64,000 bases of DNA from an uncultured Clostridia bacterium. Lineage in GTDB: Bacteria > Bacillota > Peptococcia > Peptococcales > Peptococcaceae. Within the stretch, counting starts at the first letter, position 1. Each line of letters begins with the position of its first letter. Shown piece after piece: positions 1-64,000 of the stretch. The notes under the pieces are model-generated. The model was not told where the DNA came from, searched no databases, and saw only the letters and a list, made by a program, of their open reading frames with translations. The position numbers and the translations under genes are program-made. The stretch is from positions 1 to 64,000 of the forward strand of contig CALXUG010000006.1 of assembly GCA_944391625.1 (NCBI GenBank), written 5' to 3'.

Positions 1-2
1 AG

Positions 3-179
3 GGTTTCCATAAGCTGAGAATGGGCGGCAATGTCAGCGGTGAAAAGCTGCGCCAACAGGAAGCGCAGACGGGGAAATCCGGTTGGCAGCAGCAGAATAC
101 ACGCCCGCAAAGTAATGGCATGGGTGGAAAGTTTGTGGGGGGAGCGACGGATTGGGATTTATCCTTCCTGGAAGAATGA
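3..179 (+). CDS. C-terminal end of an unknown protein (partial)
   Basis: Frame 3 is open from the window edge to the TGA at 177-179, giving about 58 residues. The tail is rich in Gly, Gln, Asn and Ser and ends in an acidic-aromatic tip, DWDLSFLEE. A flexible linker plus acidic tip recalls proteins that dock partners through their C-terminus (SSB is the classic case), but the SSB tip DDIPF is absent, so no family is assigned. It lies upstream of recJ and is separated from it by a palindrome and a likely promoter. A longer overlapping reading frame (31-384) runs through the palindrome and looks spurious. Confidence 0.5.
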   Translation, partial: GFHKLRMGGNVSGEKLRQQEAQTGKSGWQQQNTRPQSNGMGGKFVGGATDWDLSFLEE

Positions 180-180
180 C

Positions 181-300
181 GGGCTTGTCCTTTTTCCTTC
201 TGGCGGCGTTGTTGGATTATGGATTTGCTTGCGTACCCTAAGTACGCGGCGCTGCATCCAGAATCCAACGGCCTGGCCGGAAGAAAAAAATCCTGCGCCC
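181..300. repeat. Long imperfect palindrome, possible repetitive element or terminator
   Basis: The arm at about 191-224 (TTTTTCCTTCTGGCGG... ending ATTATGGAT) is the near reverse complement of about 257-290 (ATCCAGAATCC... ending GGAAGAAAAA). Inside lies a second stem, GCGTAC at 231-236 with GTACGC at 242-247, around a 5-nt loop. The whole could fold into one long hairpin directly after the stop codon of the upstream gene. It may act as a terminator, but its size and GC-rich arms resemble dispersed palindromic elements of the REP/BIME or MITE kind. No second copy was noticed in this window. Confidence 0.6.
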
Positions 301-497
301 TTCGGTTGGTGGAACGGGAGTTCTGTATGGCTGGAAAGTAAAAAGCCGCCTTGCGCTAGAAAAATAGTTCCTTCTAAATTTTAAAAGAAACTTTATTTTA
401 TATATTGTGCAAACTATGGTGAAAAAATGATGCCTCTGTTATTGCGTTGGGGATGAACGGAACTGGATGTTTCTGTGATTCTGGACGCAGGCGGGTA

Positions 498-527
498 TTG
501 TACATCTGCTTGGGTTTGTGATATGAT
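498..527 (+). promoter_or_regulatory. Likely promoter of the recJ-rel-dtd-hemZ operon
   Basis: TTGTAC (498-503) and TATGAT (522-527) are separated by 18 bp, in an AT-rich stretch about 80 bp before the recJ start. The rest of 301-604 shows no gene I can support. Confidence 0.45.
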
Positions 528-604
528 ATATAATTAAATAGACTTTTAGATGCTTTTGGTAGAAAAAGGTAGATTCTATCGAAAGGGGAGGGGGGAACGC
601 TGTA

Positions 605-3600
605 ATGAAAATGAATAAATGGGTCATACAAGAGACAGATTCCGGATTGCGGGATAAATTAGTGAGAGAATTGGGCATTTCCCCTATTTTGGCTAATCTG
701 CTGTTAAATCGTGGTTTGCGTGATCCGCAGGAAATTACAGAGTTTTTAAATCCTTCGCTGCAGCAGCTTTCTTCGCCTTTTGAAATGGTGAATATGGGTG
801 CGGCTGTGGAACGGATTTTGGAAGCAGTTGAAAAAAAAGAGAAGATTGTGATTTATGGTGATTATGATGTGGACGGCATTTGCGCCAGTGTCACGTTATA
901 TCAGGGTCTGCAGGTATTGCAGGCAGAGGTGGATTATTATGTGCCGGACCGTATGGAAGAAGGATACGGTGTCAATACAGCAGCGCTGCGGGCTATTTTT
1001 GAGGATGGCGCCAGACTGCTGGTAACAGTGGACTGCGGTATCAGCTCCTGGCAGGAGGTCGCAGCTGCAAAAAGCTGGGGCATGGATGTGATTGTAACCG
1101 ATCATCACCAGCTGCCGGATCAGTTGCCGGATTGTATCATTGTCAATCCGGTGCTAAGCAATCGGGAGCAGGATAAATGGCGGTTTTTATGCGGTACAGG
1201 CGTGGCATTTAAGGTGGTGCAGGGTCTGTTTTCCCAGTATTATGGGGAGAGCGGCTTTACCAGACGGATGCTGCCCTTTTTGGATTTGGCGGCATTGGCC
1301 ACAGTGGCTGATATTGTGCCGTTAAAAGGGGATAATCGTGTTCTGGTAAAGTTTGGTCTGGAGCAGATGGCTTTGGCAGAGCGGCCTGGTTTGGCGGCTT
1401 TATGGAAGGTTTCGCAAAATCATGAAAATGCAGTGCCCACTACCACTGCGGTAGGATTTGGTTTGGCGCCGCGGCTAAATGCCTGCGGCCGTATCGGTGA
1501 TGTGCGCATGGGATTGCAGCTGCTGACCACCAAGGATGCCAGGGAGGCAGCGCAGATTGCTGCTGATTTGGACGAGGCCAACCGCAATCGGCAGAATATT
1601 GAGCGGGCTATCTATGAGGAAGCGCTGGAAAAAGTAAGCCAGCAGGGTCTGCATCAGCAGCAGGGCTTGATTGTGGTAGGTGAAAGCTGGCATCCCGGTG
1701 TAATTGGTATTGTGGCTTCCCGTTTGGTGGAACGGTTTTATACGCCTACCATTGTACTGACCTTGAACAATGGCTTATATAAAGGCTCCGGCCGTAGTAT
1801 TGAAGGGTTTCATCTGCAGAAAGCGCTGAATCAGTGCGCCGATTTACTGGAGAACTTTGGCGGGCACAGTCAGGCGGCAGGGTTAGGTTTGAAACCGGAA
1901 AATCTGCCTGCTTTTCGGGAGCGGTTTGCGCAGATCGTGCAGGCCAATACAACCAGTGATTCGTTTGTACCTGCGCTGCTCATTGACAGTGAAATTGATA
2001 TGCAGGATATTAATCATGAGATTTTTAAGGAAATTTCCAAAATTCAGCCAACCGGCACCATGAATCCCACGCCGGTGTTTGTCTGCCGGGGACAGCAGCC
2101 GCTGGAAACCAGAACGGTGGGCAATACCGGAGATCATTTGCGTTTAAAGCTGCATACCGGTCATGGAGATATTTTTGGCATTGGGTTTAAAAAAGCCGAG
2201 CTGGAACCGCTGGTGCGGGAGGGTTCGGTGGATATCGCTTTCAGTCTGGATAAAAATACCTTTAATAATAAGACCAGTTTGCAGATGCTGATTAAGGATA
2301 TTAAATCTTACCGGCGCCCAGATCAGATGAATTTTTTAGACAGGCTGTTTTTCTATAAAGAAGAATATTTGGAGGACGATCCGTATCGTTCTATCGGTGA
2401 GCAGGATCAGTTTTATACCAAGCTGGTGGGCGTCACCTTTGAAAATCGTCAGGAACAGGTCAAGCAGCTGATTGCCGGTCAGCCGTTAGAGCTGCGGCGG
2501 GAGCAGAATAATGTCCATGATGAAAATGCTATCGCCGTTTTTGCCGATGGTGTGCAGGCAGGCTATTTAAAACGAAATATTGCCCGACATCTGGCACCTA
2601 ACTTTGACAGGGGCGTCGGTTATGAGGCAATGGTTGTACAGGTAACCGGCAGTGATGATACCAACTGGGGCGCCAATATTTTTATCCAACGCACCGATCG
2701 CCGGGAGCTGGCTGCCGAAACGGAACAGCAGCAGCTGCGGGCAGCGCTGGAGCAGTTGGACGAAGATGCCTTGAAAGAGCAGATCCGACAGGCTCTTTTA
2801 GGCGAACATGCCTATCGGCCCAAGCAGCAGGAGGCCTTGGAGCGTTTGCATAACGGCGGTAATGTGCTGGCAATTTTAGGCACAGGCAGGGGAAAATCGG
2901 CTATTTTTCAAAGTTACAGCGCTTATCTGGCCTTATGGAAGCATCAGGTCACCATTATTGTTTATCCGCTGCGGGCATTGGTCAACGACCAGTATCAGGC
3001 GTTGGAGAAAAAACTGAAGCCTCTGGGATTACAGGTGCGCCTTGGCACCGGCGCTTTGGAAGGCGAGGAACGGGCTGCGTTTTTCCAGCAGATTATGGAT
3101 GGAAAAGCAGATCTGATTTTAACTACACCGGAATTTTTGCTGTGCAACCGACAGCGGTTTCTGGAGCTGGGCAGTCGGCTGGGACTGGTGGTGGTGGATG
3201 AGGCCCATCATCTGGTCAGCCGTCGGCAGGGGTATAAGCAGCTGCCTGACGGACTGCGGGAAATCCGGCCCAAACAGATTCTGGCGGTAACAGCTACAGC
3301 CGGCGATGAGGCAGCAGAACAGATTACTTCTTTGCTGCAGATTGACCAAATTGTCATTGATCCCTTTGTGCGGCAGAATTTACAGATTGTGGACCAGCGG
3401 GAGAATCATAAAAAGAATGAGTATCTGCTGCAGCTGCTGCATAAAAACGAGAAAATTGTAATTTATGTGAACAGCAGGCAGAAGGTGGTGCAGCTGGCGG
3501 AGCTGCTGCGGGAAAAAGCGCCTGACGCTTTGCAGAATCAAATTTGTTATTATCATGGCGGATTGCCGGCGGCAGACCGTTTGACCATTGAAAATCAGTT

Positions 3601-4207
3601 CCGCAGCGGAGAGCTGCAGGTGATCGTGACCACCAGCGCTTTTGGAGAAGGGATTGACATTCCCGATATTCGCCATGTGGTATTGTATCATTTGAGCTTT
3701 TCCGGTGAAGAATATAATCAGCTGGCCGGGCGGGCTGGCCGGGACGGCAATCCTGCCTGGGTGCATCTTTTATATAACCGGCGGGACGAAACCTTAAATC
3801 GAAACGTGCTGTCTTCTGCATGTCCTGCCCGGGAATTGCTGGGGAAATTTTACCGGCTGCTGCAGTTTTTGATTCAGGGCAAACCGGCTATTGAACTGAC
3901 CAACGGGCAGTTGGCAGAACTGGTGAAGCAGGAGCGTTTTGCAGAGCCGAATGAATCCTGCATCAGCCATTGGCTGGGCATTTTTGAAGAACTGGGGTTC
4001 TTGGAACGGGAACGGGAAGGCAGCAAACGAAAAATTATTATGACGCCAAGTCCTAATAAAATGGACTTATTTTCATCATTGCGCTATCAGGAATGTATGG
4101 CAGAGTTAGAAGATTTTCAAAAATATTTGCAGATTGCTTTTGATCATAATCAGGAAAATTTACTGACTGCTATCAATCGTCCAATTTATCCGGCACATTG
4201 GCAGTAA
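605..4207 (+). CDS. recJ: RecJ exonuclease fused to a HIRAN domain and a RecQ-like helicase
   Basis: The N-terminal half is a RecJ 5'-3' single-strand DNA exonuclease: DYDVDG near residue 86, the DHH motif at about 166 (TDHHQLP) and the DHHA1 glycine motif GGHSQAAG near 419. Residues of about 602-695 look like a HIRAN domain (starts FYTKLVGVTFE), a module that binds DNA ends. From about 740 there is a superfamily 2 helicase of RecQ type: Walker A GTGRGKS near 758, DEAH near 865 and motif VI QLAGRAGRDG near 1040. At 1200 residues it is about twice the usual RecJ size. A helicase in cis could feed single strands to the nuclease in recombination and repair. A strong GGGGAGGGGGG ribosome site precedes the ATG. 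It is followed 17 bp later by rel. Confidence 0.93.
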   Translation: MKMNKWVIQETDSGLRDKLVRELGISPILANLLLNRGLRDPQEITEFLNPSLQQLSSPFEMVNMGAAVERILEAVEKKEKIVIYGDYDVDGICASVTLYQGLQVLQAEVDYYVPDRMEEGYGVNTAALRAIFEDGARLLVTVDCGISSWQEVAAAKSWGMDVIVTDHHQLPDQLPDCIIVNPVLSNREQDKWRFLCGTGVAFKVVQGLFSQYYGESGFTRRMLPFLDLAALATVADIVPLKGDNRVLVKFGLEQMALAERPGLAALWKVSQNHENAVPTTTAVGFGLAPRLNACGRIGDVRMGLQLLTTKDAREAAQIAADLDEANRNRQNIERAIYEEALEKVSQQGLHQQQGLIVVGESWHPGVIGIVASRLVERFYTPTIVLTLNNGLYKGSGRSIEGFHLQKALNQCADLLENFGGHSQAAGLGLKPENLPAFRERFAQIVQANTTSDSFVPALLIDSEIDMQDINHEIFKEISKIQPTGTMNPTPVFVCRGQQPLETRTVGNTGDHLRLKLHTGHGDIFGIGFKKAELEPLVREGSVDIAFSLDKNTFNNKTSLQMLIKDIKSYRRPDQMNFLDRLFFYKEEYLEDDPYRSIGEQDQFYTKLVGVTFENRQEQVKQLIAGQPLELRREQNNVHDENAIAVFADGVQAGYLKRNIARHLAPNFDRGVGYEAMVVQVTGSDDTNWGANIFIQRTDRRELAAETEQQQLRAALEQLDEDALKEQIRQALLGEHAYRPKQQEALERLHNGGNVLAILGTGRGKSAIFQSYSAYLALWKHQVTIIVYPLRALVNDQYQALEKKLKPLGLQVRLGTGALEGEERAAFFQQIMDGKADLILTTPEFLLCNRQRFLELGSRLGLVVVDEAHHLVSRRQGYKQLPDGLREIRPKQILAVTATAGDEAAEQITSLLQIDQIVIDPFVRQNLQIVDQRENHKKNEYLLQLLHKNEKIVIYVNSRQKVVQLAELLREKAPDALQNQICYYHGGLPAADRLTIENQFRSGELQVIVTTSAFGEGIDIPDIRHVVLYHLSFSGEEYNQLAGRAGRDGNPAWVHLLYNRRDETLNRNVLSSACPARELLGKFYRLLQFLIQGKPAIELTNGQLAELVKQERFAEPNESCISHWLGIFEELGFLEREREGSKRKIIMTPSPNKMDLFSSLRYQECMAELEDFQKYLQIAFDHNQENLLTAINRPIYPAHWQ

Positions 4208-4224
4208 AAGCAGGGGGGAACCAT

Positions 4225-6411
4225 ATGATTCGATTTAAAGATTTATTAGATGCTGTATATGAAAATAATCCAAAGGCTGATTTGGAACTGTTGGAAGAAG
4301 TATATCGTTTTGCGGAAGATTTACACAAAGGGCAATTCCGCAAATCTGGTGAGCCATATATTATCCATCCGTTATCTGTGGCTTTGATCCTGGCTGAGCT
4401 GGGCATGGATGAAAAGGCAGTGGCAGCAGGGCTGCTCCATGATGTGGCCGAGGATACGCGCTGCAAACAAAATTGTCTGGAAAATAATTTTGGAGAAGAA
4501 GTTACGTTTTTGGTCAATGGTGTAACCAAACTGAATAAACTGGAATGCAATTCCAAAGAAGAGCAGCAGTTGGAAAGCTACCGAAAAATGTTTTTGTCCA
4601 TGGCAGAAGATGTACGCGTGGTAATGATTAAGCTGGCGGACAGATTGCACAATATGCGGACATTAAAGTATCAGTCGCCGGAAAAACAAAGAGCCATCTC
4701 ACAGGAAACCCTGGAAATTTATGCACCCATTGCCAATCGGTTGGGGATTTCCAAAGTAAAATGGGAACTGGAGGATTTGTGCCTGCGTTATCTGGAACCG
4801 GAAAAATTTTATGAATTGGTAGAACGGATTTCCATGAAGCGGGACGAGCGGGAGGAATATATTCAGGAGATTATCCGCAAACTGCATCAGGAACTGGATA
4901 AAGTGGGGATCGATGCAGAGATTTCCGGTCGACCCAAACATTTCTTCAGTATTTATAACAAAATGAAAAAGCAAAACAAAGATTTGGATGAATTGTACGA
5001 TTTGATTGCGGTGCGGCTGCTGGTGGATTCGGTAAAAGATTGTTATGCGGCGCTGGGCATTGTGCATACGCTGTGGCGTCCTATTCCGATGCGTTTTAAG
5101 GATTATATTGCCATGCCCAAGCCCAATATGTATCAGTCGCTGCACACCACTGTAATCGGGCCGCAGGGCGATCCCTTTGAAATACAGATTCGCACCTACG
5201 AAATGCATCACACCGCTGAATATGGGATTGCTGCCCACTGGATTTACAAAGAAAGCGGCGGCAGTGAAATCAGCAAGGATTCCACCCAATTGAGCTGGCT
5301 GGAGCAGATCAAAGAAATGCAGAGCGAGGCCAACGATAATAAAGAATTTTTGAATTCGGTAAAAATTGACCTGTTCTCCGATACCGTGTTTGTATTTTCG
5401 CCAAAAGGAGAAGTGTATGAGCTGACTGCCGGCTCCAGTCCGCTGGACTTTGCCTATAAAGTACACACCGGCGTGGGCAACAGCTGTGTGGGCGCCAAAG
5501 TAAACAAACGGATTGTTCCGCTAGATTATCAGCTGAAAAACGGCGATATTGTAGAAATTTTAACCTCCAAGCAGGCCAAACCCAGCTTGGATTGGGTAAA
5601 CTTATGTAAAACCTCACAGGCCCGCAATAAAATCCGGCAGTGGTTTAAAAAAGAAGGCCGAGAAGAAAACAAACTGCGGGGCAAGGATTTACTGGAATCA
5701 GAGCTGCGCAAGCGGGATATGGATTTCAGCTGTCTGAGCAAACCGGATAATCTGGTAGAATTGGCCCAGCGTATGGGTTACAGCAGCTGGGAAGATGTCT
5801 ATGTCGGTCTGGGCAACGGTACGTTAACGGTGCTGCAGGTTGCCAATAAACTGCAGGATGAATATCAGAAAAACCACCCTGTTGCTGATACGGTAGAGTC
5901 CTTGCTGGCCAGCAAAGCCAATAAGGAAATTCACCGCAAAAATGCGGTAAGCGGCGGCAGCAGCGAAGGAGTCATTGTAGACGGTTTTGACGGTGTGCCT
6001 ATTCGGTTTGCCCATTGCTGCAAACCGCTGCCCGGTGATGGTATCATCGGTTATATTACCAGAGGACGGGGCGTTACCATTCATCATCAGGACTGCCCCA
6101 ATATCCGCGGCGCCATAGAAAAGGAGCCTGATCGGTTTGTGGCAGCGGCCTGGGATCAGAATAACGGCAGTGTTTATCAGGTAGAGGTTTTTGTTATTGC
6201 TATTGACCGACCAAAAATTACGCCGGAGGTTATGGCGTTGATTAATGATTCCAAGGTGCATATTACCGCCATTACTTCGCGGGTAAAAGAAGGTAAGACC
6301 TATATGCATATCAGTATTGAAGTGCATAATCTGGATCAGGTAATCGTCATGATTGACAAAATTAAGAGTATCAGCGATGTACTGGAAGTCAAACGTACCA
6401 TTGCTGACTAA
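4225..6411 (+). CDS. relA: Bifunctional (p)ppGpp synthetase/hydrolase (Rel/SpoT family)
   Basis: Makes and degrades the stringent-response alarmone (p)ppGpp. Domain order is complete: N-terminal HD hydrolase (LLHDVAEDT), nucleotidyltransferase synthetase ([20 protein letters not shown]), TGS domain, a Cys-containing zinc-finger-like segment (HCCKPLPGD) and a C-terminal ACT/RRM domain. The RFKD motif in the synthetase is the RxKD signature of bifunctional enzymes rather than the ExDD of synthesis-only RelA, and the HD residues are intact. The ATG at 4225 is preferred because AGGGGGG lies 5 bp before it. An in-frame ATG at 4198 overlaps recJ and lacks a ribosome site. The length, 728 residues, is normal. 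Confidence 0.96.
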
Positions 6412-6434
6412 TAGACAGAAATGGAGCAGAGCAG

Positions 6435-6884
6435 ATGCGAGCAGTGGTACAAAAAGTTTCCAGAGGCAGTGTGCAGGTAGAAGGCGCTTGCGCCGGACAA
6501 ATTGAGCAGGGGCTGCTGGTGTTTTTGGGTGTAACCCATGAAGATACCCAGCAGGATGCCCGTTATCTGGCAGAAAAAATTGCCAATTTGCGTATTTTTG
6601 AAGATGAAGCAGAAAAATTGAATTTGTCTGTGCAGGACATCGGCGGCGCTGTGTTGTCTGTTTCTCAGTTTACCCTGTATGGGGATTGTCGAAAGGGCCG
6701 CCGTCCCAGTTTTACGGAAGCTGCCCGTCCAGAGCAGGCCAATGAGCTGTATGAACAGTTTAATCAGTTTTTACAGCAGCAGGGTGTAACTGTAGAAACA
6801 GGTCGGTTTCAGACCCATATGCTGGTGGAGCTGGTGAACGATGGTCCGGTGACCATATTGCTGGACAGCAAAAAGAATTTTTAG
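6435..6884 (+). CDS. dtd: D-aminoacyl-tRNA deacylase
   Basis: Hydrolyses D-amino acids (and mischarged glycine) from tRNA, a cytosolic proofreading function. The 149-residue length, the N-terminal MRAVVQKV, the SQFTLYGD motif and the cross-subunit motif NDGPVT are diagnostic of the DTD family. It follows rel by 23 bp, a neighbour order seen in many Firmicutes (rel-dtd-metallohydrolase-hemZ), and is probably co-transcribed. Confidence 0.97.
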
Positions 6885-6894
6885 GAGAATGGAT

Positions 6895-7521
6895 ATGAAT
6901 ATTGAAACACTGGTAGTAGGACCTATTGAAACCAATTGTTATATCCTCAGCGATCCGGTCAGTCGCGAAGCAGTGGTGATTGACGCCGGTGATGATGGCG
7001 ACAGCATTTGGCAATTGATTCAGCAGAAACAGCTGCAGGTAAAATATATTTTAAATACCCATGGACATTTTGACCATATACAGGCCAATGACAGTCTGCG
7101 GGAAAAAACAGGAGCGCCGCTGGCCATCCATGCCGATGATGCAGAGCTTTTGCTTGCGCCGGAAAAGGTCAGCGCCGGTATGTATATGCAGGTAAACGGC
7201 TGTCGGGAGCCGGAAATTTTGCTGCATAATGGCGATGTGATTTCGTTTGGCCCGTATCAACTGCGTGTCATTTATACGCCGGGGCACAGCAGGGGCGGCT
7301 GTTGTTTTTATGAAGCGGCGGAGAAAGTTTGCTTTACCGGGGATACGTTATTTTTAGGCAGTATTGGCCGTACCGATTTGTATGGCGGCGATTATGCGCA
7401 GCTGCTGAAATCGGTGCGGGAGCGGCTGCAGCTGTTGGCGGATGATACAGTGATTTATCCTGGCCATGGTCCGGAAAGCACCATGGCTTTTGAGCGCAAA
7501 AATAATCCCTATTTGAAGTGA
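6895..7521 (+). CDS. Metallo-beta-lactamase-fold hydrolase (glyoxalase II-like, YqgX type)
   Basis: A single-domain metallo-beta-lactamase-fold protein of 208 residues with THGHFDHI (metal-binding HxHxDH), a later GHSRGG, TGDTLF and the C-terminal PGHGPES metal ligand. Close in layout to B. subtilis YqgX, usually annotated as a hydroxyacylglutathione hydrolase-like enzyme; the true substrate is unknown. The AGGAG overlapping the dtd stop is 7 bp from the ATG at 6895 but only 1 bp from the alternative ATG at 6889, which decides the start. It sits in the recJ-hemZ operon. Confidence 0.88.
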   Translation: MNIETLVVGPIETNCYILSDPVSREAVVIDAGDDGDSIWQLIQQKQLQVKYILNTHGHFDHIQANDSLREKTGAPLAIHADDAELLLAPEKVSAGMYMQVNGCREPEILLHNGDVISFGPYQLRVIYTPGHSRGGCCFYEAAEKVCFTGDTLFLGSIGRTDLYGGDYAQLLKSVRERLQLLADDTVIYPGHGPESTMAFERKNNPYLK

Positions 7522-7542
7522 GCTGGAAGTGAGAAAAACACG

Positions 7543-8976
7543 ATGACATCCATGCAATATTATTTGCAGCAAGACAGTCTGCAATATGACAGAACCATTT
7601 TTGATATCCTGCGTATTTTTGACCCTGCTTTTCAGTGGGGGACAGTGCAGGATGGAGCAGTTCCCATTGCAGTGCAATGTCAGGAAGACTGCTGGAGCAT
7701 CTGTATGGGGGAAACGTCCCGTTCTTTTGCAGTGGCAGGATTGGATGAAAACCAGAAACGGCGGTTATTAAAGCAGCATTGTTATCTGTTATTGCAGCAG
7801 ATTTCCGGTGATGCTGCCCATCCTTGGGGCATTATGACCGGCGTTCGTCCCACTAAAATTGTGCATCGCTACTGGGATAGCGGCATGAGCGCGGAGCAAA
7901 TCAAAAAGGCAGTGCAGGAGGAATATTTTGTGCAGCCGGATAAAGCGGCGCTGTTGGCGGATGTTACCCAACGGCAGAGAGCCTTTTTGCTGCAGCGGGA
8001 GGAAGCTGCGCGGCAGGTCAGCGTTTATCTGAGCATTCCCTTTTGTCCCACTCGCTGCGCCTATTGTTCTTTTCCGGCATTCAGTCTGCCCAAACCGGCG
8101 CTGCAGGAAACCTATCTGACCAATTTGCTGGCCGAATGTCAGGCGGTAGGGCAGTTGCTGCGGCAGCAGGGCAAGCAGGTACAGACAGTGTATATTGGCG
8201 GCGGCACGCCCACCAGTCTTAACGCCGGCCAACTACAGCGATTGCTGGAAGGGGTACAGCGTTATTTGGTTTGGCAGCCATTACAGGAGTTTACGGTAGA
8301 AGCCGGACGGCCAGACACCATCACAGAGGAAAAACTGCAGCTGCTGCATCAATATCAGGTGGGGCGCGTCAGCATCAATCCGCAGAGCTTTTCCCAGCGG
8401 ACACTGGACGCCATTGGGCGGCATCATACGGTGCAGCAGGTTTGGGATGTATACGCCATGGCCAGACAGATTGGCTTTGACAGTATCAATATGGATTTGA
8501 TTACCGGTTTGACAGGTGAATCTCTGGAGGAATTTATGCACAGTCTGGATTGTGTTGCTCAGTTGCAGCCGGAAAATCTGACCGTACACACTCTGGCAGT
8601 CAAACGAACTGCGGCGCTGGGGCTGGATGTATTGTCTGTACAGCAGGGGCAGCTGGTGAATGCCATGCATCAGTATTTGCAGCAATGGCTGGCAACCCAG
8701 CAGTATGTACCTTACTATCTCTATCGGCAGAAGCATATGATTGGGGAGCAGGAGAATACAGGCTATTGTTTGCCTGGTAAGGAATCTCTGTACAATATTC
8801 AGATGATGGAGGAACGGCAGACCATTGTAGGACTGGGCGTGGGCTCCACTTCCAAATATGTCAATACCGAGGATTGGACGTTAACCCAAAGGAGCAATCC
8901 CAAGGATCTCTATTTCTACAATCAGCGCATTGATGAGATCATTGCCCGTAAAGCAGAACAGCTCAGGCAGTTATGA
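7543..8976 (+). CDS. hemZ: Oxygen-independent coproporphyrinogen dehydrogenase HemZ-like radical SAM enzyme
   Basis: A radical-SAM protein of 477 residues with the cluster motif CPTRCAYC after SIPF near residue 170, then GGGTPTSL and a HemN/HemZ-like C-terminal half. The N-terminal 160 residues, including HPWGIMTGVRPTKI, match the HemZ type rather than HemN or HemW. HemZ is thought to act on coproporphyrinogen III without oxygen. That would fit the tetrapyrrole operon at 13.3-20.3 kb, although no hemE, hemG or hemH is in this window. It is the last gene of the operon and is followed by a bidirectional terminator. Confidence 0.88.
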   Translation: MTSMQYYLQQDSLQYDRTIFDILRIFDPAFQWGTVQDGAVPIAVQCQEDCWSICMGETSRSFAVAGLDENQKRRLLKQHCYLLLQQISGDAAHPWGIMTGVRPTKIVHRYWDSGMSAEQIKKAVQEEYFVQPDKAALLADVTQRQRAFLLQREEAARQVSVYLSIPFCPTRCAYCSFPAFSLPKPALQETYLTNLLAECQAVGQLLRQQGKQVQTVYIGGGTPTSLNAGQLQRLLEGVQRYLVWQPLQEFTVEAGRPDTITEEKLQLLHQYQVGRVSINPQSFSQRTLDAIGRHHTVQQVWDVYAMARQIGFDSINMDLITGLTGESLEEFMHSLDCVAQLQPENLTVHTLAVKRTAALGLDVLSVQQGQLVNAMHQYLQQWLATQQYVPYYLYRQKHMIGEQENTGYCLPGKESLYNIQMMEERQTIVGLGVGSTSKYVNTEDWTLTQRSNPKDLYFYNQRIDEIIARKAEQLRQL

Positions 8977-9004
8977 GTTTGAAAATAATAACTTATATAC
9001 AAAT

Positions 9005-9058
9005 AAAAAGCATTCTGTCACAACAGCAAATTGCTGTTGCGGCGGAATGCTTTTTATT
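9005..9058. terminator. Bidirectional terminator between hemZ and the histidine kinase
   Basis: AAAAGCATTC and GAATGCTTTT form the outer stem, with an inner CAGCAA/TTGCTG stem. It is flanked by an A-rich left side and TTTTTATTTT on the right. It lies between convergent genes. Confidence 0.85.
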
Positions 9059-9070
9059 TTGGCATGTGTT

Positions 9071-10693
9071 TTATTCATCTAACTCCCAATCGTCTTCAAT
9101 ATCCTGCAGCAGAGGAAGGGTAAAGGCGATTTGCAGTCCGTCGGGGGTGTTCTGCGCGGTGCAGGCTTGTCCGTGCAAATCTATGGTGGCCTTGACAATG
9201 GCCAGCCCCAAACCAAAACTTTGCTGGTCTAAATGACGGCTTTCGTCGGTTTTGTAAAAACTGATGAATAAATTTTCCAGTTGCTCGTCGGTGAAAGGCG
9301 CGCAGGTGTTGGTAACGGCGATACGGCACAATTCATCAGACTGGGTGTGTACTTGCAGCAAAATTTGTCCCCCTTCCGGCGTATATTTGATTGCATTTTC
9401 CAATAAATTAATCAGAGCCTGCTCAATGCGCAGATAATCGCCCTGTACAATATGATCGTTATCCTCGCAGTCCCAGCCGACGTGCAGTTGTTTTTGCTGC
9501 AATAACAGCTGATTCTGGTGCAGGATTTCCCGCAGCAGTTCTTCGATTGGAAAATAGGATTGCTCCAGCTGCACAATGCCGCTTTCTAATTTTGACAGCT
9601 GCAGCAGTTGGGTAACCAGATGGCTCATACGGTTGCTTTCGCCCAAAATGATATCACAATATTTTTGCTGCTCCTCCGGATCCAACTGCTGATTGCGCAG
9701 TGTTTCTGTATAGGCGCGGATCAAGGTCAGCGGTGTTTTAAAATCATGGGATACATTGGCGATAAATTCTTTTCGCAGCTGATTGGTTTTGGTTTCGCGC
9801 TGCAAATCTTTTTCCAGCAGTTGTTGATTTAATTCCAGCTGATAAATATAGTCCTGCAATTTCAGCGCCATGGCATTGATATTTTCGCTGAGTATTTGCA
9901 GTTCATCTCTGGTGTGAATCTGGCACTGCTGGCTGAAATTCATCTGGCTGATGCGCTGGGTGGCCTGGCTGATTTGTTCGATGGGACGGGTGATATGCCG
10001 CGCCACAAAATAACTCATAACGGCCATCAGGGCAAAGGCCAAAAGGGACAAATACAGATTATATTTGACTGCCAGACCGGCTGCCAAAGCGATGGGTTCC
10101 TGGGGGGTGCGCAGAAAAATATAGATATTCTCATTTTCATGGGTCAGTTTCCCATAGTAATCCAGCATACTGGCTCCGGGGTGCTGCTGGTTTGCGTTGG
10201 TGACCAGCAGCGGCAGGGTGGCTGTCTGAAACACACCGTGCTCGGCTGCATCATGAATCCATTGCTCCGGATTGTAAGGAAAGGGCGCAGCTTCATTGCG
10301 CTGCTCCTTGTGTTGGGACTGCTTGTTTACAATGGCAAAGGGCGCGCCATGCAGGGCCTCATCCAACAATTGATTTTCTCTGGAAAAATAATAAATACGG
10401 GCTTGTTGTCCTTGTTCCATGGTAAACAGCAGGATGGTTACATTATCCCGCTCCACCTCATAAAAGGTGTTCAGCAGAGAAGTATTCATGGATAAATCAC
10501 AGTCCTGGGCTAACAGGGCCGCTGTAATATCCTGATAGGCAGCTTTTAAATCATTGGTTTTGCTGTCAGTATATAATTTTTCCATCATGCTGTTGCCAAA
10601 GAACAGGGTCACAAAAATGCTCAGTAATAAAATACCGGCAAAGCTGAAAAAAATCTTTAGATGAATGGGCTGTTTTAAAATGGTTTGTTTCAT
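9071..10693 (-). CDS. Sensor histidine kinase with extracytoplasmic domain, HAMP, HisKA and HATPase
   Basis: A membrane-bound kinase of 540 residues. One membrane segment is at about 12-32, an extracytoplasmic sensing region follows to about 205, then a second membrane segment, a HAMP linker (ARHITRPIEQI), the HisKA phospho-acceptor His near 316 (NVSHDFKTPL), and an ATPase domain with LLENAIKYTPEGG and FGLGLAIVK. The start is set at 10693, where GGAGG sits 7 bp upstream. The longer open frame to 10843 would overlap the response regulator. It is downstream of, and probably co-transcribed with, the response regulator. The signal sensed cannot be told from sequence. Confidence 0.93.
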   Translation of the reverse strand: MKQTILKQPIHLKIFFSFAGILLLSIFVTLFFGNSMMEKLYTDSKTNDLKAAYQDITAALLAQDCDLSMNTSLLNTFYEVERDNVTILLFTMEQGQQARIYYFSRENQLLDEALHGAPFAIVNKQSQHKEQRNEAAPFPYNPEQWIHDAAEHGVFQTATLPLLVTNANQQHPGASMLDYYGKLTHENENIYIFLRTPQEPIALAAGLAVKYNLYLSLLAFALMAVMSYFVARHITRPIEQISQATQRISQMNFSQQCQIHTRDELQILSENINAMALKLQDYIYQLELNQQLLEKDLQRETKTNQLRKEFIANVSHDFKTPLTLIRAYTETLRNQQLDPEEQQKYCDIILGESNRMSHLVTQLLQLSKLESGIVQLEQSYFPIEELLREILHQNQLLLQQKQLHVGWDCEDNDHIVQGDYLRIEQALINLLENAIKYTPEGGQILLQVHTQSDELCRIAVTNTCAPFTDEQLENLFISFYKTDESRHLDQQSFGLGLAIVKATIDLHGQACTAQNTPDGLQIAFTLPLLQDIEDDWELDE

Positions 10694-10706
10694 AACAAAG
10701 CCTCCG

Positions 10707-11369
10707 TTACAGTTCCAGTTTATAGCCGAATTTGCGGATGGTTTGGATTCGTTTGCCAAAATCGCCGAGCTTGGAGCGGATACATTTAATGTGAGTGTCC
10801 ACGGTACGGGTATCGCCAAAATAATCCATGCCCCAAACAGCATCTAAGATTTGTTCCCGGCTGAGGGCGATATTCTGATTGTTGACCAGGTAGTAAAGCA
10901 AATCAAATTCTTTGGGTGTCAGGATCAGACGCTGCCCTGCATAGTGGGCGGTGCGCTGCCGATAATTGATAGTCAGGCCGTCTAGTACAACTTCGTTTTC
11001 CAGCAGCAGATCGCAGCGTTTTAACAGTGACTTGATGCGGGCGATGAGAATATCCGGACTGAACGGCTTGGCGATATATTCGTCAGCACCGCATTGAAAG
11101 CCGTGCAGTTCATCGGATTCCCCGTCGCGGGCGGTTAAAATTAAGATGGGTACCTTGGACTGATTGCGCACCTGGTTGCACACTTCAAAGCCGTTTAATT
11201 TGGGCAGCATTAAGTCTAAAATTAACAGACAGAATTCATCTTCGGCAAATCGTTCCAGCGCTTCTTGTCCATCAGCGGCTTCGACCACAGTAAAATTTTC
11301 TCTGCGTAAATAGGAAGCAACAATTCTCCGCAGATTTTCTTCATCTTCAACCAGTAAAATTTTATTCAT
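10707..11369 (-). CDS. OmpR/PhoB-family response regulator
   Basis: The receiver domain has the acidic pocket VEDEE, the phospho-acceptor Asp in LILDLMLPKLNG and the Lys in YIAKPFSP. A winged-helix DNA-binding domain follows (LTPKEFDLLYYLVNN, then the DTRTVDTHIKCIRSKLG recognition helix). The length, 220 residues, is typical. ATG at 11369 is chosen because AAAGGAG lies 8-9 bp upstream; the in-frame GTG at 11378 overlaps that ribosome site. It is the partner of the kinase immediately downstream, with a 13-bp gap. Confidence 0.94.
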   Translation of the reverse strand: MNKILLVEDEENLRRIVASYLRRENFTVVEAADGQEALERFAEDEFCLLILDLMLPKLNGFEVCNQVRNQSKVPILILTARDGESDELHGFQCGADEYIAKPFSPDILIARIKSLLKRCDLLLENEVVLDGLTINYRQRTAHYAGQRLILTPKEFDLLYYLVNNQNIALSREQILDAVWGMDYFGDTRTVDTHIKCIRSKLGDFGKRIQTIRKFGYKLEL

Positions 11370-11750
11370 AAAAGACACTCCTTTTACATTATTTTTCAGA
11401 TCGTTCCGAAAGATACAGGTAAAACAAAAAATACAATAAACTTCTATATTATACTATAGCAGAAAATTGTGTGGAACATGTGAGAGAATAAATACTTTTT
11501 TATTTTCTATGTTGGTTTGCTGTTTGAATGCCGGTAGCTTTTTCTGGAACGGATGCTGCCGCGATTTTTATTGTGATGTCAGAAAAACTGTGTTATGCTG
11601 ATAAAATAAATAATTTTGTGCCATATTGGGGCTTGTTGCGGGAACAATACTATAAAAAAAGAAATTTCATTAATAATAGTGATATAATTCTGTTTTTTTT
11701 ATAATAAATATGCTAAAATGAATGATTGAAAGAATTTTGACGGTTTTGGG
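11370..11750. promoter_or_regulatory. Divergent AT-rich promoter region
   Basis: About 380 bp between divergent genes, with no supportable ORF. For the + strand there is TTGTGA (11571-11576), a 17-bp spacer and TATGCT (11594-11599), and closer to the gene an extended -10 TGCTAAAAT (11711-11719). The minus-strand promoter of the two-component pair should lie near 11400-11470, where the sequence is very AT-rich, but I cannot pick it with confidence. Confidence 0.4.
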
Positions 11751-12362
11751 GTGATTTTTTTGCTGAATTTGGTTCCGGCGCTGCGGGTAAAAGATGTTGC
11801 TATTTTTGATTTACTGGAGCAGGAATTTCATTATGGAGAGTTTATCTTTTTCTCTCAGCTGGCAGCACATTTGGGGCGGATTGCAAATATTTCTGCAAAA
11901 GATGCAAAAGAAGTGGGCCTGTTATCGGAGTTAATTTATTTATCTTCTAAAATTCATTTTTTTGTTGCAGAAAAAACAGATGAACGCACACAGTGTTCTG
12001 CGCTGCAAATGCCCGTTTTAATTGGCGATTTGCTGTATAGTCGGTTTGTTGTCTTTTTATCAGAGTTCGGAAAAGTAGCCTATTTACCAATTTATTTAGA
12101 GTATTTGCGGCAGTTTAACCAGCAGCGGATTGAAGATTTGCAAAAGCAGCAGGATACAGTGCATACCGAATATTTTGTCCGGCTGTTATCCCAGAAAACG
12201 GCTGCGGTGGTAGCATCTATTGCAGGCGGAAATGGTGAGATGCAAAATACATTACAAACAGCAGCGGAGAATTTTTGGCAGGAGCAATGGGCTTTATTAT
12301 ATGGAAAGCGGGTTACCAGTCTGGCGGATTTGGAAGAACAAATGTTAGCGGCGGTGATCTAG
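11751..12362 (+). CDS. HepS-like non-catalytic subunit of a prenyl diphosphate synthase
   Basis: A 203-residue helical protein that keeps the feel of the trans-prenyltransferase fold (PVLIGDLLYSRFVVFL, like the GDYLxxR helix of polyprenyl synthases) but has no DDxxD motif, so it should not be catalytic. It sits 12 bp before a complete polyprenyl diphosphate synthase. The arrangement matches B. subtilis HepS (component I) with HepT (component II), where the small subunit helps set chain length. The GTG start with upstream TTTTGGGG is weak; TTG at 11760 is an alternative. Its family was inferred from context and length. Confidence 0.6.
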   Translation: MIFLLNLVPALRVKDVAIFDLLEQEFHYGEFIFFSQLAAHLGRIANISAKDAKEVGLLSELIYLSSKIHFFVAEKTDERTQCSALQMPVLIGDLLYSRFVVFLSEFGKVAYLPIYLEYLRQFNQQRIEDLQKQQDTVHTEYFVRLLSQKTAAVVASIAGGNGEMQNTLQTAAENFWQEQWALLYGKRVTSLADLEEQMLAAVI

Positions 12363-12374
12363 GGGATAGAGATT

Positions 12375-13349
12375 ATGTTTAAAATGTTTGAAGTGCATAC
12401 TATGAAGAAAAAACTGGCTGAGGTAGAAGCCTATCTGGAACAGGCATTGGATTTTGAACATCCGGTCATTCGCCAATATGCTCTGGATACCCTTCATGCC
12501 GGCGGGAAACGAGTGCGGCCGACCTTGAGCATTCTGACTGCCGGTATTTTGGAAAATGAAGATAACATCGTACCTTTGGCAGCGGCCATGGAATTGATCC
12601 ACATGTGCTCGCTGATTCATGATGATATTGTAGACCAGGCGGATACCAGAAGAGGACGGCCTACCATTCAGGCGCAGCAGGGAAACCAGTTTGCTGTCCA
12701 TATTGGGGATTATATTTTAACAAAAGCGCTGGAAATTATACAGCAGCAGCCCAATAGTCAGCGATTGCTGCAGATTATGGGCAATCTCAGTCTGGAAATG
12801 TGTTTGGGTGAGGTAGAGCAGCTGCGCACTGTGTTTGATGTGGGACAGACTGTGGAAGACTACAATTATCGTATTGACCGCAAGACGGCGCTTTTAATGG
12901 CCACCAGCTGTCAGGCCGCCGCTGTTGTATCCAATGCGTCTGAAAAAGAAATCGATATTTTCTACAAAATTGGGTATAATTTGGGTATGGATTTTCAGAT
13001 CCGCGATGACATTCTGGATATGGAGCAGGACAGCCGTAAGCTGGGAAAACCGGCTGGCAGTGATTTGGCCCATGGCATTATGACATTGCCGACAATTTTG
13101 GTCTTGCAAAAAGATTGGGCAGGAAAAGAGGAGTTGCTTGGTTTTATTCAAAATCGGTTTACCGGTGGTCAGGCCGAGGTGGAACGGGCAATTTCTATGA
13201 TTATAGAGCAGGGTGGACTGCAGGAAGCCGCCGTATATGCGGAGGGATATCTGAAACAGGCAGAGGTATATATTGATCAGCTGCCGGAGCACCCTATGAG
13301 AAAATTGTTTTTAGACGGTGTAAATTATTTGCGAGGAAGGGCTTATTAA
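12375..13349 (+). CDS. Polyprenyl diphosphate synthase catalytic subunit (HepT-like)
   Basis: Condenses isopentenyl diphosphate onto an allylic primer to make a long isoprenoid, probably the side chain of a quinone. Both Asp-rich motifs are present: the first, LIHDDIVDQADTRRGRPT, and the second, FQIRDDILDME. GGKRVRP near residue 40 is the substrate-binding loop. The length, 324 residues, is typical. It follows the HepS-like gene, and the two probably form a heteromer. Downstream by 2 bp is the siroheme-type dehydrogenase gene, so it appears to lead the tetrapyrrole operon. Confidence 0.92.
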   Translation: MFKMFEVHTMKKKLAEVEAYLEQALDFEHPVIRQYALDTLHAGGKRVRPTLSILTAGILENEDNIVPLAAAMELIHMCSLIHDDIVDQADTRRGRPTIQAQQGNQFAVHIGDYILTKALEIIQQQPNSQRLLQIMGNLSLEMCLGEVEQLRTVFDVGQTVEDYNYRIDRKTALLMATSCQAAAVVSNASEKEIDIFYKIGYNLGMDFQIRDDILDMEQDSRKLGKPAGSDLAHGIMTLPTILVLQKDWAGKEELLGFIQNRFTGGQAEVERAISMIIEQGGLQEAAVYAEGYLKQAEVYIDQLPEHPMRKLFLDGVNYLRGRAY

Positions 13350-13351
13350 TT

Positions 13352-13987
13352 ATGGCATTTACATACTCTGTTACATTAAATTTAAGCGGAACATTTTGTA
13401 CGGTAGTCGGCGGCGGCCAGGTGGCGCTGCGAAAGGTGCAGGCTCTTTTGGCAGAAGGCGCTGAGGTTACAGTCATCAGTCCTGCATTGATACCGGAACT
13501 GGCAGCCATGCAGGATCGGTTTGTCTGGATGAAAAATTCTTATAAAGATGGTTTGTTGGAAGGCAGTTTTCTTGTGATTGCCGCTACGGATCAACGGGAT
13601 GTCAATCGGCAAATTGCCCAGTGGTGTCAGGAAAATCAGGTGTTGGTCAACGTGGTTGACAGCAAAAAAGAAAGCAATTTTATTGTAAACGCAGCGGTAA
13701 AACAGGGGGATCTATTGATTGCCGTATCTACCAATGGCATCAGTCCGGCGGTTTCCCGCACCATTCGGCAGGAACTGGAACAGCAGTACGGCCCTGAATA
13801 TGCTGTTATGCTGGAATTGATAGCCCAAGCCAGAGCCGAGGCCATGAAAACCATCAAAGATGACGCAAAACGGCGGCAATTTTTGCAAAGCCTGGCAGAC
13901 ATGGGATTGCCTGCGATGCTGCGGCAGGAAACAAAAGAAGATGTAGAAAAAAGGGTGAAATTATGTCTATCATCTTATTGGGATTAA
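13352..13987 (+). CDS. Precorrin-2 dehydrogenase / sirohydrochlorin ferrochelatase-like (SirC/CysG N-terminal type)
   Basis: A 211-residue NAD-dependent dehydrogenase that oxidises precorrin-2 to sirohydrochlorin. The Rossmann glycine loop VVGGGQVALRK is near residue 18, followed by EVTVISPAL and the family's NVVDSKKESNFIVNAAV segment. It has the same layout as the N-terminal part of CysG and Met8p, as a free-standing protein. It overlaps hemA by 25 bp and shares the operon with cobA/hemD, which makes its substrate precursor, so it feeds siroheme and/or cobalamin. Confidence 0.92.
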   Translation: MAFTYSVTLNLSGTFCTVVGGGQVALRKVQALLAEGAEVTVISPALIPELAAMQDRFVWMKNSYKDGLLEGSFLVIAATDQRDVNRQIAQWCQENQVLVNVVDSKKESNFIVNAAVKQGDLLIAVSTNGISPAVSRTIRQELEQQYGPEYAVMLELIAQARAEAMKTIKDDAKRRQFLQSLADMGLPAMLRQETKEDVEKRVKLCLSSYWD

Positions 13988-15312
13988 ATTATAAAAGTGC
14001 GCCGGTAGAAATTCGGGAAAAGGTTGCCATATCCAAAACCAATATTCAAAAAAGCGCTGCAGAACTGCGGCAATTGCAGGGGGTAAACGGAATTGCTATT
14101 CTTTCCACCTGTAATCGCACTGAATATTATGTGGATGCCAGTCACAACCAGGATGCCGTGGAAGCTTTGCTGGCTTTTATCGCTGATTACAGCGGCTGCT
14201 CTACTGCGCTTTTGCAGGAACATCTGTATCAAATGCGGGGCAGAGAAGCGGTAGATCATCTTTTTACAGTGGCTGCTGGTCTGGATTCTATGATTTTGGG
14301 TGAAAGCCAGATACAGGGACAGGTGCAGGATGCCTATAATTATGCGTTGGAATATAATCTGTCCAATAATGTGATAAACACCCTGCTGATGAGCGCTTTG
14401 ACTTTGGGCAAGCGGGTACGGACTGAAACCTATATTGATCGGCAGGCGGTATCTATCAGTTCGGCAGCTGTGGAGTTGGCCAAGCAGGAACTGGGGACGC
14501 TGGAAGGGAAAACGGTGCTGATTGTGGGCGCTGGTGATACCAGTGAACTGGCTGCCCGGCATTTGGTCAGCAATGGGATCAGCGGTGTGATCGTAGCCAA
14601 CCGCACCTTTGACAGAGCGCAGCGGCTGGCTGATGAATTTGGCGGTAAAGCGATTCGATTAGATCATTTTGGCGCTTATCTGGACAGCGCCGATATTATT
14701 ATCAGCTGCACAGCATCACCACATTACATTATAGAAAAAAAGGATATAGCACCTTTGGTGGAGCGGCGCACAAAACCGTTGTTTTTTATGGATATTGCCG
14801 TACCGCGGGATATCGATCCGGCTGTAGCCGAATTGGATAACGTATTTTTGCATGATATTGACGACATGCAGAATGTGGTAGCGCAAAATCTGGAAGGCCG
14901 TCAGAAGGAAGCAGTAAAGGCGCGGAGAATTGTAGAGGAAGAAATCGAAAATTTCTTCTTCTGGCTGGATTCATTGCTGGTAGTTCCTACTATCATTCAG
15001 CTGCGTAAACAGGCGGAAGAAATCAAGAAGCATGAAGTGGAAAAAGCCTTGCGCCGTATTGAGCATATAACACCACGGGAAAAAAAAATTGTGGAACAGC
15101 TGGCGCACTCTATTGTGAGCCAGTGGCTGCATAAACCGATGTATAATTTGCGCTATCTGGCGGGAAGCCATGCAGACAGAATAGAATGTTATATGCAAGC
15201 TGTACAGGATTTATTTGGCCTGGAAGAAGCGGATCAGTCTGAAAAACTGGGTGAAAGTGTTACAGAAGTAAAAACAAAAGAGGTGTACGGGCAATATGAA
15301 AAAGAAAATTAG
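13963..15312 (+). CDS. hemA: Glutamyl-tRNA reductase
   Basis: The first committed step of C5-route tetrapyrrole synthesis, reducing glutamyl-tRNA to glutamate-1-semialdehyde with NADPH. The catalytic Cys lies in LSTCNRTEYY near residue 50. AGLDSMILGESQIQGQV, the NADPH-binding VLIVGAGDTSELAA and the long C-terminal dimerisation helices are present. The length, 449 residues, is normal with a slightly long charged tail. It overlaps both the upstream dehydrogenase gene and hemC (17 bp), which indicates translational coupling. Confidence 0.97.
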   Translation: MSIILLGLNYKSAPVEIREKVAISKTNIQKSAAELRQLQGVNGIAILSTCNRTEYYVDASHNQDAVEALLAFIADYSGCSTALLQEHLYQMRGREAVDHLFTVAAGLDSMILGESQIQGQVQDAYNYALEYNLSNNVINTLLMSALTLGKRVRTETYIDRQAVSISSAAVELAKQELGTLEGKTVLIVGAGDTSELAARHLVSNGISGVIVANRTFDRAQRLADEFGGKAIRLDHFGAYLDSADIIISCTASPHYIIEKKDIAPLVERRTKPLFFMDIAVPRDIDPAVAELDNVFLHDIDDMQNVVAQNLEGRQKEAVKARRIVEEEIENFFFWLDSLLVVPTIIQLRKQAEEIKKHEVEKALRRIEHITPREKKIVEQLAHSIVSQWLHKPMYNLRYLAGSHADRIECYMQAVQDLFGLEEADQSEKLGESVTEVKTKEVYGQYEKEN

Positions 15313-16231
15313 AGTTGGCTCTCGTGACAGTATATTGGCCATGTGGCAGACCCAATTTGTAATTGAGCAGCTGCAGCAGGTGACAGATGCTTATGAGTTT
15401 GAAATTGTTTCACTGAAAACAAAAGGCGATAAAATTTTAGATGTTTCTTTGGCGAAAATCGGGGATAAGGGTCTGTTTACCAAAGAGTTGGAAGTAGGCT
15501 TGTTACAGGGTGAGATCGACTTTGCAGTACACAGTATGAAAGATATGCCGACGGTGTTGCCGGAGGGTTTACAGATTTCTTCCTTACTGAAACGGCATAA
15601 TCCGGCGGATGTACTGATTTCAGACAAATATCAGTCTTTTGCTGAGCTGCCTCAGGGTGCCAAGGTGGGTACCAGCAGTCTGCGCCGTAAAGCGCAGTTA
15701 TTGCACGCCCGTCCGGATCTGGATATTCACGATTTAAGAGGAAATTTGCAGACAAGAATGCGTAAAATGCAGGAAGAAAATTTTGACGGCATCATCTTAG
15801 CTGCCGCTGGTGTAGAGCGGTTGGACTGGCATGATAAAATTACCGAAGAACTGTCTTATGACATCTGTCTGCCTGCGGTAAGCCAGGGAGTCATCGGCGT
15901 GGAAACCAGAGTGGATGATTCGGAAATTATCGCACTGGTGCAGTTGGTGCATGATGTTCAGACTGCAAGCTGTGTAACAGCCGAACGGGCATTGCTCAAA
16001 TCCCTGGAAGGCGGCTGTCAGATTCCCATCGGTGCATATGCGCAACTGGAAGGCGATACGGTGGTGCTGCAGGGCTTAGTGGGTTCTTTGGACGGCAAGA
16101 CCATTATTCGGGATGAAATCAGCGGACCGGCTGCGCAGAGTGAACAATTAGGGCAGCAGTTGGCACAGCGTTTGTCCGAACAAGGCGGGCAGGCTATTTT
16201 AGAAGAAATCAGAATGGAGCTAAACCAATGA
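15296..16231 (+). CDS. hemC: Hydroxymethylbilane synthase (porphobilinogen deaminase)
   Basis: Polymerises four porphobilinogens into hydroxymethylbilane. Visible hallmarks are the N-terminal IRVGSRDSILAMWQ, the VHSMKDMP motif with the catalytic Asp region, GTSSLRRKAQ, and the dipyrromethane cofactor Cys in GGCQIPIGAYA near residue 241. The length, 311 residues, is standard. Its start lies inside the end of hemA and its stop overlaps cobA/hemD by 4 bp (ATGA). Confidence 0.98.
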   Translation: MKKKIRVGSRDSILAMWQTQFVIEQLQQVTDAYEFEIVSLKTKGDKILDVSLAKIGDKGLFTKELEVGLLQGEIDFAVHSMKDMPTVLPEGLQISSLLKRHNPADVLISDKYQSFAELPQGAKVGTSSLRRKAQLLHARPDLDIHDLRGNLQTRMRKMQEENFDGIILAAAGVERLDWHDKITEELSYDICLPAVSQGVIGVETRVDDSEIIALVQLVHDVQTASCVTAERALLKSLEGGCQIPIGAYAQLEGDTVVLQGLVGSLDGKTIIRDEISGPAAQSEQLGQQLAQRLSEQGGQAILEEIRMELNQ

Positions 16232-17745
16232 CAGTAGGAAAGGTTTATTTAATTGGCGCCGGTCCCGGCGATATCAAGTTGATTACAGTGAAAGGTCTGG
16301 AATGTATCCAGAAGGCGGATGTGATTGTATATGACCGCTTGGCAAACCCCCGTCTGCTCAGTTATCGTCGGCCGGATGCCGAGCTGATCTATGTGGGCAA
16401 ATCGCCAGACAGACATACTCTGACACAGGAAGAAATCAATCAGGTATTGGTGGAAGAAGGGTTAAAAGGGAAAGTGGTTGCCCGTCTGAAAGGCGGCGAC
16501 CCGTATGTGTTCGGCCGCGGCGGTGAAGAAGGCGAAGAACTGCGCAAAGCGGGTGTACCATTTGAAGAAGTGCCGGGGATTACCTCTGCCATTTCTGTAC
16601 CAGCCTATGCCGGTATTCCAATCACCCATCGCGACTTTACCGCTTCATTTACTGTGGTAACCGGTCATGAAGAACCGGGCAAAGAAACCAGCAATGTAAA
16701 CTGGCCCCGTTTGGCGCAGGACCCAGGTACGTTGGTATTTTTGATGGGCGTGGGCAATCTGCCGCAGATCGTAGAAAATCTGGTGAAGCACGGTAAAGAT
16801 GCACAGACACCCATTGCGCTGATTCGTTGGGGTACCCGTCCAGAGCAGCGCGTGGTAACCGGCACATTGTCTAACATTGTGGAAGTAGTAGAAAAAGCTG
16901 GCATCAAATCTCCGGCCATTATCATCATCGGTCAGGTAGTTACTTTGCGTGACACCCTGCGTTGGTTTGAAGATAAACCACTGTTTGGGAAACGGGTGCT
17001 AGTAACTCGCTCCAGAGAACAGGCCAGTGTGTTGTCTGAAAAATTGGAAAATCTGGGCGCGGAAGCGTGGGAATATCCGACCATTAAAATTCAGGAGCCG
17101 GATGATTTGGCAGAGCTGGATGCTGCAGTTGCCCATGCCGGTGATTATAACTGGATTATTTTTACCAGCGTAAACGGCGTGAAAGCATTCTTTAAACGGA
17201 TGCAGGTGTTAAAGCTGGATGTTCGCAGTTTGGGTCAAGCAAAAATCTGCGCCATCGGTCCAAAAACAGCAGAAGCTTTGGAGGAACGGGGACTTTTGGT
17301 AGATGTGATGCCGGAAGTATTCCGTGCGGAAGCTGTGGTTGAAGCACTAAAAGGACGCATCCAGGCTGGCGATAAGGTATTGCTGCCAAGGGCAGATCTG
17401 GCCCGTCAGGTGCTGGTAGACAGCTTGCAGCAGTTAGGCGCTGATGTACATGAAGTCATCTCTTACCAGACTGTACTGGCAGATGAAACCGATACCCAGC
17501 TGTTATTGGAAAAATTACAGGCCGGTGAAATCCATGTAGTGACATTCACCAGTTCTTCTACTGTAACCAATTTCCTGAAACTGATTGGCGATCATCGTGA
17601 CTTGCTGCAGGGCGTGATCCTGGCCTGCATTGGCCCGGTGACTGCGGAAACAGCAGAAAAAAATGGTTTGCATGTGGATATCTGTGCAAAGCAATATACC
17701 ATTGATGGTTTAGTAAACGCCATTCAAGGGTATTTTAATAAGTAG
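16228..17745 (+). CDS. cobA/hemD: Fused uroporphyrinogen-III C-methyltransferase and uroporphyrinogen-III synthase
   Basis: Residues of about 1-240 are an SAM-dependent uroporphyrinogen-III methyltransferase ([36 protein letters not shown]) giving precorrin-2. Residues of about 250-505 are uroporphyrinogen-III synthase ([13 protein letters not shown], then [10 protein letters not shown] and [10 protein letters not shown]), which closes the ring. The fusion places two consecutive steps in one polypeptide and is common in Firmicutes. It commits flux toward siroheme and B12 through the upstream dehydrogenase. It is followed by a 200-bp palindromic gap before hemB. Confidence 0.97.
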
Positions 17746-17762
17746 TTACGAAATGTAAGGCA

Positions 17763-17885
17763 ATTTGTCCTATCCCTCCGTGGCTCTGGACAATTCTGCT
17801 CTCTGTTCATCTATGTCAGACGATGTCTGCCACGATTTGAACAGAGAATGGAATTGTCCATCCCAAGTCGGAATTTTGGACAAAT
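17763..17885. repeat. Nested palindrome in front of hemB
   Basis: The core arms are 17788-17809 (GGACAATTCTGC...TGTTCA) and 17838-17859 (TGAACAGAG...ATTGTCC), matching over nearly all of 22 bp. Inside is CAGAC/GTCTG (17817-17821/17825-17829), and outside is ATTTGTCC (17763-17770) with GGACAAAT (17878-17885). The element occupies most of the gap between cobA/hemD and hemB. It could be a folded leader in the hem transcript or a small dispersed palindromic element. It has no downstream U-run, so a plain terminator is less likely. No known riboswitch consensus was recognised. Confidence 0.6.
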
Positions 17886-17953
17886 ATGCCATCCATTTCT
17901 GGAGCAATATAAATTTGGATAAAACCAAAGGTAAAGAAAAGAGGCTATGCGTA

Positions 17954-18934
17954 ATGTTTCCACAAACAAGAATGCGCAGATTCAGAAAAAATGAAACTAT
18001 CCGCAAAATGGTGCGGGAATCCAGAGTGCATGCAGAGCAGTTGATTTATCCGATTTTTGTAGTAGAGGGTGAAGACCAGATAAACCCAATTGATTCCATG
18101 CCGGGTATTTATCAGTACTCTCTGGATCATTTGCTGGAAGAAGTGGAGCGGGCAGTTGCTGTTGGTATCAGCAGTATTATTTTATTCGGCATTCCGGCAG
18201 AGAAAGATGCTGTGGGCAGCCAGGCTTATGCGGAACATGGTATTGTGCAGGAAGCCATCCGCAAAGTGCGGGCTGCTTATCCTGACCTGGCAATTATTGC
18301 CGACTGCTGCTTATGTGAATATACCAGCCATGGTCATTGCGGTTTAATCAGCGGTGCAGGGGAAGTGCTCAACGATCCAACTTTGGATTTGCTGGCGAAA
18401 ACAGCGGTATCTCAGGCTGCTGCCGGTGCAGATATTATTGCGCCGTCGGATATGATGGACGGCCGTGTAGGTGCTATCCGCGCCGCGCTGGACAAAGCCG
18501 GTTATCCAGATGTGGCGGTGATGGCATATTCCGCCAAATACGCATCGGCATTTTATGGCCCGTTCCGCGATGCAGCCGGTTCTGCGCCCCAGTTTGGCGA
18601 CCGTAAAACCTATCAGATGGATCCGGCGTGCAGTGTGCGTCAAGCTATGGCAGAAACCGAGCTGGACGTGGCAGAGGGTGCTGATTATATTATCGTAAAG
18701 CCTGCCTTGGCTTATATGGATATTATGACAAAGACAAGGGAAGCATTTTATCAGCCCATTGTGGCTTATAATGTCAGCGGCGAGTATGCCATGGTGAAAG
18801 CTGCTGCTGCCAATGGCTGGATTGATGAAAAGAAAATTGTAATGGAAATTATGACTGGTTTTGTGCGGGCAGGCGCTGATATGATTTTAACCTATCATGC
18901 AATTGATGTAGCCAAATGGTTACAGGAAAAATAA
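17954..18934 (+). CDS. hemB: Delta-aminolevulinic acid dehydratase (porphobilinogen synthase)
   Basis: Condenses two 5-aminolevulinates to porphobilinogen. The zinc-site cysteines [15 protein letters not shown] are present near residue 117, along with the Schiff-base lysines in [17 protein letters not shown] and in [12 protein letters not shown]. The length, 326 residues, is right. The ATG at 17954 has AGAGG 9 bp upstream. The same frame stays open back to 17765, but that stretch runs through the palindrome and would add 63 unrelated residues, so it is excluded. Confidence 0.97.
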
Positions 18935-18972
18935 AAACATGCATTTCATATTTTGAAGGGAGCGTTTTTCGT

Positions 18973-20268
18973 ATGGATTTTACAAAATCGCAGCAATTAT
19001 TCAAAGAAGCAGTAGAACTGATTCCCGGCGGTGTAAACAGCCCTGTACGTGCGTTTAAAGCAGTTGGGGATTTCCCGGTGTTTATCGAAAAAGGGGAAGG
19101 CTCTAAATTATATGATGTAGACGGCAATGAATTTGTGGATTATATCTGCTCCTGGGGCCCGCTGTTATTGGGTCATCAGCCGGCCAGCGTGACTGCTGCC
19201 GTGCAGGATGCGTTGCTAAAGGGCAGCACCTTTGGAGCGCCGACTGCGCTGGAAGTAGAAATTGCAAATATGATCGTGGACGCAGTTCCATCTGTAGAAA
19301 TGGTTCGTATGGTAAACTCCGGTACGGAAGCAACCATGAGTGCCATTCGTCTGGCCCGCGGTTATACCAAACGAAATAAACTGGTAAAGTTTGAAGGCTG
19401 CTATCATGGACATGCCGACCATCTGTTGATCAAAGCCGGTTCCGGCGCATTGACATTTGGTGTACCTTCCAGTCCAGGGGTGCCGGAATCTATCGCTTCT
19501 GAAACCTTGACTGCTACCTATAATAATTTAGACAGTGTGAAAGATCTGTTTGCCCAATATCCAGATCAGATTGCCGCCGTTATCGTAGAGCCGATAGCCG
19601 GTAATATGGGTCTGGTTCCTCCGGCAGAAGGATTTTTGGAAGGATTGCGGGAAGTTACCAAAGAGCATGGCGCTTTGTTGATTTTTGATGAAGTGATCAG
19701 CGGTTTCCGCGCTTCTTACGGCGGTGCGCAGAAAGTATTCAATATTATGCCGGATTTGACCTGTTTGGGTAAAATCATCGGCGGTGGTCTGCCGGTAGGT
19801 GCTTATGGCGGCCGCAGAGAAATTATGGAACATGTAGCGCCGGTAGGTCCTGTTTACCAGGCCGGTACCTTATCCGGCAATCCGGTAGCGATGGCGGCTG
19901 GGATTGCAACTTTAACAGAGTTGGCGAAACCGGGCGTTTACGAAATGGTAGAAGGCAAAGCAAAAACATTGGCGGATGGGCTGCGTGCTGCTGCCGAAAA
20001 AGCTGGCGTAAAAGTAGCCATCAATCACAGCGCATCTCTGCTGACTGTATTCTTCACTGAACAGCCGGTAGATAATTATGCAGCTGCCATGTCTTCTGAC
20101 GCTGCCAAGTTTAAGGTGTTCTTCCAGTCCATGCTGAACCAGGGGATTTATTTACCGCCATCCCAGTTTGAATGCTGGTTTGTATCTTTGGCGCACAGCG
20201 ATGAAGATCTTGCAAAAACACTGGCTGCCGCTGAAACTGCATTTGCTGCCGTAGCTGCCATGAACTAG
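18973..20268 (+). CDS. hemL: Glutamate-1-semialdehyde 2,1-aminomutase
   Basis: A PLP enzyme converting glutamate-1-semialdehyde to 5-aminolevulinate, the product used by HemB. Family features are [10 protein letters not shown] near the N-terminus, [21 protein letters not shown] and the PLP lysine in [17 protein letters not shown]. At 431 residues it is full length. Start chosen at 18973, after GAAGGGAG with a roughly 10-bp gap. It closes the operon, so steps hemA, hemL, hemB, hemC and hemD are all present, together with branching to siroheme. Confidence 0.97.
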
Positions 20269-20338
20269 GCAGAAACGATATACGCATGATATATAAATGC
20301 AACGGATACGCTTTGCCCTGCTCAACTGCAATTTGTGG

Positions 20339-20367
20339 TTGAGTCGGCAGGCGGTATCTGTTATAAT
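20339..20367 (+). promoter_or_regulatory. Promoter of miaB
   Basis: TTGAGT (20339-20344), a 17-bp spacer and TATAAT (20362-20367), 42 bp before the miaB GTG. Just upstream (about 20317-20350) an imperfect inverted repeat, CTGCTCAAC/GTTGAGTCGGCAG, overlaps the -35. It may terminate the hem operon or bind a regulator. Confidence 0.65.
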
Positions 20368-20409
20368 GCTGTAAATAGTAAGTTAGTACTGTAAAGAAGA
20401 GGTGTCACT

Positions 20410-21804
20410 GTGCAAGAACAGGATACGTATTATTTGAATGAGATTTGTACCCAGAATGCATTGTACACACAGCAGACAGGGCGCAAGAAAAAATGCCTCA
20501 CCCATACCTTCGGCTGCCAGATGAATGAGCGGGATTCGGAAATTCTGTTTGGTTTTTTGGCGCAGATGGGGTATGAAAAAACAGATATCGAGGCGGAAGC
20601 TGATCTGGTATTGTTCAATACCTGCTGTATCCGTGAAAAAGCGGAGAGCAAAGTGTTGAGCCATCTGGGTGAGCTGAAAAAGCTAAAACAGAAAAATCCG
20701 GATATGATTATCGGTGTCTGCGGCTGCATGATGCAACAGAAAGGCATGGCGGATATGATTCGCAGCTCTGCACCCTATGTGGATTTGATTTTTGGAACAC
20801 ACAATCTGCATCATTTTCCCAAATATCTCTATGATGTATATCAGGGAAAAGGGCGCCAGATTGAAGTGTTGGACAAAGAAGAAGGTGTGCAGGAAGGATT
20901 GCCGTCCTATCGGGAGTATCCTTTCAAAGCGCTGGTAAACATCGTGTATGGCTGTAATAATTTTTGCACGTACTGTATTGTGCCCTATGTGCGGGGCCGG
21001 GAACGGAGCCGCAAACAGGCTGATATTGTGCAGGAAGTAAAACAGCTGGTGGCTGACGGTGTGGTAGAAATCACTCTGTTGGGACAGAATGTGAACAGCT
21101 ATGGGCTGGATCTCCAGGATGGTACAACCTTTGCCGGTTTGCTGCAGGAATTGGATCAGATTGAAGGGCTGCGCCGCATTCGGTATATGACATCCCATCC
21201 AAAAGATTTGACAGAAGAACTGGTGAAAACTATCGCTGAAAGCAGCAAGGTAGTGGATCATTTTCATCTGCCGGTGCAGTCGGGCAGCAGCCGTGTGCTG
21301 GATTTGATGAATCGCCGTTACACCAAAGAGCATTATCTGCATCTGATTGATATGATCCGCAAATATATGCCTGATGCTGCCATCAGTACCGATATTATTG
21401 TCGGCTTTCCCGGGGAAACCGAAGAAGATTTCCTGGAAACCATTGACCTGGTGCAAAAAGTCAAGTTTGACAGTGCCTTCACCTTTGTGTATTCCAAACG
21501 GACAGGCACACCGGCGGCAAGAATGGAAGATCCGACATCGCTGGAAGAAAAGAAAGAGCGGCTGCAGCGTCTGAACGATGCGTTAAGTGATATCAGCCGC
21601 GATATCAATGATAAACTGCAGGATACTGTAGTAGAAGTACTGGTGGAAGGGCCCAGCAAGACCAATGAGGCAATGCTTTCAGGCCGTACGACCACCAATA
21701 AAACTGTTATTTTTGCAGGCGAACCTTCTTTGATTGGGCAGATTGTTTCCGTAAAAATTACGGAAGCCCAGACATGGATATTAAAGGGCGCTTTGGCAGA
21801 ATAA
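20410..21804 (+). CDS. miaB: tRNA-2-methylthio-N6-dimethylallyladenosine synthase MiaB
   Basis: A radical-SAM methylthiotransferase that modifies A37 of tRNAs reading UNN codons. An N-terminal UPF0004 domain holds three cluster cysteines (FGCQMN, NTCCIRE, CGCM). The radical-SAM motif CNNFCTYC is near residue 180, and a C-terminal TRAM domain follows. At 464 residues the length is normal, with about 25 extra residues before the first conserved strand. The GTG start follows AGAAGAGGTG. It pairs with the Cys-tailed YlbF-family gene 40 bp downstream, as miaB pairs with ricA (ymcA) in B. subtilis. Confidence 0.96.
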   Translation: MQEQDTYYLNEICTQNALYTQQTGRKKKCLTHTFGCQMNERDSEILFGFLAQMGYEKTDIEAEADLVLFNTCCIREKAESKVLSHLGELKKLKQKNPDMIIGVCGCMMQQKGMADMIRSSAPYVDLIFGTHNLHHFPKYLYDVYQGKGRQIEVLDKEEGVQEGLPSYREYPFKALVNIVYGCNNFCTYCIVPYVRGRERSRKQADIVQEVKQLVADGVVEITLLGQNVNSYGLDLQDGTTFAGLLQELDQIEGLRRIRYMTSHPKDLTEELVKTIAESSKVVDHFHLPVQSGSSRVLDLMNRRYTKEHYLHLIDMIRKYMPDAAISTDIIVGFPGETEEDFLETIDLVQKVKFDSAFTFVYSKRTGTPAARMEDPTSLEEKKERLQRLNDALSDISRDINDKLQDTVVEVLVEGPSKTNEAMLSGRTTTNKTVIFAGEPSLIGQIVSVKITEAQTWILKGALAE

Positions 21805-21844
21805 TATAAAAGAAACCATACAAAGACTATACGGAGGTGCTACT

Positions 21845-22252
21845 GTGGATATTTTCACAAAAGCAAAAGAATTAGCAGACGCCATTGCCGGCTCTGCAGA
21901 ACTGGCTTCCTTAAAAGAAGCTGAAATGAAAATGATGATGGACAGCGAAGCAAGAGGTATTGTAGAAGAATACCAGGGTATCCAGATGGATGCGATGAAC
22001 AAAGGCCTGAGCTTTGAAGATCTGTCCGAAGAAGAAAAGAAACATGTAGAAGAACTGGAAGCAAAAATGAATGAAAATGCTAACATCAGCGCATTTTTAG
22101 GTGCAAATCAGGCATTTGAACAGATTCTGCGTTCTGTAAACATGATCATCGGCGCCGCTATCAATGGCGGTAACCAGGGTGGCTGCAGCAGCTGTGGTTC
22201 CCATGGTGCTGATGGTAGCTGCAACTGCGGCGGTAGCTGCGGCAGCTGCTAA
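21845..22252 (+). CDS. YlbF/RicA-family protein with a six-cysteine tail
   Basis: 135 residues. The first 105 or so form the all-helical YlbF/YmcA fold (alternating charged helices, ISAFLGANQAFEQILRSVN). In B. subtilis these proteins (RicA, RicF) work with RicT in an Fe-S-containing complex affecting RNA maturation. Here the last 25 residues add a Gly/Ser linker with six Cys (CSSC, then CNC, then CGSC), a possible metal or cluster site. A GTG start follows GGAGGTG. The location behind miaB supports a RicA-like role; the tail's function is unknown. Confidence 0.8.
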   Translation: MDIFTKAKELADAIAGSAELASLKEAEMKMMMDSEARGIVEEYQGIQMDAMNKGLSFEDLSEEEKKHVEELEAKMNENANISAFLGANQAFEQILRSVNMIIGAAINGGNQGGCSSCGSHGADGSCNCGGSCGSC

Positions 22253-22282
22253 GAAAGAGGATTTAATCCATCTTTGCTGAAA

Positions 22283-22340
22283 ACATGAAAAACAGCTTGT
22301 TCATTCCTTTTTTGGAATGGGCAAGCTGTTTTTTTCATGT
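22283..22340 (+). terminator. Rho-independent terminator of the miaB operon
   Basis: AAAAACAGCTTG...TTCC and GGAATGGGCAAGCTGTTTTTTT form a long stem with a T-rich loop and a T7 tail. The A-run on the left means it could also serve the convergent minus-strand gene. Confidence 0.92.
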
Positions 22341-22365
22341 TTGATTGTCACAACTGAAATAATAT

Positions 22366-22836
22366 CTATTTTAATGATGGTGCATAGTCAAAACCGGCAA
22401 ACATGCCGAACTTGACCACTGGCTGCACTGCGTACAGTGCATTAAAATTTTTTTTTGCCTGGGCCAGGGCGTCTTCTTCTGACATGCCTGCTGCCAGATG
22501 GTTTTCTTTTTGCAGCTGCCGGAACTGTTTGGCAAACTCATCGGTGACATAGATTTTTTTGTATGCTTTGAACACTTTCTGCAGAACCAAAAAACGATAC
22601 CGATCGAACTGGGCCATATATTCAATTTCACCGCGATGCACGCTGATATCCCGATAATCCCTATCATCGGCGCTGATTTGCGCCCAGAGCTGTTCTGCAT
22701 AGGCAATGGCTTCATCTTTTTCCATAAAATACAGAATGGCAGTTTCGTGATTGGTCATATCTCTGTCTTCCACGCTGTATAACGGTCTGTCAGCCCATTG
22801 CTCTCCCAGATAGGCCAATAATTCTTCAAAATTCAT
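22366..22836 (-). CDS. Hypothetical protein, 156 residues
   Basis: A soluble, acidic, mostly helical protein with no recognised motif. Notable segments are an N-terminal MNFEELLAYLGEQWADRP and several aromatic-rich strands (IEYMAQFDRYRFLVLQ). There are no membrane segments or signal peptide. The ribosome site GAGGGGGA lies 6 bp upstream of the ATG, and codon use resembles its neighbours, so it looks like a real gene. It is transcribed divergently from rarA and ends at the miaB terminator. No function can be assigned. Confidence 0.8.
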   Translation of the reverse strand: MNFEELLAYLGEQWADRPLYSVEDRDMTNHETAILYFMEKDEAIAYAEQLWAQISADDRDYRDISVHRGEIEYMAQFDRYRFLVLQKVFKAYKKIYVTDEFAKQFRQLQKENHLAAGMSEEDALAQAKKNFNALYAVQPVVKFGMFAGFDYAPSLK

Positions 22837-22989
22837 AAAAATCCCCCTCTTTTTTGATTATTGTTTATATCTTACCCCGTTTGTCATGATTTCTATCAAA
22901 ATCAAAAATTGAATGTAAAAATAATTTGGCGCAGAAAAACAATTCTGCGTAATCTGCAAAATACCTGCTTGTCGTTGTGATAGTTGGGC

Positions 22990-23024
22990 TGGACGGTGAC
23001 GGTCTTACATGCTACAATAACAGG
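22990..23024 (+). promoter_or_regulatory. Possible rarA promoter
   Basis: TACAAT after CATGC near 23013-23018, with TGGACG about 17 bp upstream, lies 20 bp before the rarA ATG. It is a weak match in the divergent 200-bp gap at 22837-23037. The minus-strand promoter was not identified. Confidence 0.35.
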
Positions 23025-23037
23025 CAGGTGATTAAAT

Positions 23038-24342
23038 ATGACATTATTTGATGTAACAAAAAAAGAAACATTACAGAAAAATGCTCCGCTGGCGCAGCGT
23101 ATGCGTCCGCAGACATTAGATGAAATTTTGGGACAATCCCATATTATCGGGCCGGGCAAGCTGCTGCGCCGCGCCATTGAAACAGATAAGCTGTCGTCTT
23201 TGATTTTCTGGGGCAGCCCCGGTTGCGGCAAGACAACCATTGCCTCGGTCATTGCCAATGTGACCAATAAATTTTATGCCAGCCTGAATGCGGTCACCGA
23301 TGGTGTGCAGGATTTGCGCAAGGTAACCGCTGCTGCCGAAGAAAACTTGTCCCTGTATGGCAAGCAGACCATTCTGTTTATTGATGAGATTCATCGGTTT
23401 AACAAAGGACAGCAGGATGCGTTGCTGCCTTGGGTGGAAAAAGGGCTGATTGTATTAATCGGTGCTACTACACAAAATCCGTATTTCAGTTTGAATCCGG
23501 CGTTGCTTTCCCGCTCTATGATATTTGAGCTGAAGCCGCTGCAGAAAGAAGACATTGCCTGCATTTTGGAACGCAGCTGCCGCGATGTAAAACGGGGGCT
23601 GGGGGCCTATAAGTTGGAAGTAACACCGGAAGCAATAGCCCATTTGTGTAATTGCAGCCAAGGAGACGCCAGAATTGCCTTAAATGGCCTGGAGCTGGCA
23701 GTGTTGTCCAGCCGTCCTGATGAACGGGGTGTGCGGGTGATTGATTTGTCGGTGGTGGAAGAGTCCATTCAGCGGCCCATGGTTGTGTATGACAATACCG
23801 GCGATGAACATTATGATATTATTTCGGCTTTTATCAAAAGTATGCGCGGCTCTGATGCGGATGCTACCATTTATTATCTGGCCCGTATGCTGGATGCCGG
23901 CGAGGATCCGCTGTTTATTGCCCGACGGATTGTGATTCAGGCGGCGGAGGATGTGGGGCTGGCCGATCCCCGTGCGCTGCAGGTTGCCCAGAGCGCGGCG
24001 GCGGCGCTGCAATTTATCGGTATGCCTGAAGGACGGATTATTTTGGCAGAGGCGGCTCTTTATGTAGCCAAAGCGCCCAAAAGCAACAGCGCCTATATGG
24101 CCATCGACAGCGCTTTGGCGCAAGTGCGCGCCGGTAAAGTGGGGGCAGTGCCCAATCATTTAAAGGACAGCCACTACGCCGGGGCAAAACAACTGGGCCA
24201 CGGAACTGGATATCAGTATCCCCATAATAATCCCAGCGGTTGGCTGCCCCAGCAATATTTGCCCGATGCGTTAAAGGATACTGTTTTTTATGAGGAAAAT
24301 CCCCGGGATTATAAAGGATTCCAGAAAGGAGCAAAAACATGA
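23038..24342 (+). CDS. rarA: Replication-associated recombination protein RarA (MgsA)
   Basis: A AAA+ ATPase acting at stalled replication forks. The 434-residue length, N-terminal PLAQRMRPQTLDEILGQ, Walker A WGSPGCGKTT near residue 60, Walker B LFIDEIHRFNKGQQD, the sensor region GATTQNPYF, and the C-terminal tetramerisation domain (SDADATIYYLARMLDAGEDP, ending in VPNHLKD and YQYPH) are all typical. The stop codon overlaps the mnmA start by 4 bp (ATGA), so the two genes are translationally coupled. Confidence 0.97.
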   Translation: MTLFDVTKKETLQKNAPLAQRMRPQTLDEILGQSHIIGPGKLLRRAIETDKLSSLIFWGSPGCGKTTIASVIANVTNKFYASLNAVTDGVQDLRKVTAAAEENLSLYGKQTILFIDEIHRFNKGQQDALLPWVEKGLIVLIGATTQNPYFSLNPALLSRSMIFELKPLQKEDIACILERSCRDVKRGLGAYKLEVTPEAIAHLCNCSQGDARIALNGLELAVLSSRPDERGVRVIDLSVVEESIQRPMVVYDNTGDEHYDIISAFIKSMRGSDADATIYYLARMLDAGEDPLFIARRIVIQAAEDVGLADPRALQVAQSAAAALQFIGMPEGRIILAEAALYVAKAPKSNSAYMAIDSALAQVRAGKVGAVPNHLKDSHYAGAKQLGHGTGYQYPHNNPSGWLPQQYLPDALKDTVFYEENPRDYKGFQKGAKT

Positions 24343-25412
24343 CAGATCAAAAACCGGTAGTGGCTCTGGGTATGAGCGGCGGCGTGGACAGCTCGGTGGC
24401 GGTGCATCTGTTACAGCAGGCCGGTTACCAGGTACATGGCATTCATATGCTGATGATACCGGAACGGTTTCAGTCCAATTCCACTGCTGTGCAGGACGCA
24501 GAAGCGGTGGCCAAACAGTTTGGAATCCAATTTTCCGTGCTGGATGTGCGAGACCAATTTGAAGCACAGATTATAGCCCAGTTTGGCAGAGAGTATTCCA
24601 ACGGCAGAACACCCAATCCCTGCGCATTCTGCAACAAACAATTCAAATTTGGCATATTGGCTCAGCAGGCAAAGGCGCTTGGCGCTGATTTTGTCAGTAC
24701 AGGTCATTATGTGCGGGCTGATGTTTCGCCCAGCGGCAAAAAATTATTTCATAAAGCGGTAGACAGCAAGAAAGACCAGAGTTATTTTTTATCGCTGGTT
24801 GCGCCTGATGTGGTAGCGCATTGCATTTTTCCCTTGGGACAGTATACAAAGGATCAGGTGCGGCAGATTGCCCGAGACTTGGGAATGGCTGTGGCAGAAA
24901 AGCAGGATAGCCAGGAAATTTGTTTTATTACTGACAATGACTATAAAGCTTTTTTAAAGAAAATTCTGCCTGCGCAGGCATTCCGTTCCGGCAATGTGTA
25001 TGCGCAGGACGGCACCTATCTGGGCAAACATGCCGGTATTCAAAACTATACAATCGGACAGCGCAAGGGGCTGGGGATTGCGTTGGGGTATCCGGCTTAT
25101 GTAACCGGGCTGGACGCCAAAAAAAATCAGGTCATCTTAGGCGGCAATGACGGTTTGCTGCATAATCAGCTGCAAGCCAGTCAGAATAATTATTTTCTCT
25201 CTCTGCCGCTGGAAACACCAATTGCTGTGGAAGCCAAGATTCGTTACCGGGCTCAGGCAGCGGCAGCGCAACTGGTGGCCCATGCCGATGGAACGGCTAC
25301 AGTCACCTTTGCTGAGCAGCAGCGCGCCATTACACCGGGTCAGTGCGTGGCTTATTACCAAGGCGATGCCCTCATCGGCGGCGGTATCATTGAACAGGCG
25401 CAAACTGTTTAA
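24339..25412 (+). CDS. mnmA: tRNA-uridine 2-sulfurtransferase MnmA
   Basis: Adds sulfur at U34 of Lys, Glu and Gln tRNAs, using ATP to activate the base. The PP-loop SGGVDSSV is at about residues 14-21. The two catalytic cysteines lie in PNPCAFCNK (near 92) and SQEICFI (near 190). TGHYVRAD and DQSYFLSL are also present. The 357-residue length is normal. Together with miaB upstream this stretch is rich in tRNA anticodon-loop modification genes. The sulfur donor desulfurase is not in the window. Confidence 0.97.
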   Translation: MTDQKPVVALGMSGGVDSSVAVHLLQQAGYQVHGIHMLMIPERFQSNSTAVQDAEAVAKQFGIQFSVLDVRDQFEAQIIAQFGREYSNGRTPNPCAFCNKQFKFGILAQQAKALGADFVSTGHYVRADVSPSGKKLFHKAVDSKKDQSYFLSLVAPDVVAHCIFPLGQYTKDQVRQIARDLGMAVAEKQDSQEICFITDNDYKAFLKKILPAQAFRSGNVYAQDGTYLGKHAGIQNYTIGQRKGLGIALGYPAYVTGLDAKKNQVILGGNDGLLHNQLQASQNNYFLSLPLETPIAVEAKIRYRAQAAAAQLVAHADGTATVTFAEQQRAITPGQCVAYYQGDALIGGGIIEQAQTV

Positions 25413-25504
25413 CCATTGGAGCCAGACTGTATAATCTTGTGAAAATACAACTGGTCTGTATATGAGTGATGCCGGTTTTTTTAGATATATTTTAAATGCA
25501 AGAC

Positions 25505-25555
25505 AAAAAAGAATCATCGGCTGTGTAATTCTCAGTTGATGATTCTTTTCATTTT
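25505..25555. terminator. Bidirectional terminator after mnmA
   Basis: AAAAGAATCATC (25507-25518) pairs with GATGATTCTTTT (25538-25549), followed by CATTTTA. It lies between convergent genes. The 25413-25504 stretch before it shows no gene. Confidence 0.88.
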
Positions 25556-25574
25556 ACAGTGATATTTACCGTTT

Positions 25575-25790
25575 TTAACGATGCTGCTGATGCCAACGGC
25601 GGCGGCATTCAGCGTTTACTAATTTTTCAAAGGAATAGAACTGTTCATCGCCTACTTCTTCACGGATGCGGTCAACGGTAGCGCCTAAATACATGCCTTC
25701 TTTCTTTGTTTCTACCGCAGCGAGGCTGTCACAACAGTCTGCCAGCTGCTGGTCGGTTAAATGCTGCAGTAATTGGGCTAAATCTTTCAT
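25575..25790 (-). CDS. Small hypothetical protein, 71 residues
   Basis: A small charged protein beginning MKDLAQLLQHLTDQQLADCC and ending in RRRWHQQHR. It contains three Cys and a short helical pattern but no motif I recognise. The ATG at 25790 is favoured because AAAGGAG lies 9 bp upstream; an in-frame TTG at 25799 abuts that site. It is monocistronic, convergent with mnmA and sharing its terminator. Confidence 0.65.
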   Translation of the reverse strand: MKDLAQLLQHLTDQQLADCCDSLAAVETKKEGMYLGATVDRIREEVGDEQFYSFEKLVNAECRRRWHQQHR

Positions 25791-25936
25791 CAGAAACAAC
25801 TCCTTTGTCAGTTTTGTGATAACACTCTAGTTAGTATATACCCCAATAGGCGTAAATACAATCCAAACAGGCAGGGTATCTTTTTGCAGGATGGCAGAAA
25901 GTTTTATAACAGACATAGGCGGCATTGCCAGTTCTG

Positions 25937-25945
25937 TGTTATAAT
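25937..25945 (+). promoter_or_regulatory. Extended -10 promoter of the LUD/radical-SAM pair
   Basis: TGTTATAAT (25937-25945), a TGn-TATAAT extended -10 with no clear -35, lies 31 bp before the ATG at 25977. Confidence 0.55.
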
Positions 25946-25976
25946 GACCATAACTGAAAAGAAGGAGGGCTTTTTG

Positions 25977-26621
25977 ATGCAAGAAGATGTGAGAACCATC
26001 CGAAATCGGAAAACAGGAGAAAAAGTTTGTGAAAAACTGCGGAGCAGAGGGTTTGCCGCTTGGTATTGCGCTACTGCCCAGGAAGGGCTGCAGCAGGCGC
26101 TGCAATTAATTCCCGAAGGCAGCAGTGTCAGTTGGGGCGGCTGTAAATCGGCAGAAGAAATCGGGCTGCTGGATGCAGTGCGCAGCGGTAATTATCATGT
26201 ATTGGACAGAGATACTGCCAAAACCGCTGAAGAACGGACTGCCATCATGAAACAGGCACTCACCTGCGATGTATTTTTAACCGGCTCCAATGCCATTACG
26301 GAAGATGGCGAGCTGGTCAATATTGATGGAAACGGCAATCGGGTTGCTGCCATGACCTTTGGCCCGGACAGCGTGATTGTTATTGTGGGCATCAATAAAC
26401 TGACCAGAACTGTGATGGATGCTGCCAATCGGGCCAGAACAGAAGCAGCACCCATCAATGCCCAGCGGTTTGCAAGCTTAAAAACTCCCTGCCAGGTAGA
26501 TGGCATGTGCCATGACTGCAATTTGCCGGACAGCATCTGCAGTTATATTGTCCGCACCAGACGGTGCAAGCCGGCTGAACGGATTAAAGTTATTTTAATT
26601 GGACAATCGTTAGGATTCTAA
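25977..26621 (+). CDS. LUD-domain protein (LutC/DUF162-like)
   Basis: A 214-residue protein with the LUD fold found in LutB/LutC lactate-utilisation proteins: SVSWGGCKSAEEIGLLDAV, TCDVFLTGSNAITEDGELVNIDGNGNRVA and VIVIVGINKLTR. A Cys cluster near the C-terminus (PCQVDGMCHDC, then SIC) could bind a metal or Fe-S cluster. The true start is ATG 25977, with GAAGGAGGG 7 bp upstream; an upstream open frame is ignored. No lutA or lutB partner is present, so lactate use cannot be claimed. It is 13 bp upstream of the radical-SAM gene. Confidence 0.85.
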   Translation: MQEDVRTIRNRKTGEKVCEKLRSRGFAAWYCATAQEGLQQALQLIPEGSSVSWGGCKSAEEIGLLDAVRSGNYHVLDRDTAKTAEERTAIMKQALTCDVFLTGSNAITEDGELVNIDGNGNRVAAMTFGPDSVIVIVGINKLTRTVMDAANRARTEAAPINAQRFASLKTPCQVDGMCHDCNLPDSICSYIVRTRRCKPAERIKVILIGQSLGF

Positions 26622-26634
26622 GGAGTTACAACAT

Positions 26635-27942
26635 ATGGATGGAAAGACATTGGCGCTGTTATATAAAACGGTGCAGGATAATAATATTTTGCCCATCACC
26701 ACAATCTGCAATGTGCGCTGCGCTTTTTGCAGCCACCACCAAAATCCGCCGGAAGTGCAGGCCATTGCCATTCCCCATCTGGATTTTGATTTGATTCTTG
26801 ATTTGCTGGATTATTTGGACGGCAGCCGTAAAATTATCATTGGGGAATCCACCAGTCTGATTATGGAGGGTGAGCCGTTCACCCATCCGGCATTTTTTGA
26901 AACGCTGGAAGCCATTCGGCGCAAGTTTCCGCAAACACCCATTCAGGTGACAACCAACGGCACTTGGCTGACCGAGGAAAACATCATACGGCTGCAAAAA
27001 TTGGAGCCGCTGGAACTGATTTTTTCGCTGAATGCCTGTCATCCTCAAGTGCGCCGCGTTCTGATGGCAGATCAGCGCGCTTTGACTGCCTGTGCTGCGC
27101 CGCCACTGCTCAAGCAGTATGGACTCTGTTATCATGGCAGTATTGTAGCTATGCCCCATTTGACCGGTTGGGAGGAGCTGGAGCAGACGGTGCAGTATTT
27201 GTATGAGAATCATGCCCGCACCATTCGGATTTTTCAGCCCGGCTATACCCGTCTGACCAAGGCCGAATTGGTTCCCGATGCCGAAGTGTTCCAAAGGTTG
27301 CAGCTTAATACCATCCGGTGGCAGCAGGAAGGCATTCCTGTCACGCTGGAGCCGCAAAGCATGTATACATTGGATGCTGTTGTAGAAGGGGTGATTACCG
27401 GTTCGCCTGCCCAGCAGGCCGGTCTTGTATCCGGGGATCTGCTGCTGCAGATTGATGGGCGCCGTCCTTTTTCCCGGGCAGATGCCTTTGCCATGCTGCG
27501 TGAGAACGGAGTACATCAATTACAGTGGCGGCGGCAGGCGCAGCTGTTAAAAGGGACCGTTACCATTACCCATCAATTTAGCGGTCTGGTGATGTATTAT
27601 GATTTGCAGCGCTCTGAGCTGCAGCAGCTGGAACGGCTTGCTGCCGACGGCAGACGATATGTGATGCTTTGTTCGCAGCTGGGCGCGCCTGCCTGGCAGG
27701 CTGCCGGTGTGCCGGAAAATGTGCAGATTCATATTGCAGAAAATCGTTATTTTGGCGGCAATATCCAGGCTGCCGGATTGCTGACCATTTCTGATTTTCA
27801 GTATGCGTTGGAGCAGATAACCGCGCCTTATGATGCCGTTATTTTGCCGGCCATTGCCTTTAATGACAGCGATAACGATTTGGCAGGGCAAAGTTTGTTT
27901 AGCTGGAGTCAGCAGATTGAGGCAGAACTGATTTTGTTTTGA
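26635..27942 (+). CDS. Radical SAM protein with internal PDZ domain and DUF512-like C-terminus
   Basis: 435 residues. The radical-SAM cluster motif CNVRCAFC is near residue 22, then VTTNGTWLT and strands of a partial TIM barrel to about 235. A PDZ-like domain follows at about 240-310 (ITGSPAQQAGLVSGDLLLQIDG). The C-terminal part has the motifs of DUF512 proteins: ENRYFGGNIQAAGLLTISD and PAIAFNDSDNDLAGQSL. Usual DUF512 proteins put PDZ first, so the order here is changed. Its substrate is unknown. The ribosome site AAGGAG lies 11 bp upstream of the ATG. Confidence 0.75.
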   Translation: MDGKTLALLYKTVQDNNILPITTICNVRCAFCSHHQNPPEVQAIAIPHLDFDLILDLLDYLDGSRKIIIGESTSLIMEGEPFTHPAFFETLEAIRRKFPQTPIQVTTNGTWLTEENIIRLQKLEPLELIFSLNACHPQVRRVLMADQRALTACAAPPLLKQYGLCYHGSIVAMPHLTGWEELEQTVQYLYENHARTIRIFQPGYTRLTKAELVPDAEVFQRLQLNTIRWQQEGIPVTLEPQSMYTLDAVVEGVITGSPAQQAGLVSGDLLLQIDGRRPFSRADAFAMLRENGVHQLQWRRQAQLLKGTVTITHQFSGLVMYYDLQRSELQQLERLAADGRRYVMLCSQLGAPAWQAAGVPENVQIHIAENRYFGGNIQAAGLLTISDFQYALEQITAPYDAVILPAIAFNDSDNDLAGQSLFSWSQQIEAELILF

Positions 27943-28150
27943 TCTGTGACAGTTATTTTGTTTGTAATATTTCATCATCGGGAGATGTTTGTTGCCTGCC
28001 CTCGTACCCGACGCTTTTCTGGTGGGGTAAACTGAAGGATAGGCAAAGATAGGATAGCCGACCACACAATCTTGAGTGTGAAAAAAGTCTAAAAAAGAGC
28101 AGATATTCTTTCATTTCTATTTGTGTTAGCCGCAAATTGGTTAATATGAA

Positions 28151-28166
28151 TGTTTCACGTGAAACA
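28151..28166. other. parS centromere site (ParB/Spo0J binding)
   Basis: TGTTTCACGTGAAACA is a perfect 16-bp palindrome and an exact match to the Firmicutes parS consensus TGTTNCACGTGAAACA. It lies in the 325-bp gap 27943-28267, which otherwise has no supportable gene. ParB loads here and spreads to organise chromosome segregation. Such sites cluster near the replication origin, so the window may be in the origin-proximal part of the chromosome. That location is inference; no parA, parB or dnaA is in view. Confidence 0.9.
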
Positions 28167-28267
28167 TTTGCAATTTTATAAAACGGCATGGGCATGTAAA
28201 CCTGTGCCTTATTTTGTGTGCCGGAGAAATGAAACAATAATAGAAAAGCCTACATGGGAGAATGGGA

Positions 28268-28765
28268 ATGGAAAAAGATATTCAAACAAGTATAGAAATT
28301 TATAAGGAACAATTGCACTATGGACATATACGAACGGCATATTTAGCCTTGACCAAATATGTAGCAGAGTTAAAGTCCGGCTTCCCCAAAACGTATCATA
28401 CCGGCGGCATCTCATTTGGGTATTTGGATTATACCTATTTTCCTTTTTTTAATGCATATTTAAGAAGCCGTAAATTGCGATTTGGTGTGGTGTTAAATCA
28501 TGAACAAATGCAGTTTGAATTATGGCTTATGGGGCAGAATGGCGAGGTGCAAAAACGATACTGGGAAATTTTGAAACTGTCCCAATGGAATCAAGACAGA
28601 AAAGAAATGCCGCAATATTCGGTATTAGAAGTTGTTTTAGAAAATCAGATTGATTTTAACAACAAGGAAACTATGACCGAGAATATCATCACCGGCGCTA
28701 TATCCTTGGCATCGGAAATACAAAAATATTTAGAAAACAAGGATGGTGAAAGTTCGGTTTGTTGA
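28268..28765 (+). CDS. Hypothetical protein resembling the DUF7000 family
   Basis: 165 residues, soluble, with conserved-looking blocks TGGISFGYLDYTYFPFF and RFGVVLNHEQMQFELWLMGQNG. I connect these from memory to proteins annotated DUF7000; the function is unknown. The ATG at 28268 is preferred since TGGGAG lies 7 bp upstream; the in-frame ATG at 28262 is too close to it. It stands alone between the parS region and a separately promoted flavodoxin-like gene. Confidence 0.65.
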   Translation: MEKDIQTSIEIYKEQLHYGHIRTAYLALTKYVAELKSGFPKTYHTGGISFGYLDYTYFPFFNAYLRSRKLRFGVVLNHEQMQFELWLMGQNGEVQKRYWEILKLSQWNQDRKEMPQYSVLEVVLENQIDFNNKETMTENIITGAISLASEIQKYLENKDGESSVC

Positions 28766-28857
28766 AGCATGTGTGACATTTTTATCTAAGCTGCGTTTGC
28801 TTTTCGCCGTACTTGGAAAGGCTATACTTACCGTGGAATAGTTTATTTATTTTTCCG

Positions 28858-28901
28858 ACAGTAAACTGTTTTATAATTTGAAAAAGTTTTCAAGAAAACT
28901 T
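28858..28901 (+). promoter_or_regulatory. Promoter with two operator-like palindromes before the flavodoxin gene
   Basis: TATAAT at 28872-28877 is preceded by ACAGT-AA-ACTGT (28858-28869) and followed by the perfect inverted repeat AAGTTTTC-AA-GAAAACTT (28884-28901), which would sit at about the transcription start. This is a typical place for a repressor. No regulator gene is adjacent. Confidence 0.4.
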
Positions 28902-28996
28902 GGTATGAGCAAGAATCGGCAGGTGTCAGGACGAAATAAAGGATAAACAGTGGATAGCTGTTAATTTAGCGGGGAGATAGAACAGGGGGAGACAAC

Positions 28997-29515
28997 ATGC
29001 AGATTGCGGTGGTATATAGCAGTATGACGGGAAACACTGCTTTGTTGGCACAGGTGATTGCAGAGACAGTGACAAATGGAGAGTGCGTATTTTTAGGAAC
29101 TGCGGAGCGGGCTTTGACATTGCCGCAGTCCATAGAGGAAGCCGAAGTCATTTTTGTGGGATTCTGGACCGATAAAGGCAGCTGTGATGCTCAAACGGCC
29201 AGCTTTTTGGAATCGCTGCACGGCAAGCAGATTTTTTTGTTCGGCACAGCCGGTTTTGGCGGAGATGGATCTTATTTTGCGCAGATTATGGCTCGTGTGC
29301 AGAAACATATAGCAGATACCAATCAAATTGTCGGCAGTTGGATGTGTCAGGGCAAAATGCCGTTGTCTGTCCGCAAAAAGTATGAAACCATGCCGGAACA
29401 GAAGGACGGCCAGAGAGCCGTTTTGCTGAAAAATTTTGATCAGGCGGCGCAGCATCCCGACGCAGCTGATTTGGCTGCATTGCAGCAAATGGTCAATCAG
29501 GTTATTGCCAATTGA
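28997..29515 (+). CDS. Flavodoxin-like protein
   Basis: A 172-residue single-domain protein. The N-terminal VVYSSMTGNTALLA is the FMN phosphate-binding loop (T/S-x-T-G-x-T). VGFWTDKGSCD and FGTAGFGGDGSYF fit the two loops that cradle the isoalloxazine ring. It should carry electrons or act as a small FMN oxidoreductase in the cytoplasm. The ribosome site AGGGGGAG lies upstream of the ATG. It is followed by its own terminator, so it is probably a single-gene unit. Confidence 0.85.
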   Translation: MQIAVVYSSMTGNTALLAQVIAETVTNGECVFLGTAERALTLPQSIEEAEVIFVGFWTDKGSCDAQTASFLESLHGKQIFLFGTAGFGGDGSYFAQIMARVQKHIADTNQIVGSWMCQGKMPLSVRKKYETMPEQKDGQRAVLLKNFDQAAQHPDAADLAALQQMVNQVIAN

Positions 29516-29574
29516 AGTAAGATCGTGTATAGAGCAATGCAGTGGCTGTATAGATTCTATGTCAGAAAAACAGT

Positions 29575-29626
29575 AAGAACAAGCATCATTCCTCAGGATA
29601 GCGGAACGGTGCTTGTTCTTATTTGT
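29575..29626 (+). terminator. Terminator after the flavodoxin-like gene
   Basis: AAGAACAAGCA...CATTCC pairs with GGAACGG...TGCTTGTTCTT around a short loop, followed by a moderately T-rich tail. Confidence 0.8.
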
Positions 29627-29653
29627 ATACATTTGTTATGCCCGCCTTATTCA

Positions 29654-29682
29654 TTGTCATTGCGGCGACTTCTGTATATAAT
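29654..29682 (+). promoter_or_regulatory. Strong promoter of the second two-component system
   Basis: TTGTCA (29654-29659), a 17-bp spacer and TATAAT (29677-29682) lie 38 bp before the response-regulator ATG. This is one of the best sigma-A-type matches in the window. Confidence 0.8.
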
Positions 29683-29719
29683 AATAACATTGAAATTGAA
29701 ACAGCAGGAGGAAACAGCT

Positions 29720-30421
29720 ATGGATTATGTTTTGATTATAGACGATGACAAAGCGCTTTGCGGGCTTATCAAAAAATGTATAGAGCATGAGAGTTTGACA
29801 GCGCTGGTTGCTTATGGCGGTGCGGAGGGATTGCAGCTTGTGGACCAGTACAAGAGCGATCTTGCGCTGGTTATTCTGGATATTATGCTGCCGGATTTGG
29901 ACGGATTTCAGGTCTTGCAAAAAATCAGAGAACATAACTCTGCGCCTGTACTTATGCTCACTGCCAAAAGTGATGAGGCTGACAAAGTCCGCGGATTGCG
30001 GTTGGGCGCTGATGATTATCTGACAAAACCTTTTGGTATTAATGAATTGACAGCTCGTGTTCATTCATTGATTCGTCGTTATACTGTCTTGAATCCGGCA
30101 GCTGAAATTCACCCCGATTTGATACAGCTGCAAAATATGACGATTGATAAAAACAATCATGTTGTCACTGTGTATGGACAAACAGTAGAATTGACAGGCA
30201 AGGAGTTTGATTTACTGTTTTTTCTGGCTTCCAACAAAGGACGGGTATTCACAAAAAAACAAATTTATATGCAGGTCTGGGATAATGCGTATGCTTTTGA
30301 TGACAGCAACATGATGTCCTTTATCAGTAAGCTGCGCAAAAAAATTGAGTTGGATGCCGAACATCCCTTTTATATTCAAACGGTGCGGGGCGTGGGATAC
30401 CGTTTCAACAAGGAGGCATGA
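29720..30421 (+). CDS. OmpR-family response regulator linked to the ABC exporter
   Basis: A 233-residue regulator: receiver with IIDDD, phospho-acceptor Asp in LVILDIMLPDLDGF and DDYLTKPFG, then a winged-helix domain (LTGKEFDLLFFLASNKGRVFTKKQI, ending TVRGVGYRFN). ATG 29720 has AGGAGGAAACAGCT before it; the longer open frame to 29525 crosses a terminator and promoter and is rejected. It is followed at once by its kinase and then by LanFEG-like genes. It likely activates the ABC promoter at 31401-31433 through direct repeats. Confidence 0.94.
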   Translation: MDYVLIIDDDKALCGLIKKCIEHESLTALVAYGGAEGLQLVDQYKSDLALVILDIMLPDLDGFQVLQKIREHNSAPVLMLTAKSDEADKVRGLRLGADDYLTKPFGINELTARVHSLIRRYTVLNPAAEIHPDLIQLQNMTIDKNNHVVTVYGQTVELTGKEFDLLFFLASNKGRVFTKKQIYMQVWDNAYAFDDSNMMSFISKLRKKIELDAEHPFYIQTVRGVGYRFNKEA

Positions 30422-30423
30422 CC

Positions 30424-31347
30424 ATGGAAATCCATACATATTTGTTCATTGGGCTCTGCTTTTCGTTGATTATCAATTTATCTTTGGTGCTGAGACTTCT
30501 TCGAGTCCGGCAGCAGCTTGTGCTGATCAAAGATGTGCTGGCAGATATGAAAGCAGGAAATTTGAATCGCCGTGTTCTTGCATATGAAAATGATATGACA
30601 AAACAAATTTGTTATGACATCAACCGGATTGCAGTGGAGAGCCAAGCCCGCTTAATTCAGCAAAAGCAGGCAGAGCAATCCTATAAACGGCTTATGACAA
30701 GCCTGTCTCATGATGTTAAGACACCGCTTGCTTCTTTGGTTGGTTATTTGGAGGCTGTTGAAAGCGGGTTGGTTGTCGGTGAAGAACGGGAAACTTATAT
30801 TCGGATAGCCGTTGAAAAAGCCCATCAGCTAAAAGCGTTTGTGATTTCGTTGTTTGAATGGGTCAAATTAGATGCGCGGGAACAAGTTTTTCATTTTGAA
30901 CTGGCTGACCTCCATGAATTGTCCCGCAGTATTGTTGCTGATTGGATTCCTGTTTTAGAAAACAATGGTTTGGAATATGAGATTGCAATACCAGAAACAG
31001 TATGCATGATTCGTGTTGATTCTGCCGCCTATGTCCGTGTTTTGAATAACTTATTGCAGAATACGATTACGCACAGTGGGGCTGCAAAAATAAAATTGTC
31101 AGTAACAGAAGAGACAGAGTGGGTAAGCATTGCCTTGAGCGACAACGGACGGGGAATTTTGCCGGAGGAGCTGCCTTATATATTTGAACGGATGTATCAA
31201 TGTGATCATTCCCGTTCTGCTGAAGGAAACGGATTGGGATTATCTATCGCAAAAGAGCTTGTCAATGGGCACGGTGGCAGAATAAGTGTTACCAGTACGC
31301 CTGATATTGAAACCACATTTACGATTTTATTGCCGAAAGTCCTGTGA
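30424..31347 (+). CDS. Sensor histidine kinase with a single N-terminal membrane segment
   Basis: A short kinase of 307 residues with one clear hydrophobic stretch (about residues 5-25) and no extracytoplasmic sensor domain. The phospho-acceptor His is near residue 96 (SLSHDVKTPLASL), and the ATPase domain has NNLLQNTITHSG, DNGRGI and GNGLGLSIAKEL. Small kinases of this type next to ABC exporters typically sense antimicrobial peptides, sometimes through the transporter itself. ATG 30424 has AAGGAGG 7 bp upstream; the ATG at 30418 is too near. The terminator begins inside its last codons. Confidence 0.92.
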   Translation: MEIHTYLFIGLCFSLIINLSLVLRLLRVRQQLVLIKDVLADMKAGNLNRRVLAYENDMTKQICYDINRIAVESQARLIQQKQAEQSYKRLMTSLSHDVKTPLASLVGYLEAVESGLVVGEERETYIRIAVEKAHQLKAFVISLFEWVKLDAREQVFHFELADLHELSRSIVADWIPVLENNGLEYEIAIPETVCMIRVDSAAYVRVLNNLLQNTITHSGAAKIKLSVTEETEWVSIALSDNGRGILPEELPYIFERMYQCDHSRSAEGNGLGLSIAKELVNGHGGRISVTSTPDIETTFTILLPKVL

Positions 31348-31364
31348 TAAAGCAGGACTTTTTT
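31336..31364 (+). terminator. Terminator at the end of the two-component operon
   Basis: AAAGTCCTG (31336-31344) pairs with CAGGACTTTTTT (31353-31364), followed by GTTT. The left arm overlaps the last codons of the kinase gene, so regulator genes and ABC genes form separate units. Confidence 0.88.
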
Positions 31365-31400
31365 GTTTCTGTTATGAAAACATGAAAAAAATAAGATTGC

Positions 31401-31433
31401 GGCAAGGTTTTGGCAAGGTTCCTGTTTTATAAT
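31401..31433 (+). promoter_or_regulatory. ABC-exporter promoter with 11-bp-phased direct repeats
   Basis: GGCAAGGTT at 31401-31409 is repeated exactly at 31412-31420, one helical turn apart. TATAAT follows at 31428-31433. The repeats occupy the -35 position, where no good -35 hexamer exists. This is the classic layout of a promoter activated by an OmpR-family regulator bound as a tandem dimer, most likely the regulator encoded at 29720-30421. Confidence 0.7.
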
Positions 31434-31448
31434 AATCTATATAGATAA

Positions 31449-31518
31449 TTAGAGAAGAACATATCAAATGTGGAACACAATAGTAGCTTCTATTGCGCAA
31501 AAGGCCAATCTTCTCTAA
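31449..31518 (+). promoter_or_regulatory. Structured 5' leader of the ABC-exporter mRNA
   Basis: TTAGAGAAGA (31449-31458) pairs perfectly with TCTTCTCTAA (31509-31518), and inside it CAATAG (31478-31483) pairs with CTATTG (31490-31495). The structure ends 20 bp before the start codon of the ATPase gene. There is no U-run, so it may affect stability or translation rather than termination. Confidence 0.5.
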
Positions 31519-31537
31519 AAGAAAGCGGGGAAACGTG

Positions 31538-32461
31538 ATGCATGATTTTTTGATTGAAACAGAACAGTTAACAAAGATATATGGAAAACAAGTTGTTGTA
31601 GATTCGGTAAATCTTCATGTGAGGAAAGGCAGAATTTACGGCTTGCTTGGGCGTAATGGCGCAGGGAAAACGACGATTATGAAAATGATTTTGGGTTTAA
31701 CCTCCATCACTTCCGGGGAAGTGTATGTATTTGGCCGGAATATCAAAGGGAGAGAGAAACGCATCTATCCAAGGATTGGGGCCATGATTGAAACGCCGGG
31801 ATTTTATCCTAATCTGACTGGGACGGAGAATCTGGAGATTTTTGCAAAGCTGCGCGGTACAGCTGCTTCTGATGCAGTAAAAACTGCTTTGAAGATTGTT
31901 GGTTTGCCCTATAAGGATAAAAAGCTGTTCAGCAAATATTCTCTTGGTATGAAACAGCGGCTTGGCATTGCCAATGCCATTCTCCATGATCCTGAGTTGT
32001 TGATTTTAGATGAACCAACCAATGGGCTTGATCCCATTGGAATTGCTGAAGTTAGAAATTTTTTAAAAGAACTGAGTCAAGAACGGGGAAAGACCATTCT
32101 GATTTCCAGTCATATTCTTTCCGAAATACAATTGCTGGCTGATGATATCGGTATTATCGACCATGGTGTTTTGCTGGAAGAAAGCAGCATGGAAGAATTA
32201 CAAAAAAAGAACAGCCAGTATATCCTTCTGCAAGTTTCTGATGTTTCCAAAGCGGTGATACTTTTGGAGCAGCAATTTGCAGTGCAGGCGTATTCGGTAG
32301 AAGATGAGCATAGGCTGCGGCTATATGATACGTCTCTGGATATGGCAGCAATCAATAAAGCGCTGGTGTTACAGGGCGTATCTGTTATCAGCGCAAGTCT
32401 GCGTAATGATACGTTGGAGGACTATTTTAAGAAGATTACGGGAGGAGAGGGCATTGCTTAA
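31538..32461 (+). CDS. ABC transporter ATPase, lantibiotic/bacitracin immunity type (LanF/BcrA-like)
   Basis: A 307-residue ATP-binding subunit: Walker A GLLGRNGAGKTT near residue 40, signature FSKYSLGMKQRLG near 140, Walker B LLILDEPTNGLDP, and the H-loop ILISSHIL. The C-terminal 80 residues are the extension typical of BcrA/LanF. ATG 31538 follows GCGGGGA. With the two membrane proteins downstream it makes a LanFEG-like exporter that would remove peptide antibiotics from the membrane. The true substrate is unknown, and no biosynthetic genes are present, so resistance rather than self-immunity is likely. Confidence 0.92.
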   Translation: MHDFLIETEQLTKIYGKQVVVDSVNLHVRKGRIYGLLGRNGAGKTTIMKMILGLTSITSGEVYVFGRNIKGREKRIYPRIGAMIETPGFYPNLTGTENLEIFAKLRGTAASDAVKTALKIVGLPYKDKKLFSKYSLGMKQRLGIANAILHDPELLILDEPTNGLDPIGIAEVRNFLKELSQERGKTILISSHILSEIQLLADDIGIIDHGVLLEESSMEELQKKNSQYILLQVSDVSKAVILLEQQFAVQAYSVEDEHRLRLYDTSLDMAAINKALVLQGVSVISASLRNDTLEDYFKKITGGEGIA

Positions 32462-33185
32462 ATTGATTCAGGCCGAATTTATGAAACTGCGCCGAAGAAG
32501 GTTTGTTTGGCTGATGTTGTCAGCAGCGCTGTTTATGCCTCTGTTTGCGTTGTCTTATTTTCAGCATATAGGAGAAACTGGCGTTGAGCCGATACAGTTT
32601 TATAAATGGGCAGCGTTCAGTTACACGCCGTGGATTATCCTGCCCGTTGTTTTGGGTATGCTTTGTACAATGCTTTTGTATGACGAACATCAATATGATG
32701 TGTGCAAGCAGCTTTGGATTGTGCCGATTCATCCAATGGGGTATTTTTTCAGTAAGTTTGCGGTTGTATTGTTTTATGCCATCCTGTTTATGTGCATCAC
32801 AGCCTGCGCTTCTGTTTTGGCCGGTATTTTTTCCGATTGTACTATCTGGGATGGAAGCAGTGCCCTGTATCTTCTGAAAAAATGCATGGAGATTGGTGTA
32901 CTGACAGCTTTTGCTATGCTGCCTGTTTTGGCGGTGGCTGCATCACAAAAAGGATATATTCTTCCTGTTTGCGTTACTTTGATTTATACATTTCTCGGAT
33001 TTATTTTGCTGATGGTAAATATGTATCTGCATCCGCTTTCCAGCATGACAGTCATTGTAATGGGGGATGTGCCGGGCGTGGTACTGACACAAGAACGTAA
33101 TAACATGGCTGCATTGTTTTGCATTGGAATATGGGGTGTTGTTTCAACAGCTGCGGCAAATATTGCATTGCATAGAAGAACGTGA
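32454..33185 (+). CDS. ABC-2 permease subunit 1 (LanE-like)
   Basis: 243 residues with about six hydrophobic segments (for example FVWLMLSAALFMPLFAL, WIILPVVLGMLCTMLL, FAVVLFYAILFMCITAC and VCVTLIYTFLGFILLMV). The N-terminal LIQAEFMKLRRRR is the cytoplasmic basic helix of this permease class. A TTG start at 32454, inside the end of the ATPase gene (8-bp overlap) and after GGAGGAGAGG, fits best; an in-frame ATG far upstream would overlap the ATPase by 150 bp. Confidence 0.85.
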   Translation: MLKLIQAEFMKLRRRRFVWLMLSAALFMPLFALSYFQHIGETGVEPIQFYKWAAFSYTPWIILPVVLGMLCTMLLYDEHQYDVCKQLWIVPIHPMGYFFSKFAVVLFYAILFMCITACASVLAGIFSDCTIWDGSSALYLLKKCMEIGVLTAFAMLPVLAVAASQKGYILPVCVTLIYTFLGFILLMVNMYLHPLSSMTVIVMGDVPGVVLTQERNNMAALFCIGIWGVVSTAAANIALHRRT

Positions 33186-33195
33186 GGTGTAAACA

Positions 33196-33957
33196 ATGAA
33201 ACAATTACTTTGGGCGGAAAAACAAAAGCTTCGTCGTTCTAAACTTATTTGGATTACCATGTTTGCAACAATTATGGTTGCAGTCATTGTTTTTGCGCAA
33301 GGACAATTTGTATTTCATGGTTCCCGTTATGTGGATAACGCAGGTTGGTTTATGACGGCTGCGCAGTCACTTGCCACTTTTTTTGTTTTTCCTGCAGTCA
33401 TCGCCCTTTTCGGCAGTTATATGATTTGTCGGGAGGAACAAGAGGATACCATGAAGTCTTTGCGGCTTATTCCGGTGAATGAACCGAAATTGATTGTTGC
33501 AAAAATGATTATAACGCTGGCTTTTAGTATTTTGATTTATCTGCTGCTTTTTCTGATAACCGTTTCAGTTGAAGCAATTTTGCATAATGAATCGTTGTCT
33601 ATTGGATTGGTGCTGGAATTTTTGAAAATTTACTTTTTAGATGGGGTGGGCGTATTCTTAGCAATTGCTCCGATGATTGTTTTGGTAGCACGCGTGAAAA
33701 AAGGGTATTGGTTGGCGCTGGTATTTACAGAACTCTATTCCTTTGCCGGTCTATTCACAAGTATGTCCGGTGTGCTGAAGGTGTTCTATCCGATTACAGC
33801 AGTATTTCATGTTTCTGGTTATTATGATGCATCTGTAATACAGATTATATTAAGCGGGATAACTTTGTTGCTCTGCGGCGGAATCGCTGTAATGCTGCTG
33901 GTCAGTTTTCAGAAAAAGCACAGCAATGATAACAGAGATGGATTCCGTCATAAATAA
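33196..33957 (+). CDS. ABC-2 permease subunit 2 (LanG-like)
   Basis: 253 residues with about six membrane segments and the same N-terminal pattern as the first permease (LLWAEKQKLRRSKLIWI). The EEQEDTMKSLRLIPVNEPKLIVAK cytoplasmic loop is a recurrent feature of lantibiotic-protection and bacitracin permeases. It starts 10 bp after the first permease with a GTGAGGTG ribosome site, and it is the last gene before a strong terminator. Confidence 0.88.
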   Translation: MKQLLWAEKQKLRRSKLIWITMFATIMVAVIVFAQGQFVFHGSRYVDNAGWFMTAAQSLATFFVFPAVIALFGSYMICREEQEDTMKSLRLIPVNEPKLIVAKMIITLAFSILIYLLLFLITVSVEAILHNESLSIGLVLEFLKIYFLDGVGVFLAIAPMIVLVARVKKGYWLALVFTELYSFAGLFTSMSGVLKVFYPITAVFHVSGYYDASVIQIILSGITLLLCGGIAVMLLVSFQKKHSNDNRDGFRHK

Positions 33958-34028
33958 ATCCGCAGCGGGAATATCAGGAAACGGAATTTTTTACATGACG
34001 GCGGCAGTTACTAAAATGATAAGTAAAC

Positions 34029-34086
34029 AAAAAACGCTGAAAACCAATAAAAACGTAATGTTTCTCTTGGTTTTCAGCGTTTTTTT
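34029..34086 (+). terminator. Terminator of the ABC-exporter operon
   Basis: AAAAAACGCTGAAAACCAA pairs with TTGGTTTTCAGCGTTTTTTT around an AT-rich loop. The stem is almost perfect over 19 bp, with T-runs on both strands. Confidence 0.93.
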
Positions 34087-34173
34087 GATTTCATATAGCT
34101 TGCCGGGAAAAATTTTGTTATTTCATTTCAGTTAAAAGACGAGCAAACCTGACCGATACCTCTGACAAAGTGA

Positions 34174-34863
34174 TCACAGGGTAATGCTTTCTTCCGGCTG
34201 CAATACCGGACAAGGGATGCCGTAATTTAACAACTGATTGGAAAAGAAATTGGCGTTTTGTTCAATGACCGGAAAGGTATTGTAATGCATCGGGATGACC
34301 TGTCTGGCATGCAGGGCTCTGGCAGCCAGCATGGCATCTTTGATATCCATGGTAAAGTTTCCGCCGATGGGCAGCAGCGCCAGATCGATGCGGTTGGCAT
34401 TGCCCAGCAGGGTCATTTCGTGACTGAGACCGGTATCTCCCGCATGATAAATGGTTTTTCCGTCTATCTGCAGCAGGAAACCGGCCGGATTTCCCAGAGG
34501 AATCAACTGTCCTTGGTCTTCGATGGCGGAGCTGTGCAAGGCCGGTGTCATTTTTGCATAACCCCAGTCAAATTGATAACCGCCGCCAATGTTCATGCCG
34601 TGAAAATTGGCAACGCCTTTGCTTTTTAAGTAGGTGATAATTTCCGGATTGCAAACGACAAGACAGTTGGTGCGTTTGGCAATGCTGGCTGTGTCTCCAA
34701 TATGATCCCAATGTCCGTGGGTTAGCAGGATCACATCGGGGGAAAGGTCGTCAGCTGAAATAGTGGCCTGACTGTTTCCGGTAAGAAAGGGATCGATTAA
34801 TAGATGGGTGCCTGATTCTGTAAAAATGGAGAAACAAGCATGTCCGTGAAATTGAAGCTTCAT
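34174..34863 (-). CDS. UPF0173-family metal-dependent hydrolase
   Basis: A 229-residue metallo-beta-lactamase-fold protein of the UPF0173 (YtkL) family: MKLQFHGHACF at the start, LLTHGHWDHIGD as the HxHxDH metal motif, NIGGGYQFDWGYAKMTPALHSS, and HAGDTGLSHEM. GGAGG lies 7 bp upstream of the ATG. The length fits the family. The substrate is not known. It is followed (downstream on this strand) by the terminator of the convergent ABC operon. Confidence 0.93.
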   Translation of the reverse strand: MKLQFHGHACFSIFTESGTHLLIDPFLTGNSQATISADDLSPDVILLTHGHWDHIGDTASIAKRTNCLVVCNPEIITYLKSKGVANFHGMNIGGGYQFDWGYAKMTPALHSSAIEDQGQLIPLGNPAGFLLQIDGKTIYHAGDTGLSHEMTLLGNANRIDLALLPIGGNFTMDIKDAMLAARALHARQVIPMHYNTFPVIEQNANFFSNQLLNYGIPCPVLQPEESITL

Positions 34864-34920
34864 AAGAACAACCTCCTGTGCTGATATTTTGTTGTTTGTA
34901 TTTGTTTGAATGGGTAAATG

Positions 34921-35100
34921 TTATTTTTTTACCAGACTATTTAAAGTATTTTGCCATTGCTGAAAAATTTCCTGCTTTCGCTGCTGTTTTTTTTGCTGAA
35001 TAAATCGCTCCACAAAAAATAACTGCTGATTATCTAACTGGCTAATCAGTTCTTTGATCGGCAGCACAGCTTCATCCTCGTAAATTGCTTTAATCTGCAT
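34921..35100 (-). CDS. Small hypothetical protein, possibly antitoxin-like
   Basis: 59 residues from the ATG at 35100, which follows AAAGGAG; a longer frame starts at 35160 without a ribosome site. The start, MQIKAIYEDEAVLPIKEL, resembles the short beta-strand opening of DUF104-type antitoxins, and the rest is a Gln/Lys-rich helix (IQQKKQQRKQEIFQQW). No toxin gene sits beside it, so the resemblance may be superficial. Confidence 0.45.
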   Translation of the reverse strand: MQIKAIYEDEAVLPIKELISQLDNQQLFFVERFIQQKKQQRKQEIFQQWQNTLNSLVKK

Positions 35101-35312
35101 ATTCTCCGACTCCTTTTTGCCTGCAGACTGCATATCTGCTAGATACTGAATTTGAATCATGTTAAGAAATACTTATCAAAATTACTGTTCTAAGCATACC
35201 ACAAAGGGATAGGGCAATTCTATGCTTAATTTCTGGAAAGGCGAAAGGGAGCGGGCATAGGGCAGAACAAAATCTGATGCGCAGTTTTTGCAGCAAAGTT
35301 CAGCGAATAAGA

Positions 35313-35359
35313 AACGGCTGCTGCAAAACAGACCAAAAGGAAGTTTTACAGCAGCCGTT
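35313..35359. terminator. Terminator after the cyclophilin gene
   Basis: AACGGCTGCTGCAAAAC (35313-35329) pairs with GTTTTACAGCAGCCGTT (35343-35359), 16 of 17 bp. It lies directly downstream of the minus-strand cyclophilin stop. The stronger U-run (TATTTTTTT) is on the + side. Confidence 0.8.
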
Positions 35360-35367
35360 GTATTTTT

Positions 35368-35889
35368 TTACATTTTTTTTGGTTCTGGATATTCTACGCC
35401 GAATGTTTCTACAGTCATTTCTGTGATGATTTCCGGTGTTTTTGGTTTATCGCCATAGCTGGTTGGCACTTCGGCGATACGGTTTACTTCGTCCATGCCT
35501 TCGATTACTTTACCGAAAGCAGCGTACTGACCATCCAGATGAGGCGCATTCTTATGCATGATAAAGAACTGGCTGCCGGCAGAATCCGGGTGCATGGAGC
35601 GAGCCATGGAAATAACCCCTGGTTCATGTTTCAGTTCATTTTTGAAACGGTTCTGATTGAATTCACCTTTGATGGAGTAGCCTGGACCACCCATGCCGTT
35701 GCCGTTTGGACAACCGCCCTGAATCATAAAGCCAAAAATAACCCGATGGAAGGTCAGATTATTGTAGAAGCCTTTGTTCACCAAAGAGATAAAGTTATTT
35801 ACCGTATTTGGGGCAACTTCCGGATATAATTCGATTTTTACAGAGTTGCCGCTGTTCATTTTCATTGTCACGATTGGATTTTGTGCCAT
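35368..35889 (-). CDS. Peptidyl-prolyl cis-trans isomerase, cyclophilin type
   Basis: A 173-residue cytoplasmic cyclophilin. The family core is visible: FHRVIFGFMIQGG (catalytic Arg), GGPGYSIKGEF, SMARSMHPDSAGSQFFI and LDGQYAAFGKVIEGMD. There is no signal peptide from the chosen ATG at 35889, which has GGAGG 9 bp upstream; a longer frame to 36051 reads AT-rich intergenic sequence. It catalyses proline isomerisation in protein folding. Confidence 0.95.
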   Translation of the reverse strand: MAQNPIVTMKMNSGNSVKIELYPEVAPNTVNNFISLVNKGFYNNLTFHRVIFGFMIQGGCPNGNGMGGPGYSIKGEFNQNRFKNELKHEPGVISMARSMHPDSAGSQFFIMHKNAPHLDGQYAAFGKVIEGMDEVNRIAEVPTSYGDKPKTPEIITEMTVETFGVEYPEPKKM

Positions 35890-36146
35890 GATTTCATTCC
35901 TCCAAAAATTATATGTTTTGATAATATAGTTATCATACCATAGAATAAAGTTTTTGCAAAATAAAAAATTTCTTGTAGATAAGATTAAATTTTTGAAAAA
36001 ATACTTTATTTCACAAAAATAATGAAAAAATCCCCTTAAAAGGGCAGACAAATCTACAAATAATGTGCTAAAATATTAAAATAATTATGAAAACGATATA
36101 CAAAATAATTTTTGTTTTTAGCTTTTCAGAATGGTGAGGTGAATTT
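35890..36146. promoter_or_regulatory. AT-rich divergent promoter region
   Basis: A 257-bp gap between cyclophilin and the secreted glucosaminidase, very rich in A and T. For the + strand an extended -10 TGCTAAAAT is visible near 36066-36074. The minus-strand promoter is not clear. No ORF is supported. Confidence 0.4.
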
Positions 36147-37295
36147 GTGCGCAAACATAAATTTCTGGCAGGAATCTTATTGACAGCATGGAGTGTTTCT
36201 GCGCTGCCTGCCGCAGTATATGCGGAGGATACGGCATTGCAGTTGATTATTAACAATCAATTGTATTTGCCGACAGAAGAACAGGCAGGGCCTGCTTTGG
36301 TGAATGAGCGTGTGTATGTACCGCTGCGATTGGTAGGTGAATCGCTGGGGCATCAGGTACAATGGCTGCCATCTCAGCGGCGGGTTGCAATTTGGACTGA
36401 AGAATCTGCTCATGTGGTCGAGGAAGATTCCGGTGAAGCAGCGGCAGAGGATGTGCCCATTACCATTACTGTGGATGATACCCTTTTGTCTGCCGATGCA
36501 GATACGGGACAGCCCTATATTGCAGCAGAAGGACACACAATGGTGCCGCTGCGGCTGGTTGGCGAGGCGCTGGACTGCGATGTGCAGTGGCAGGATGGCG
36601 TAGTGATTGTATCCCAGCGGCCTGCGGAAGTGGTTGTGCCGCCGGATAATACCGGGGGAACCCAGGAAGATGCTGAGGCGCATCGGTATGATAGCTTAAC
36701 CATTCAAGGAAAGCATATTGCCACTGCAGAGCAGCTGAATGCTTATTTAGAACGGAAAGAACCGGATATACGGGCCATGATGGAACGCAATTATCCAGAT
36801 ATTGGTTTTACGCCGTTTCCGGAAGGAATTGCGGAATTATATATTTCAATTGGTGAAAAATATAATATCCGTGGGGATTTAGCGTTTGCACAGGCTTTGA
36901 AAGAAACTGGTTATTTTCAGTTTTATGGCAGTGTGAAGTCATTTCAAAATAATTTTTGCGGATTAGGCGCTTCCGGTGTGGAAAATACCGGAGAAGAGGC
37001 ACTGAACGGTGTAGACCCGACCAGAGTGTATTCCATTCCCAAACTGCACGGATTGACTTATTTGACCGTTGCAGACGGCGTAGAAGCCCATATCCAGCAT
37101 TTGTATGCCTATACTTCAGAAGAAGAATTGCCGGAGGGCTGTGAATTGCTGGATCCCAGATTTCATTATGTAAAGCGCGGGGTTGCAAAAACCTGGTTGG
37201 ATTTGGACGGCCGTTGGGCAATTCCCGGTGTTGGTTATGGTGAGAGTATTATCAGGGATTATTGGATGCCGGCGCTGCCGGATGCCAATTCATAA
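36147..37295 (+). CDS. Secreted glucosaminidase with two copper-amine-oxidase-like stalk domains
   Basis: 382 residues. A signal peptide is present at about 1-26 (HKFLAGILLTAWSVSALPAAVYAE). Two tandem stalk domains follow, each with the VPLRLVGE(S/A)L signature (about 55-70 and 130-145). A short linker and a C-terminal glucosaminidase domain of the LytG/GH73 kind complete the protein (LAFAQALKETGYFQFYGSV, NNFCGLGASG, VEAHIQHLYAY). It likely cleaves the glycan of peptidoglycan outside the membrane. The GTG start follows GAGGTG. Stalk domains of this sort are common in Negativicutes and related spore-formers. Confidence 0.87.
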   Translation: MRKHKFLAGILLTAWSVSALPAAVYAEDTALQLIINNQLYLPTEEQAGPALVNERVYVPLRLVGESLGHQVQWLPSQRRVAIWTEESAHVVEEDSGEAAAEDVPITITVDDTLLSADADTGQPYIAAEGHTMVPLRLVGEALDCDVQWQDGVVIVSQRPAEVVVPPDNTGGTQEDAEAHRYDSLTIQGKHIATAEQLNAYLERKEPDIRAMMERNYPDIGFTPFPEGIAELYISIGEKYNIRGDLAFAQALKETGYFQFYGSVKSFQNNFCGLGASGVENTGEEALNGVDPTRVYSIPKLHGLTYLTVADGVEAHIQHLYAYTSEEELPEGCELLDPRFHYVKRGVAKTWLDLDGRWAIPGVGYGESIIRDYWMPALPDANS

Positions 37296-37330
37296 AAGAA
37301 ACAATGAACTATGAGGAGTAAGAGCGTATT

Positions 37331-37906
37331 ATGGAACTGTTAAAAAAACGGATATTACAAGATGGGGTTGCCATGGGCAATCACGTGCTGAAAGTAGACA
37401 GCTTTTTAAATCATCAGATTGATGTGGAGTTGTTCAATGAAATAGGCAGAGAGTTCCAGCGGCGTTTTGCTGGGCAGACAATTACTAAAATTCTTACAGT
37501 GGAAGCTTCCGGCATTGCGGTAGCCTGTATCGCAGCGCAATATTTTCAGCATGTACCGGTTGTGTTTGCCAAAAAACAAGAAGCCAGCAATCTGTCTGAT
37601 CAGGTTTACGCCAGTAATGTATTTTCTTTTACTAAAAATAAGAATTATGTGATACGGGTAGATAAAAAATATTTGTCTGCCACAGATACAGTTTTAATTA
37701 TTGATGATTTCCTGGCCAACGGCAATGCAGCTTTGGGATTGATTGATCTGGTAAACCAGGCCGGCGCTCAGGTAGCCGGTGTTGGCATTGTCATTGAAAA
37801 AGGATTTCAAAGCGGCCGTCAGCTGTTGGAAGAGCGGGGGTATCGCGTAGAATCCCTGGCAATTGTGAAAGAAATTAAAGATGGCACAGTAATTCTGTCG
37901 GATTAG
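37331..37906 (+). CDS. xpt: Xanthine phosphoribosyltransferase
   Basis: Salvages xanthine to XMP using PRPP. 191 residues, with LLKKRILQDGVAMGNHVLKVDSFLNHQ split over the N-terminal region, the VEASGIAVA loop, and the PRPP-binding motif VLIIDDFLANGNAALG. It lies just upstream of the de novo purine operon. No purine riboswitch fits in the 35 bp before it, so it appears to be co-transcribed with, or read through from, the glucosaminidase gene. Confidence 0.95.
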   Translation: MELLKKRILQDGVAMGNHVLKVDSFLNHQIDVELFNEIGREFQRRFAGQTITKILTVEASGIAVACIAAQYFQHVPVVFAKKQEASNLSDQVYASNVFSFTKNKNYVIRVDKKYLSATDTVLIIDDFLANGNAALGLIDLVNQAGAQVAGVGIVIEKGFQSGRQLLEERGYRVESLAIVKEIKDGTVILSD

Positions 37907-37907
37907 G

Positions 37908-37936
37908 TTGTACAGGAAGATATTTTATTATATAAT
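37908..37936 (+). promoter_or_regulatory. Promoter of the purine operon
   Basis: TTGTAC (37908-37913), a 17-bp spacer and TATAAT (37931-37936) start 2 bp after the xpt stop and lie 57 bp before the purE start. The leader is too short and unstructured for a purine riboswitch. Confidence 0.75.
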
Positions 37937-37992
37937 GTTATTTTCCGACATAGAAAAATCAAAGAAACGGATCAGAGAACAGGAGGAGAATG

Positions 37993-38493
37993 ATGAGTGA
38001 ACCAAAAGTAGGAATTGTAATGGGCAGTGATTCTGACCTGAAAATTATGCAGGATGCAGTAAAAATCCTGAGAGAGTTTGGTATTGAAAGTGAACTGGTT
38101 GTGGCTTCTGCCCACCGTACACCCTATAAAGCATTGCAGTATGCCGAGACCGCAGAAGAACGGGGTCTGGAAGTAATTATTGCCGGCGCCGGCGCTGCCG
38201 CCCATCTTGGCGGTGTACTGGCAGCTGTTACGACCTTGCCGGTGATTGGTGTTCCCATCAATGCCACTGCTCTGCAGGGGGTAGATGCTTTGTATGCTAT
38301 GGTGCAGATGCCGTCGGGAATTCCAGTTGCTACAGTAGCCATTAACGGTGCAAAAAATGCCGGGATCTTGGCTGCGCAGATTTTAGCAGGACAAAATCCA
38401 GAACTGCGCCAGAAACTGAAAGCTTATAAGGAAACCATGGCCCGGCAGGTAGAAGAAAAAAACAAACGGGTACAGGAAGCAGTTATTGAGTAA
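37993..38493 (+). CDS. purE: N5-carboxyaminoimidazole ribonucleotide mutase
   Basis: Moves the carboxyl group from N5-CAIR to C4 in step 6 of IMP synthesis. 166 residues with GIVMGSDSDLKIM, the catalytic-His segment ASAHRTPYKAL and AGAGAAAHLGGVLA, all typical of class I PurE. Class I PurE normally works with PurK, which is not in this window. The ATG at 37993 has AGGAGGA 6 bp upstream; the ATG at 37990 is too close to it. Confidence 0.96.
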   Translation: MSEPKVGIVMGSDSDLKIMQDAVKILREFGIESELVVASAHRTPYKALQYAETAEERGLEVIIAGAGAAAHLGGVLAAVTTLPVIGVPINATALQGVDALYAMVQMPSGIPVATVAINGAKNAGILAAQILAGQNPELRQKLKAYKETMARQVEEKNKRVQEAVIE

Positions 38494-38555
38494 TACTGTG
38501 ATTTTTGCAGTTTGCTATATAAAATAAAATATGGTTGGGAAGGAAGTTGTGTGCA

Positions 38556-39851
38556 ATGATTGAGCGATATACGCTGCCTGAAATGGCTAATATCTGGTCT
38601 CAAGAAAACAAATTAAGAATTATGCTGGAGGTTGAGGTGCTGGCTTGTGAAGGGATGGCAGCCATTGGGCAGATTCCTGCAGAAGCGGCAAAGAATATCC
38701 GTGAAAAAGCAGATTTTAATGTTGACAGAGTAAACGAAATTGAGCAGACGACCCGTCATGATGTAATTGCCTTTTTATCCTGCGTTGCCGAATATATCGG
38801 CGAGGATGCCAAGTACATGCATGCTGGTATGACGTCTTCTGATGTTTTGGATACTGCACTGGCTGTACAGATGAAACAGGCCGGTGAACTGATTTTAAAA
38901 CAGCTGCGCATATTTGCGGAAATTCTGAAAGAAAAAGCAATTCAGTATAAAGACACACTGTGTATCGGCCGAACCCATGCCGTACACGCCGAACCGATTA
39001 CATTCGGGCTGAAAGTGGCTGTCTGGTATGAAGAAACTCTGCGCAATATTCAGCGGATGGAACATGCCATAGAAACCATCAGCTATGGGCAAATTTCCGG
39101 CGCTGTGGGTACGTTCGCCAATATTGATCCTCGGATTGAAGAGTATGTTTGCGAGCATTTGGGCTTAAAGCCGGAGTTGGTTTCCACACAGGTTGTTTCC
39201 CGCGATCATTATAATGAATATATGACAACACTGGCCATTGTGGCTACTTCATTGGAAAAATTCATGACAGAAATTCGGAATCTGCAGAGAACCGAAATTT
39301 TTGAGGTAATGGAAGAATTCAAAAAAGGGCAGAAAGGTTCCTCCGCTATGCCCCATAAACGCAATCCGATGACTTGTGAGAGAATCTGCGGTCTGGCTCG
39401 TGTTATTCGCGGCAATGTGATTCCTGCCTTTGAAAACTCTGTTTTGTGGCATGAACGGGATTTGGCTCATTCTTCTGTAGAACGGGTCATTATTCCTGAC
39501 AGCACAACGCTGTTGTATTACATTTTAAAATTGGCTACCGGAGTAGTAAAAAATATGGAAGTGCATGAAGAGCAGATGATGGCCAATGTAGAAAAAACAC
39601 TGGGTCTGGTATTCTCTCAACGGCTGATGCTGACAGTAGTTGGCAAAGGGGTTCCGAGAGATACTGCATATCCATGGGTACAGGCCAATGCGTTGCGCGC
39701 CTGGGATACCAAAACACCGTTCAAGGAATTGGTATTGCAGGATGAAAATATTATGCAATATGTAACCAAAGAAGAGCTGGATGAAATTTTTGATTACAGT
39801 TATCATACAAAAAATGTGGATTACATTTTTAAACGCTGCGGTTTACTATAA
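38556..39851 (+). CDS. purB: Adenylosuccinate lyase
   Basis: Acts twice in purine synthesis, on SAICAR and on adenylosuccinate. 431 residues of the fumarase/aspartase superfamily: TTRHDVIAFL, HAGMTSSDVLDTA, the catalytic HAEPITFGLK and the flexible signature loop GSSAMPHKRNP near residue 263. ATG 38556 follows AGGAAG; the frame opens seven codons earlier, without support. Confidence 0.97.
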   Translation: MIERYTLPEMANIWSQENKLRIMLEVEVLACEGMAAIGQIPAEAAKNIREKADFNVDRVNEIEQTTRHDVIAFLSCVAEYIGEDAKYMHAGMTSSDVLDTALAVQMKQAGELILKQLRIFAEILKEKAIQYKDTLCIGRTHAVHAEPITFGLKVAVWYEETLRNIQRMEHAIETISYGQISGAVGTFANIDPRIEEYVCEHLGLKPELVSTQVVSRDHYNEYMTTLAIVATSLEKFMTEIRNLQRTEIFEVMEEFKKGQKGSSAMPHKRNPMTCERICGLARVIRGNVIPAFENSVLWHERDLAHSSVERVIIPDSTTLLYYILKLATGVVKNMEVHEEQMMANVEKTLGLVFSQRLMLTVVGKGVPRDTAYPWVQANALRAWDTKTPFKELVLQDENIMQYVTKEELDEIFDYSYHTKNVDYIFKRCGLL

Positions 39852-39923
39852 TTTACTTTTTTCTTTAATAAATTTATTTGGGAAGTTCGCTATAAAAAAT
39901 TTATCATCGGGAGAGAAAAGAAA

Positions 39924-40646
39924 ATGAAAGTATTAGAACAATTATACGAAGGCAAAGCTAAAAAGGTATTTAAAACAGATGATGATTCGCTCTATTTGAT
40001 TCGTTATAAAGATGACGCCACTGCTTTTAATGGTGCCAAAAAAGGAAGCATTACCGATAAGGGCATTATGAATAATGCGATTACAACTTTGTTGTTTGAA
40101 GCGTTAGGGCAGGCCGGTGTTGCACATCATTTGGTGCAAAAGTTGAACGAGAGGGAGCAATTGGTGCAAGCAGTGCAGATTATTCCGCTGGAAGTAATTG
40201 TTCGTAATATAGCTGCAGGTTCTTTTGCAAAACGCTATGGGATAGAGGAAGGTACCTCCTTAAAGAAACCTACTCTGGAGTTTTGTTATAAAAACGACAA
40301 TCTGGGTGACCCAATGTTAAATGAAAGTCATGTTGTAGCTTTGGGGTTAGCCACAGAAGAAGATATTAAATTTATCTCAGCACAGGCTTTGAAAATCAAT
40401 GAACTATTGAAAAAGATTTTTCTGGACTGTGGTCTGATTTTAGTAGATTTCAAGATCGAATTTGGCAGAGATGCTTCCGGCAAGATACTTTTGGCTGACG
40501 AAATTTCGCCGGACTGTTGCCGTCTGTGGGATGCAGTTACCAATGAAAAAATGGATAAAGACCGTTTCAGACGGGATTTGGGTAATGTAGAAGAAGCGTA
40601 TCAGATTGTATTGAAACGATTAGAAGAACAGTTATCTAAAAACTAG
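39924..40646 (+). CDS. purC: SAICAR synthetase
   Basis: Joins aspartate to CAIR using ATP. 240 residues with [10 protein letters not shown] at the N-terminus, [29 protein letters not shown], and [14 protein letters not shown] (the second signature; most family members have SPDTxRxWD). A good AGAGAAAAGAAA site precedes the ATG. It lies in the pur operon with a 72-bp gap from purB that is AT-rich but holds no clear signal. Confidence 0.97.
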
Positions 40647-40659
40647 GAGGAACATAACA

Positions 40660-42072
40660 GTGTTTGATGATAGATTGGAAAAAGTCAATGATGAATGTGG
40701 TGTTTTTGGTATTTATGCACCAGGCCGTTCTGTTGCAGAATTAATTTATCTGGGTTTGTTTTCTTTGCAGCACAGAGGACAGGAAGGCTGCGGGATCGCA
40801 GTTAGTGAAGGAAACTTTATTAATCATTATAAAAATCTGGGCATGGTTACTGATGTATTTACACAGCATACGCTGGGTACTTTGGAAGGCTATCTTGGAA
40901 TTGGACATGTGCGTTATTCTACCAGCGGTCAGTCCAAAACGCAGCAGAACACCCAACCAATTGTAGCCCGTTATCAACACGGACAGATTGCTTTGGCACA
41001 CAACGGCAGTCTGACCAATGCGGCAGAGTTGCGCAATCATTTGATGGAACGGGGTTCCTTATTTCATACTACCATTGACTCCGAACAGATTGTAGGGTTG
41101 ATTGCCAGCCATGGGCAGGATGATATGGAACAGGCTATGCTGAAAGCTATGATTGATTTAAAAGGCTCTTATTCTCTGGTGATTATGACAGAAAATAAAT
41201 TATACGCAGTACGTGATCCTTATGGCAATCGTCCTTTGTGTTTGGGGAAATTTGGCGAAAACGGTTATGTGGTTGCATCTGAATCCTGTGCATTAGATGC
41301 CATCGGCGCTACCTTCCTGCGGGATGTGGAGCCGGGTGAAATCGTCACAATTGACGAAGATGGGCTGCATTCTACCAAATTATTTAACCATGCGCAAAAT
41401 GCATTGTGTATTTTTGAATTTATCTATATTGCCCGTCCGGATAGCAACATTGACGGTATTAATGTTAATAAGGCTCGTCGTTTGATGGGACGGGAGCTGG
41501 CCAAAGAAGCGCCATTGGATGTGGATGTGGTGATTTCCGTTCCTGATTCGGGAACGACTGCGGCAATTGGTTATGCCGAAGAAAGCGGGATTCCATTTAC
41601 CCAAGGCATTCTGAAAAATCGTTATACAGGACGCAGCTTTATTCAGCCAACTCAGGAAATGCGGGAACAAATGGTGAAACTAAAGCTGAACCCAATTCGT
41701 GATGCACTGGAAGGAAAACGGATTGCTGTTGTGGATGACTCTATTGTGCGTGGTACAACCAGCCGTAAGTTAGTAAAATTATTGCGGGAATATGGCGCAA
41801 AAGAAGTACACATGCTGATCAGTGCGCCTCCGGTTAAATATCCATGTTTCTATGGGGTTGATACAGGAAATCCTGAAGAATTAATTGCCTCCAAAATGGA
41901 TGTGGAACAGATTTGTGAATACATTGGTGCTGACAGCTTGCATTATCTGAGCATGGAAGGTATTTTAAAAGCTGTAGAATGGAGTGGATGCGGATTCTGT
42001 ACCGCTTGTCTGAATGGTGCATATCCGATGGGGATTCCAAATTATAATAATGTAAAAGAAGCTTTAGAATAA
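40660..42072 (+). CDS. purF: Amidophosphoribosyltransferase
   Basis: First committed step of purine synthesis. The N-terminal Ntn amidotransferase domain has its nucleophile Cys in NDECGVFGIYA near residue 13, so a 12-residue propeptide would be removed, as in the B. subtilis enzyme. The phosphoribosyltransferase domain has the PRPP motif IAVVDDSIVRGTT. The CGFCTACLNGAYP motif near the end matches the Fe-S ligand region of the clostridial/Bacillus type, so oxygen sensitivity is expected. The GTG start follows AGGAGG. Confidence 0.97.
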   Translation: MFDDRLEKVNDECGVFGIYAPGRSVAELIYLGLFSLQHRGQEGCGIAVSEGNFINHYKNLGMVTDVFTQHTLGTLEGYLGIGHVRYSTSGQSKTQQNTQPIVARYQHGQIALAHNGSLTNAAELRNHLMERGSLFHTTIDSEQIVGLIASHGQDDMEQAMLKAMIDLKGSYSLVIMTENKLYAVRDPYGNRPLCLGKFGENGYVVASESCALDAIGATFLRDVEPGEIVTIDEDGLHSTKLFNHAQNALCIFEFIYIARPDSNIDGINVNKARRLMGRELAKEAPLDVDVVISVPDSGTTAAIGYAEESGIPFTQGILKNRYTGRSFIQPTQEMREQMVKLKLNPIRDALEGKRIAVVDDSIVRGTTSRKLVKLLREYGAKEVHMLISAPPVKYPCFYGVDTGNPEELIASKMDVEQICEYIGADSLHYLSMEGILKAVEWSGCGFCTACLNGAYPMGIPNYNNVKEALE

Positions 42073-42087
42073 AAGGAGATGAAAAAA

Positions 42088-43140
42088 ATGGCAGAGCAGA
42101 GTATGACTTACAGCGGCGCAGGTGTAGATATCACCAAAGGCAACCAGGCTGTAGAATTGATGAAGCCATTGGTAAAATCTACATTCCGAAAAGAGGTTGC
42201 AACCGATTTAGGCGGATTTGGCGGATTGTTTGCGATTGATAAAGATAAATATGAAGAACCGATTTTGGTTTCTGGTACTGACGGAGTTGGTACAAAATTA
42301 AAAATTGCCTTTGAAATGGACAAACATGATACCATTGGGATTGATGCTGTTGCTATGTGCGTAAACGATGTGCTGGTAAATGGTGCTGAACCATTATTCT
42401 TCTTGGACTATCTGGCTGTGGGCAAATGTGAGCCAGAGCAGGTGGCTGCGGTGGTTTCCGGTGTGGCAGAGGGCTGCCGTCAGGCAGGCTGCGCATTGAT
42501 TGGCGGCGAAACAGCGGAAATGCCAGGATTCTATCCAGTAGGCGAATATGACGTAGCTGGTTTTACCGTTGGGATTGTAGATAAAAAGAAAATTATTGAC
42601 GGCAGTAAAATCTGTGCTGGTGATGTGGTATTGGGCTTACCATCCACTGGTGTACACAGCAATGGATTTTCTCTGGCTCGTAAAGTATTGCTGGAGCATG
42701 CCGGCTTGAAAATGGATGAAGAAGTTGCAGAACTGCAGGCAAAATTGGGTGATGTCATTCTGACCCCGACTAAAATTTATGTAAAAACCATTCTGGAACT
42801 GTTGGAACAGGCTGAAATCAAAGGTATGGCGCATATCACCGGCGGCGGTTTGTTGGAAAACGTACCACGCGTACTGCCAGACAATTGTCAGGTTCATATT
42901 GATAGTACAACGTGGCCTGCATTGCCAATTTTCCAGTTGATTCAGGAAAAAGGCAATGTAGAAAAGCGTGAAATGTTCCGTACTTTTAATATGGGTATCG
43001 GCTATGTATTGATTTGCGATGCTGCCAATGCAGAAAAAGTAAAAGCGGCTTGCACTAATATGAATGAAGCTGTATATGAAATCGGAACTGTCGTAGCTGG
43101 TGAGAAAAAAGTGGTGATTGACCAGACTTGCCAGCTGTAA
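42088..43140 (+). CDS. purM: Phosphoribosylformylglycinamidine cyclo-ligase
   Basis: Makes aminoimidazole ribonucleotide. 350 residues of the AIR-synthase fold: SYSGAGVD-like start (TYSGAGVDI), [46 protein letters not shown] and THITGGG-like [17 protein letters not shown] 42088 lies 9 bp after AAGGAG; the ATG at 42079 abuts that site. A 208-bp structured gap follows. Confidence 0.97.
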
Positions 43141-43160
43141 GTGATATTGGATATATAGGA

Positions 43161-43310
43161 GGCTGCTGTAATCAAGAAGTCAAATGCTGAATTTTGGCAA
43201 ATAATGCTCTGCAGCAGCCATTTATGCAAGATAGGCATATCAATACCGATTTATATGTGCTGAAGGGTACTGATATGCAAGAATCTGCACTGCAGATTCT
43301 TTTCTTGTTT
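43161..43310 (+). other. Three consecutive hairpins between purM and purN
   Basis: (1) GGCTGCTG (43161-43168) with CAGCAGCC (43212-43219). (2) GCATATCAATACC (43235-43247) with GGTACTGATATGC (43266-43278), 12 of 13 paired. (3) The perfect AGAATCTGCA-C-TGCAGATTCT (43280-43300), followed by TTTCTTGTTT, which resembles a terminator. Together they fill the only long gap in the pur operon. They may partly terminate or process the transcript, or be a small mobile palindrome. No riboswitch family was recognised. Confidence 0.6.
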
Positions 43311-43348
43311 ATAAAGTAAAAAATGATATTGAACCAAGGAGAAACGAT

Positions 43349-43960
43349 ATGGGAATTCGAATTGCCGTGTTGGCTTCGGGCCGTGGCTCTAATTTAGTAG
43401 CTATAATGCAGGCTATTGCAGAAAAGAAAATTGATGGAGAAATTGCAGTTGTACTTAGTGATAAGGCGGAAGCAAAAGCATTAGAACACGCTAAAAATGC
43501 GGGAATTCCAGCCTATCATGTAAATCCAAAAGCGTATGAACAGAAAGCGGATTATGAAGCAGAACTGCTGCGTTATATTGAACAGGCAGACTGTCAGCTG
43601 ATTTGTCTGGCTGGTTATATGCGGATTCTCAGTCCTTATTTTGTAAGCCAGGCTACCTGTCCAATTATGAATATTCATCCGGCTTTGCTGCCCGCTTTTC
43701 CTGGCTTGCACGGACAGCGTCAGGCATTGGAATATGGTGTAAAAGTGGCAGGTTGTACCGTTCATTTTGTAGATGAAGGAATGGACAGCGGTGCAATTAT
43801 TTTACAGAAAACAGTTCCGGTTCTGCATGATGACACAGAAGACAGCTTATCAGCCCGCATTCTGGAGCAGGAACATCAGGCTTATCCAGAAGCAATTCAG
43901 CTGTTTGCCCAGGGAAAACTGGAGTTGTGTGGCCGTATTGTAAAAGTGAAGGGAGAATAA
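43349..43960 (+). CDS. purN: Phosphoribosylglycinamide formyltransferase
   Basis: Transfers formyl from 10-formyl-tetrahydrofolate to GAR. 203 residues: [12 protein letters not shown] at the N-terminus, the catalytic Asn/His in [13 protein letters not shown], and the Asp in [13 protein letters not shown]. An AAGGAGAAA ribosome site precedes the ATG. It is 4 bp before purH. Confidence 0.97.
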
Positions 43961-43964
43961 AACT

Positions 43965-45494
43965 GTGAAAAGAGCATTAATAAGTGTATCTGATAAAACA
44001 GGTGTTGTTGAATTTGCCAGAGCATTGACCGAACTGGATTATGAAATCGTTTCCACAGGTGGTACTGCCAAAGCGTTAAAAGAAGCCGGCGTTGCTGTTA
44101 CTGGGATCTCCGATGTGACAGGTTTTCCTGAAATTTTAGAAGGTCGCGTAAAAACGCTGCATCCCAATGTACATGGCGGTATTCTGGCCAAAGGAACACC
44201 GGAGCACATGGCTGTACTGGCAGAGCATAGTATTACACCCATTGATTTGGTGGTTGTAAATCTGTATCCGTTTCAGGCTACTGTTGCCAAACCGGATGTA
44301 ACACTGGCCGATGCCATTGAAAATATTGATATCGGCGGTCCAACTATGGTTCGTTCCGCTGCAAAAAATCATGACCGTGTAGGGATTATTGTAAATCCAG
44401 CCCGTTATAACAGTGTTGTGGCGGAACTGAAAGAAGCCGGCGAACTGAGCCAGCAGACAAAACGCCTGCTGGCGCTGGAAGCGTTCCAGCACACTGCGCA
44501 ATACGATGCAGCCATCAGCCATTATCTGAGTGATGCTTTTGGTGCAGAAGCATTGTCCGGTGAAATTGCGTTTGGCGGTCAGAAAATTCAGGAATTGCGC
44601 TATGGCGAAAACCCACATCAGAAAGCTGCGTTCTATCGTTCCGGTATTCCTGCCAGCGGTACAGTCGCCAATGCCAAACAGCTGCACGGAAAAGAATTGT
44701 CCTACAATAATATTGTGGATGTGGATGCAGCATGGCAGCTGGTAACCGAATTTGAACAGCCTGCAGCGGTTATTGTAAAACACACCAACCCATGCGGTAC
44801 TGCCATTGGTGAAACTTTGGCAGAAGCTTATGCCCGCGCTTATGCCGCAGATTCTTTATCCGCATTTGGCGGCATCATTGCTGTAAACCGTCCAATGGAC
44901 AAAGCAACTGCAGAACAGATTGTCACCACCTTTATGGAAGCTGTTATCGCCCCTTCCTTCAGTGAAGAAAGCTTGGAAGTGCTGAAAACCAAGAAAAATC
45001 TGCGTTTGTTGGAAATTGGTGAAAAAGTACCAACCAACGATCTGTGGATTGAAAAAGTAAGCGGTGGTTTCCTGGTGCAGGAATTGGACAGCCACAACAT
45101 GAAAGCAGAAGACTTGAAAGTTGTAACAGAAAAAGTTCCAACAGAAGCAGAACTCAAAGAATTGATTTTTGCCTGGAATATTGTAAAACATGTAAAATCC
45201 AACGCTATCGTTGTGACCAAAGATGGTCAGAGTTTAGGAGTTGGTGCTGGTCAGATGAACCGTGTCGGTTCTGCTAATATCGCATTTGCCCAGGCTGGTG
45301 AAAAATGCAAAGGCGCTGTACTGGCTTCTGATGCATTCTTCCCATTCCGTGACAGCATTGATGCAGCCCATGCAGCCGGCATCACCGCCATCATCCAGCC
45401 GGGCGGCTCTGTGCGTGATCAGGAAGTTATTGATGCCTGCAACGAATTTGGTATTGCAATGGTATTTACCGGTATCCGTCATTTCAGACACTAA
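43965..45494 (+). CDS. purH: Bifunctional AICAR transformylase / IMP cyclohydrolase
   Basis: The last two steps to IMP. The N-terminal cyclohydrolase domain (about 1-190: [37 protein letters not shown]) is joined to a C-terminal transformylase ([37 protein letters not shown]). The 509-residue length is normal. GTG start 4 bp after purN with GGGAG upstream. Confidence 0.98.
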
Positions 45495-45547
45495 GTACAT
45501 GGCAAGCAATTGACAATAAAACCGAAGAATTGATACGGAGGGACACT

Positions 45548-46813
45548 ATGAAAGTTCTTGTAATTGGCAGCGGCGGCAGAGAGCATGCCCTGGTATGGAA
45601 AATCAGTCAGAGTCCAAAAGTGGACAAAATTTATTGCGCACCAGGCAATGCTGGCATTGCCCAGCAGGCCGAATGTGTAGCTATTAAAGCGGATGACCTG
45701 GATGGTTTACTGGCATTTGCCCAACAGAACCAGATTGATCTGACTGTGGTTGGTCCGGAAGTACCACTGACTATGGGAATTGTAGATAAATTCCAAGCGC
45801 AGGGTTTGAAAATCTTTGGGCCAAGCGGCAAAGCTGCTGAAATTGAAGGCAGCAAAACATTTGCCAAAGATTTAATGGCGAAATATAACATTCCAACTGC
45901 AAAATACGGTGCATTTACCGATGCTGCAGAAGCAAAAGCATTTTTAGATACCGTTGGTCTGCCTTGTGTTGTAAAAGCAGATGGCCTGGCTGCCGGAAAA
46001 GGCGTACTGATTTGTGAAACAAAAGCAGAAGCAGAAGAAGCCATTGCTGACATTTTGGTAGATAACAAATTCGGCAGTGCCGGCAGCCGTGTAGTTGTGG
46101 AAGAATTTTTAACTGGTCAGGAAGTCAGCATGCTGGCGTTCACCGATGGAAAAACAGTGGTGCCGATGGTATCTTCACAGGATCACAAGCGGATTTGGGA
46201 TGGCGATAAAGGTCTGAACACCGGTGGTATGGGCGCTTATTCTCCAGCGCCTGTTTACACAGCAGATATTCATGAAATTGTTGTGCCGCAGGTATTGGAA
46301 GCAACTGTAAAAGCCATGGAAGCAGAAGGCCGTTCTTTTTCCGGTATTCTGTATGCTGGTTTGATGCTGACCGCCGACGGTCCAAAAGTATTAGAATTTA
46401 ATGCCCGTTTTGGCGATCCGGAAACCCAGGCTGTATTGCCGCGGTTAAAATCTGATTTGGTAGATATTTTCCTGGCAATCATTGATGGCCGTCTGAATGA
46501 AATGGACATCCAATGGCACGAAGAAGCGGCTGTTTGTGTCGTTATGGCTTCCGGCGGTTATCCAGAAACTTCTGAAAAAGGTCAGGTAATCACTGGCCTG
46601 GCAGAAGCTGCTGCAACTGGCGCTATTGTATTCCATGCCGGTACAAAAGAAACCGACGGCAACATTGTAACCAATGGCGGCCGTGTGCTGGGAATCAGTG
46701 CATTGGGCAATGACATTGCCCAGGCGATTGCCAACGCCTATCGCGGTGTTGAACAGATAAAATTTGAAAATATGCAATATCGTACCGATATTGGAAAAAA
46801 AGCATTTCTATAA
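45548..46813 (+). CDS. purD: Phosphoribosylamine-glycine ligase
   Basis: The ATP-grasp enzyme that makes GAR. 421 residues: MKVLVIGSGGREHALVWK, YCAPGNAGIA, KADGLAAGKGVLI, MLAFTDGK, and GMGAYSPAP followed by the metal-binding EFNARFGDPETQ. ATG 45548 has ACGGAGGG immediately before it; the frame opens six codons earlier without a site. It is followed 12 bp later by purL. Confidence 0.98.
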   Translation: MKVLVIGSGGREHALVWKISQSPKVDKIYCAPGNAGIAQQAECVAIKADDLDGLLAFAQQNQIDLTVVGPEVPLTMGIVDKFQAQGLKIFGPSGKAAEIEGSKTFAKDLMAKYNIPTAKYGAFTDAAEAKAFLDTVGLPCVVKADGLAAGKGVLICETKAEAEEAIADILVDNKFGSAGSRVVVEEFLTGQEVSMLAFTDGKTVVPMVSSQDHKRIWDGDKGLNTGGMGAYSPAPVYTADIHEIVVPQVLEATVKAMEAEGRSFSGILYAGLMLTADGPKVLEFNARFGDPETQAVLPRLKSDLVDIFLAIIDGRLNEMDIQWHEEAAVCVVMASGGYPETSEKGQVITGLAEAAATGAIVFHAGTKETDGNIVTNGGRVLGISALGNDIAQAIANAYRGVEQIKFENMQYRTDIGKKAFL

Positions 46814-46825
46814 GGGGATGAATTC

Positions 46826-49800
46826 GTGACAACTATTTATCGTTTTTTTGCAGAAAAACGCCCTGGTTTTGATATCGAAGCCCAGGGGCTGTTATCCACA
46901 TTGCAGGGATATCTGCATATTGAAGGTTTGCAGGGGCTGCGTATTTTCAACCGTTATGATATTGAAGGGCTGGATGAAAAAGATTGCGATGTAGCAGGCC
47001 GCTTGATTCTTTCTGAACCGCAGTGCGATACCTTATATTTGGAATCGCTGCCGGAAATTGCAGAAGCCCATACAATTTTTGCAGTAGAAGCCTTACCGGG
47101 GCAATATGATCAGCGAGCAGATTCTGCTGCCCAGTGTGTACAGATTATCACCAAAGAACGGCCTGTGGTTCGCGCAGCAAAAGTGTATGCGTTTTTGGGT
47201 GAAATCAGTGAAGCTGATTTACAGAAAATGAAAAACTATCTGATCAATCCGGTGGAAAACAGAGAAGCGGCTCTGGAAAAGCCGGCAACGCTGCAAGATG
47301 AGATCGAAGAGCCGGAAGCAGTATTTCAGCTGGAAGGCTTTATGACCGCCAATGATGATCAGCTAAATGCATTGCGTCAGCAGTATGGTCTGGCAATGGA
47401 TTTGGGTGATCTGCGTTATATGCAGGGTTATTTCCGTGATGAAGAAAAACGGAACCCAACCATTACCGAATTAAAAATGATTGATACCTACTGGTCTGAT
47501 CATTGCCGTCATACCACCTTTATGACCCAGATTACCGCTATCAGTTTGGATGATCCACTGGTAAAAGAAAGCTATGAAGAATATCTGGCTGCCCGTGAAG
47601 AAGTGTACGGGGAACGGGCAAAAACCCGTCCAATCACTATGATGGATATGGGGACCATTGCAGCCAAAACACTGAAAAAACGTGGCGTGCTGAAAAATCT
47701 GGATGAGAGTGAAGAAATCAACGCCTGCAGTGTAAAAGTAGACGTAAAAACAGATAATGGCACCGAAAAATGGCTGTTCATGTTCAAAAATGAAACCCAC
47801 AACCATCCAACTGAAATTGAACCATTCGGCGGCGCAGCTACTTGTCTGGGCGGCGCAATCCGCGATCCGCTGTCCGGTCGTTCTTATGTATATCAGGCTA
47901 TGCGTGTAACCGGCGCTGCCGACCCGCGCAAACCATTGGAAGAAACTATGCCAGGCAAACTGCCGCAGCGTACCATCACCACCACAGCCACCCATGGGTA
48001 CTCCTCTTACGGAAACCAGATTGGTTTGGCCACAGGCTTGGTAGATGAACTGTATCATCCTGGTTATGTAGCAAAACGTATGGAAGTGGGCGCTGTATTG
48101 GGTGCTGCTCCAATCGAAAATGTTGTGCGTGAAGTACCTGCTCCGGAAGACGTAATCGTGCTGTTGGGCGGCCGTACCGGTCGTGATGGCTGCGGCGGCG
48201 CAACCGGTTCTTCTAAGAGTCATACAGAAAAATCTCTGGCCACCTGCAGTGCAGAAGTGCAAAAAGGGAATCCGGTAGAAGAACGTAAAATTCAACGTTT
48301 ATTCCGTCGGCCCGAAATCAGTAAGCTGATCAAACGCTGCAACGACTTTGGCGCTGGCGGTGTATCGGTAGCCATTGGCGAACTGGCTGATGGTCTGCAT
48401 ATTTATCTGGACCGCGTTCCGAAAAAGTATGAAGGTCTGTCCGCTACAGAATTGGCTATTTCTGAATCTCAGGAACGGATGGCAGTGGTGCTGGCTCCGG
48501 AAAGTCTGGAACAGTTTATCGCAGCTGCTGACAGCGAAAATCTGGAAGCTACTGTTGTAGCTTATGTAACTGCGGATCCGCGTCTGGTAATGGAATATCA
48601 GGGCACAACCATTGTAAACCTGAGCCGTGCTTTTCTGGATTCAGCCGGTGACAGCAAAAAAATTACAGTGGATGTAGCCCCGTTCCCAACAGCGGCAGCA
48701 AAAGAAGCAGCAGAAGAATTTGACGCTGCGGCTGCGCTAAAAGAACTGGTGGGCGATTTGAATATCTGCTCCAAACGGGGTATGGTAGAATACTTTGACA
48801 GCAGCATCGGCGCAGGCAGTGTGTTAATGCCATTCGGCGGCAAAACACAGTTGACTCCGACGCAGGCTATGGCTGCTAAAATTCCAGTGCTGAACGGCCA
48901 GAGCTATACAGCATCCTTATTTGCTTACGGTTTCGATCCATATTTGTCCGAGCAGAACCAGCACTTAGGCGCAATGTGCGCTGTAACCGAATCTCTGGCA
49001 AGAATTGTAGCAGCCGGCGGAAAAACTGAGGACTGTTACCTAACCTTCCAGGAATACTTCCCAAGTCTGCGCGGCGACAGCAAACGCTGGGCAATGCCGG
49101 TATCCGCTCTGCTGGGCGCATTCAAAGCCCAGATGGCTTACGGCGTAGGCGCAATCGGCGGGAAAGACTCTATGTCCGGTTCCTTTATGGATTTGGACAT
49201 CCCTCCAACACTGGTATCCTTCGCGGCTGGCACTGTGGATTCTGAAAAGGTATTGTCGCCAGAATTCAAAGCAGCTGGTCATGAAGTGTATCTGTTTGCA
49301 GCTCCATACGATGAAAACGGTCAGCCAAAAATGGCTGCGATCAAAGAAATGTGGCAGCTGGTAAACAAAGCAGAAGCAGAAGGCAAAGTGGCAGCAGCCT
49401 GGGCATTGGGCAAAGGCGGCGCAGCAGAAGCTGTGTTCAAAATGGCGCTGGGCAACCAGATTGGTTTCAGCAGTTTGGACAGTATTTATGTGCCTGCTCT
49501 GTTTGAAAAGAACTATGGTGCAATCGTGGTAGAAGCAACTGCTCCAATTGAAGGCGCTGTACTGATTGGTCACACCACAGCACAGCCTCAGATTGTACTG
49601 GGCGATGCTGCTGTATCTCTGGATGACCTGACCGCTGTATGGGAAGGTACACTGGAAGATATTTATCCAACCCGCACTTCTGATAAAGGCACTGTGGATG
49701 CATATAACTACACCACACGTCCAAGCTATCAAGCTACAAGCAAAATCAGTCGTCCAAAAGCAGTTATCCCTGTATTCCCGGGTACCAACTGCGAATATGA

Positions 49801-50548
49801 CACTGCTCGTATCTTAGAGCGGGTAGGCGGTCAGGCTGAAATCGTCAACGTAGCAAATCTGACACCGGCCATGCTGGAAGATTCCATCGCTCGTATGGAA
49901 AAAGCATTGCAGAGTGCGCAGATGATGATTTTCCCTGGAGGATTCTCTTTTGGGGATGAACCGGAAGGTTCCGGTAAATTTATCGCAGCATTCATGCGCA
50001 ATCCAATCTTAACTGAACGGATTCATGAGTTATTGTATAAAAATGATGGTTTGATTCTGGGTATCTGCAACGGTTTCCAGGCATTGATCAAACTGGGTTT
50101 GGTGCCATACGGCAAAATTGTGGATACCGATGCATCCAGTCCAACCCTGACCTTTAATCGCATTGGCCGTCATCAGTCCCGCTATGTAACCACCAGAATC
50201 GCTTCGGTGAACTCGCCATGGTTATCTCTGGTCAATGTGGGCGATACCCATACCATTCCAATCTCCCACGGGGAAGGTCGGTTTGTATGCTCCGATGAAC
50301 TGCTGGCGCAGCTGGCAGCAAACGGACAGATTGCTACCCAGTATGTAGATTTTGCCGGTCAGCCATCTATGGATATTGCTTACAATCCAAACGGCTCCTG
50401 CATGGCAATTGAAGGGATCTTAAGCCCGGATGGCCGTGTATTTGGTAAAATGGGACACAGTGAACGTATTGGTACCCATATCGCCAAAAATATTCTGGGT
50501 GAAAAAGACCAGCGTATCTTTGAAGCCGGCGTAAAATACTTTCTGTAA
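46826..50548 (+). CDS. purL: Phosphoribosylformylglycinamidine synthase, single-chain
   Basis: Converts FGAR to FGAM with glutamine. At 1240 residues it fuses the PurS-like N-terminus, two AIR-synthase-like halves (KNETHNHPTEIEPFGGAATCLGG, and the repeat near 690-960 with GGKDSMSGSF) and a C-terminal class I glutaminase (FPGTNCEYD, FPGGFSFGDEPEGSGKF, catalytic Cys in LGICNGFQALI near 1080). Single-chain enzymes of this arrangement are common in Clostridia and Negativicutes, whereas Bacillus uses separate PurS, PurQ and PurL. The GTG start follows AAGGGGATG. It ends the operon. Confidence 0.97.
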   Translation: MTTIYRFFAEKRPGFDIEAQGLLSTLQGYLHIEGLQGLRIFNRYDIEGLDEKDCDVAGRLILSEPQCDTLYLESLPEIAEAHTIFAVEALPGQYDQRADSAAQCVQIITKERPVVRAAKVYAFLGEISEADLQKMKNYLINPVENREAALEKPATLQDEIEEPEAVFQLEGFMTANDDQLNALRQQYGLAMDLGDLRYMQGYFRDEEKRNPTITELKMIDTYWSDHCRHTTFMTQITAISLDDPLVKESYEEYLAAREEVYGERAKTRPITMMDMGTIAAKTLKKRGVLKNLDESEEINACSVKVDVKTDNGTEKWLFMFKNETHNHPTEIEPFGGAATCLGGAIRDPLSGRSYVYQAMRVTGAADPRKPLEETMPGKLPQRTITTTATHGYSSYGNQIGLATGLVDELYHPGYVAKRMEVGAVLGAAPIENVVREVPAPEDVIVLLGGRTGRDGCGGATGSSKSHTEKSLATCSAEVQKGNPVEERKIQRLFRRPEISKLIKRCNDFGAGGVSVAIGELADGLHIYLDRVPKKYEGLSATELAISESQERMAVVLAPESLEQFIAAADSENLEATVVAYVTADPRLVMEYQGTTIVNLSRAFLDSAGDSKKITVDVAPFPTAAAKEAAEEFDAAAALKELVGDLNICSKRGMVEYFDSSIGAGSVLMPFGGKTQLTPTQAMAAKIPVLNGQSYTASLFAYGFDPYLSEQNQHLGAMCAVTESLARIVAAGGKTEDCYLTFQEYFPSLRGDSKRWAMPVSALLGAFKAQMAYGVGAIGGKDSMSGSFMDLDIPPTLVSFAAGTVDSEKVLSPEFKAAGHEVYLFAAPYDENGQPKMAAIKEMWQLVNKAEAEGKVAAAWALGKGGAAEAVFKMALGNQIGFSSLDSIYVPALFEKNYGAIVVEATAPIEGAVLIGHTTAQPQIVLGDAAVSLDDLTAVWEGTLEDIYPTRTSDKGTVDAYNYTTRPSYQATSKISRPKAVIPVFPGTNCEYDTARILERVGGQAEIVNVANLTPAMLEDSIARMEKALQSAQMMIFPGGFSFGDEPEGSGKFIAAFMRNPILTERIHELLYKNDGLILGICNGFQALIKLGLVPYGKIVDTDASSPTLTFNRIGRHQSRYVTTRIASVNSPWLSLVNVGDTHTIPISHGEGRFVCSDELLAQLAANGQIATQYVDFAGQPSMDIAYNPNGSCMAIEGILSPDGRVFGKMGHSERIGTHIAKNILGEKDQRIFEAGVKYFL

Positions 50549-50584
50549 TAACTGATATGCAACTCAATCAAATAAAACGGTAAT

Positions 50585-50635
50585 AGAAATCGTCTGTTGG
50601 AGCTATGGTTCCGGCAGGCGATTTTTTATTATAGA
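50585..50635 (+). terminator. Terminator of the purine operon
   Basis: AAATCGTCTG...GGA pairs with TCCGGCAGGCGATTT and is followed by a T-run (ATTTTTTATT). The stem has a small internal mismatch. Confidence 0.8.
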
Positions 50636-50721
50636 ACCATTTTATAATCCACGTTACAATAGACAGAAAACAATTAACAAATGGGATTTTTTGTTGGAAT
50701 TTTAATGTTGGAGGGAGTACC

Positions 50722-50974
50722 ATGGGGCAATCAGTCATTATCGGAGATACCGTTATTGTAGGAAATCAAACCGAGTGGTGGCAGATTAGTAGTAATTTCT
50801 GATGTAGAAGGTGAATTACTTTCTCATGAGCGAGGTTATGGCAAAAGCAGCAGACTAGAAGACTATCTGGATACTTTCTCTACTTATGTTAAAACCCATA
50901 TAAATGAGCTGACAGTATTGAATATTGTCTGTATCTGTCCAAAGCATCTCTCGGATGCGCAACAAAAAATATAA
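50722..50974 (+). pseudogene. Frameshifted short ORF of unknown family
   Basis: A strong GGAGGGAGTACC site precedes ATG 50722, which opens only 26 codons (MGQSVIIGDTVIVGNQ...) before TGA at 50800. A second frame, open without its own start through the same area, continues 65 residues to 50974 (GGRLVVISDVEGELL...CPKHLSDAQQKI). Joining them needs one +1 shift near 50765-50780. The combined product of about 85 residues is not recognised. It sits at the start of an AT-rich accessory patch. A sequencing error or programmed shift is possible but less likely. Confidence 0.45.
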
Positions 50975-50988
50975 GTTGTAATATAGAA

Positions 50989-51022
50989 ACAGCGTTTGTA
51001 TCGTGCAGATGCTGTTTTTTAT
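50989..51022 (+). terminator. Weak terminator after the broken ORF
   Basis: AACAGC and GCTGTT flank a loop of about 18 nt and are followed by TTTTAT. The short stem makes it a modest candidate. Confidence 0.4.
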
Positions 51023-51109
51023 GAAAAAATATTGTTGGACAAATTGACTTTTGTGCTTGTTTTGCATAAAATAATAAGCATAGAAGTCAATAGAGGGATG
51101 TGATCTTGT

Positions 51110-51703
51110 ATGGGCGCAACAGAAGAAATTATCAAAATAGCAAAAAAAAACAAGGGCTTCGTAACGACTGCAATGGTTGTTGCTGCTGGATTTTCCCGCG
51201 GGAATATAACATATCTGGTGGAAAAAGGGGAACTAGAACGATCCTCACGTGGTGTTTATATTTTGCCAGAAGTATGGGATGATGAACTCTTTAATATGCA
51301 AAACAAATTTAAAAGAGGAATTTATTCTTTAGAAACGGCGTTGTTTCTTTGGGATTTGACAGACAGAACCCCAAATACTTATATGATGACTTTCCCTGCA
51401 ACATATAATGTAACAAAACCAAAAGCAGAGCAAATCAAGTGTACGCAGTGTAAGGCGGATTTGTATCTGACAGGTATAGAGGAAATTATTACGCCAAGCG
51501 GTAATTTTGTAAAAGTTTATAACATGGAACGAACTTTATGTGACATTTTGAAACCTCGCAATCATATAGATATTCAAATCGTGACAGAAAGTTTTAAACG
51601 ATATATCGCCAGATTAGATAAAAATATTCCGTTATTATCGGAATATGCAAAAATTTTCAAAGTAGAAAAGCAGCTTAGAGCCTATCTGGAGGTACTATTA
51701 TGA
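51110..51703 (+). CDS. AbiEi-family antitoxin / transcriptional regulator
   Basis: A 197-residue protein with the AbiEi architecture: an N-terminal winged-helix DNA-binding domain (GFVTTAMVVAAGFSRGNITYLVEKG, SSRGVYIL) and a C-terminal antitoxin domain (YSLETALFLWDLTDRTP, VYNMERTLCDILKPRN). In type IV AbiE systems this protein represses its own promoter and counteracts the toxin. It overlaps the toxin gene by 4 bp. The DNA here is more AT-rich than the purine genes, which suggests acquisition. Confidence 0.9.
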   Translation: MGATEEIIKIAKKNKGFVTTAMVVAAGFSRGNITYLVEKGELERSSRGVYILPEVWDDELFNMQNKFKRGIYSLETALFLWDLTDRTPNTYMMTFPATYNVTKPKAEQIKCTQCKADLYLTGIEEIITPSGNFVKVYNMERTLCDILKPRNHIDIQIVTESFKRYIARLDKNIPLLSEYAKIFKVEKQLRAYLEVLL

Positions 51704-52548
51704 AAAATGCGATGCAATTAAAAGCGATGATAAAGAAACTAGCGAAAGAAAAGCATATCTCTGCACAATTGGTTATGCAAAATTTCATGTTAGAACGATT
51801 ATTAGAGCGGATATCTGTTTCCAAATATCGTGATAATTTTATCTTAAAAGGCGGTTTCTTAATTGCTGCAATGGTTGGTTTGGATACAAGAGCTACGATG
51901 GATATGGATGCTACGATTAAAGGTTTGCCTGTAAATGAGCAGACTATGCAAAATATGTGCGAGGAAATATGTAACATTCCATTAGAAGATGAGGTGACGT
52001 TCACATTTCGCAGTATTAGTGAAATTAGAGAAGGGGATATGTATACAGGTTATCGTGTAGCATTAACAGCAAACTATCCTCCAATGGCAGTACCATTAAA
52101 GATAGATATTACAACAGGAGATAAAATTACACCAAAAGAAATGGAGTATCGGTTTCAGTTATTACTAGAGGATAGATGTATATCTATTCTTGCATATAAC
52201 CTGGAAACTATTATGGCAGAAAAATTAGAAACGGTTATTTCCCGTGGTGACCAAAATACACGGCCGAGAGATTATTACGATATCTATGTTTTGACAAAAC
52301 TGCAGTCAGCAAACATTGGAATGACGGCATTAAAAGCCGCATTAGCTGCCACTGCAGAGAAGCGGGGCTCTATGGCAGTTATTAAAAATTATAGTCAAAT
52401 CATAGCGAATGTTGTAGATAGTGAAATTATGCAAAAACAGTGGAACAATTATCAAAAAGATTTTGAATATGCAGCAGATATTGCATTTACAGATACTTGT
52501 GAAACCGTGTTGCAGCTTATGGAATCTTTAACACGGGAAAATTCGTAA
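51700..52548 (+). CDS. AbiEii/AbiGii-family nucleotidyltransferase toxin
   Basis: 282 residues of the nucleotidyltransferase-like AbiEii family. The pattern FILKGGFLIAAMVGLDTRATMDMDATIKG holds the GG...DxD-type active-site region, followed by LKIDITTGD and, near residue 168, LETIMAEKLETVISRGDQNTRPRDYYDIY, the family's second signature. AbiE toxins modify tRNA or GTP and abort phage growth. The motifs look intact, so the pair is probably functional. It is the downstream partner of AbiEi. Confidence 0.92.
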   Translation: MKNAMQLKAMIKKLAKEKHISAQLVMQNFMLERLLERISVSKYRDNFILKGGFLIAAMVGLDTRATMDMDATIKGLPVNEQTMQNMCEEICNIPLEDEVTFTFRSISEIREGDMYTGYRVALTANYPPMAVPLKIDITTGDKITPKEMEYRFQLLLEDRCISILAYNLETIMAEKLETVISRGDQNTRPRDYYDIYVLTKLQSANIGMTALKAALAATAEKRGSMAVIKNYSQIIANVVDSEIMQKQWNNYQKDFEYAADIAFTDTCETVLQLMESLTRENS

Positions 52549-52584
52549 CTCAATAAGACATATTCACATAAAGGAAAACAATGC

Positions 52585-52895
52585 ATGAACACACAGGAAA
52601 TTGTAGCAAAGCTTTGGAACCTTTGTAATGTGTTGCGGGATGATGATATTACCTATCATCAGTATGTAACAGAGTTGACCTATATATTTTATTTTTGAAA
52701 ACGGCGAAAGAAACAAATACAGAAGGACAGATTCCAGAGGCTTATCGTTGGGACAAACTGATTGGTCAGAGTGGGGCAGAGCTGAAAAAGTTCTATAAAG
52801 AGTTGTTAACCCATCTTGGCGAAAATTGCACTGGCCGTGTGAGGGAAATCTATCAGGGTGCTGCCACCAAACTGGAATTGCCAATAATGTTTTAG
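52585..52895 (+). pseudogene. Remnant of a type I restriction-modification methylase subunit (hsdM)
   Basis: ATG 52585 opens MNTQEIVAKLWNLCNVLRDD and then HQYVTELTYIFYF before TGA at 52696. The next frame continues KTAKETNTEGQIPEAYRWDKL to 52895. Put together this is the N-terminal helical domain of HsdM, with one frameshift near 52690 and truncation at about 100 of the usual roughly 500 residues, without the SAM or NPPY motifs. No hsdS or hsdR follows. It lies 36 bp behind the AbiE toxin, so a defence island once stood here. Confidence 0.85.
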
Positions 52896-52949
52896 TCGTT
52901 CCTCGCAAAAAATAATATTCAACATGCTGGGTCAAATAAAAACCTGCAA

Positions 52950-53001
52950 AAACCCGCCTCATGGCAGACCGATCTGGTCAGTCGCGCAGGCGGGTTTTGT
53001 C
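52950..53001 (+). terminator. Strong hairpin after the hsdM remnant
   Basis: AAAACCCGCCT pairs with AGGCGGGTTTT around a loop of about 30 nt that itself contains GACCGATCTGGTC. The T-tail is short. It may be the original terminator of the degraded locus. Confidence 0.7.
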
Positions 53002-53070
53002 ATGCAACTGCTATCTATTTTTTCAATAGGCGGTATCGCAAAATCATTTTGTTAGGCGTAACGATTTTCA

Positions 53071-53099
53071 TTTACCAGCGGTGGGCCATCTGCTATACT
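53071..53099 (+). promoter_or_regulatory. Promoter of the MerR-family gene
   Basis: TTTACC (53071-53076), a 17-bp spacer and TATACT (53094-53099) lie 22 bp before the first possible start. The spacer has no MerR-type palindrome, unlike the promoter at 54040. Confidence 0.55.
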
Positions 53100-53120
53100 A
53101 ACAGTAAAATAGGATAGAAG

Positions 53121-53975
53121 GTGGAGTCGGTGGACAAAGAAGAAACCTATTATTCCATTGGAGAAGTCAGTAAAATTTGCAATATCACTAAAAAAACGCT
53201 GCGGTATTATGACGAGATCGGCTTGGTTTCACCGGACAAAATCTGTGAAAATCATTATCGTTATTATAGCAGAGAGAATATGCTGCTAGTGCCCATTATT
53301 CGTTATTATAAGCAAATGGGCTTTAAACTGGAAGAAATGCGGTGGTTGCTGTCCGGCGGCAGTTATCAGGCGCTGGAGGAGTCCTTTGCGGAAAAAATTG
53401 CGGCGTTAAAGCAGCAGGAACAGGAGATCCACCACCAGTATGTTTCCATCAAAGAGTGGTATGATCTTTTGCAGGAAGGAGAACAAGTCATTGCCGGTGA
53501 TGTGCGGGAGGTTGCCGTTAAGTTTACAGAGGCGCAGACTTGTCTAGCCATGCCGATGCAATTTCAGCATCAATATATTGAAATGTTGCTCAATATTGAC
53601 TTTGCCAACTTTGTGAAAGGATTGGGAAATAAGACAAAAGGACCGATGATTTTATATTTTCCATCTTTAGAGAAACGGTTGCAGCAGCAGGCGCAGCAAA
53701 TCTATATTGTGCATCAAACCATACTTCCCTGCCCTGCAGAGCACCAGACACAGTTTGGCGGCCGCATGATGTTAAGCTGTTATCATATTGGTCCTCATGA
53801 AACATTGGGGGAAACTTATCAAAAAATGTTGGATTGGGCCGAGCGGCATCAATATCCATATCAGAATGTCTGCTATGAACGTTGTGTGACCGATTATTGG
53901 ACCACTCGTGACAGCGGTCAGTTTGTAACCGAACTGCTGATTCCGGTACAACGTAAGCAAAAGGAATTGTTATGA
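53121..53975 (+). CDS. MerR-family transcriptional regulator with GyrI-like effector domain
   Basis: 284 residues. The N-terminal MerR winged helix is clear (YSIGEVSKICNITKKTLRYYDEIGLVSP, RYYSRENMLLVPIIRYYKQMGF), followed by the long dimerisation helix (about 85-130) and a C-terminal domain resembling the GyrI/BmrR multidrug-binding fold. Proteins of this type bind a small ligand and activate promoters with an over-long spacer by unwinding. Such a promoter lies 65 bp downstream of this gene, in front of the shell genes, which makes it the probable regulator of the choline locus. GTG 53121 and GTG 53130 are both possible starts. Confidence 0.88.
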   Translation: MESVDKEETYYSIGEVSKICNITKKTLRYYDEIGLVSPDKICENHYRYYSRENMLLVPIIRYYKQMGFKLEEMRWLLSGGSYQALEESFAEKIAALKQQEQEIHHQYVSIKEWYDLLQEGEQVIAGDVREVAVKFTEAQTCLAMPMQFQHQYIEMLLNIDFANFVKGLGNKTKGPMILYFPSLEKRLQQQAQQIYIVHQTILPCPAEHQTQFGGRMMLSCYHIGPHETLGETYQKMLDWAERHQYPYQNVCYERCVTDYWTTRDSGQFVTELLIPVQRKQKELL

Positions 53976-54039
53976 TAGTTTTGCCAGCAAGAATGGGTAT
54001 ATTTTTATCCTACATAACAGGATATTTATTCGATATTAC

Positions 54040-54071
54040 TTGACCTTCCGGTTAAGGGGAAGGTTTATACT
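54040..54071 (+). promoter_or_regulatory. MerR-type promoter and operator of the choline microcompartment operon
   Basis: TTGACC (54040-54045) and TATACT (54066-54071) are separated by 20 bp, longer than the usual 17. The spacer holds the inverted repeat ACCTTCC (54043-54049) / GGAAGGT (54058-54064). This is the hallmark arrangement of MerR-activated promoters; the half-sites even match those of known MerR-family operators. It lies 36 bp before the first shell-protein start. Confidence 0.88.
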
Positions 54072-54106
54072 ATCAATCAGAAAGAGATACATAGGGAGGG
54101 ATTTAT

Positions 54107-54403
54107 TTGCGATATCAAGGCGGAGAAGCAATTGGAATGATTGAAACGTTGGGTATGGTGCCGGCCATTTACGGCGCTGATTTTATGCTGAAAGCTGCCG
54201 ATGTGGAGCTGATTTCTTACGAAAATGTGGGTTCTACACTGGTAACTGTGATTGTAAAAGGGGATGTGGCTGCGGTAGAAGCGGCAGTGGCTGCGGGCGC
54301 TAAGGCGGCGGCTTCTATCGGAAAACTGACAGCCAGCAATGTGATTCCTCGCCCAATTAAGGCAGTGGCCGATATTGTGGCGGTACACGATATAGATGCA
54401 TAG
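54107..54403 (+). CDS. Bacterial microcompartment shell protein (BMC-H) 1
   Basis: A single BMC domain of 98 residues, PduA/EutM-like: GEAIGMIETLGMVPAIYGADFMLKAADV, then GDVAAVEAAVAAGAKAAASIG and a short tail. It should form hexameric facets of the shell. The TTG start is supported by AGGGAGGG 7 bp upstream; there is no closer ATG. It is the first gene of the operon behind the MerR-type promoter. Confidence 0.95.
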   Translation: MRYQGGEAIGMIETLGMVPAIYGADFMLKAADVELISYENVGSTLVTVIVKGDVAAVEAAVAAGAKAAASIGKLTASNVIPRPIKAVADIVAVHDIDA

Positions 54404-54423
54404 AGCATATAGGAGAGAATACA

Positions 54424-54726
54424 ATGAAACGACAAAATGCACTTGGTCTGATTGAAATTTTTGGTCTGGCCTATATTTTGCAAGCCGCTGACGCTATGGG
54501 AAAGGCGGCAGATGTAGAAGTATTTGGTTATGAAAATGTGGCATCCGGTTATATTTCTGTGCTGGTGGGCGGCGATGTGGCAGCCTGCCGGGCCGCAGTG
54601 GATGCAGGAATCAAAGCAGTGGAAGAAATGGGCGGACAGGTGTACAGTTCTGCGGTAATTAATAATCCTCATAAGGATTTGTCCAAAATTACAGCCCGTT
54701 ATAGCTTTGAAAATTTGTTAAAGTAG
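54424..54726 (+). CDS. Bacterial microcompartment shell protein (BMC-H) 2
   Basis: A second canonical BMC domain of 100 residues (NALGLIEIFGLAYILQAADAMGKAADVEV, GGDVAACRAAVDAGIKAVEEMGG) with a slightly longer C-terminal tail (INNPHKDLSKITARY). It differs enough from the first copy to suggest a different pore. It starts 20 bp after the first with AGGAGAG upstream. Confidence 0.95.
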   Translation: MKRQNALGLIEIFGLAYILQAADAMGKAADVEVFGYENVASGYISVLVGGDVAACRAAVDAGIKAVEEMGGQVYSSAVINNPHKDLSKITARYSFENLLK

Positions 54727-54777
54727 TATACAAAAAAATCGCAATAGAAAAATAAGAGATAAAAGGAGCTGAAAACG

Positions 54778-56247
54778 GTGAACTTAATCGATCAGGATTT
54801 GTTATCTGTTCAGGAAGCTCGTATTTTGGCAGAACGGGGCATGGAGGCGCAGAAACAGCTGGCCCGGTTTTCTCAGGAACAGTTGGACAGCATTGTGGAA
54901 AACATTGCCGCCGCCATGGAACAGCATGCAGAAGAGCTGGCTCGTTCCTCCTGGGAGGAAACCGAATATGGCCGCTGGCAGGACAAATTAGTCAAAAATC
55001 GCTTTGTCTGCACCACTTTGCGGGAACAGTTAAAGTCCATCCGCTGTGTGGGAATGATTGCAGAAGATAAAACAAAAAAAACTGCCGATGTAGGCGTTCC
55101 CATTGGTATGATTGTGGCATTGCCGCCGGCTACCAGCCCCGTATCGGTTACTCTTTCTACTGTTTTGGTAGCGCTGAAAGCGGGCAATGCTATTATTGTT
55201 TCACCCCATCCCCGTGCATATAAAACCATTAGCCGGGCGCTGGAGTGGATGATGGCAGCGGCGCAGGAAGCAGGGCTGCCGGATGGAGCGCTGGCTTATC
55301 TGCATACGGTAACGGTGGCAGGCACCAGACAGCTGATGGAACATAAAGGGACAGCCTGTATCATCAACACTGGCGTACCTGCTATGCTGGATTATTGTAA
55401 TTGTGCTGGTAAGCCGGTGATTTACGGCGGAAATGGCCATGGTCCGGCCTTTATTGAACGGACAGCTGATGTGGCACAGGCGGTAGCCGACATTGTATTG
55501 AGCAAAACTTTTGATTATGGCATGGGGGCTGCTGCCGAGCAGTCGGTGGTGATTGACAGCCCTGTGGCCGATTTGGCGCGGCGGGAGTTTGAACGTCGAG
55601 GCGCGTATTTTTTATCCACAGAAGAAGCTAAACAATTGGGCAGCAAGCTGTTTCCAAAAGGTCAGTTGAATCCGGAATTAGTAGGGCACAGCGCTCAGGT
55701 CCTGGCTGCCAAAGCCGGTATTCAAGTGCCGGCAGATACACAGCTGCTGATGGTAGAACAGTCTTATGTGCCGGTGGAGCCTGGTTATCGCAAAGAGCTG
55801 CTGTGTCCTGTTTTGGCCTGGTATGTAGAAGATGACTGGCGGCATGCCTGTGAAAAATGTATTGAGCTTTTATTGACAGAAGGCACAGGCCACACATTGG
55901 TGATTCATTCTCAGGATGAAGCGGTTATTCGGCAGTTTGCGCTGCAAAAGCCGGTAGGACGGATTTTGGTGAATACACCTGCCTCCTTGGGTAGCGTTGG
56001 TATCACCACCAATTTGTTTCCGGCATTTACCTTAGGCAGCGGCTCAGCGGGAAAAGGCATTACCGCAGATAATATCTCACCGATGAATCTGGTATATATC
56101 CGTAAAGTTGGATATGGTGTGCGGGATGGCAGACAGGCTTTGCAGCGTCTGGCAGCACAGGAACAGCCGGCAGACAGTCAGGCTATGACATTGGAACAGT
56201 TGGTGCGGATGTTGTTGGAGCAGGAAATCCGGCAAAAAACATTATAA
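54778..56247 (+). CDS. Acylating aldehyde dehydrogenase homologue lacking the catalytic Cys
   Basis: 489 residues of the CoA-acylating aldehyde dehydrogenase family (EutE/PduP/AdhE N-terminal type): GVPIGMIVALPPATSP, LKAGNAIIVSPHPRA, NTGVPAM, and GITTNLFPAFTLGSGS. In active relatives the nucleophile Cys lies in KTFDNGxxCASEQ. Here the same segment reads KTFDYGMGAAAEQS, with Ala near residue 251 in the Cys position (codon GCT, 55528-55530) and Tyr for Asn. The frame is intact and full length. It is either a non-catalytic shell or scaffold partner, or it works by an unusual route. It lies directly upstream of cutC. Confidence 0.85.
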   Translation: MNLIDQDLLSVQEARILAERGMEAQKQLARFSQEQLDSIVENIAAAMEQHAEELARSSWEETEYGRWQDKLVKNRFVCTTLREQLKSIRCVGMIAEDKTKKTADVGVPIGMIVALPPATSPVSVTLSTVLVALKAGNAIIVSPHPRAYKTISRALEWMMAAAQEAGLPDGALAYLHTVTVAGTRQLMEHKGTACIINTGVPAMLDYCNCAGKPVIYGGNGHGPAFIERTADVAQAVADIVLSKTFDYGMGAAAEQSVVIDSPVADLARREFERRGAYFLSTEEAKQLGSKLFPKGQLNPELVGHSAQVLAAKAGIQVPADTQLLMVEQSYVPVEPGYRKELLCPVLAWYVEDDWRHACEKCIELLLTEGTGHTLVIHSQDEAVIRQFALQKPVGRILVNTPASLGSVGITTNLFPAFTLGSGSAGKGITADNISPMNLVYIRKVGYGVRDGRQALQRLAAQEQPADSQAMTLEQLVRMLLEQEIRQKTL

Positions 56248-56317
56248 TAAATGAATTATTTCAATACTGTCTATGGCATTGGATAAACATAGATATAGAA
56301 TTGTGAGGGAAATTAAT

Positions 56318-58855
56318 ATGGATATTCGTGAAATTTCTGAAAAATTTGCAGCAGCTACCCAGGGGATGTCTGCCCAGGAACGTCAGTTATTGACCCAGGC
56401 ATTTGAACGGGTAGCAAAAGAAATGGAAGCAGAAAAAAAAGCGGGCGCAGCCCAGACTGTAACCGATGAGGGCATTCCAGACGGTATGACAGATCGTTTA
56501 AAACGTCTGAAAGCCAATTATATGAAACAGGTGCCAAGCATCACCACCTATCGTGCAAGAATTATTACCAAAATTACCGAAGAAAATCCTGGTATGCCAA
56601 AAGCAATGCTGCGTGCTAAAAGTTTCCGCATGTGCTGTGAAACAGCGCCATTGCTGATTCAGGACGATGAGCTGATTGTTGGGCATCCATGCGGCGCACC
56701 TCGTGCCGGTGCTTTTGCTCCGGATATTGCCTGGAGATGGTTGGAACAGGAAATTGACACCATCAGCACCCGTCCGCAGGACCCGTTCTATATTTCTGAT
56801 GAAGACAAACGCATCATGCGGGAAGAATTATTCCCATTCTGGAAGGGCAAATCCCTGGATGAACACTGCGAAGATCAGTTCCGCGAAGCTGGCGTTTGGG
56901 AATTATCCGGTGAATCGGTTGTATCCGATTGCTCTTATCATCAGCTGAACGGCGGCGGTGACTCCAATCCGGGTTACGACGTTATTTTGATGAAAAAAGG
57001 AATGTTGGACGTTCAGAGAGAAGCCAGAGAACATTTAGAAAAACTGGATTATGCCAACCCGGAAGATATTGACAAAATCTATTTCTATAAATCCATTATT
57101 GAAACAGCAGAAGGGGTTATGATTTATGCCCGCCGTCTGTCCGAATATGCTCTGGAGCTGGCAGCAAAAGAAAGCAATCCGGTGCGTCGCGCCGAACTGC
57201 AAAAAATTGCAGAAATCAATGCCCGCGTACCAGCTCACAAACCGGAAACCTTCTGGGAAGCAGTTCAGGCTGTCTGGACTGTAGAATCTCTGCTGGAAGT
57301 AGAAGAAAACCAGACAGGTATGTCCATCGGCCGTGTGGACCAGTATATGTATCCATTCTATAAAGCAGACAAAGAAGCGGGCCGTTTGACCGACCGTGAA
57401 GCCTTTGAATTGGCGGGCTGTATGTTTATTAAAATGGCTGAAATGATGTGGATTACCAGTGAAGCCAGCTCCAAATTTTTTGCTGGTTATCAACCGTTCA
57501 TCAATATGACAGTAGGCGGTTTGACTCGCAAAGGGAAAGATGCCACCAATGATCTGACCTACTTGTTGATGGATGCTGTGCGTCACGTAAAAATTTATCA
57601 GCCGGCGCTGGCTTGCCGGATTCACAACCAGTCTCCGCAGAAATATATGAAAAAAATCGTAGATGTCATTCGTTGCGGCATGGGTTTCCCTGCTTGCCAC
57701 TTTGACGATGTACACATCCAGATGATGCTGCAGAAAGGCGTTTCTATGGAAGATGCCCGCGACTATTGCATGATGGGCTGTGTAGAACCGCAGAAAGCCG
57801 GCCGTCTGTATCAGTGGACATCTACCGCATACACTCAATGGCCGGTTTGTATCGAACTGACATTGAACCATGGGAAAACCATGTGGTATGGCAAACAGGT
57901 ATGCCCGGATATGGGCCCATTAAGCCAGTATAAAACCTATGAACAGTTTGAAGCGGCTGTAAAAGAAGAAATCAAATATGTTACCAAATTGACCAGTGTA
58001 GCTACTGTAATCACCCAAAGACTGCACAGAGATATGGCGCCAAAACCATTGATGTCCATCATGTATGAAGGCTGTATGGAAAACGGTCGCGACGTATCTG
58101 CCGGCGGCGCCATGTACAACTTTGGCCCTGGTGTGGTGTGGAGTGGCTTGGCTACCTATGCAGATTCCATGGCAGCTATCAAAAAACTGGTATTTGATGA
58201 TAAAAAATATACACTGGAAGAATTAAACGAAGCACTGAAAGCAGATTTTATCGGCTATGACCAAATTCGCAAAGATTGTCTGGATGCACCAAAATACGGT
58301 AATGATGATGACTATGCCGATAATATTGCAGCAGATTTGATCGACTTTACCGAAAGAGACCATCGCCGCTACAGAACCTTGTATTCCATTCTGACACACG
58401 GTACCTTGTCTATTTCCAACAATACACCGCTGGGGCAGATTACCGGTGCTTCCGCTAATGGCAGAAAAGCATGGACACCATTATCTGACGGTATCAGTCC
58501 AACACAGGGTGCTGACTTTAAAGGCCCTACTGCTATCATCAAATCTGTATCCAAAATGTCCTGCGACAATATGAACCTGGGTATGGTACACAACTTTAAA
58601 CTGGTTCCGGGCCTGTTGGATACACCGGAAGGGGAAAATGGTCTGATTACACTGCTGCGTACTGCCAGCATAATGGGCAATGGCGAAATGCAGTTCAACT
58701 ATCTGAGCAACGATACACTGCTGGAAGCGCAGAAACATCCAGAACAGTACCGTGATTTGATTGTACGGGTAGCGGGTTACAGTGCGTTCTTCGTAGAATT
58801 GTGCAAGGATGTACAGGATGAAATTATCAGCCGTACTGTATTGACGCACTTTTAA
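56318..58855 (+). CDS. cutC: Choline trimethylamine-lyase (glycyl radical enzyme)
   Basis: Cleaves choline to trimethylamine and acetaldehyde. 845 residues, matching the Desulfovibrio-type CutC in length. All residues I know for choline cleavage are present with an offset of one: Tyr207 and Asp215 ([13 protein letters not shown]), Cys488 and Glu490 (MGCVEP), the Thr of [12 protein letters not shown] near 501, and the radical Gly820 in RVAGYSAFF. The first 40 residues ([16 protein letters not shown]...) form an amphipathic helix that may direct encapsulation. ATG 56318 follows GAGGGA; the frame opens 15 codons earlier. Confidence 0.97.
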
Positions 58856-58881
58856 TTCAGAAAAAGGGTTGGGATGGACCT

Positions 58882-59817
58882 ATGATTGAACGGAAAGCCA
58901 CGATTTTTAATATTCAAAAATATAATATGTATGACGGCCCCGGCGTGCGGACCCTGGTATTTTTCCAGGGTTGTCCGCTGCGCTGCAAATGGTGCGCCAA
59001 TCCGGAAGGTATGGAACGTCGTCCTCGCCTGTCATTTAAAGAAGCGTCCTGTGTAAACTGCGGCGCCTGTGTAACCGCCTGTCCGCAAGGACTTCACAAA
59101 ATAGATGAGCAGGGTAAGCATCAGGTTGTGCGGGAGTTGGATAAAAACTGTACAGGCTGCGGCAAATGCGTTTCTGCCTGTTTGCAAAATGCGTTATCAG
59201 TGATTGGTGAACAGAAAAATCTATCTGAACTGATGGATGTGATTCTGGAAGACAAAGCCTTCTATGATACTTCCGGCGGCGGTGTTACTTTAGGCGGCGG
59301 TGAAGTGCTCAATCAGCCCGAAGCAGCAGCCAATCTGCTGTCAGCCTGCAAGCGGGAAGGTGTGCATACTGCCATCGAAACCTGCGGTTATGCCAAAACA
59401 GAAGATTTACTGAAAGTAGCTGAATTTGTGGATTTATTTTTGTTTGATATCAAACACTTTGATTCCAAACGCCATGCTGAGCTGACCGGTGTTCGCAATG
59501 AGATGATTTTAAAAAACCTTGAACTTTTGCTGCAAAAGCGGTATCATGTAAAAATCAGGATGCCGTTGTTGAAAGGCATCAATGACAGCAAGGAAGAAAT
59601 CCAGCAGGTAATGGAGTTTTTACTGCCCTATCGGGATGCCAAAAACTTTGACGGTGTCGATTTGTTGCCGTATCATAAATTGGGAGTCAATAAATATCAG
59701 CAGCTGGGTATGACTTATCCAATAGAAGGTGATCCCAGTTTGTCCAATGCCGATTTGGATCAAATCGAGCAGTGGGTGCGCCAATATGATATGCCTGTAG
59801 CTGTGATTCGTCATTAG
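58882..59817 (+). CDS. cutD: CutC-activating radical SAM enzyme
   Basis: Installs the glycyl radical on CutC. 311 residues: the radical-SAM motif CPLRCKWC near residue 31, then an inserted ferredoxin-like domain with two 4Fe-4S motifs (CVNCGACVTACPQG and CTGCGKCVSACLQ), then GGGVTLGGGE and the C-terminal barrel. This domain order is standard for glycyl-radical activases. It lies 26 bp after cutC and 11 bp before the last shell gene. Confidence 0.96.
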   Translation: MIERKATIFNIQKYNMYDGPGVRTLVFFQGCPLRCKWCANPEGMERRPRLSFKEASCVNCGACVTACPQGLHKIDEQGKHQVVRELDKNCTGCGKCVSACLQNALSVIGEQKNLSELMDVILEDKAFYDTSGGGVTLGGGEVLNQPEAAANLLSACKREGVHTAIETCGYAKTEDLLKVAEFVDLFLFDIKHFDSKRHAELTGVRNEMILKNLELLLQKRYHVKIRMPLLKGINDSKEEIQQVMEFLLPYRDAKNFDGVDLLPYHKLGVNKYQQLGMTYPIEGDPSLSNADLDQIEQWVRQYDMPVAVIRH

Positions 59818-59828
59818 GAGTGAATGTT

Positions 59829-60125
59829 ATGGATATTCGTATCATAAAATCCCCATCGGTCGGAACTATGGAGATTTTAAAGCATCGTATCGGTTTTGGT
59901 ATGGAGGAAAGCATAGCGTATGCAGATACAGTTGGATTGGTGCAGGGTAAACTGATTGATATGATCTGCGCTGCGGATATTGCTGAAAAGGCAGTGGGTG
60001 TTACTGTGCGGGACGTGCGGGGAAGTTGTCCGCAGAATATGGTTCTGTTGGCTCTTTTTGGCGATACTGCTTCCGTAGAGGCTGCATTGGAGCAAATTAA
60101 GGTTGCCTTAGGCAATAAAGTGTGA
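59829..60125 (+). CDS. Circularly permuted BMC shell protein (EutS/CutR-like)
   Basis: 98 residues. The BMC fold is present, but the order of strands is permuted as in EutS, PduU and the choline-locus protein CutR: IIKSPSVGTMEILKHRIG first, then TVGLVQGKLIDMICAADIAEKAV and NMVLLALFGDTASVEAALEQIK. The ATG at 59829 has AGGAGTG about 7 bp upstream. It closes the operon and, with the two BMC-H proteins, is the only shell component here. No BMC-P (EutN/CcmL-like) protein is encoded. Confidence 0.87.
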   Translation: MDIRIIKSPSVGTMEILKHRIGFGMEESIAYADTVGLVQGKLIDMICAADIAEKAVGVTVRDVRGSCPQNMVLLALFGDTASVEAALEQIKVALGNKV

Positions 60126-60138
60126 TAAAAGTATTTAT

Positions 60139-60181
60139 AAAAGGCTGTTGTGTAATCAAATTTTTGCACAGCAGTCTTTTT
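60139..60181 (+). terminator. Terminator of the choline operon
   Basis: AAAGGCTGTTGTG pairs with CACAGCAGTCTTT, with a 14-nt loop and a TTTTT tail. It lies 13 bp after the last shell gene. The remainder of 60182-60475 holds only the promoter listed next. Confidence 0.88.
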
Positions 60182-60370
60182 GTTCCATCTCGTTGTTTTT
60201 ATGCGTATCAATAAAGTTGCTATGGGATACGATATTGGCGACGGTTGCTATATAGCGCAATTATATGGATATATTTATTCAAAATAATTTAGCCTGTTTA
60301 TATCAAACATAATTGACTGCTGGATTTGACATATCAAAAGAAGGGGAATGTCAGAGAGAGAAAAGGCTAA

Positions 60371-60400
60371 TGTGCATTTCATAGGGAACTGTGCTATGAT
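60371..60400 (+). promoter_or_regulatory. Promoter of the zinc-ribbon gene
   Basis: An extended -10 TGCTATGAT (60392-60400) with a poor -35, TGTGCA (60371-60376), 18 bp upstream. It lies 75 bp before the ATG at 60476. Confidence 0.45.
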
Positions 60401-60475
60401 AATATTGTAAGAAAGAGAATGTATTTTAAACATAAAACAAGTATGAATGTGAAAAATTTTGGAGGTGTAAAGTTT

Positions 60476-60835
60476 ATGTTTAAACCTGATTATCGAGAAA
60501 CAAAATGCCCTATCTGCGGCGGCGAATTGGATCGAAAACAATTTATGGGGTTTGGAGTGACATCTGGTTATAATACTTCTTGCCCTCATTGTGGAAAATA
60601 TAATGATATCTGGGCTTGCGGTATCCGTGAAGTCGACTGTGGAGACTGGCACAGTGAATCTTTTTTATCCAGTTACGGAACACCAACTGCAGAAGAAGCT
60701 GCAATTGAAAAGAAAAACTTTTCTAAACTGAATCGTTTAATTCTGGTGGAAAAATTAAAATGGATGCTGGGGAGTCGCTTTTCCAAAAAAAAGTCCGTAA
60801 ATAACGCAGAGAGAAATAAATTAGTTCTGCGTTAA
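60476..60835 (+). CDS. Hypothetical zinc-ribbon protein
   Basis: 119 residues. Two CxxC pairs near the N-terminus (CPICGGEL and CPHCGKY) form a probable zinc ribbon, with further Cys in WACGIREVDCGDW. The C-terminal third is basic (MLGSRFSKKKSVNNAERNK). The true start is ATG 60476, with GGAGGTG 8 bp upstream; an upstream in-frame extension has no support. The function is unknown; the basic tail hints at nucleic-acid contact, which is inference. Confidence 0.75.
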   Translation: MFKPDYRETKCPICGGELDRKQFMGFGVTSGYNTSCPHCGKYNDIWACGIREVDCGDWHSESFLSSYGTPTAEEAAIEKKNFSKLNRLILVEKLKWMLGSRFSKKKSVNNAERNKLVLR

Positions 60836-60879
60836 GAGATGGCAGAAGGAGTGACAGCTGGAGATGAATGGCAGAAAAC

Positions 60880-60925
60880 AATGGCCTGAAGGGAAGAATC
60901 AATTCTTCTTACTTCAGGCCATTTT
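60880..60925. terminator. Bidirectional terminator between zinc-ribbon gene and P-type ATPase
   Basis: AATGGCCTGAAG...AAGAA pairs with TTCTT...CTTCAGGCCATT around a 4-nt loop, with A-rich and T-rich flanks. It serves two convergent genes. Confidence 0.92.
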
Positions 60926-60969
60926 CATTTAGCAGCAGATCGGTATTGCTATGAACTGTTTTTGCCACA

Positions 60970-63318
60970 TTATTTTGTCTTTTGCAAAATGCGAGCTGTC
61001 TTTTTTTGCACCAACCAAAAAATGGTGCGGAACAAAACATAATCCAGCGGTAAAAAACACAGTAAAAAGACAATCGCTGCCGGCTGCAGCATGGTAATGG
61101 CAAATAAACCAGGCAGGAGAGCAATTGCGCCCACAAATAAAATAACCAGTGATATATACATAATCAGACGGTTTCGATTAAAGGGATAACAAATGCGCTC
61201 TAACACCAAAAATCCTGTAAATCCTGTCAGAAGTACACATAAGGTACTGATTTCCTCAGCGGAAAAATGGAGCCATAAAGAACAGCATAAGATTAAAATC
61301 AAATTTGTAACAATGGTCAATCCGCCGGGAAGGGCTTTGCTTAAAATATTCAGCAAAAAACGACCATGGATGCGCTCTTTATTGGGCTCTAGGGCCAACA
61401 GAAAAGATGGAATACCAATGGTGACGCAGCTGATTAAAGTGAGCTGTATTGGAATAAACGGATAGGGCAGCTGTACAAACAAAAAGATTAAAGCAAACAG
61501 TGTCGCATAAATGGTCTTTACCAAAAATAGAGAGGCAGACCGCTGAATATTGTTAATAGAACGACGGCCTTCTCCTAAAATCTGCGGCAATGAGTCAAAA
61601 TTGGAATCCAACAATACCAGCTGAGAAACATTGCGGGCAGCGTCGGTACCAGCAGCCATAGCAATACTGCAATCGGACTGCTTTAATGCCAGCACATCGT
61701 TTACACCATCGCCGGTCATGGCTACAGTATGTCCGTTTTGCTGCAACGCCTGTACCAGCTTCTTTTTCTGCACTGGCGTTACCCGTCCAAATACGGTATA
61801 TTGCTGTGAAGCTTGCTCCAATTGTTCGTCCGATTGAATGGTAGTCATGTCCACAAAATTTTGCCAGTTTGGCACACCAGCCTCGCGGGCGATGCCCGAT
61901 ACGGTTTGTGCGCTGTCGCCGGAAATTACTTTAATATCAACATCCTGCTGTGAAAAATATTCCAAGGTCTGCCGAGCCGCGGTGCGCAGCTGATCTTGCA
62001 AGAGCAAAAAGCCCACCAGTGTCAGTTTTGGCGGCAGCTGACCCGGACGAACTGTTTCATCAGTCCATGCCAGCAGCAATACCCGGTTTTCCTGCGCCAG
62101 TTCTGACAATCGTTGTTGGAATGCAGCATCGCCGTCAGGATAAACAAATTCAGAAGCGCCTAAAATATAGGTACCAACTTCTCCAAAGGATACCGCAGAC
62201 CACTTGTGCTGGCTGGAAAATGGAAATACTTCTGTTGTTTGCCAGTGCAGTTGCGGCGGATAAGTTTGGCGCAAAGCGCAGAATGTTGCATTATTATCTT
62301 CCAGCGCTGCGGTAAAATTCTGCATAATTTGTTCTACTCCGTAAGGGTGATTGGCTAAAGGTACAAAACCAGTTACCAGCAAGTTGCCCTGCGTTAGTGT
62401 ACCGGTTTTATCCAGACAGAGTGTATCTACTCTGGCCAGTGATTCAATGCAGTATAAGTCCTGCACCATAACCTGCCGCTGTGCCAGACGCACCACACTG
62501 ACAGCCAGTACGGTACTGGTTAAAAGCACCAGTCCCTCTGGTATCATTCCAATAAGAGCAGCTACCGTTTGCACCACTGCTTCGGCGTGGGTAGTACCTT
62601 CCAGTTTCATCTGATTATGGAACAGGATAAAACCAACAGGAATGATAATCAGAGAAATGGTGCCGATAATTTTATTTAAGGTGGTCATAATTTCGGACTT
62701 GGTCTTTTTGTAATATTTGGCTTCTTTTGAAATAGAAGATACATAAGTGTCTTCTCCGATTTTATCCGCTCTGGCGCGGCAGGTTCCGCTGAGAATAACG
62801 CTGCCAGATAAAATGGTATCGCCAACCTTCTTGTAAACGGCATCCGCTTCGCCTGTCAAAAAGGATTCATCTACCTCGCAGCGTCCTTCCAAAACCAGAC
62901 AATCCACCGGCGCCTGGTTGCCCTGCTGCAAGAGCAGCACATCATCCAGCACGATTTTCTGCAGTTCAACTTCTTGCAGTTGTCCGTTCCGTATCACAGT
63001 TGTTTTGGCGGCGTGCAGCAGAGATAATTTATCAATGGCCCGCTTGGCACGAACTTCCTGAATGATGCCAATCAGCAGATTACTGATGACAACCCCCATA
63101 AACAACATATTTTTATACGAACCGACGGATAGCACAGCAATAGCCAGAATTGCGTTGATCAGGTTAAAAAGAGTACAAATATTTTCCCGCACAATGGTCG
63201 CAATGGATTTACTGGGCACCGTTGTATCAAAATTAAAGAGCTTCTCTTGCTCCCTGGTATGTAATTGTTCTGTTGTAAGACCTACTTGCGGGTCTGGAGT
63301 ATAACGCAACAATATCAC
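60970..63318 (-). CDS. P-type cation-transporting ATPase
   Basis: A 782-residue membrane pump. The actuator domain has ESFLTGEAD, the phosphorylation site DKTGTLTQG is near residue 315, and the hinge is MTGDGVNDVLALK. Eight to ten membrane segments are visible, including the ion-site helix GMIPEGLVLL. The PEGL motif and layout suggest a P2-like Ca2+ or cation pump, near the Exp7/CaxP group of Firmicutes. No N-terminal metal-binding domain or CPC motif is present, which argues against a copper or cadmium pump. It is monocistronic, and its exact ion is unknown. Confidence 0.9.
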   Translation of the reverse strand: MILLRYTPDPQVGLTTEQLHTREQEKLFNFDTTVPSKSIATIVRENICTLFNLINAILAIAVLSVGSYKNMLFMGVVISNLLIGIIQEVRAKRAIDKLSLLHAAKTTVIRNGQLQEVELQKIVLDDVLLLQQGNQAPVDCLVLEGRCEVDESFLTGEADAVYKKVGDTILSGSVILSGTCRARADKIGEDTYVSSISKEAKYYKKTKSEIMTTLNKIIGTISLIIIPVGFILFHNQMKLEGTTHAEAVVQTVAALIGMIPEGLVLLTSTVLAVSVVRLAQRQVMVQDLYCIESLARVDTLCLDKTGTLTQGNLLVTGFVPLANHPYGVEQIMQNFTAALEDNNATFCALRQTYPPQLHWQTTEVFPFSSQHKWSAVSFGEVGTYILGASEFVYPDGDAAFQQRLSELAQENRVLLLAWTDETVRPGQLPPKLTLVGFLLLQDQLRTAARQTLEYFSQQDVDIKVISGDSAQTVSGIAREAGVPNWQNFVDMTTIQSDEQLEQASQQYTVFGRVTPVQKKKLVQALQQNGHTVAMTGDGVNDVLALKQSDCSIAMAAGTDAARNVSQLVLLDSNFDSLPQILGEGRRSINNIQRSASLFLVKTIYATLFALIFLFVQLPYPFIPIQLTLISCVTIGIPSFLLALEPNKERIHGRFLLNILSKALPGGLTIVTNLILILCCSLWLHFSAEEISTLCVLLTGFTGFLVLERICYPFNRNRLIMYISLVILFVGAIALLPGLFAITMLQPAAIVFLLCFLPLDYVLFRTIFWLVQKKTARILQKTK

Positions 63319-63470
63319 GCTTCTTTCCTTATGATATGATAATCTTATGTAAGTCGGTTTGTGTTTTTACGAAAATAAAAATTTCATAAAAATTTCAACA
63401 GACTGCCTGCTACTAGCTTTCGGGACGAAAAAGAAAATATCCTGCTTATTTTGGCAGAAAAATAATTTTC

Positions 63471-63499
63471 TTGTCAGTCAGGAACAACTGTGTTAAAAT
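63471..63499 (+). promoter_or_regulatory. Promoter of the last gene
   Basis: TTGTCA (63471-63476), a 17-bp spacer and TAAAAT (63494-63499), 25 bp before the ATG at 63525. Because the -35 coincides with the earliest in-frame TTG codon, the protein must start further down. Confidence 0.75.
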
Positions 63500-63524
63500 C
63501 ACAGAAGTAATTGCGAAGGAGCGG

Positions 63525-63950
63525 ATGGCATTGGAAGACGTTTTGCGCAAAGAGACGATTATAGAAGCCTTTGAGCAGGAGAAATTAAACGTAGAAATTA
63601 CCGAAAATAAAAAGGGGCAGGTTGTTGTATCCCGTATGTGCGAACTGCGTAAAAATCAGGTATTTGCAGAGGACATTCCCTGGAATGCACACATAGAGCA
63701 AAAACTGAAAGATACTGTACAGTTATTGGTGAAACCACAGCTGCGCAAAATGATTGTGCAGGAACAGCTGCAGGGTAAGGCAATCAAACCGATTTTGACC
63801 TTGGCGGGCCCATTGCCTAAACGCAATTCTTTTACCTTTGATTTGGTATTTTTATTTCGGTTGGAACAATGCAACCAGCAGGTATTACAGGACACATTGC
63901 ATTTGATTCGTAAAATTGAAACCTATCTGGAGGCTGTTCGTCCGGCCTAA
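63525..63950 (+). CDS. Hypothetical protein, about 141 residues
   Basis: A soluble protein beginning MALEDVLRKETIIEAFEQEK with mixed helices and strands (VEITENKKGQVVVSRM, PILTLAGPLPKRNSFTFDLVFLFRL). No motif was recognised. AAGGAG lies 3 bp before ATG 63525 and 9 bp before an in-frame TTG at 63531, so either codon may be the real start. It is divergent from the ATPase gene. The last 50 bp of the window show nothing. Confidence 0.65.
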   Translation: MALEDVLRKETIIEAFEQEKLNVEITENKKGQVVVSRMCELRKNQVFAEDIPWNAHIEQKLKDTVQLLVKPQLRKMIVQEQLQGKAIKPILTLAGPLPKRNSFTFDLVFLFRLEQCNQQVLQDTLHLIRKIETYLEAVRPA

Positions 63951-64000
63951 CCGCAGCAATTGCGACACTTTGTTGTTTCTGTTGACAGCAAAAACAGAGC

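Follow-up and report, generated by a model that had tools for sequence, protein, structure and literature searches.

A conserved aldehyde dehydrogenase homologue without the catalytic Cys lies beside choline trimethylamine-lyase in a reduced microcompartment locus

The 64,000-nucleotide stretch of DNA analyzed here (the window), from an uncultured member of the Peptococcaceae, encodes a full-length homologue of acylating acetaldehyde dehydrogenase (ALDH) in which Ala occupies the position of the catalytic Cys. This protein belongs to a clade of Cys-less ALDHs, and its locus is not a standard GRM1 (type I cut) choline microcompartment locus, as no Cys-bearing AldDh is found there. We give a probability of roughly 60% to the reading that it is a conserved, encapsulation peptide-bearing, non-catalytic cargo or assembly partner of CutC and the shell, possibly binding CoA or NAD. 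The observations behind this reading are the loss of active-site residues, membership of the clade, synteny, sequence constraint, a retained C-terminal tail and the absence of an active copy from the locus.

The cut locus of the window comprises seven genes (MerR, BMC-H, BMC-H, Cys-less ALDH, CutC, CutD and GrpU). It is flanked on one side by an AbiE toxin-antitoxin pair (AbiEi/AbiEii type, at 51110-52548, immediately upstream) and on the other by a P-type ATPase. The genes, and the features of the Cys-less ALDH discussed here, are as follows:

53121-53975, + strand: MerR-family regulator with MerR and GyrI-like domains; closest to NF053782 (choline utilization activator), at 349 bits, below the cut-off of 450
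54107-54403, + strand: BMC-H shell protein 1 (PF00936, 93 bits); the first codon is TTG and the true start may be slightly downstream
54424-54726, + strand: BMC-H shell protein 2 (PF00936, 85 bits)
54778-56247, + strand: Cys-less acylating acetaldehyde dehydrogenase homologue, the GRM1 "second AldDh", 489 aa
55135-55137, + strand: codon 120, Ser (AGC) replacing the TNP Asn (oxyanion)
55423-55428, + strand: codons 216-217, Tyr-Gly, a hallmark of the Cys-less clade (Gly-Val in active paralogues)
55528-55530, + strand: codon 251, Ala (GCT) at the catalytic Cys position
56191-56241, + strand: predicted C-terminal helix (residues 472-488), encapsulation-peptide-like, after a flexible linker
56273-58855, + strand: cutC, choline trimethylamine-lyase (TIGR04394, 1634 bits, cut-off 1050)
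58882-59817, + strand: cutD, CutC-activating radical SAM enzyme (TIGR04395, 534 bits, cut-off 360)
59820-60125, + strand: small BMC-H-like protein in the GrpU position (weak PF00936)

Comparison with the C. ljungdahlii genome (L071) indicates that the true start of cutC is likely to be 56318, as in that species. The protein in the GrpU position is 56-76% identical to the product of the gene that complete GRM1 loci carry between EutJ and EutN.

The open reading frame of the Cys-less ALDH begins with GTG and ends with TAA, contains no internal stop or frameshift, and is preceded by AAGGAG at 54763-54768, nine bases 5' of the GTG. Its active-site motif reads K243-T-F-D-Y-G-M-G-A251-A-A-E-Q-S, and HMMER alignment placed A251, without gaps, on the catalytic Cys of both PDB 3k9d (E 5e-128) and PDB 5j78 (E 7e-104). 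The original prediction of a full-length, in-frame ALDH with Ala (GCT) at the nucleophile is thus borne out. We considered whether another Cys might serve as the nucleophile; the other Cys residues of the protein (78, 90, 194, 207, 209, 343, 358 and 361) include none near A251 in sequence, and the gap-free motif rules this candidate out. An assembly error or frameshift was likewise ruled out, as the frame is unbroken and Val is present at the residue-251 site in the sister genomes G003 and G004.

An AlphaFold model of the protein (pLDDT 82) has an intact ALDH fold, with a TM score of 0.87 to 3k9d. The protein shares with EutE-like acylating ALDHs (TIGR02518; 3k9d, 5j78) a full-length fold and 38-46% identity, but it differs from them in lacking the catalytic Cys and the oxyanion Asn, and it scores 516 bits against TIGR02518 (acetylating acetaldehyde dehydrogenase), below the equivalog cut-off of 620. 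An experimental analogy is the C269A mutant of C. phytofermentans PduP, in which activity was abolished and structure unchanged (PMC4762007). A251 is the natural counterpart of that substitution, and the window protein additionally lacks the TNP Asn (N138 in C. phytofermentans, equated with S120 by the same +18 offset that relates H162 to H144). A protein of this kind would fold as an acylating ALDH, but could form neither a thiohemiacetal nor an acyl-enzyme and so would make no acetyl-CoA. We regard it as very probably inactive in catalysis.

Relatives were taken from 60 genomes and 80 loci of the genome collection, and gave 86 full-length Cys-less sequences. The catalytic Cys is missing from 86/86 of these (Ser 63, Pro 13, Ala 6, Thr 3, Val 1), which excludes chance as the explanation of its loss. 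The other ALDH of GRM1 loci, the active paralogue, has Cys in 43/43. A tree split the two groups with a support of 1.0, and the window protein groups with the Cys-less copies, apart from the active AldDh. G250 and A251 of the window motif are atypical even within the clade.

Two further differences separate the groups. The TNP Asn (residue 120) is present in 43/43 active paralogues but in only 12/86 Cys-less copies, of which 73/86 have Ser, and the Gly-Val pair of the active paralogues (43/43 for each residue) is replaced in the clade by Tyr216 (84/86) and Gly217 (85/86). The change of Asn to Tyr beside the nucleophile (Tyr247), which had been proposed as a second sign of inactivity, is present in the window protein; however, it is no marker of inactivity, because KTFDYG also occurs in 6/43 Cys-bearing paralogues and in PDB 5j78. 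The informative second loss is that of the TNP Asn. Sporomusa, Desulfosporosinus and Desulforamulus, the Cys-less lineages nearest the active group on the tree, carry Ser in place of the Cys but retain the oxyanion Asn, which suggests, with the rooting that we infer, that the loss of Cys preceded that of Asn. Elsewhere in the sequence, Cys343 (55804-55806 in the window), beside the cofactor residue Glu340, is clade-specific (74/86; active paralogues have Thr, Ala or Ser there), and 64/86 members have Cys at 116, where the window protein has Pro.

Could these proteins still be enzymes, acting through another nucleophile or in another reaction? Cys343, near Glu340 in 74/86, and Cys116, in 64/86, could be candidates, and the His and Glu residues are kept. 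Yet C343 is missing from 12/86 members, C116 from the window protein itself, the oxyanion Asn is gone, and Ala, Pro and Val are all found at the Cys site. We consider this reading barely credible. Trapping of aldehyde, one of the three roles (structural, cofactor-holding or trapping) put forward originally, is the least supported of them, since the protein no longer has the nucleophile to which an aldehyde would attach.

In 80/80 loci the Cys-less ALDH is the gene immediately preceding cutC. As the 80-locus scan used a pattern derived from the clade, 80/80 does not represent an unbiased sample, and a second sample was therefore seeded with cutC. In that sample the gene was present in 8/10 genomes of the phylum above the CutC cut-off, and 8/8 of these copies were Cys-less. 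The two genomes without it, G099 and G137, are from one genus and have a complete GRM1 locus in which the active ALDH is present and the Cys-less ALDH absent. The Cys-less copy has been conserved in two phyla, Bacillota and Desulfobacterota.

That choline microcompartments widely carry a Cys-less companion ALDH is known already, and the second divergent homologue mentioned in the original prediction is described in two papers. Axen et al. 2014 (PMC4207490) reported second AldDh copies with Ser or Pro in choline microcompartment loci and proposed a scaffold or regulator; Sutter et al. 2021 (PMC8217296) listed a "putatively inactive second copy" of AldDh in GRM1. The window protein shares with these inactive copies of GRM1A and GRM1B its family, the lost Cys, its place between BMC-H and cutC, and a predicted tail resembling an encapsulation peptide (EP). 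It differs in having Ala, and Val in the sister species, where Ser or Pro had been reported. We found no experiment in the literature on any member of the Cys-less clade; expression data from C. ljungdahlii (PMC12016505) do show that CLJU_RS19625, the orthologue in this position, is induced by choline (7.2 log2) with CutC (7.9 log2) and shell genes, and that the active ALDH is induced by 5.6 log2. That locus has the order of the window (BMC-H, BMC-H, Cys-less ALDH, CutC, CutD), but differs in the Pro at the Cys site of the ALDH upstream of cutC (genome L071), in being a complete GRM1 locus, and in having an active paralogue, RS19570.

Of the 129 sites that never vary among active paralogues, 82 show the same residue in at least 90% of Cys-less sequences; 31 more are invariant solely in the Cys-less clade, and the window protein keeps 30/31. 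At a matched CutC distance of 0.12-0.20, mean divergence was 0.314 for Cys-less copies and 0.321 for active ones, so the Cys-less copy has not diverged more quickly than the active one. The pair formed by the window genome (G000) and G003 has a divergence of 0.30, ordinary against a mean of 0.31 over 1184 pairs, and the CutC-matched distances rule out accelerated decay in the reduced locus. The dN/dS ratio is ~0.1, a figure that serves only as a guide as dS is saturated. The original suggestion of a retained degenerate copy therefore understates the case: the gene has invariant residues of its own, evolves at the rate of the active paralogue and is conserved in two phyla. A gene in decay that is being lost from the reduced locus would fit the disappearance of the gene from G001 and G005, of the same genus, and the G250 and A251 that are unusual even for the clade. 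The intact frame, the low dN/dS, the ordinary divergence from G003 and the retained clade-specific residues all speak against it, and we hold such decay to be very improbable.

A candidate encapsulation tail is retained as well. In the window protein a helix is predicted at residues 472-488, behind a linker in which pLDDT falls below 50 (residues 462-467); its hydrophobic moment, 0.43, is lower than the clade median of 0.65. Amphipathic tails are present in 93% of the Cys-less clade, compared with 95% of active paralogues.

Residues that contact CoA or NAD are kept in most of the clade: H144 in 82/86, E340 in 81/86 and H372 in 85/86. The main rival to our reading arises from this observation, namely a protein that holds CoA and/or NAD inside the compartment lumen and buffers a private cofactor pool without catalysis. 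H144 (CoA phosphate), E340 (nicotinamide ribose) and H372/T373 (general base) are kept in about 95-99% of the clade, and the C269A mutant of the C. phytofermentans homologue was crystallized with CoA (PMC4762007; PDB 5dbv). On the other hand, the kept residues may serve the fold alone, and the invariant Tyr-Gly (216-217), which the alignment positions by the active site, might fill the pocket. We think it unlikely that cofactor holding is the explanation, though it is compatible with an assembly role and the two are not mutually exclusive.

The composition of the locus sets the window apart. Complete GRM1 loci have the order BMC-H, BMC-H, Cys-less ALDH, CutC, CutD, EutS, EutP, EutJ, GrpU, EutN, PduS, PduT, BMC-H, active ALDH, PduL. 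Unlike the GRM1A and GRM1B loci, that of the window is without active AldDh, PduL, EutN (BMC-P), PduS/PduT and EutJ/EutP. The Cys-less ALDH is the sole ALDH in the cut locus, as had been predicted, and the case is unusual because the active partner is missing. G003 and G004 have the same reduced module (MerR was observed in G004); two further members of the genus, G001 and G005, keep BMC-CutC-CutD-GrpU and have lost the Cys-less ALDH. The two BMC-H genes of the window (54107-54726) are fused in G003, G001 and G005 as one tandem-BMC protein with two BMC domains (L164:8676-9314, L158:7769-8395 and L159:9909-10544), so that these shell proteins have recently either fused or split.

A candidate active enzyme is found elsewhere in the genome, in agreement with the pseudoenzyme originally proposed. 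A Cys-bearing acylating paralogue (KTFDNGTICASEQ) is encoded on contig C14 (G000:C14:14028-15377), and is the only full-length Cys-bearing acylating ALDH found in the genome. AdhE was rejected as the missing enzyme: a genome search with the window protein gave only the C14 ALDH and a partial match (27%, in an 808-aa frame on C13). The C14 ALDH lies in a second BMC locus (L041:5736-17998) with LysR, PduL, PduS/PduT, an amidohydrolase (PF04909) and the only EutN found in the genome. The amidohydrolase has a helical-looking N-terminal extension, and two adjacent BMC-H genes (L041:10975-11256 and 11341-11622) encode identical 93-aa products, as if recently duplicated. Judged by EutN, the C14 locus is present in 6/8 members of the genus, and the remaining two genomes are 76-80% complete. 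The C14 locus could be a detached half of the GRM1 locus, but we do not favor this reading, as its ALDH is separated on the tree from the active GRM1 ALDHs and it has its own LysR and amidohydrolase. Elsewhere, the genome contains four more glycyl radical enzymes that belong to other types and fall short of the CutC cut-off (G000:C11:21812-32802, C33:28332-30734 and C3:165784-168120), and two more BMC-domain matches (44-52 bits) at G000:C32:33102-33740.

These gene contents also bear on the idea that the Cys-less copy forms hetero-oligomers with the active ALDH, tuning or positioning it. ALDHs form tetramers, and both paralogues occur in one GRM1 locus, and choline induces the two together in C. 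ljungdahlii. The genus of the window, however, keeps the dead copy with the active one gone from the locus, G099 and G137 keep the active ALDH alone, and gene order links the Cys-less ALDH to CutC and not to the active ALDH. A mixed-tetramer regulator is accordingly quite unlikely.

We return to the preferred reading, a non-catalytic partner of CutC and the shell. That the Cys-less ALDH was kept beside CutC after the rest of the pathway had left suggests that it works with CutC or the shell, and not in the dehydrogenase step; as it was lost twice in the sampled genomes (G001/G005 and G099/G137), the role is not essential. The protein would be produced alongside CutC and both BMC-H proteins, and its encapsulation-peptide-like helix would draw it to the shell. 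There it may serve the CutC/shell module, without catalysis, as cargo or in assembly, possibly holding CoA or NAD. The acetaldehyde from CutC would be oxidized in trans, presumably by the Cys-bearing ALDH of the C14 locus. A bolder version, which we consider speculative and improbable, is that the choline locus of this genus has shed its core, that the remaining module (two BMC-H, dead ALDH, CutC, CutD and GrpU) borrows the active ALDH, PduL and pentamers of C14, and that the dead ALDH is an adaptor placing CutC cargo in the borrowed shell.

New to the family are the Ala and Val versions, and a reduced seven-gene cut locus, within one genus, that keeps just the Cys-less copy. New also is the finding that this copy is as slow-evolving as its active sibling, with 30/31 clade residues and a putative EP-like tail, yet is lost in some genomes. 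A dead copy that is as conserved as the active one and stays by the choline lyase suggests service to CutC or the shell. The dead copy has been known for eleven years with no function assigned to it, and its persistence poses a concrete question about how trimethylamine-producing microcompartments are built, and the genus offers natural controls in sister species that have or lack the Cys-less ALDH in an otherwise identical locus.
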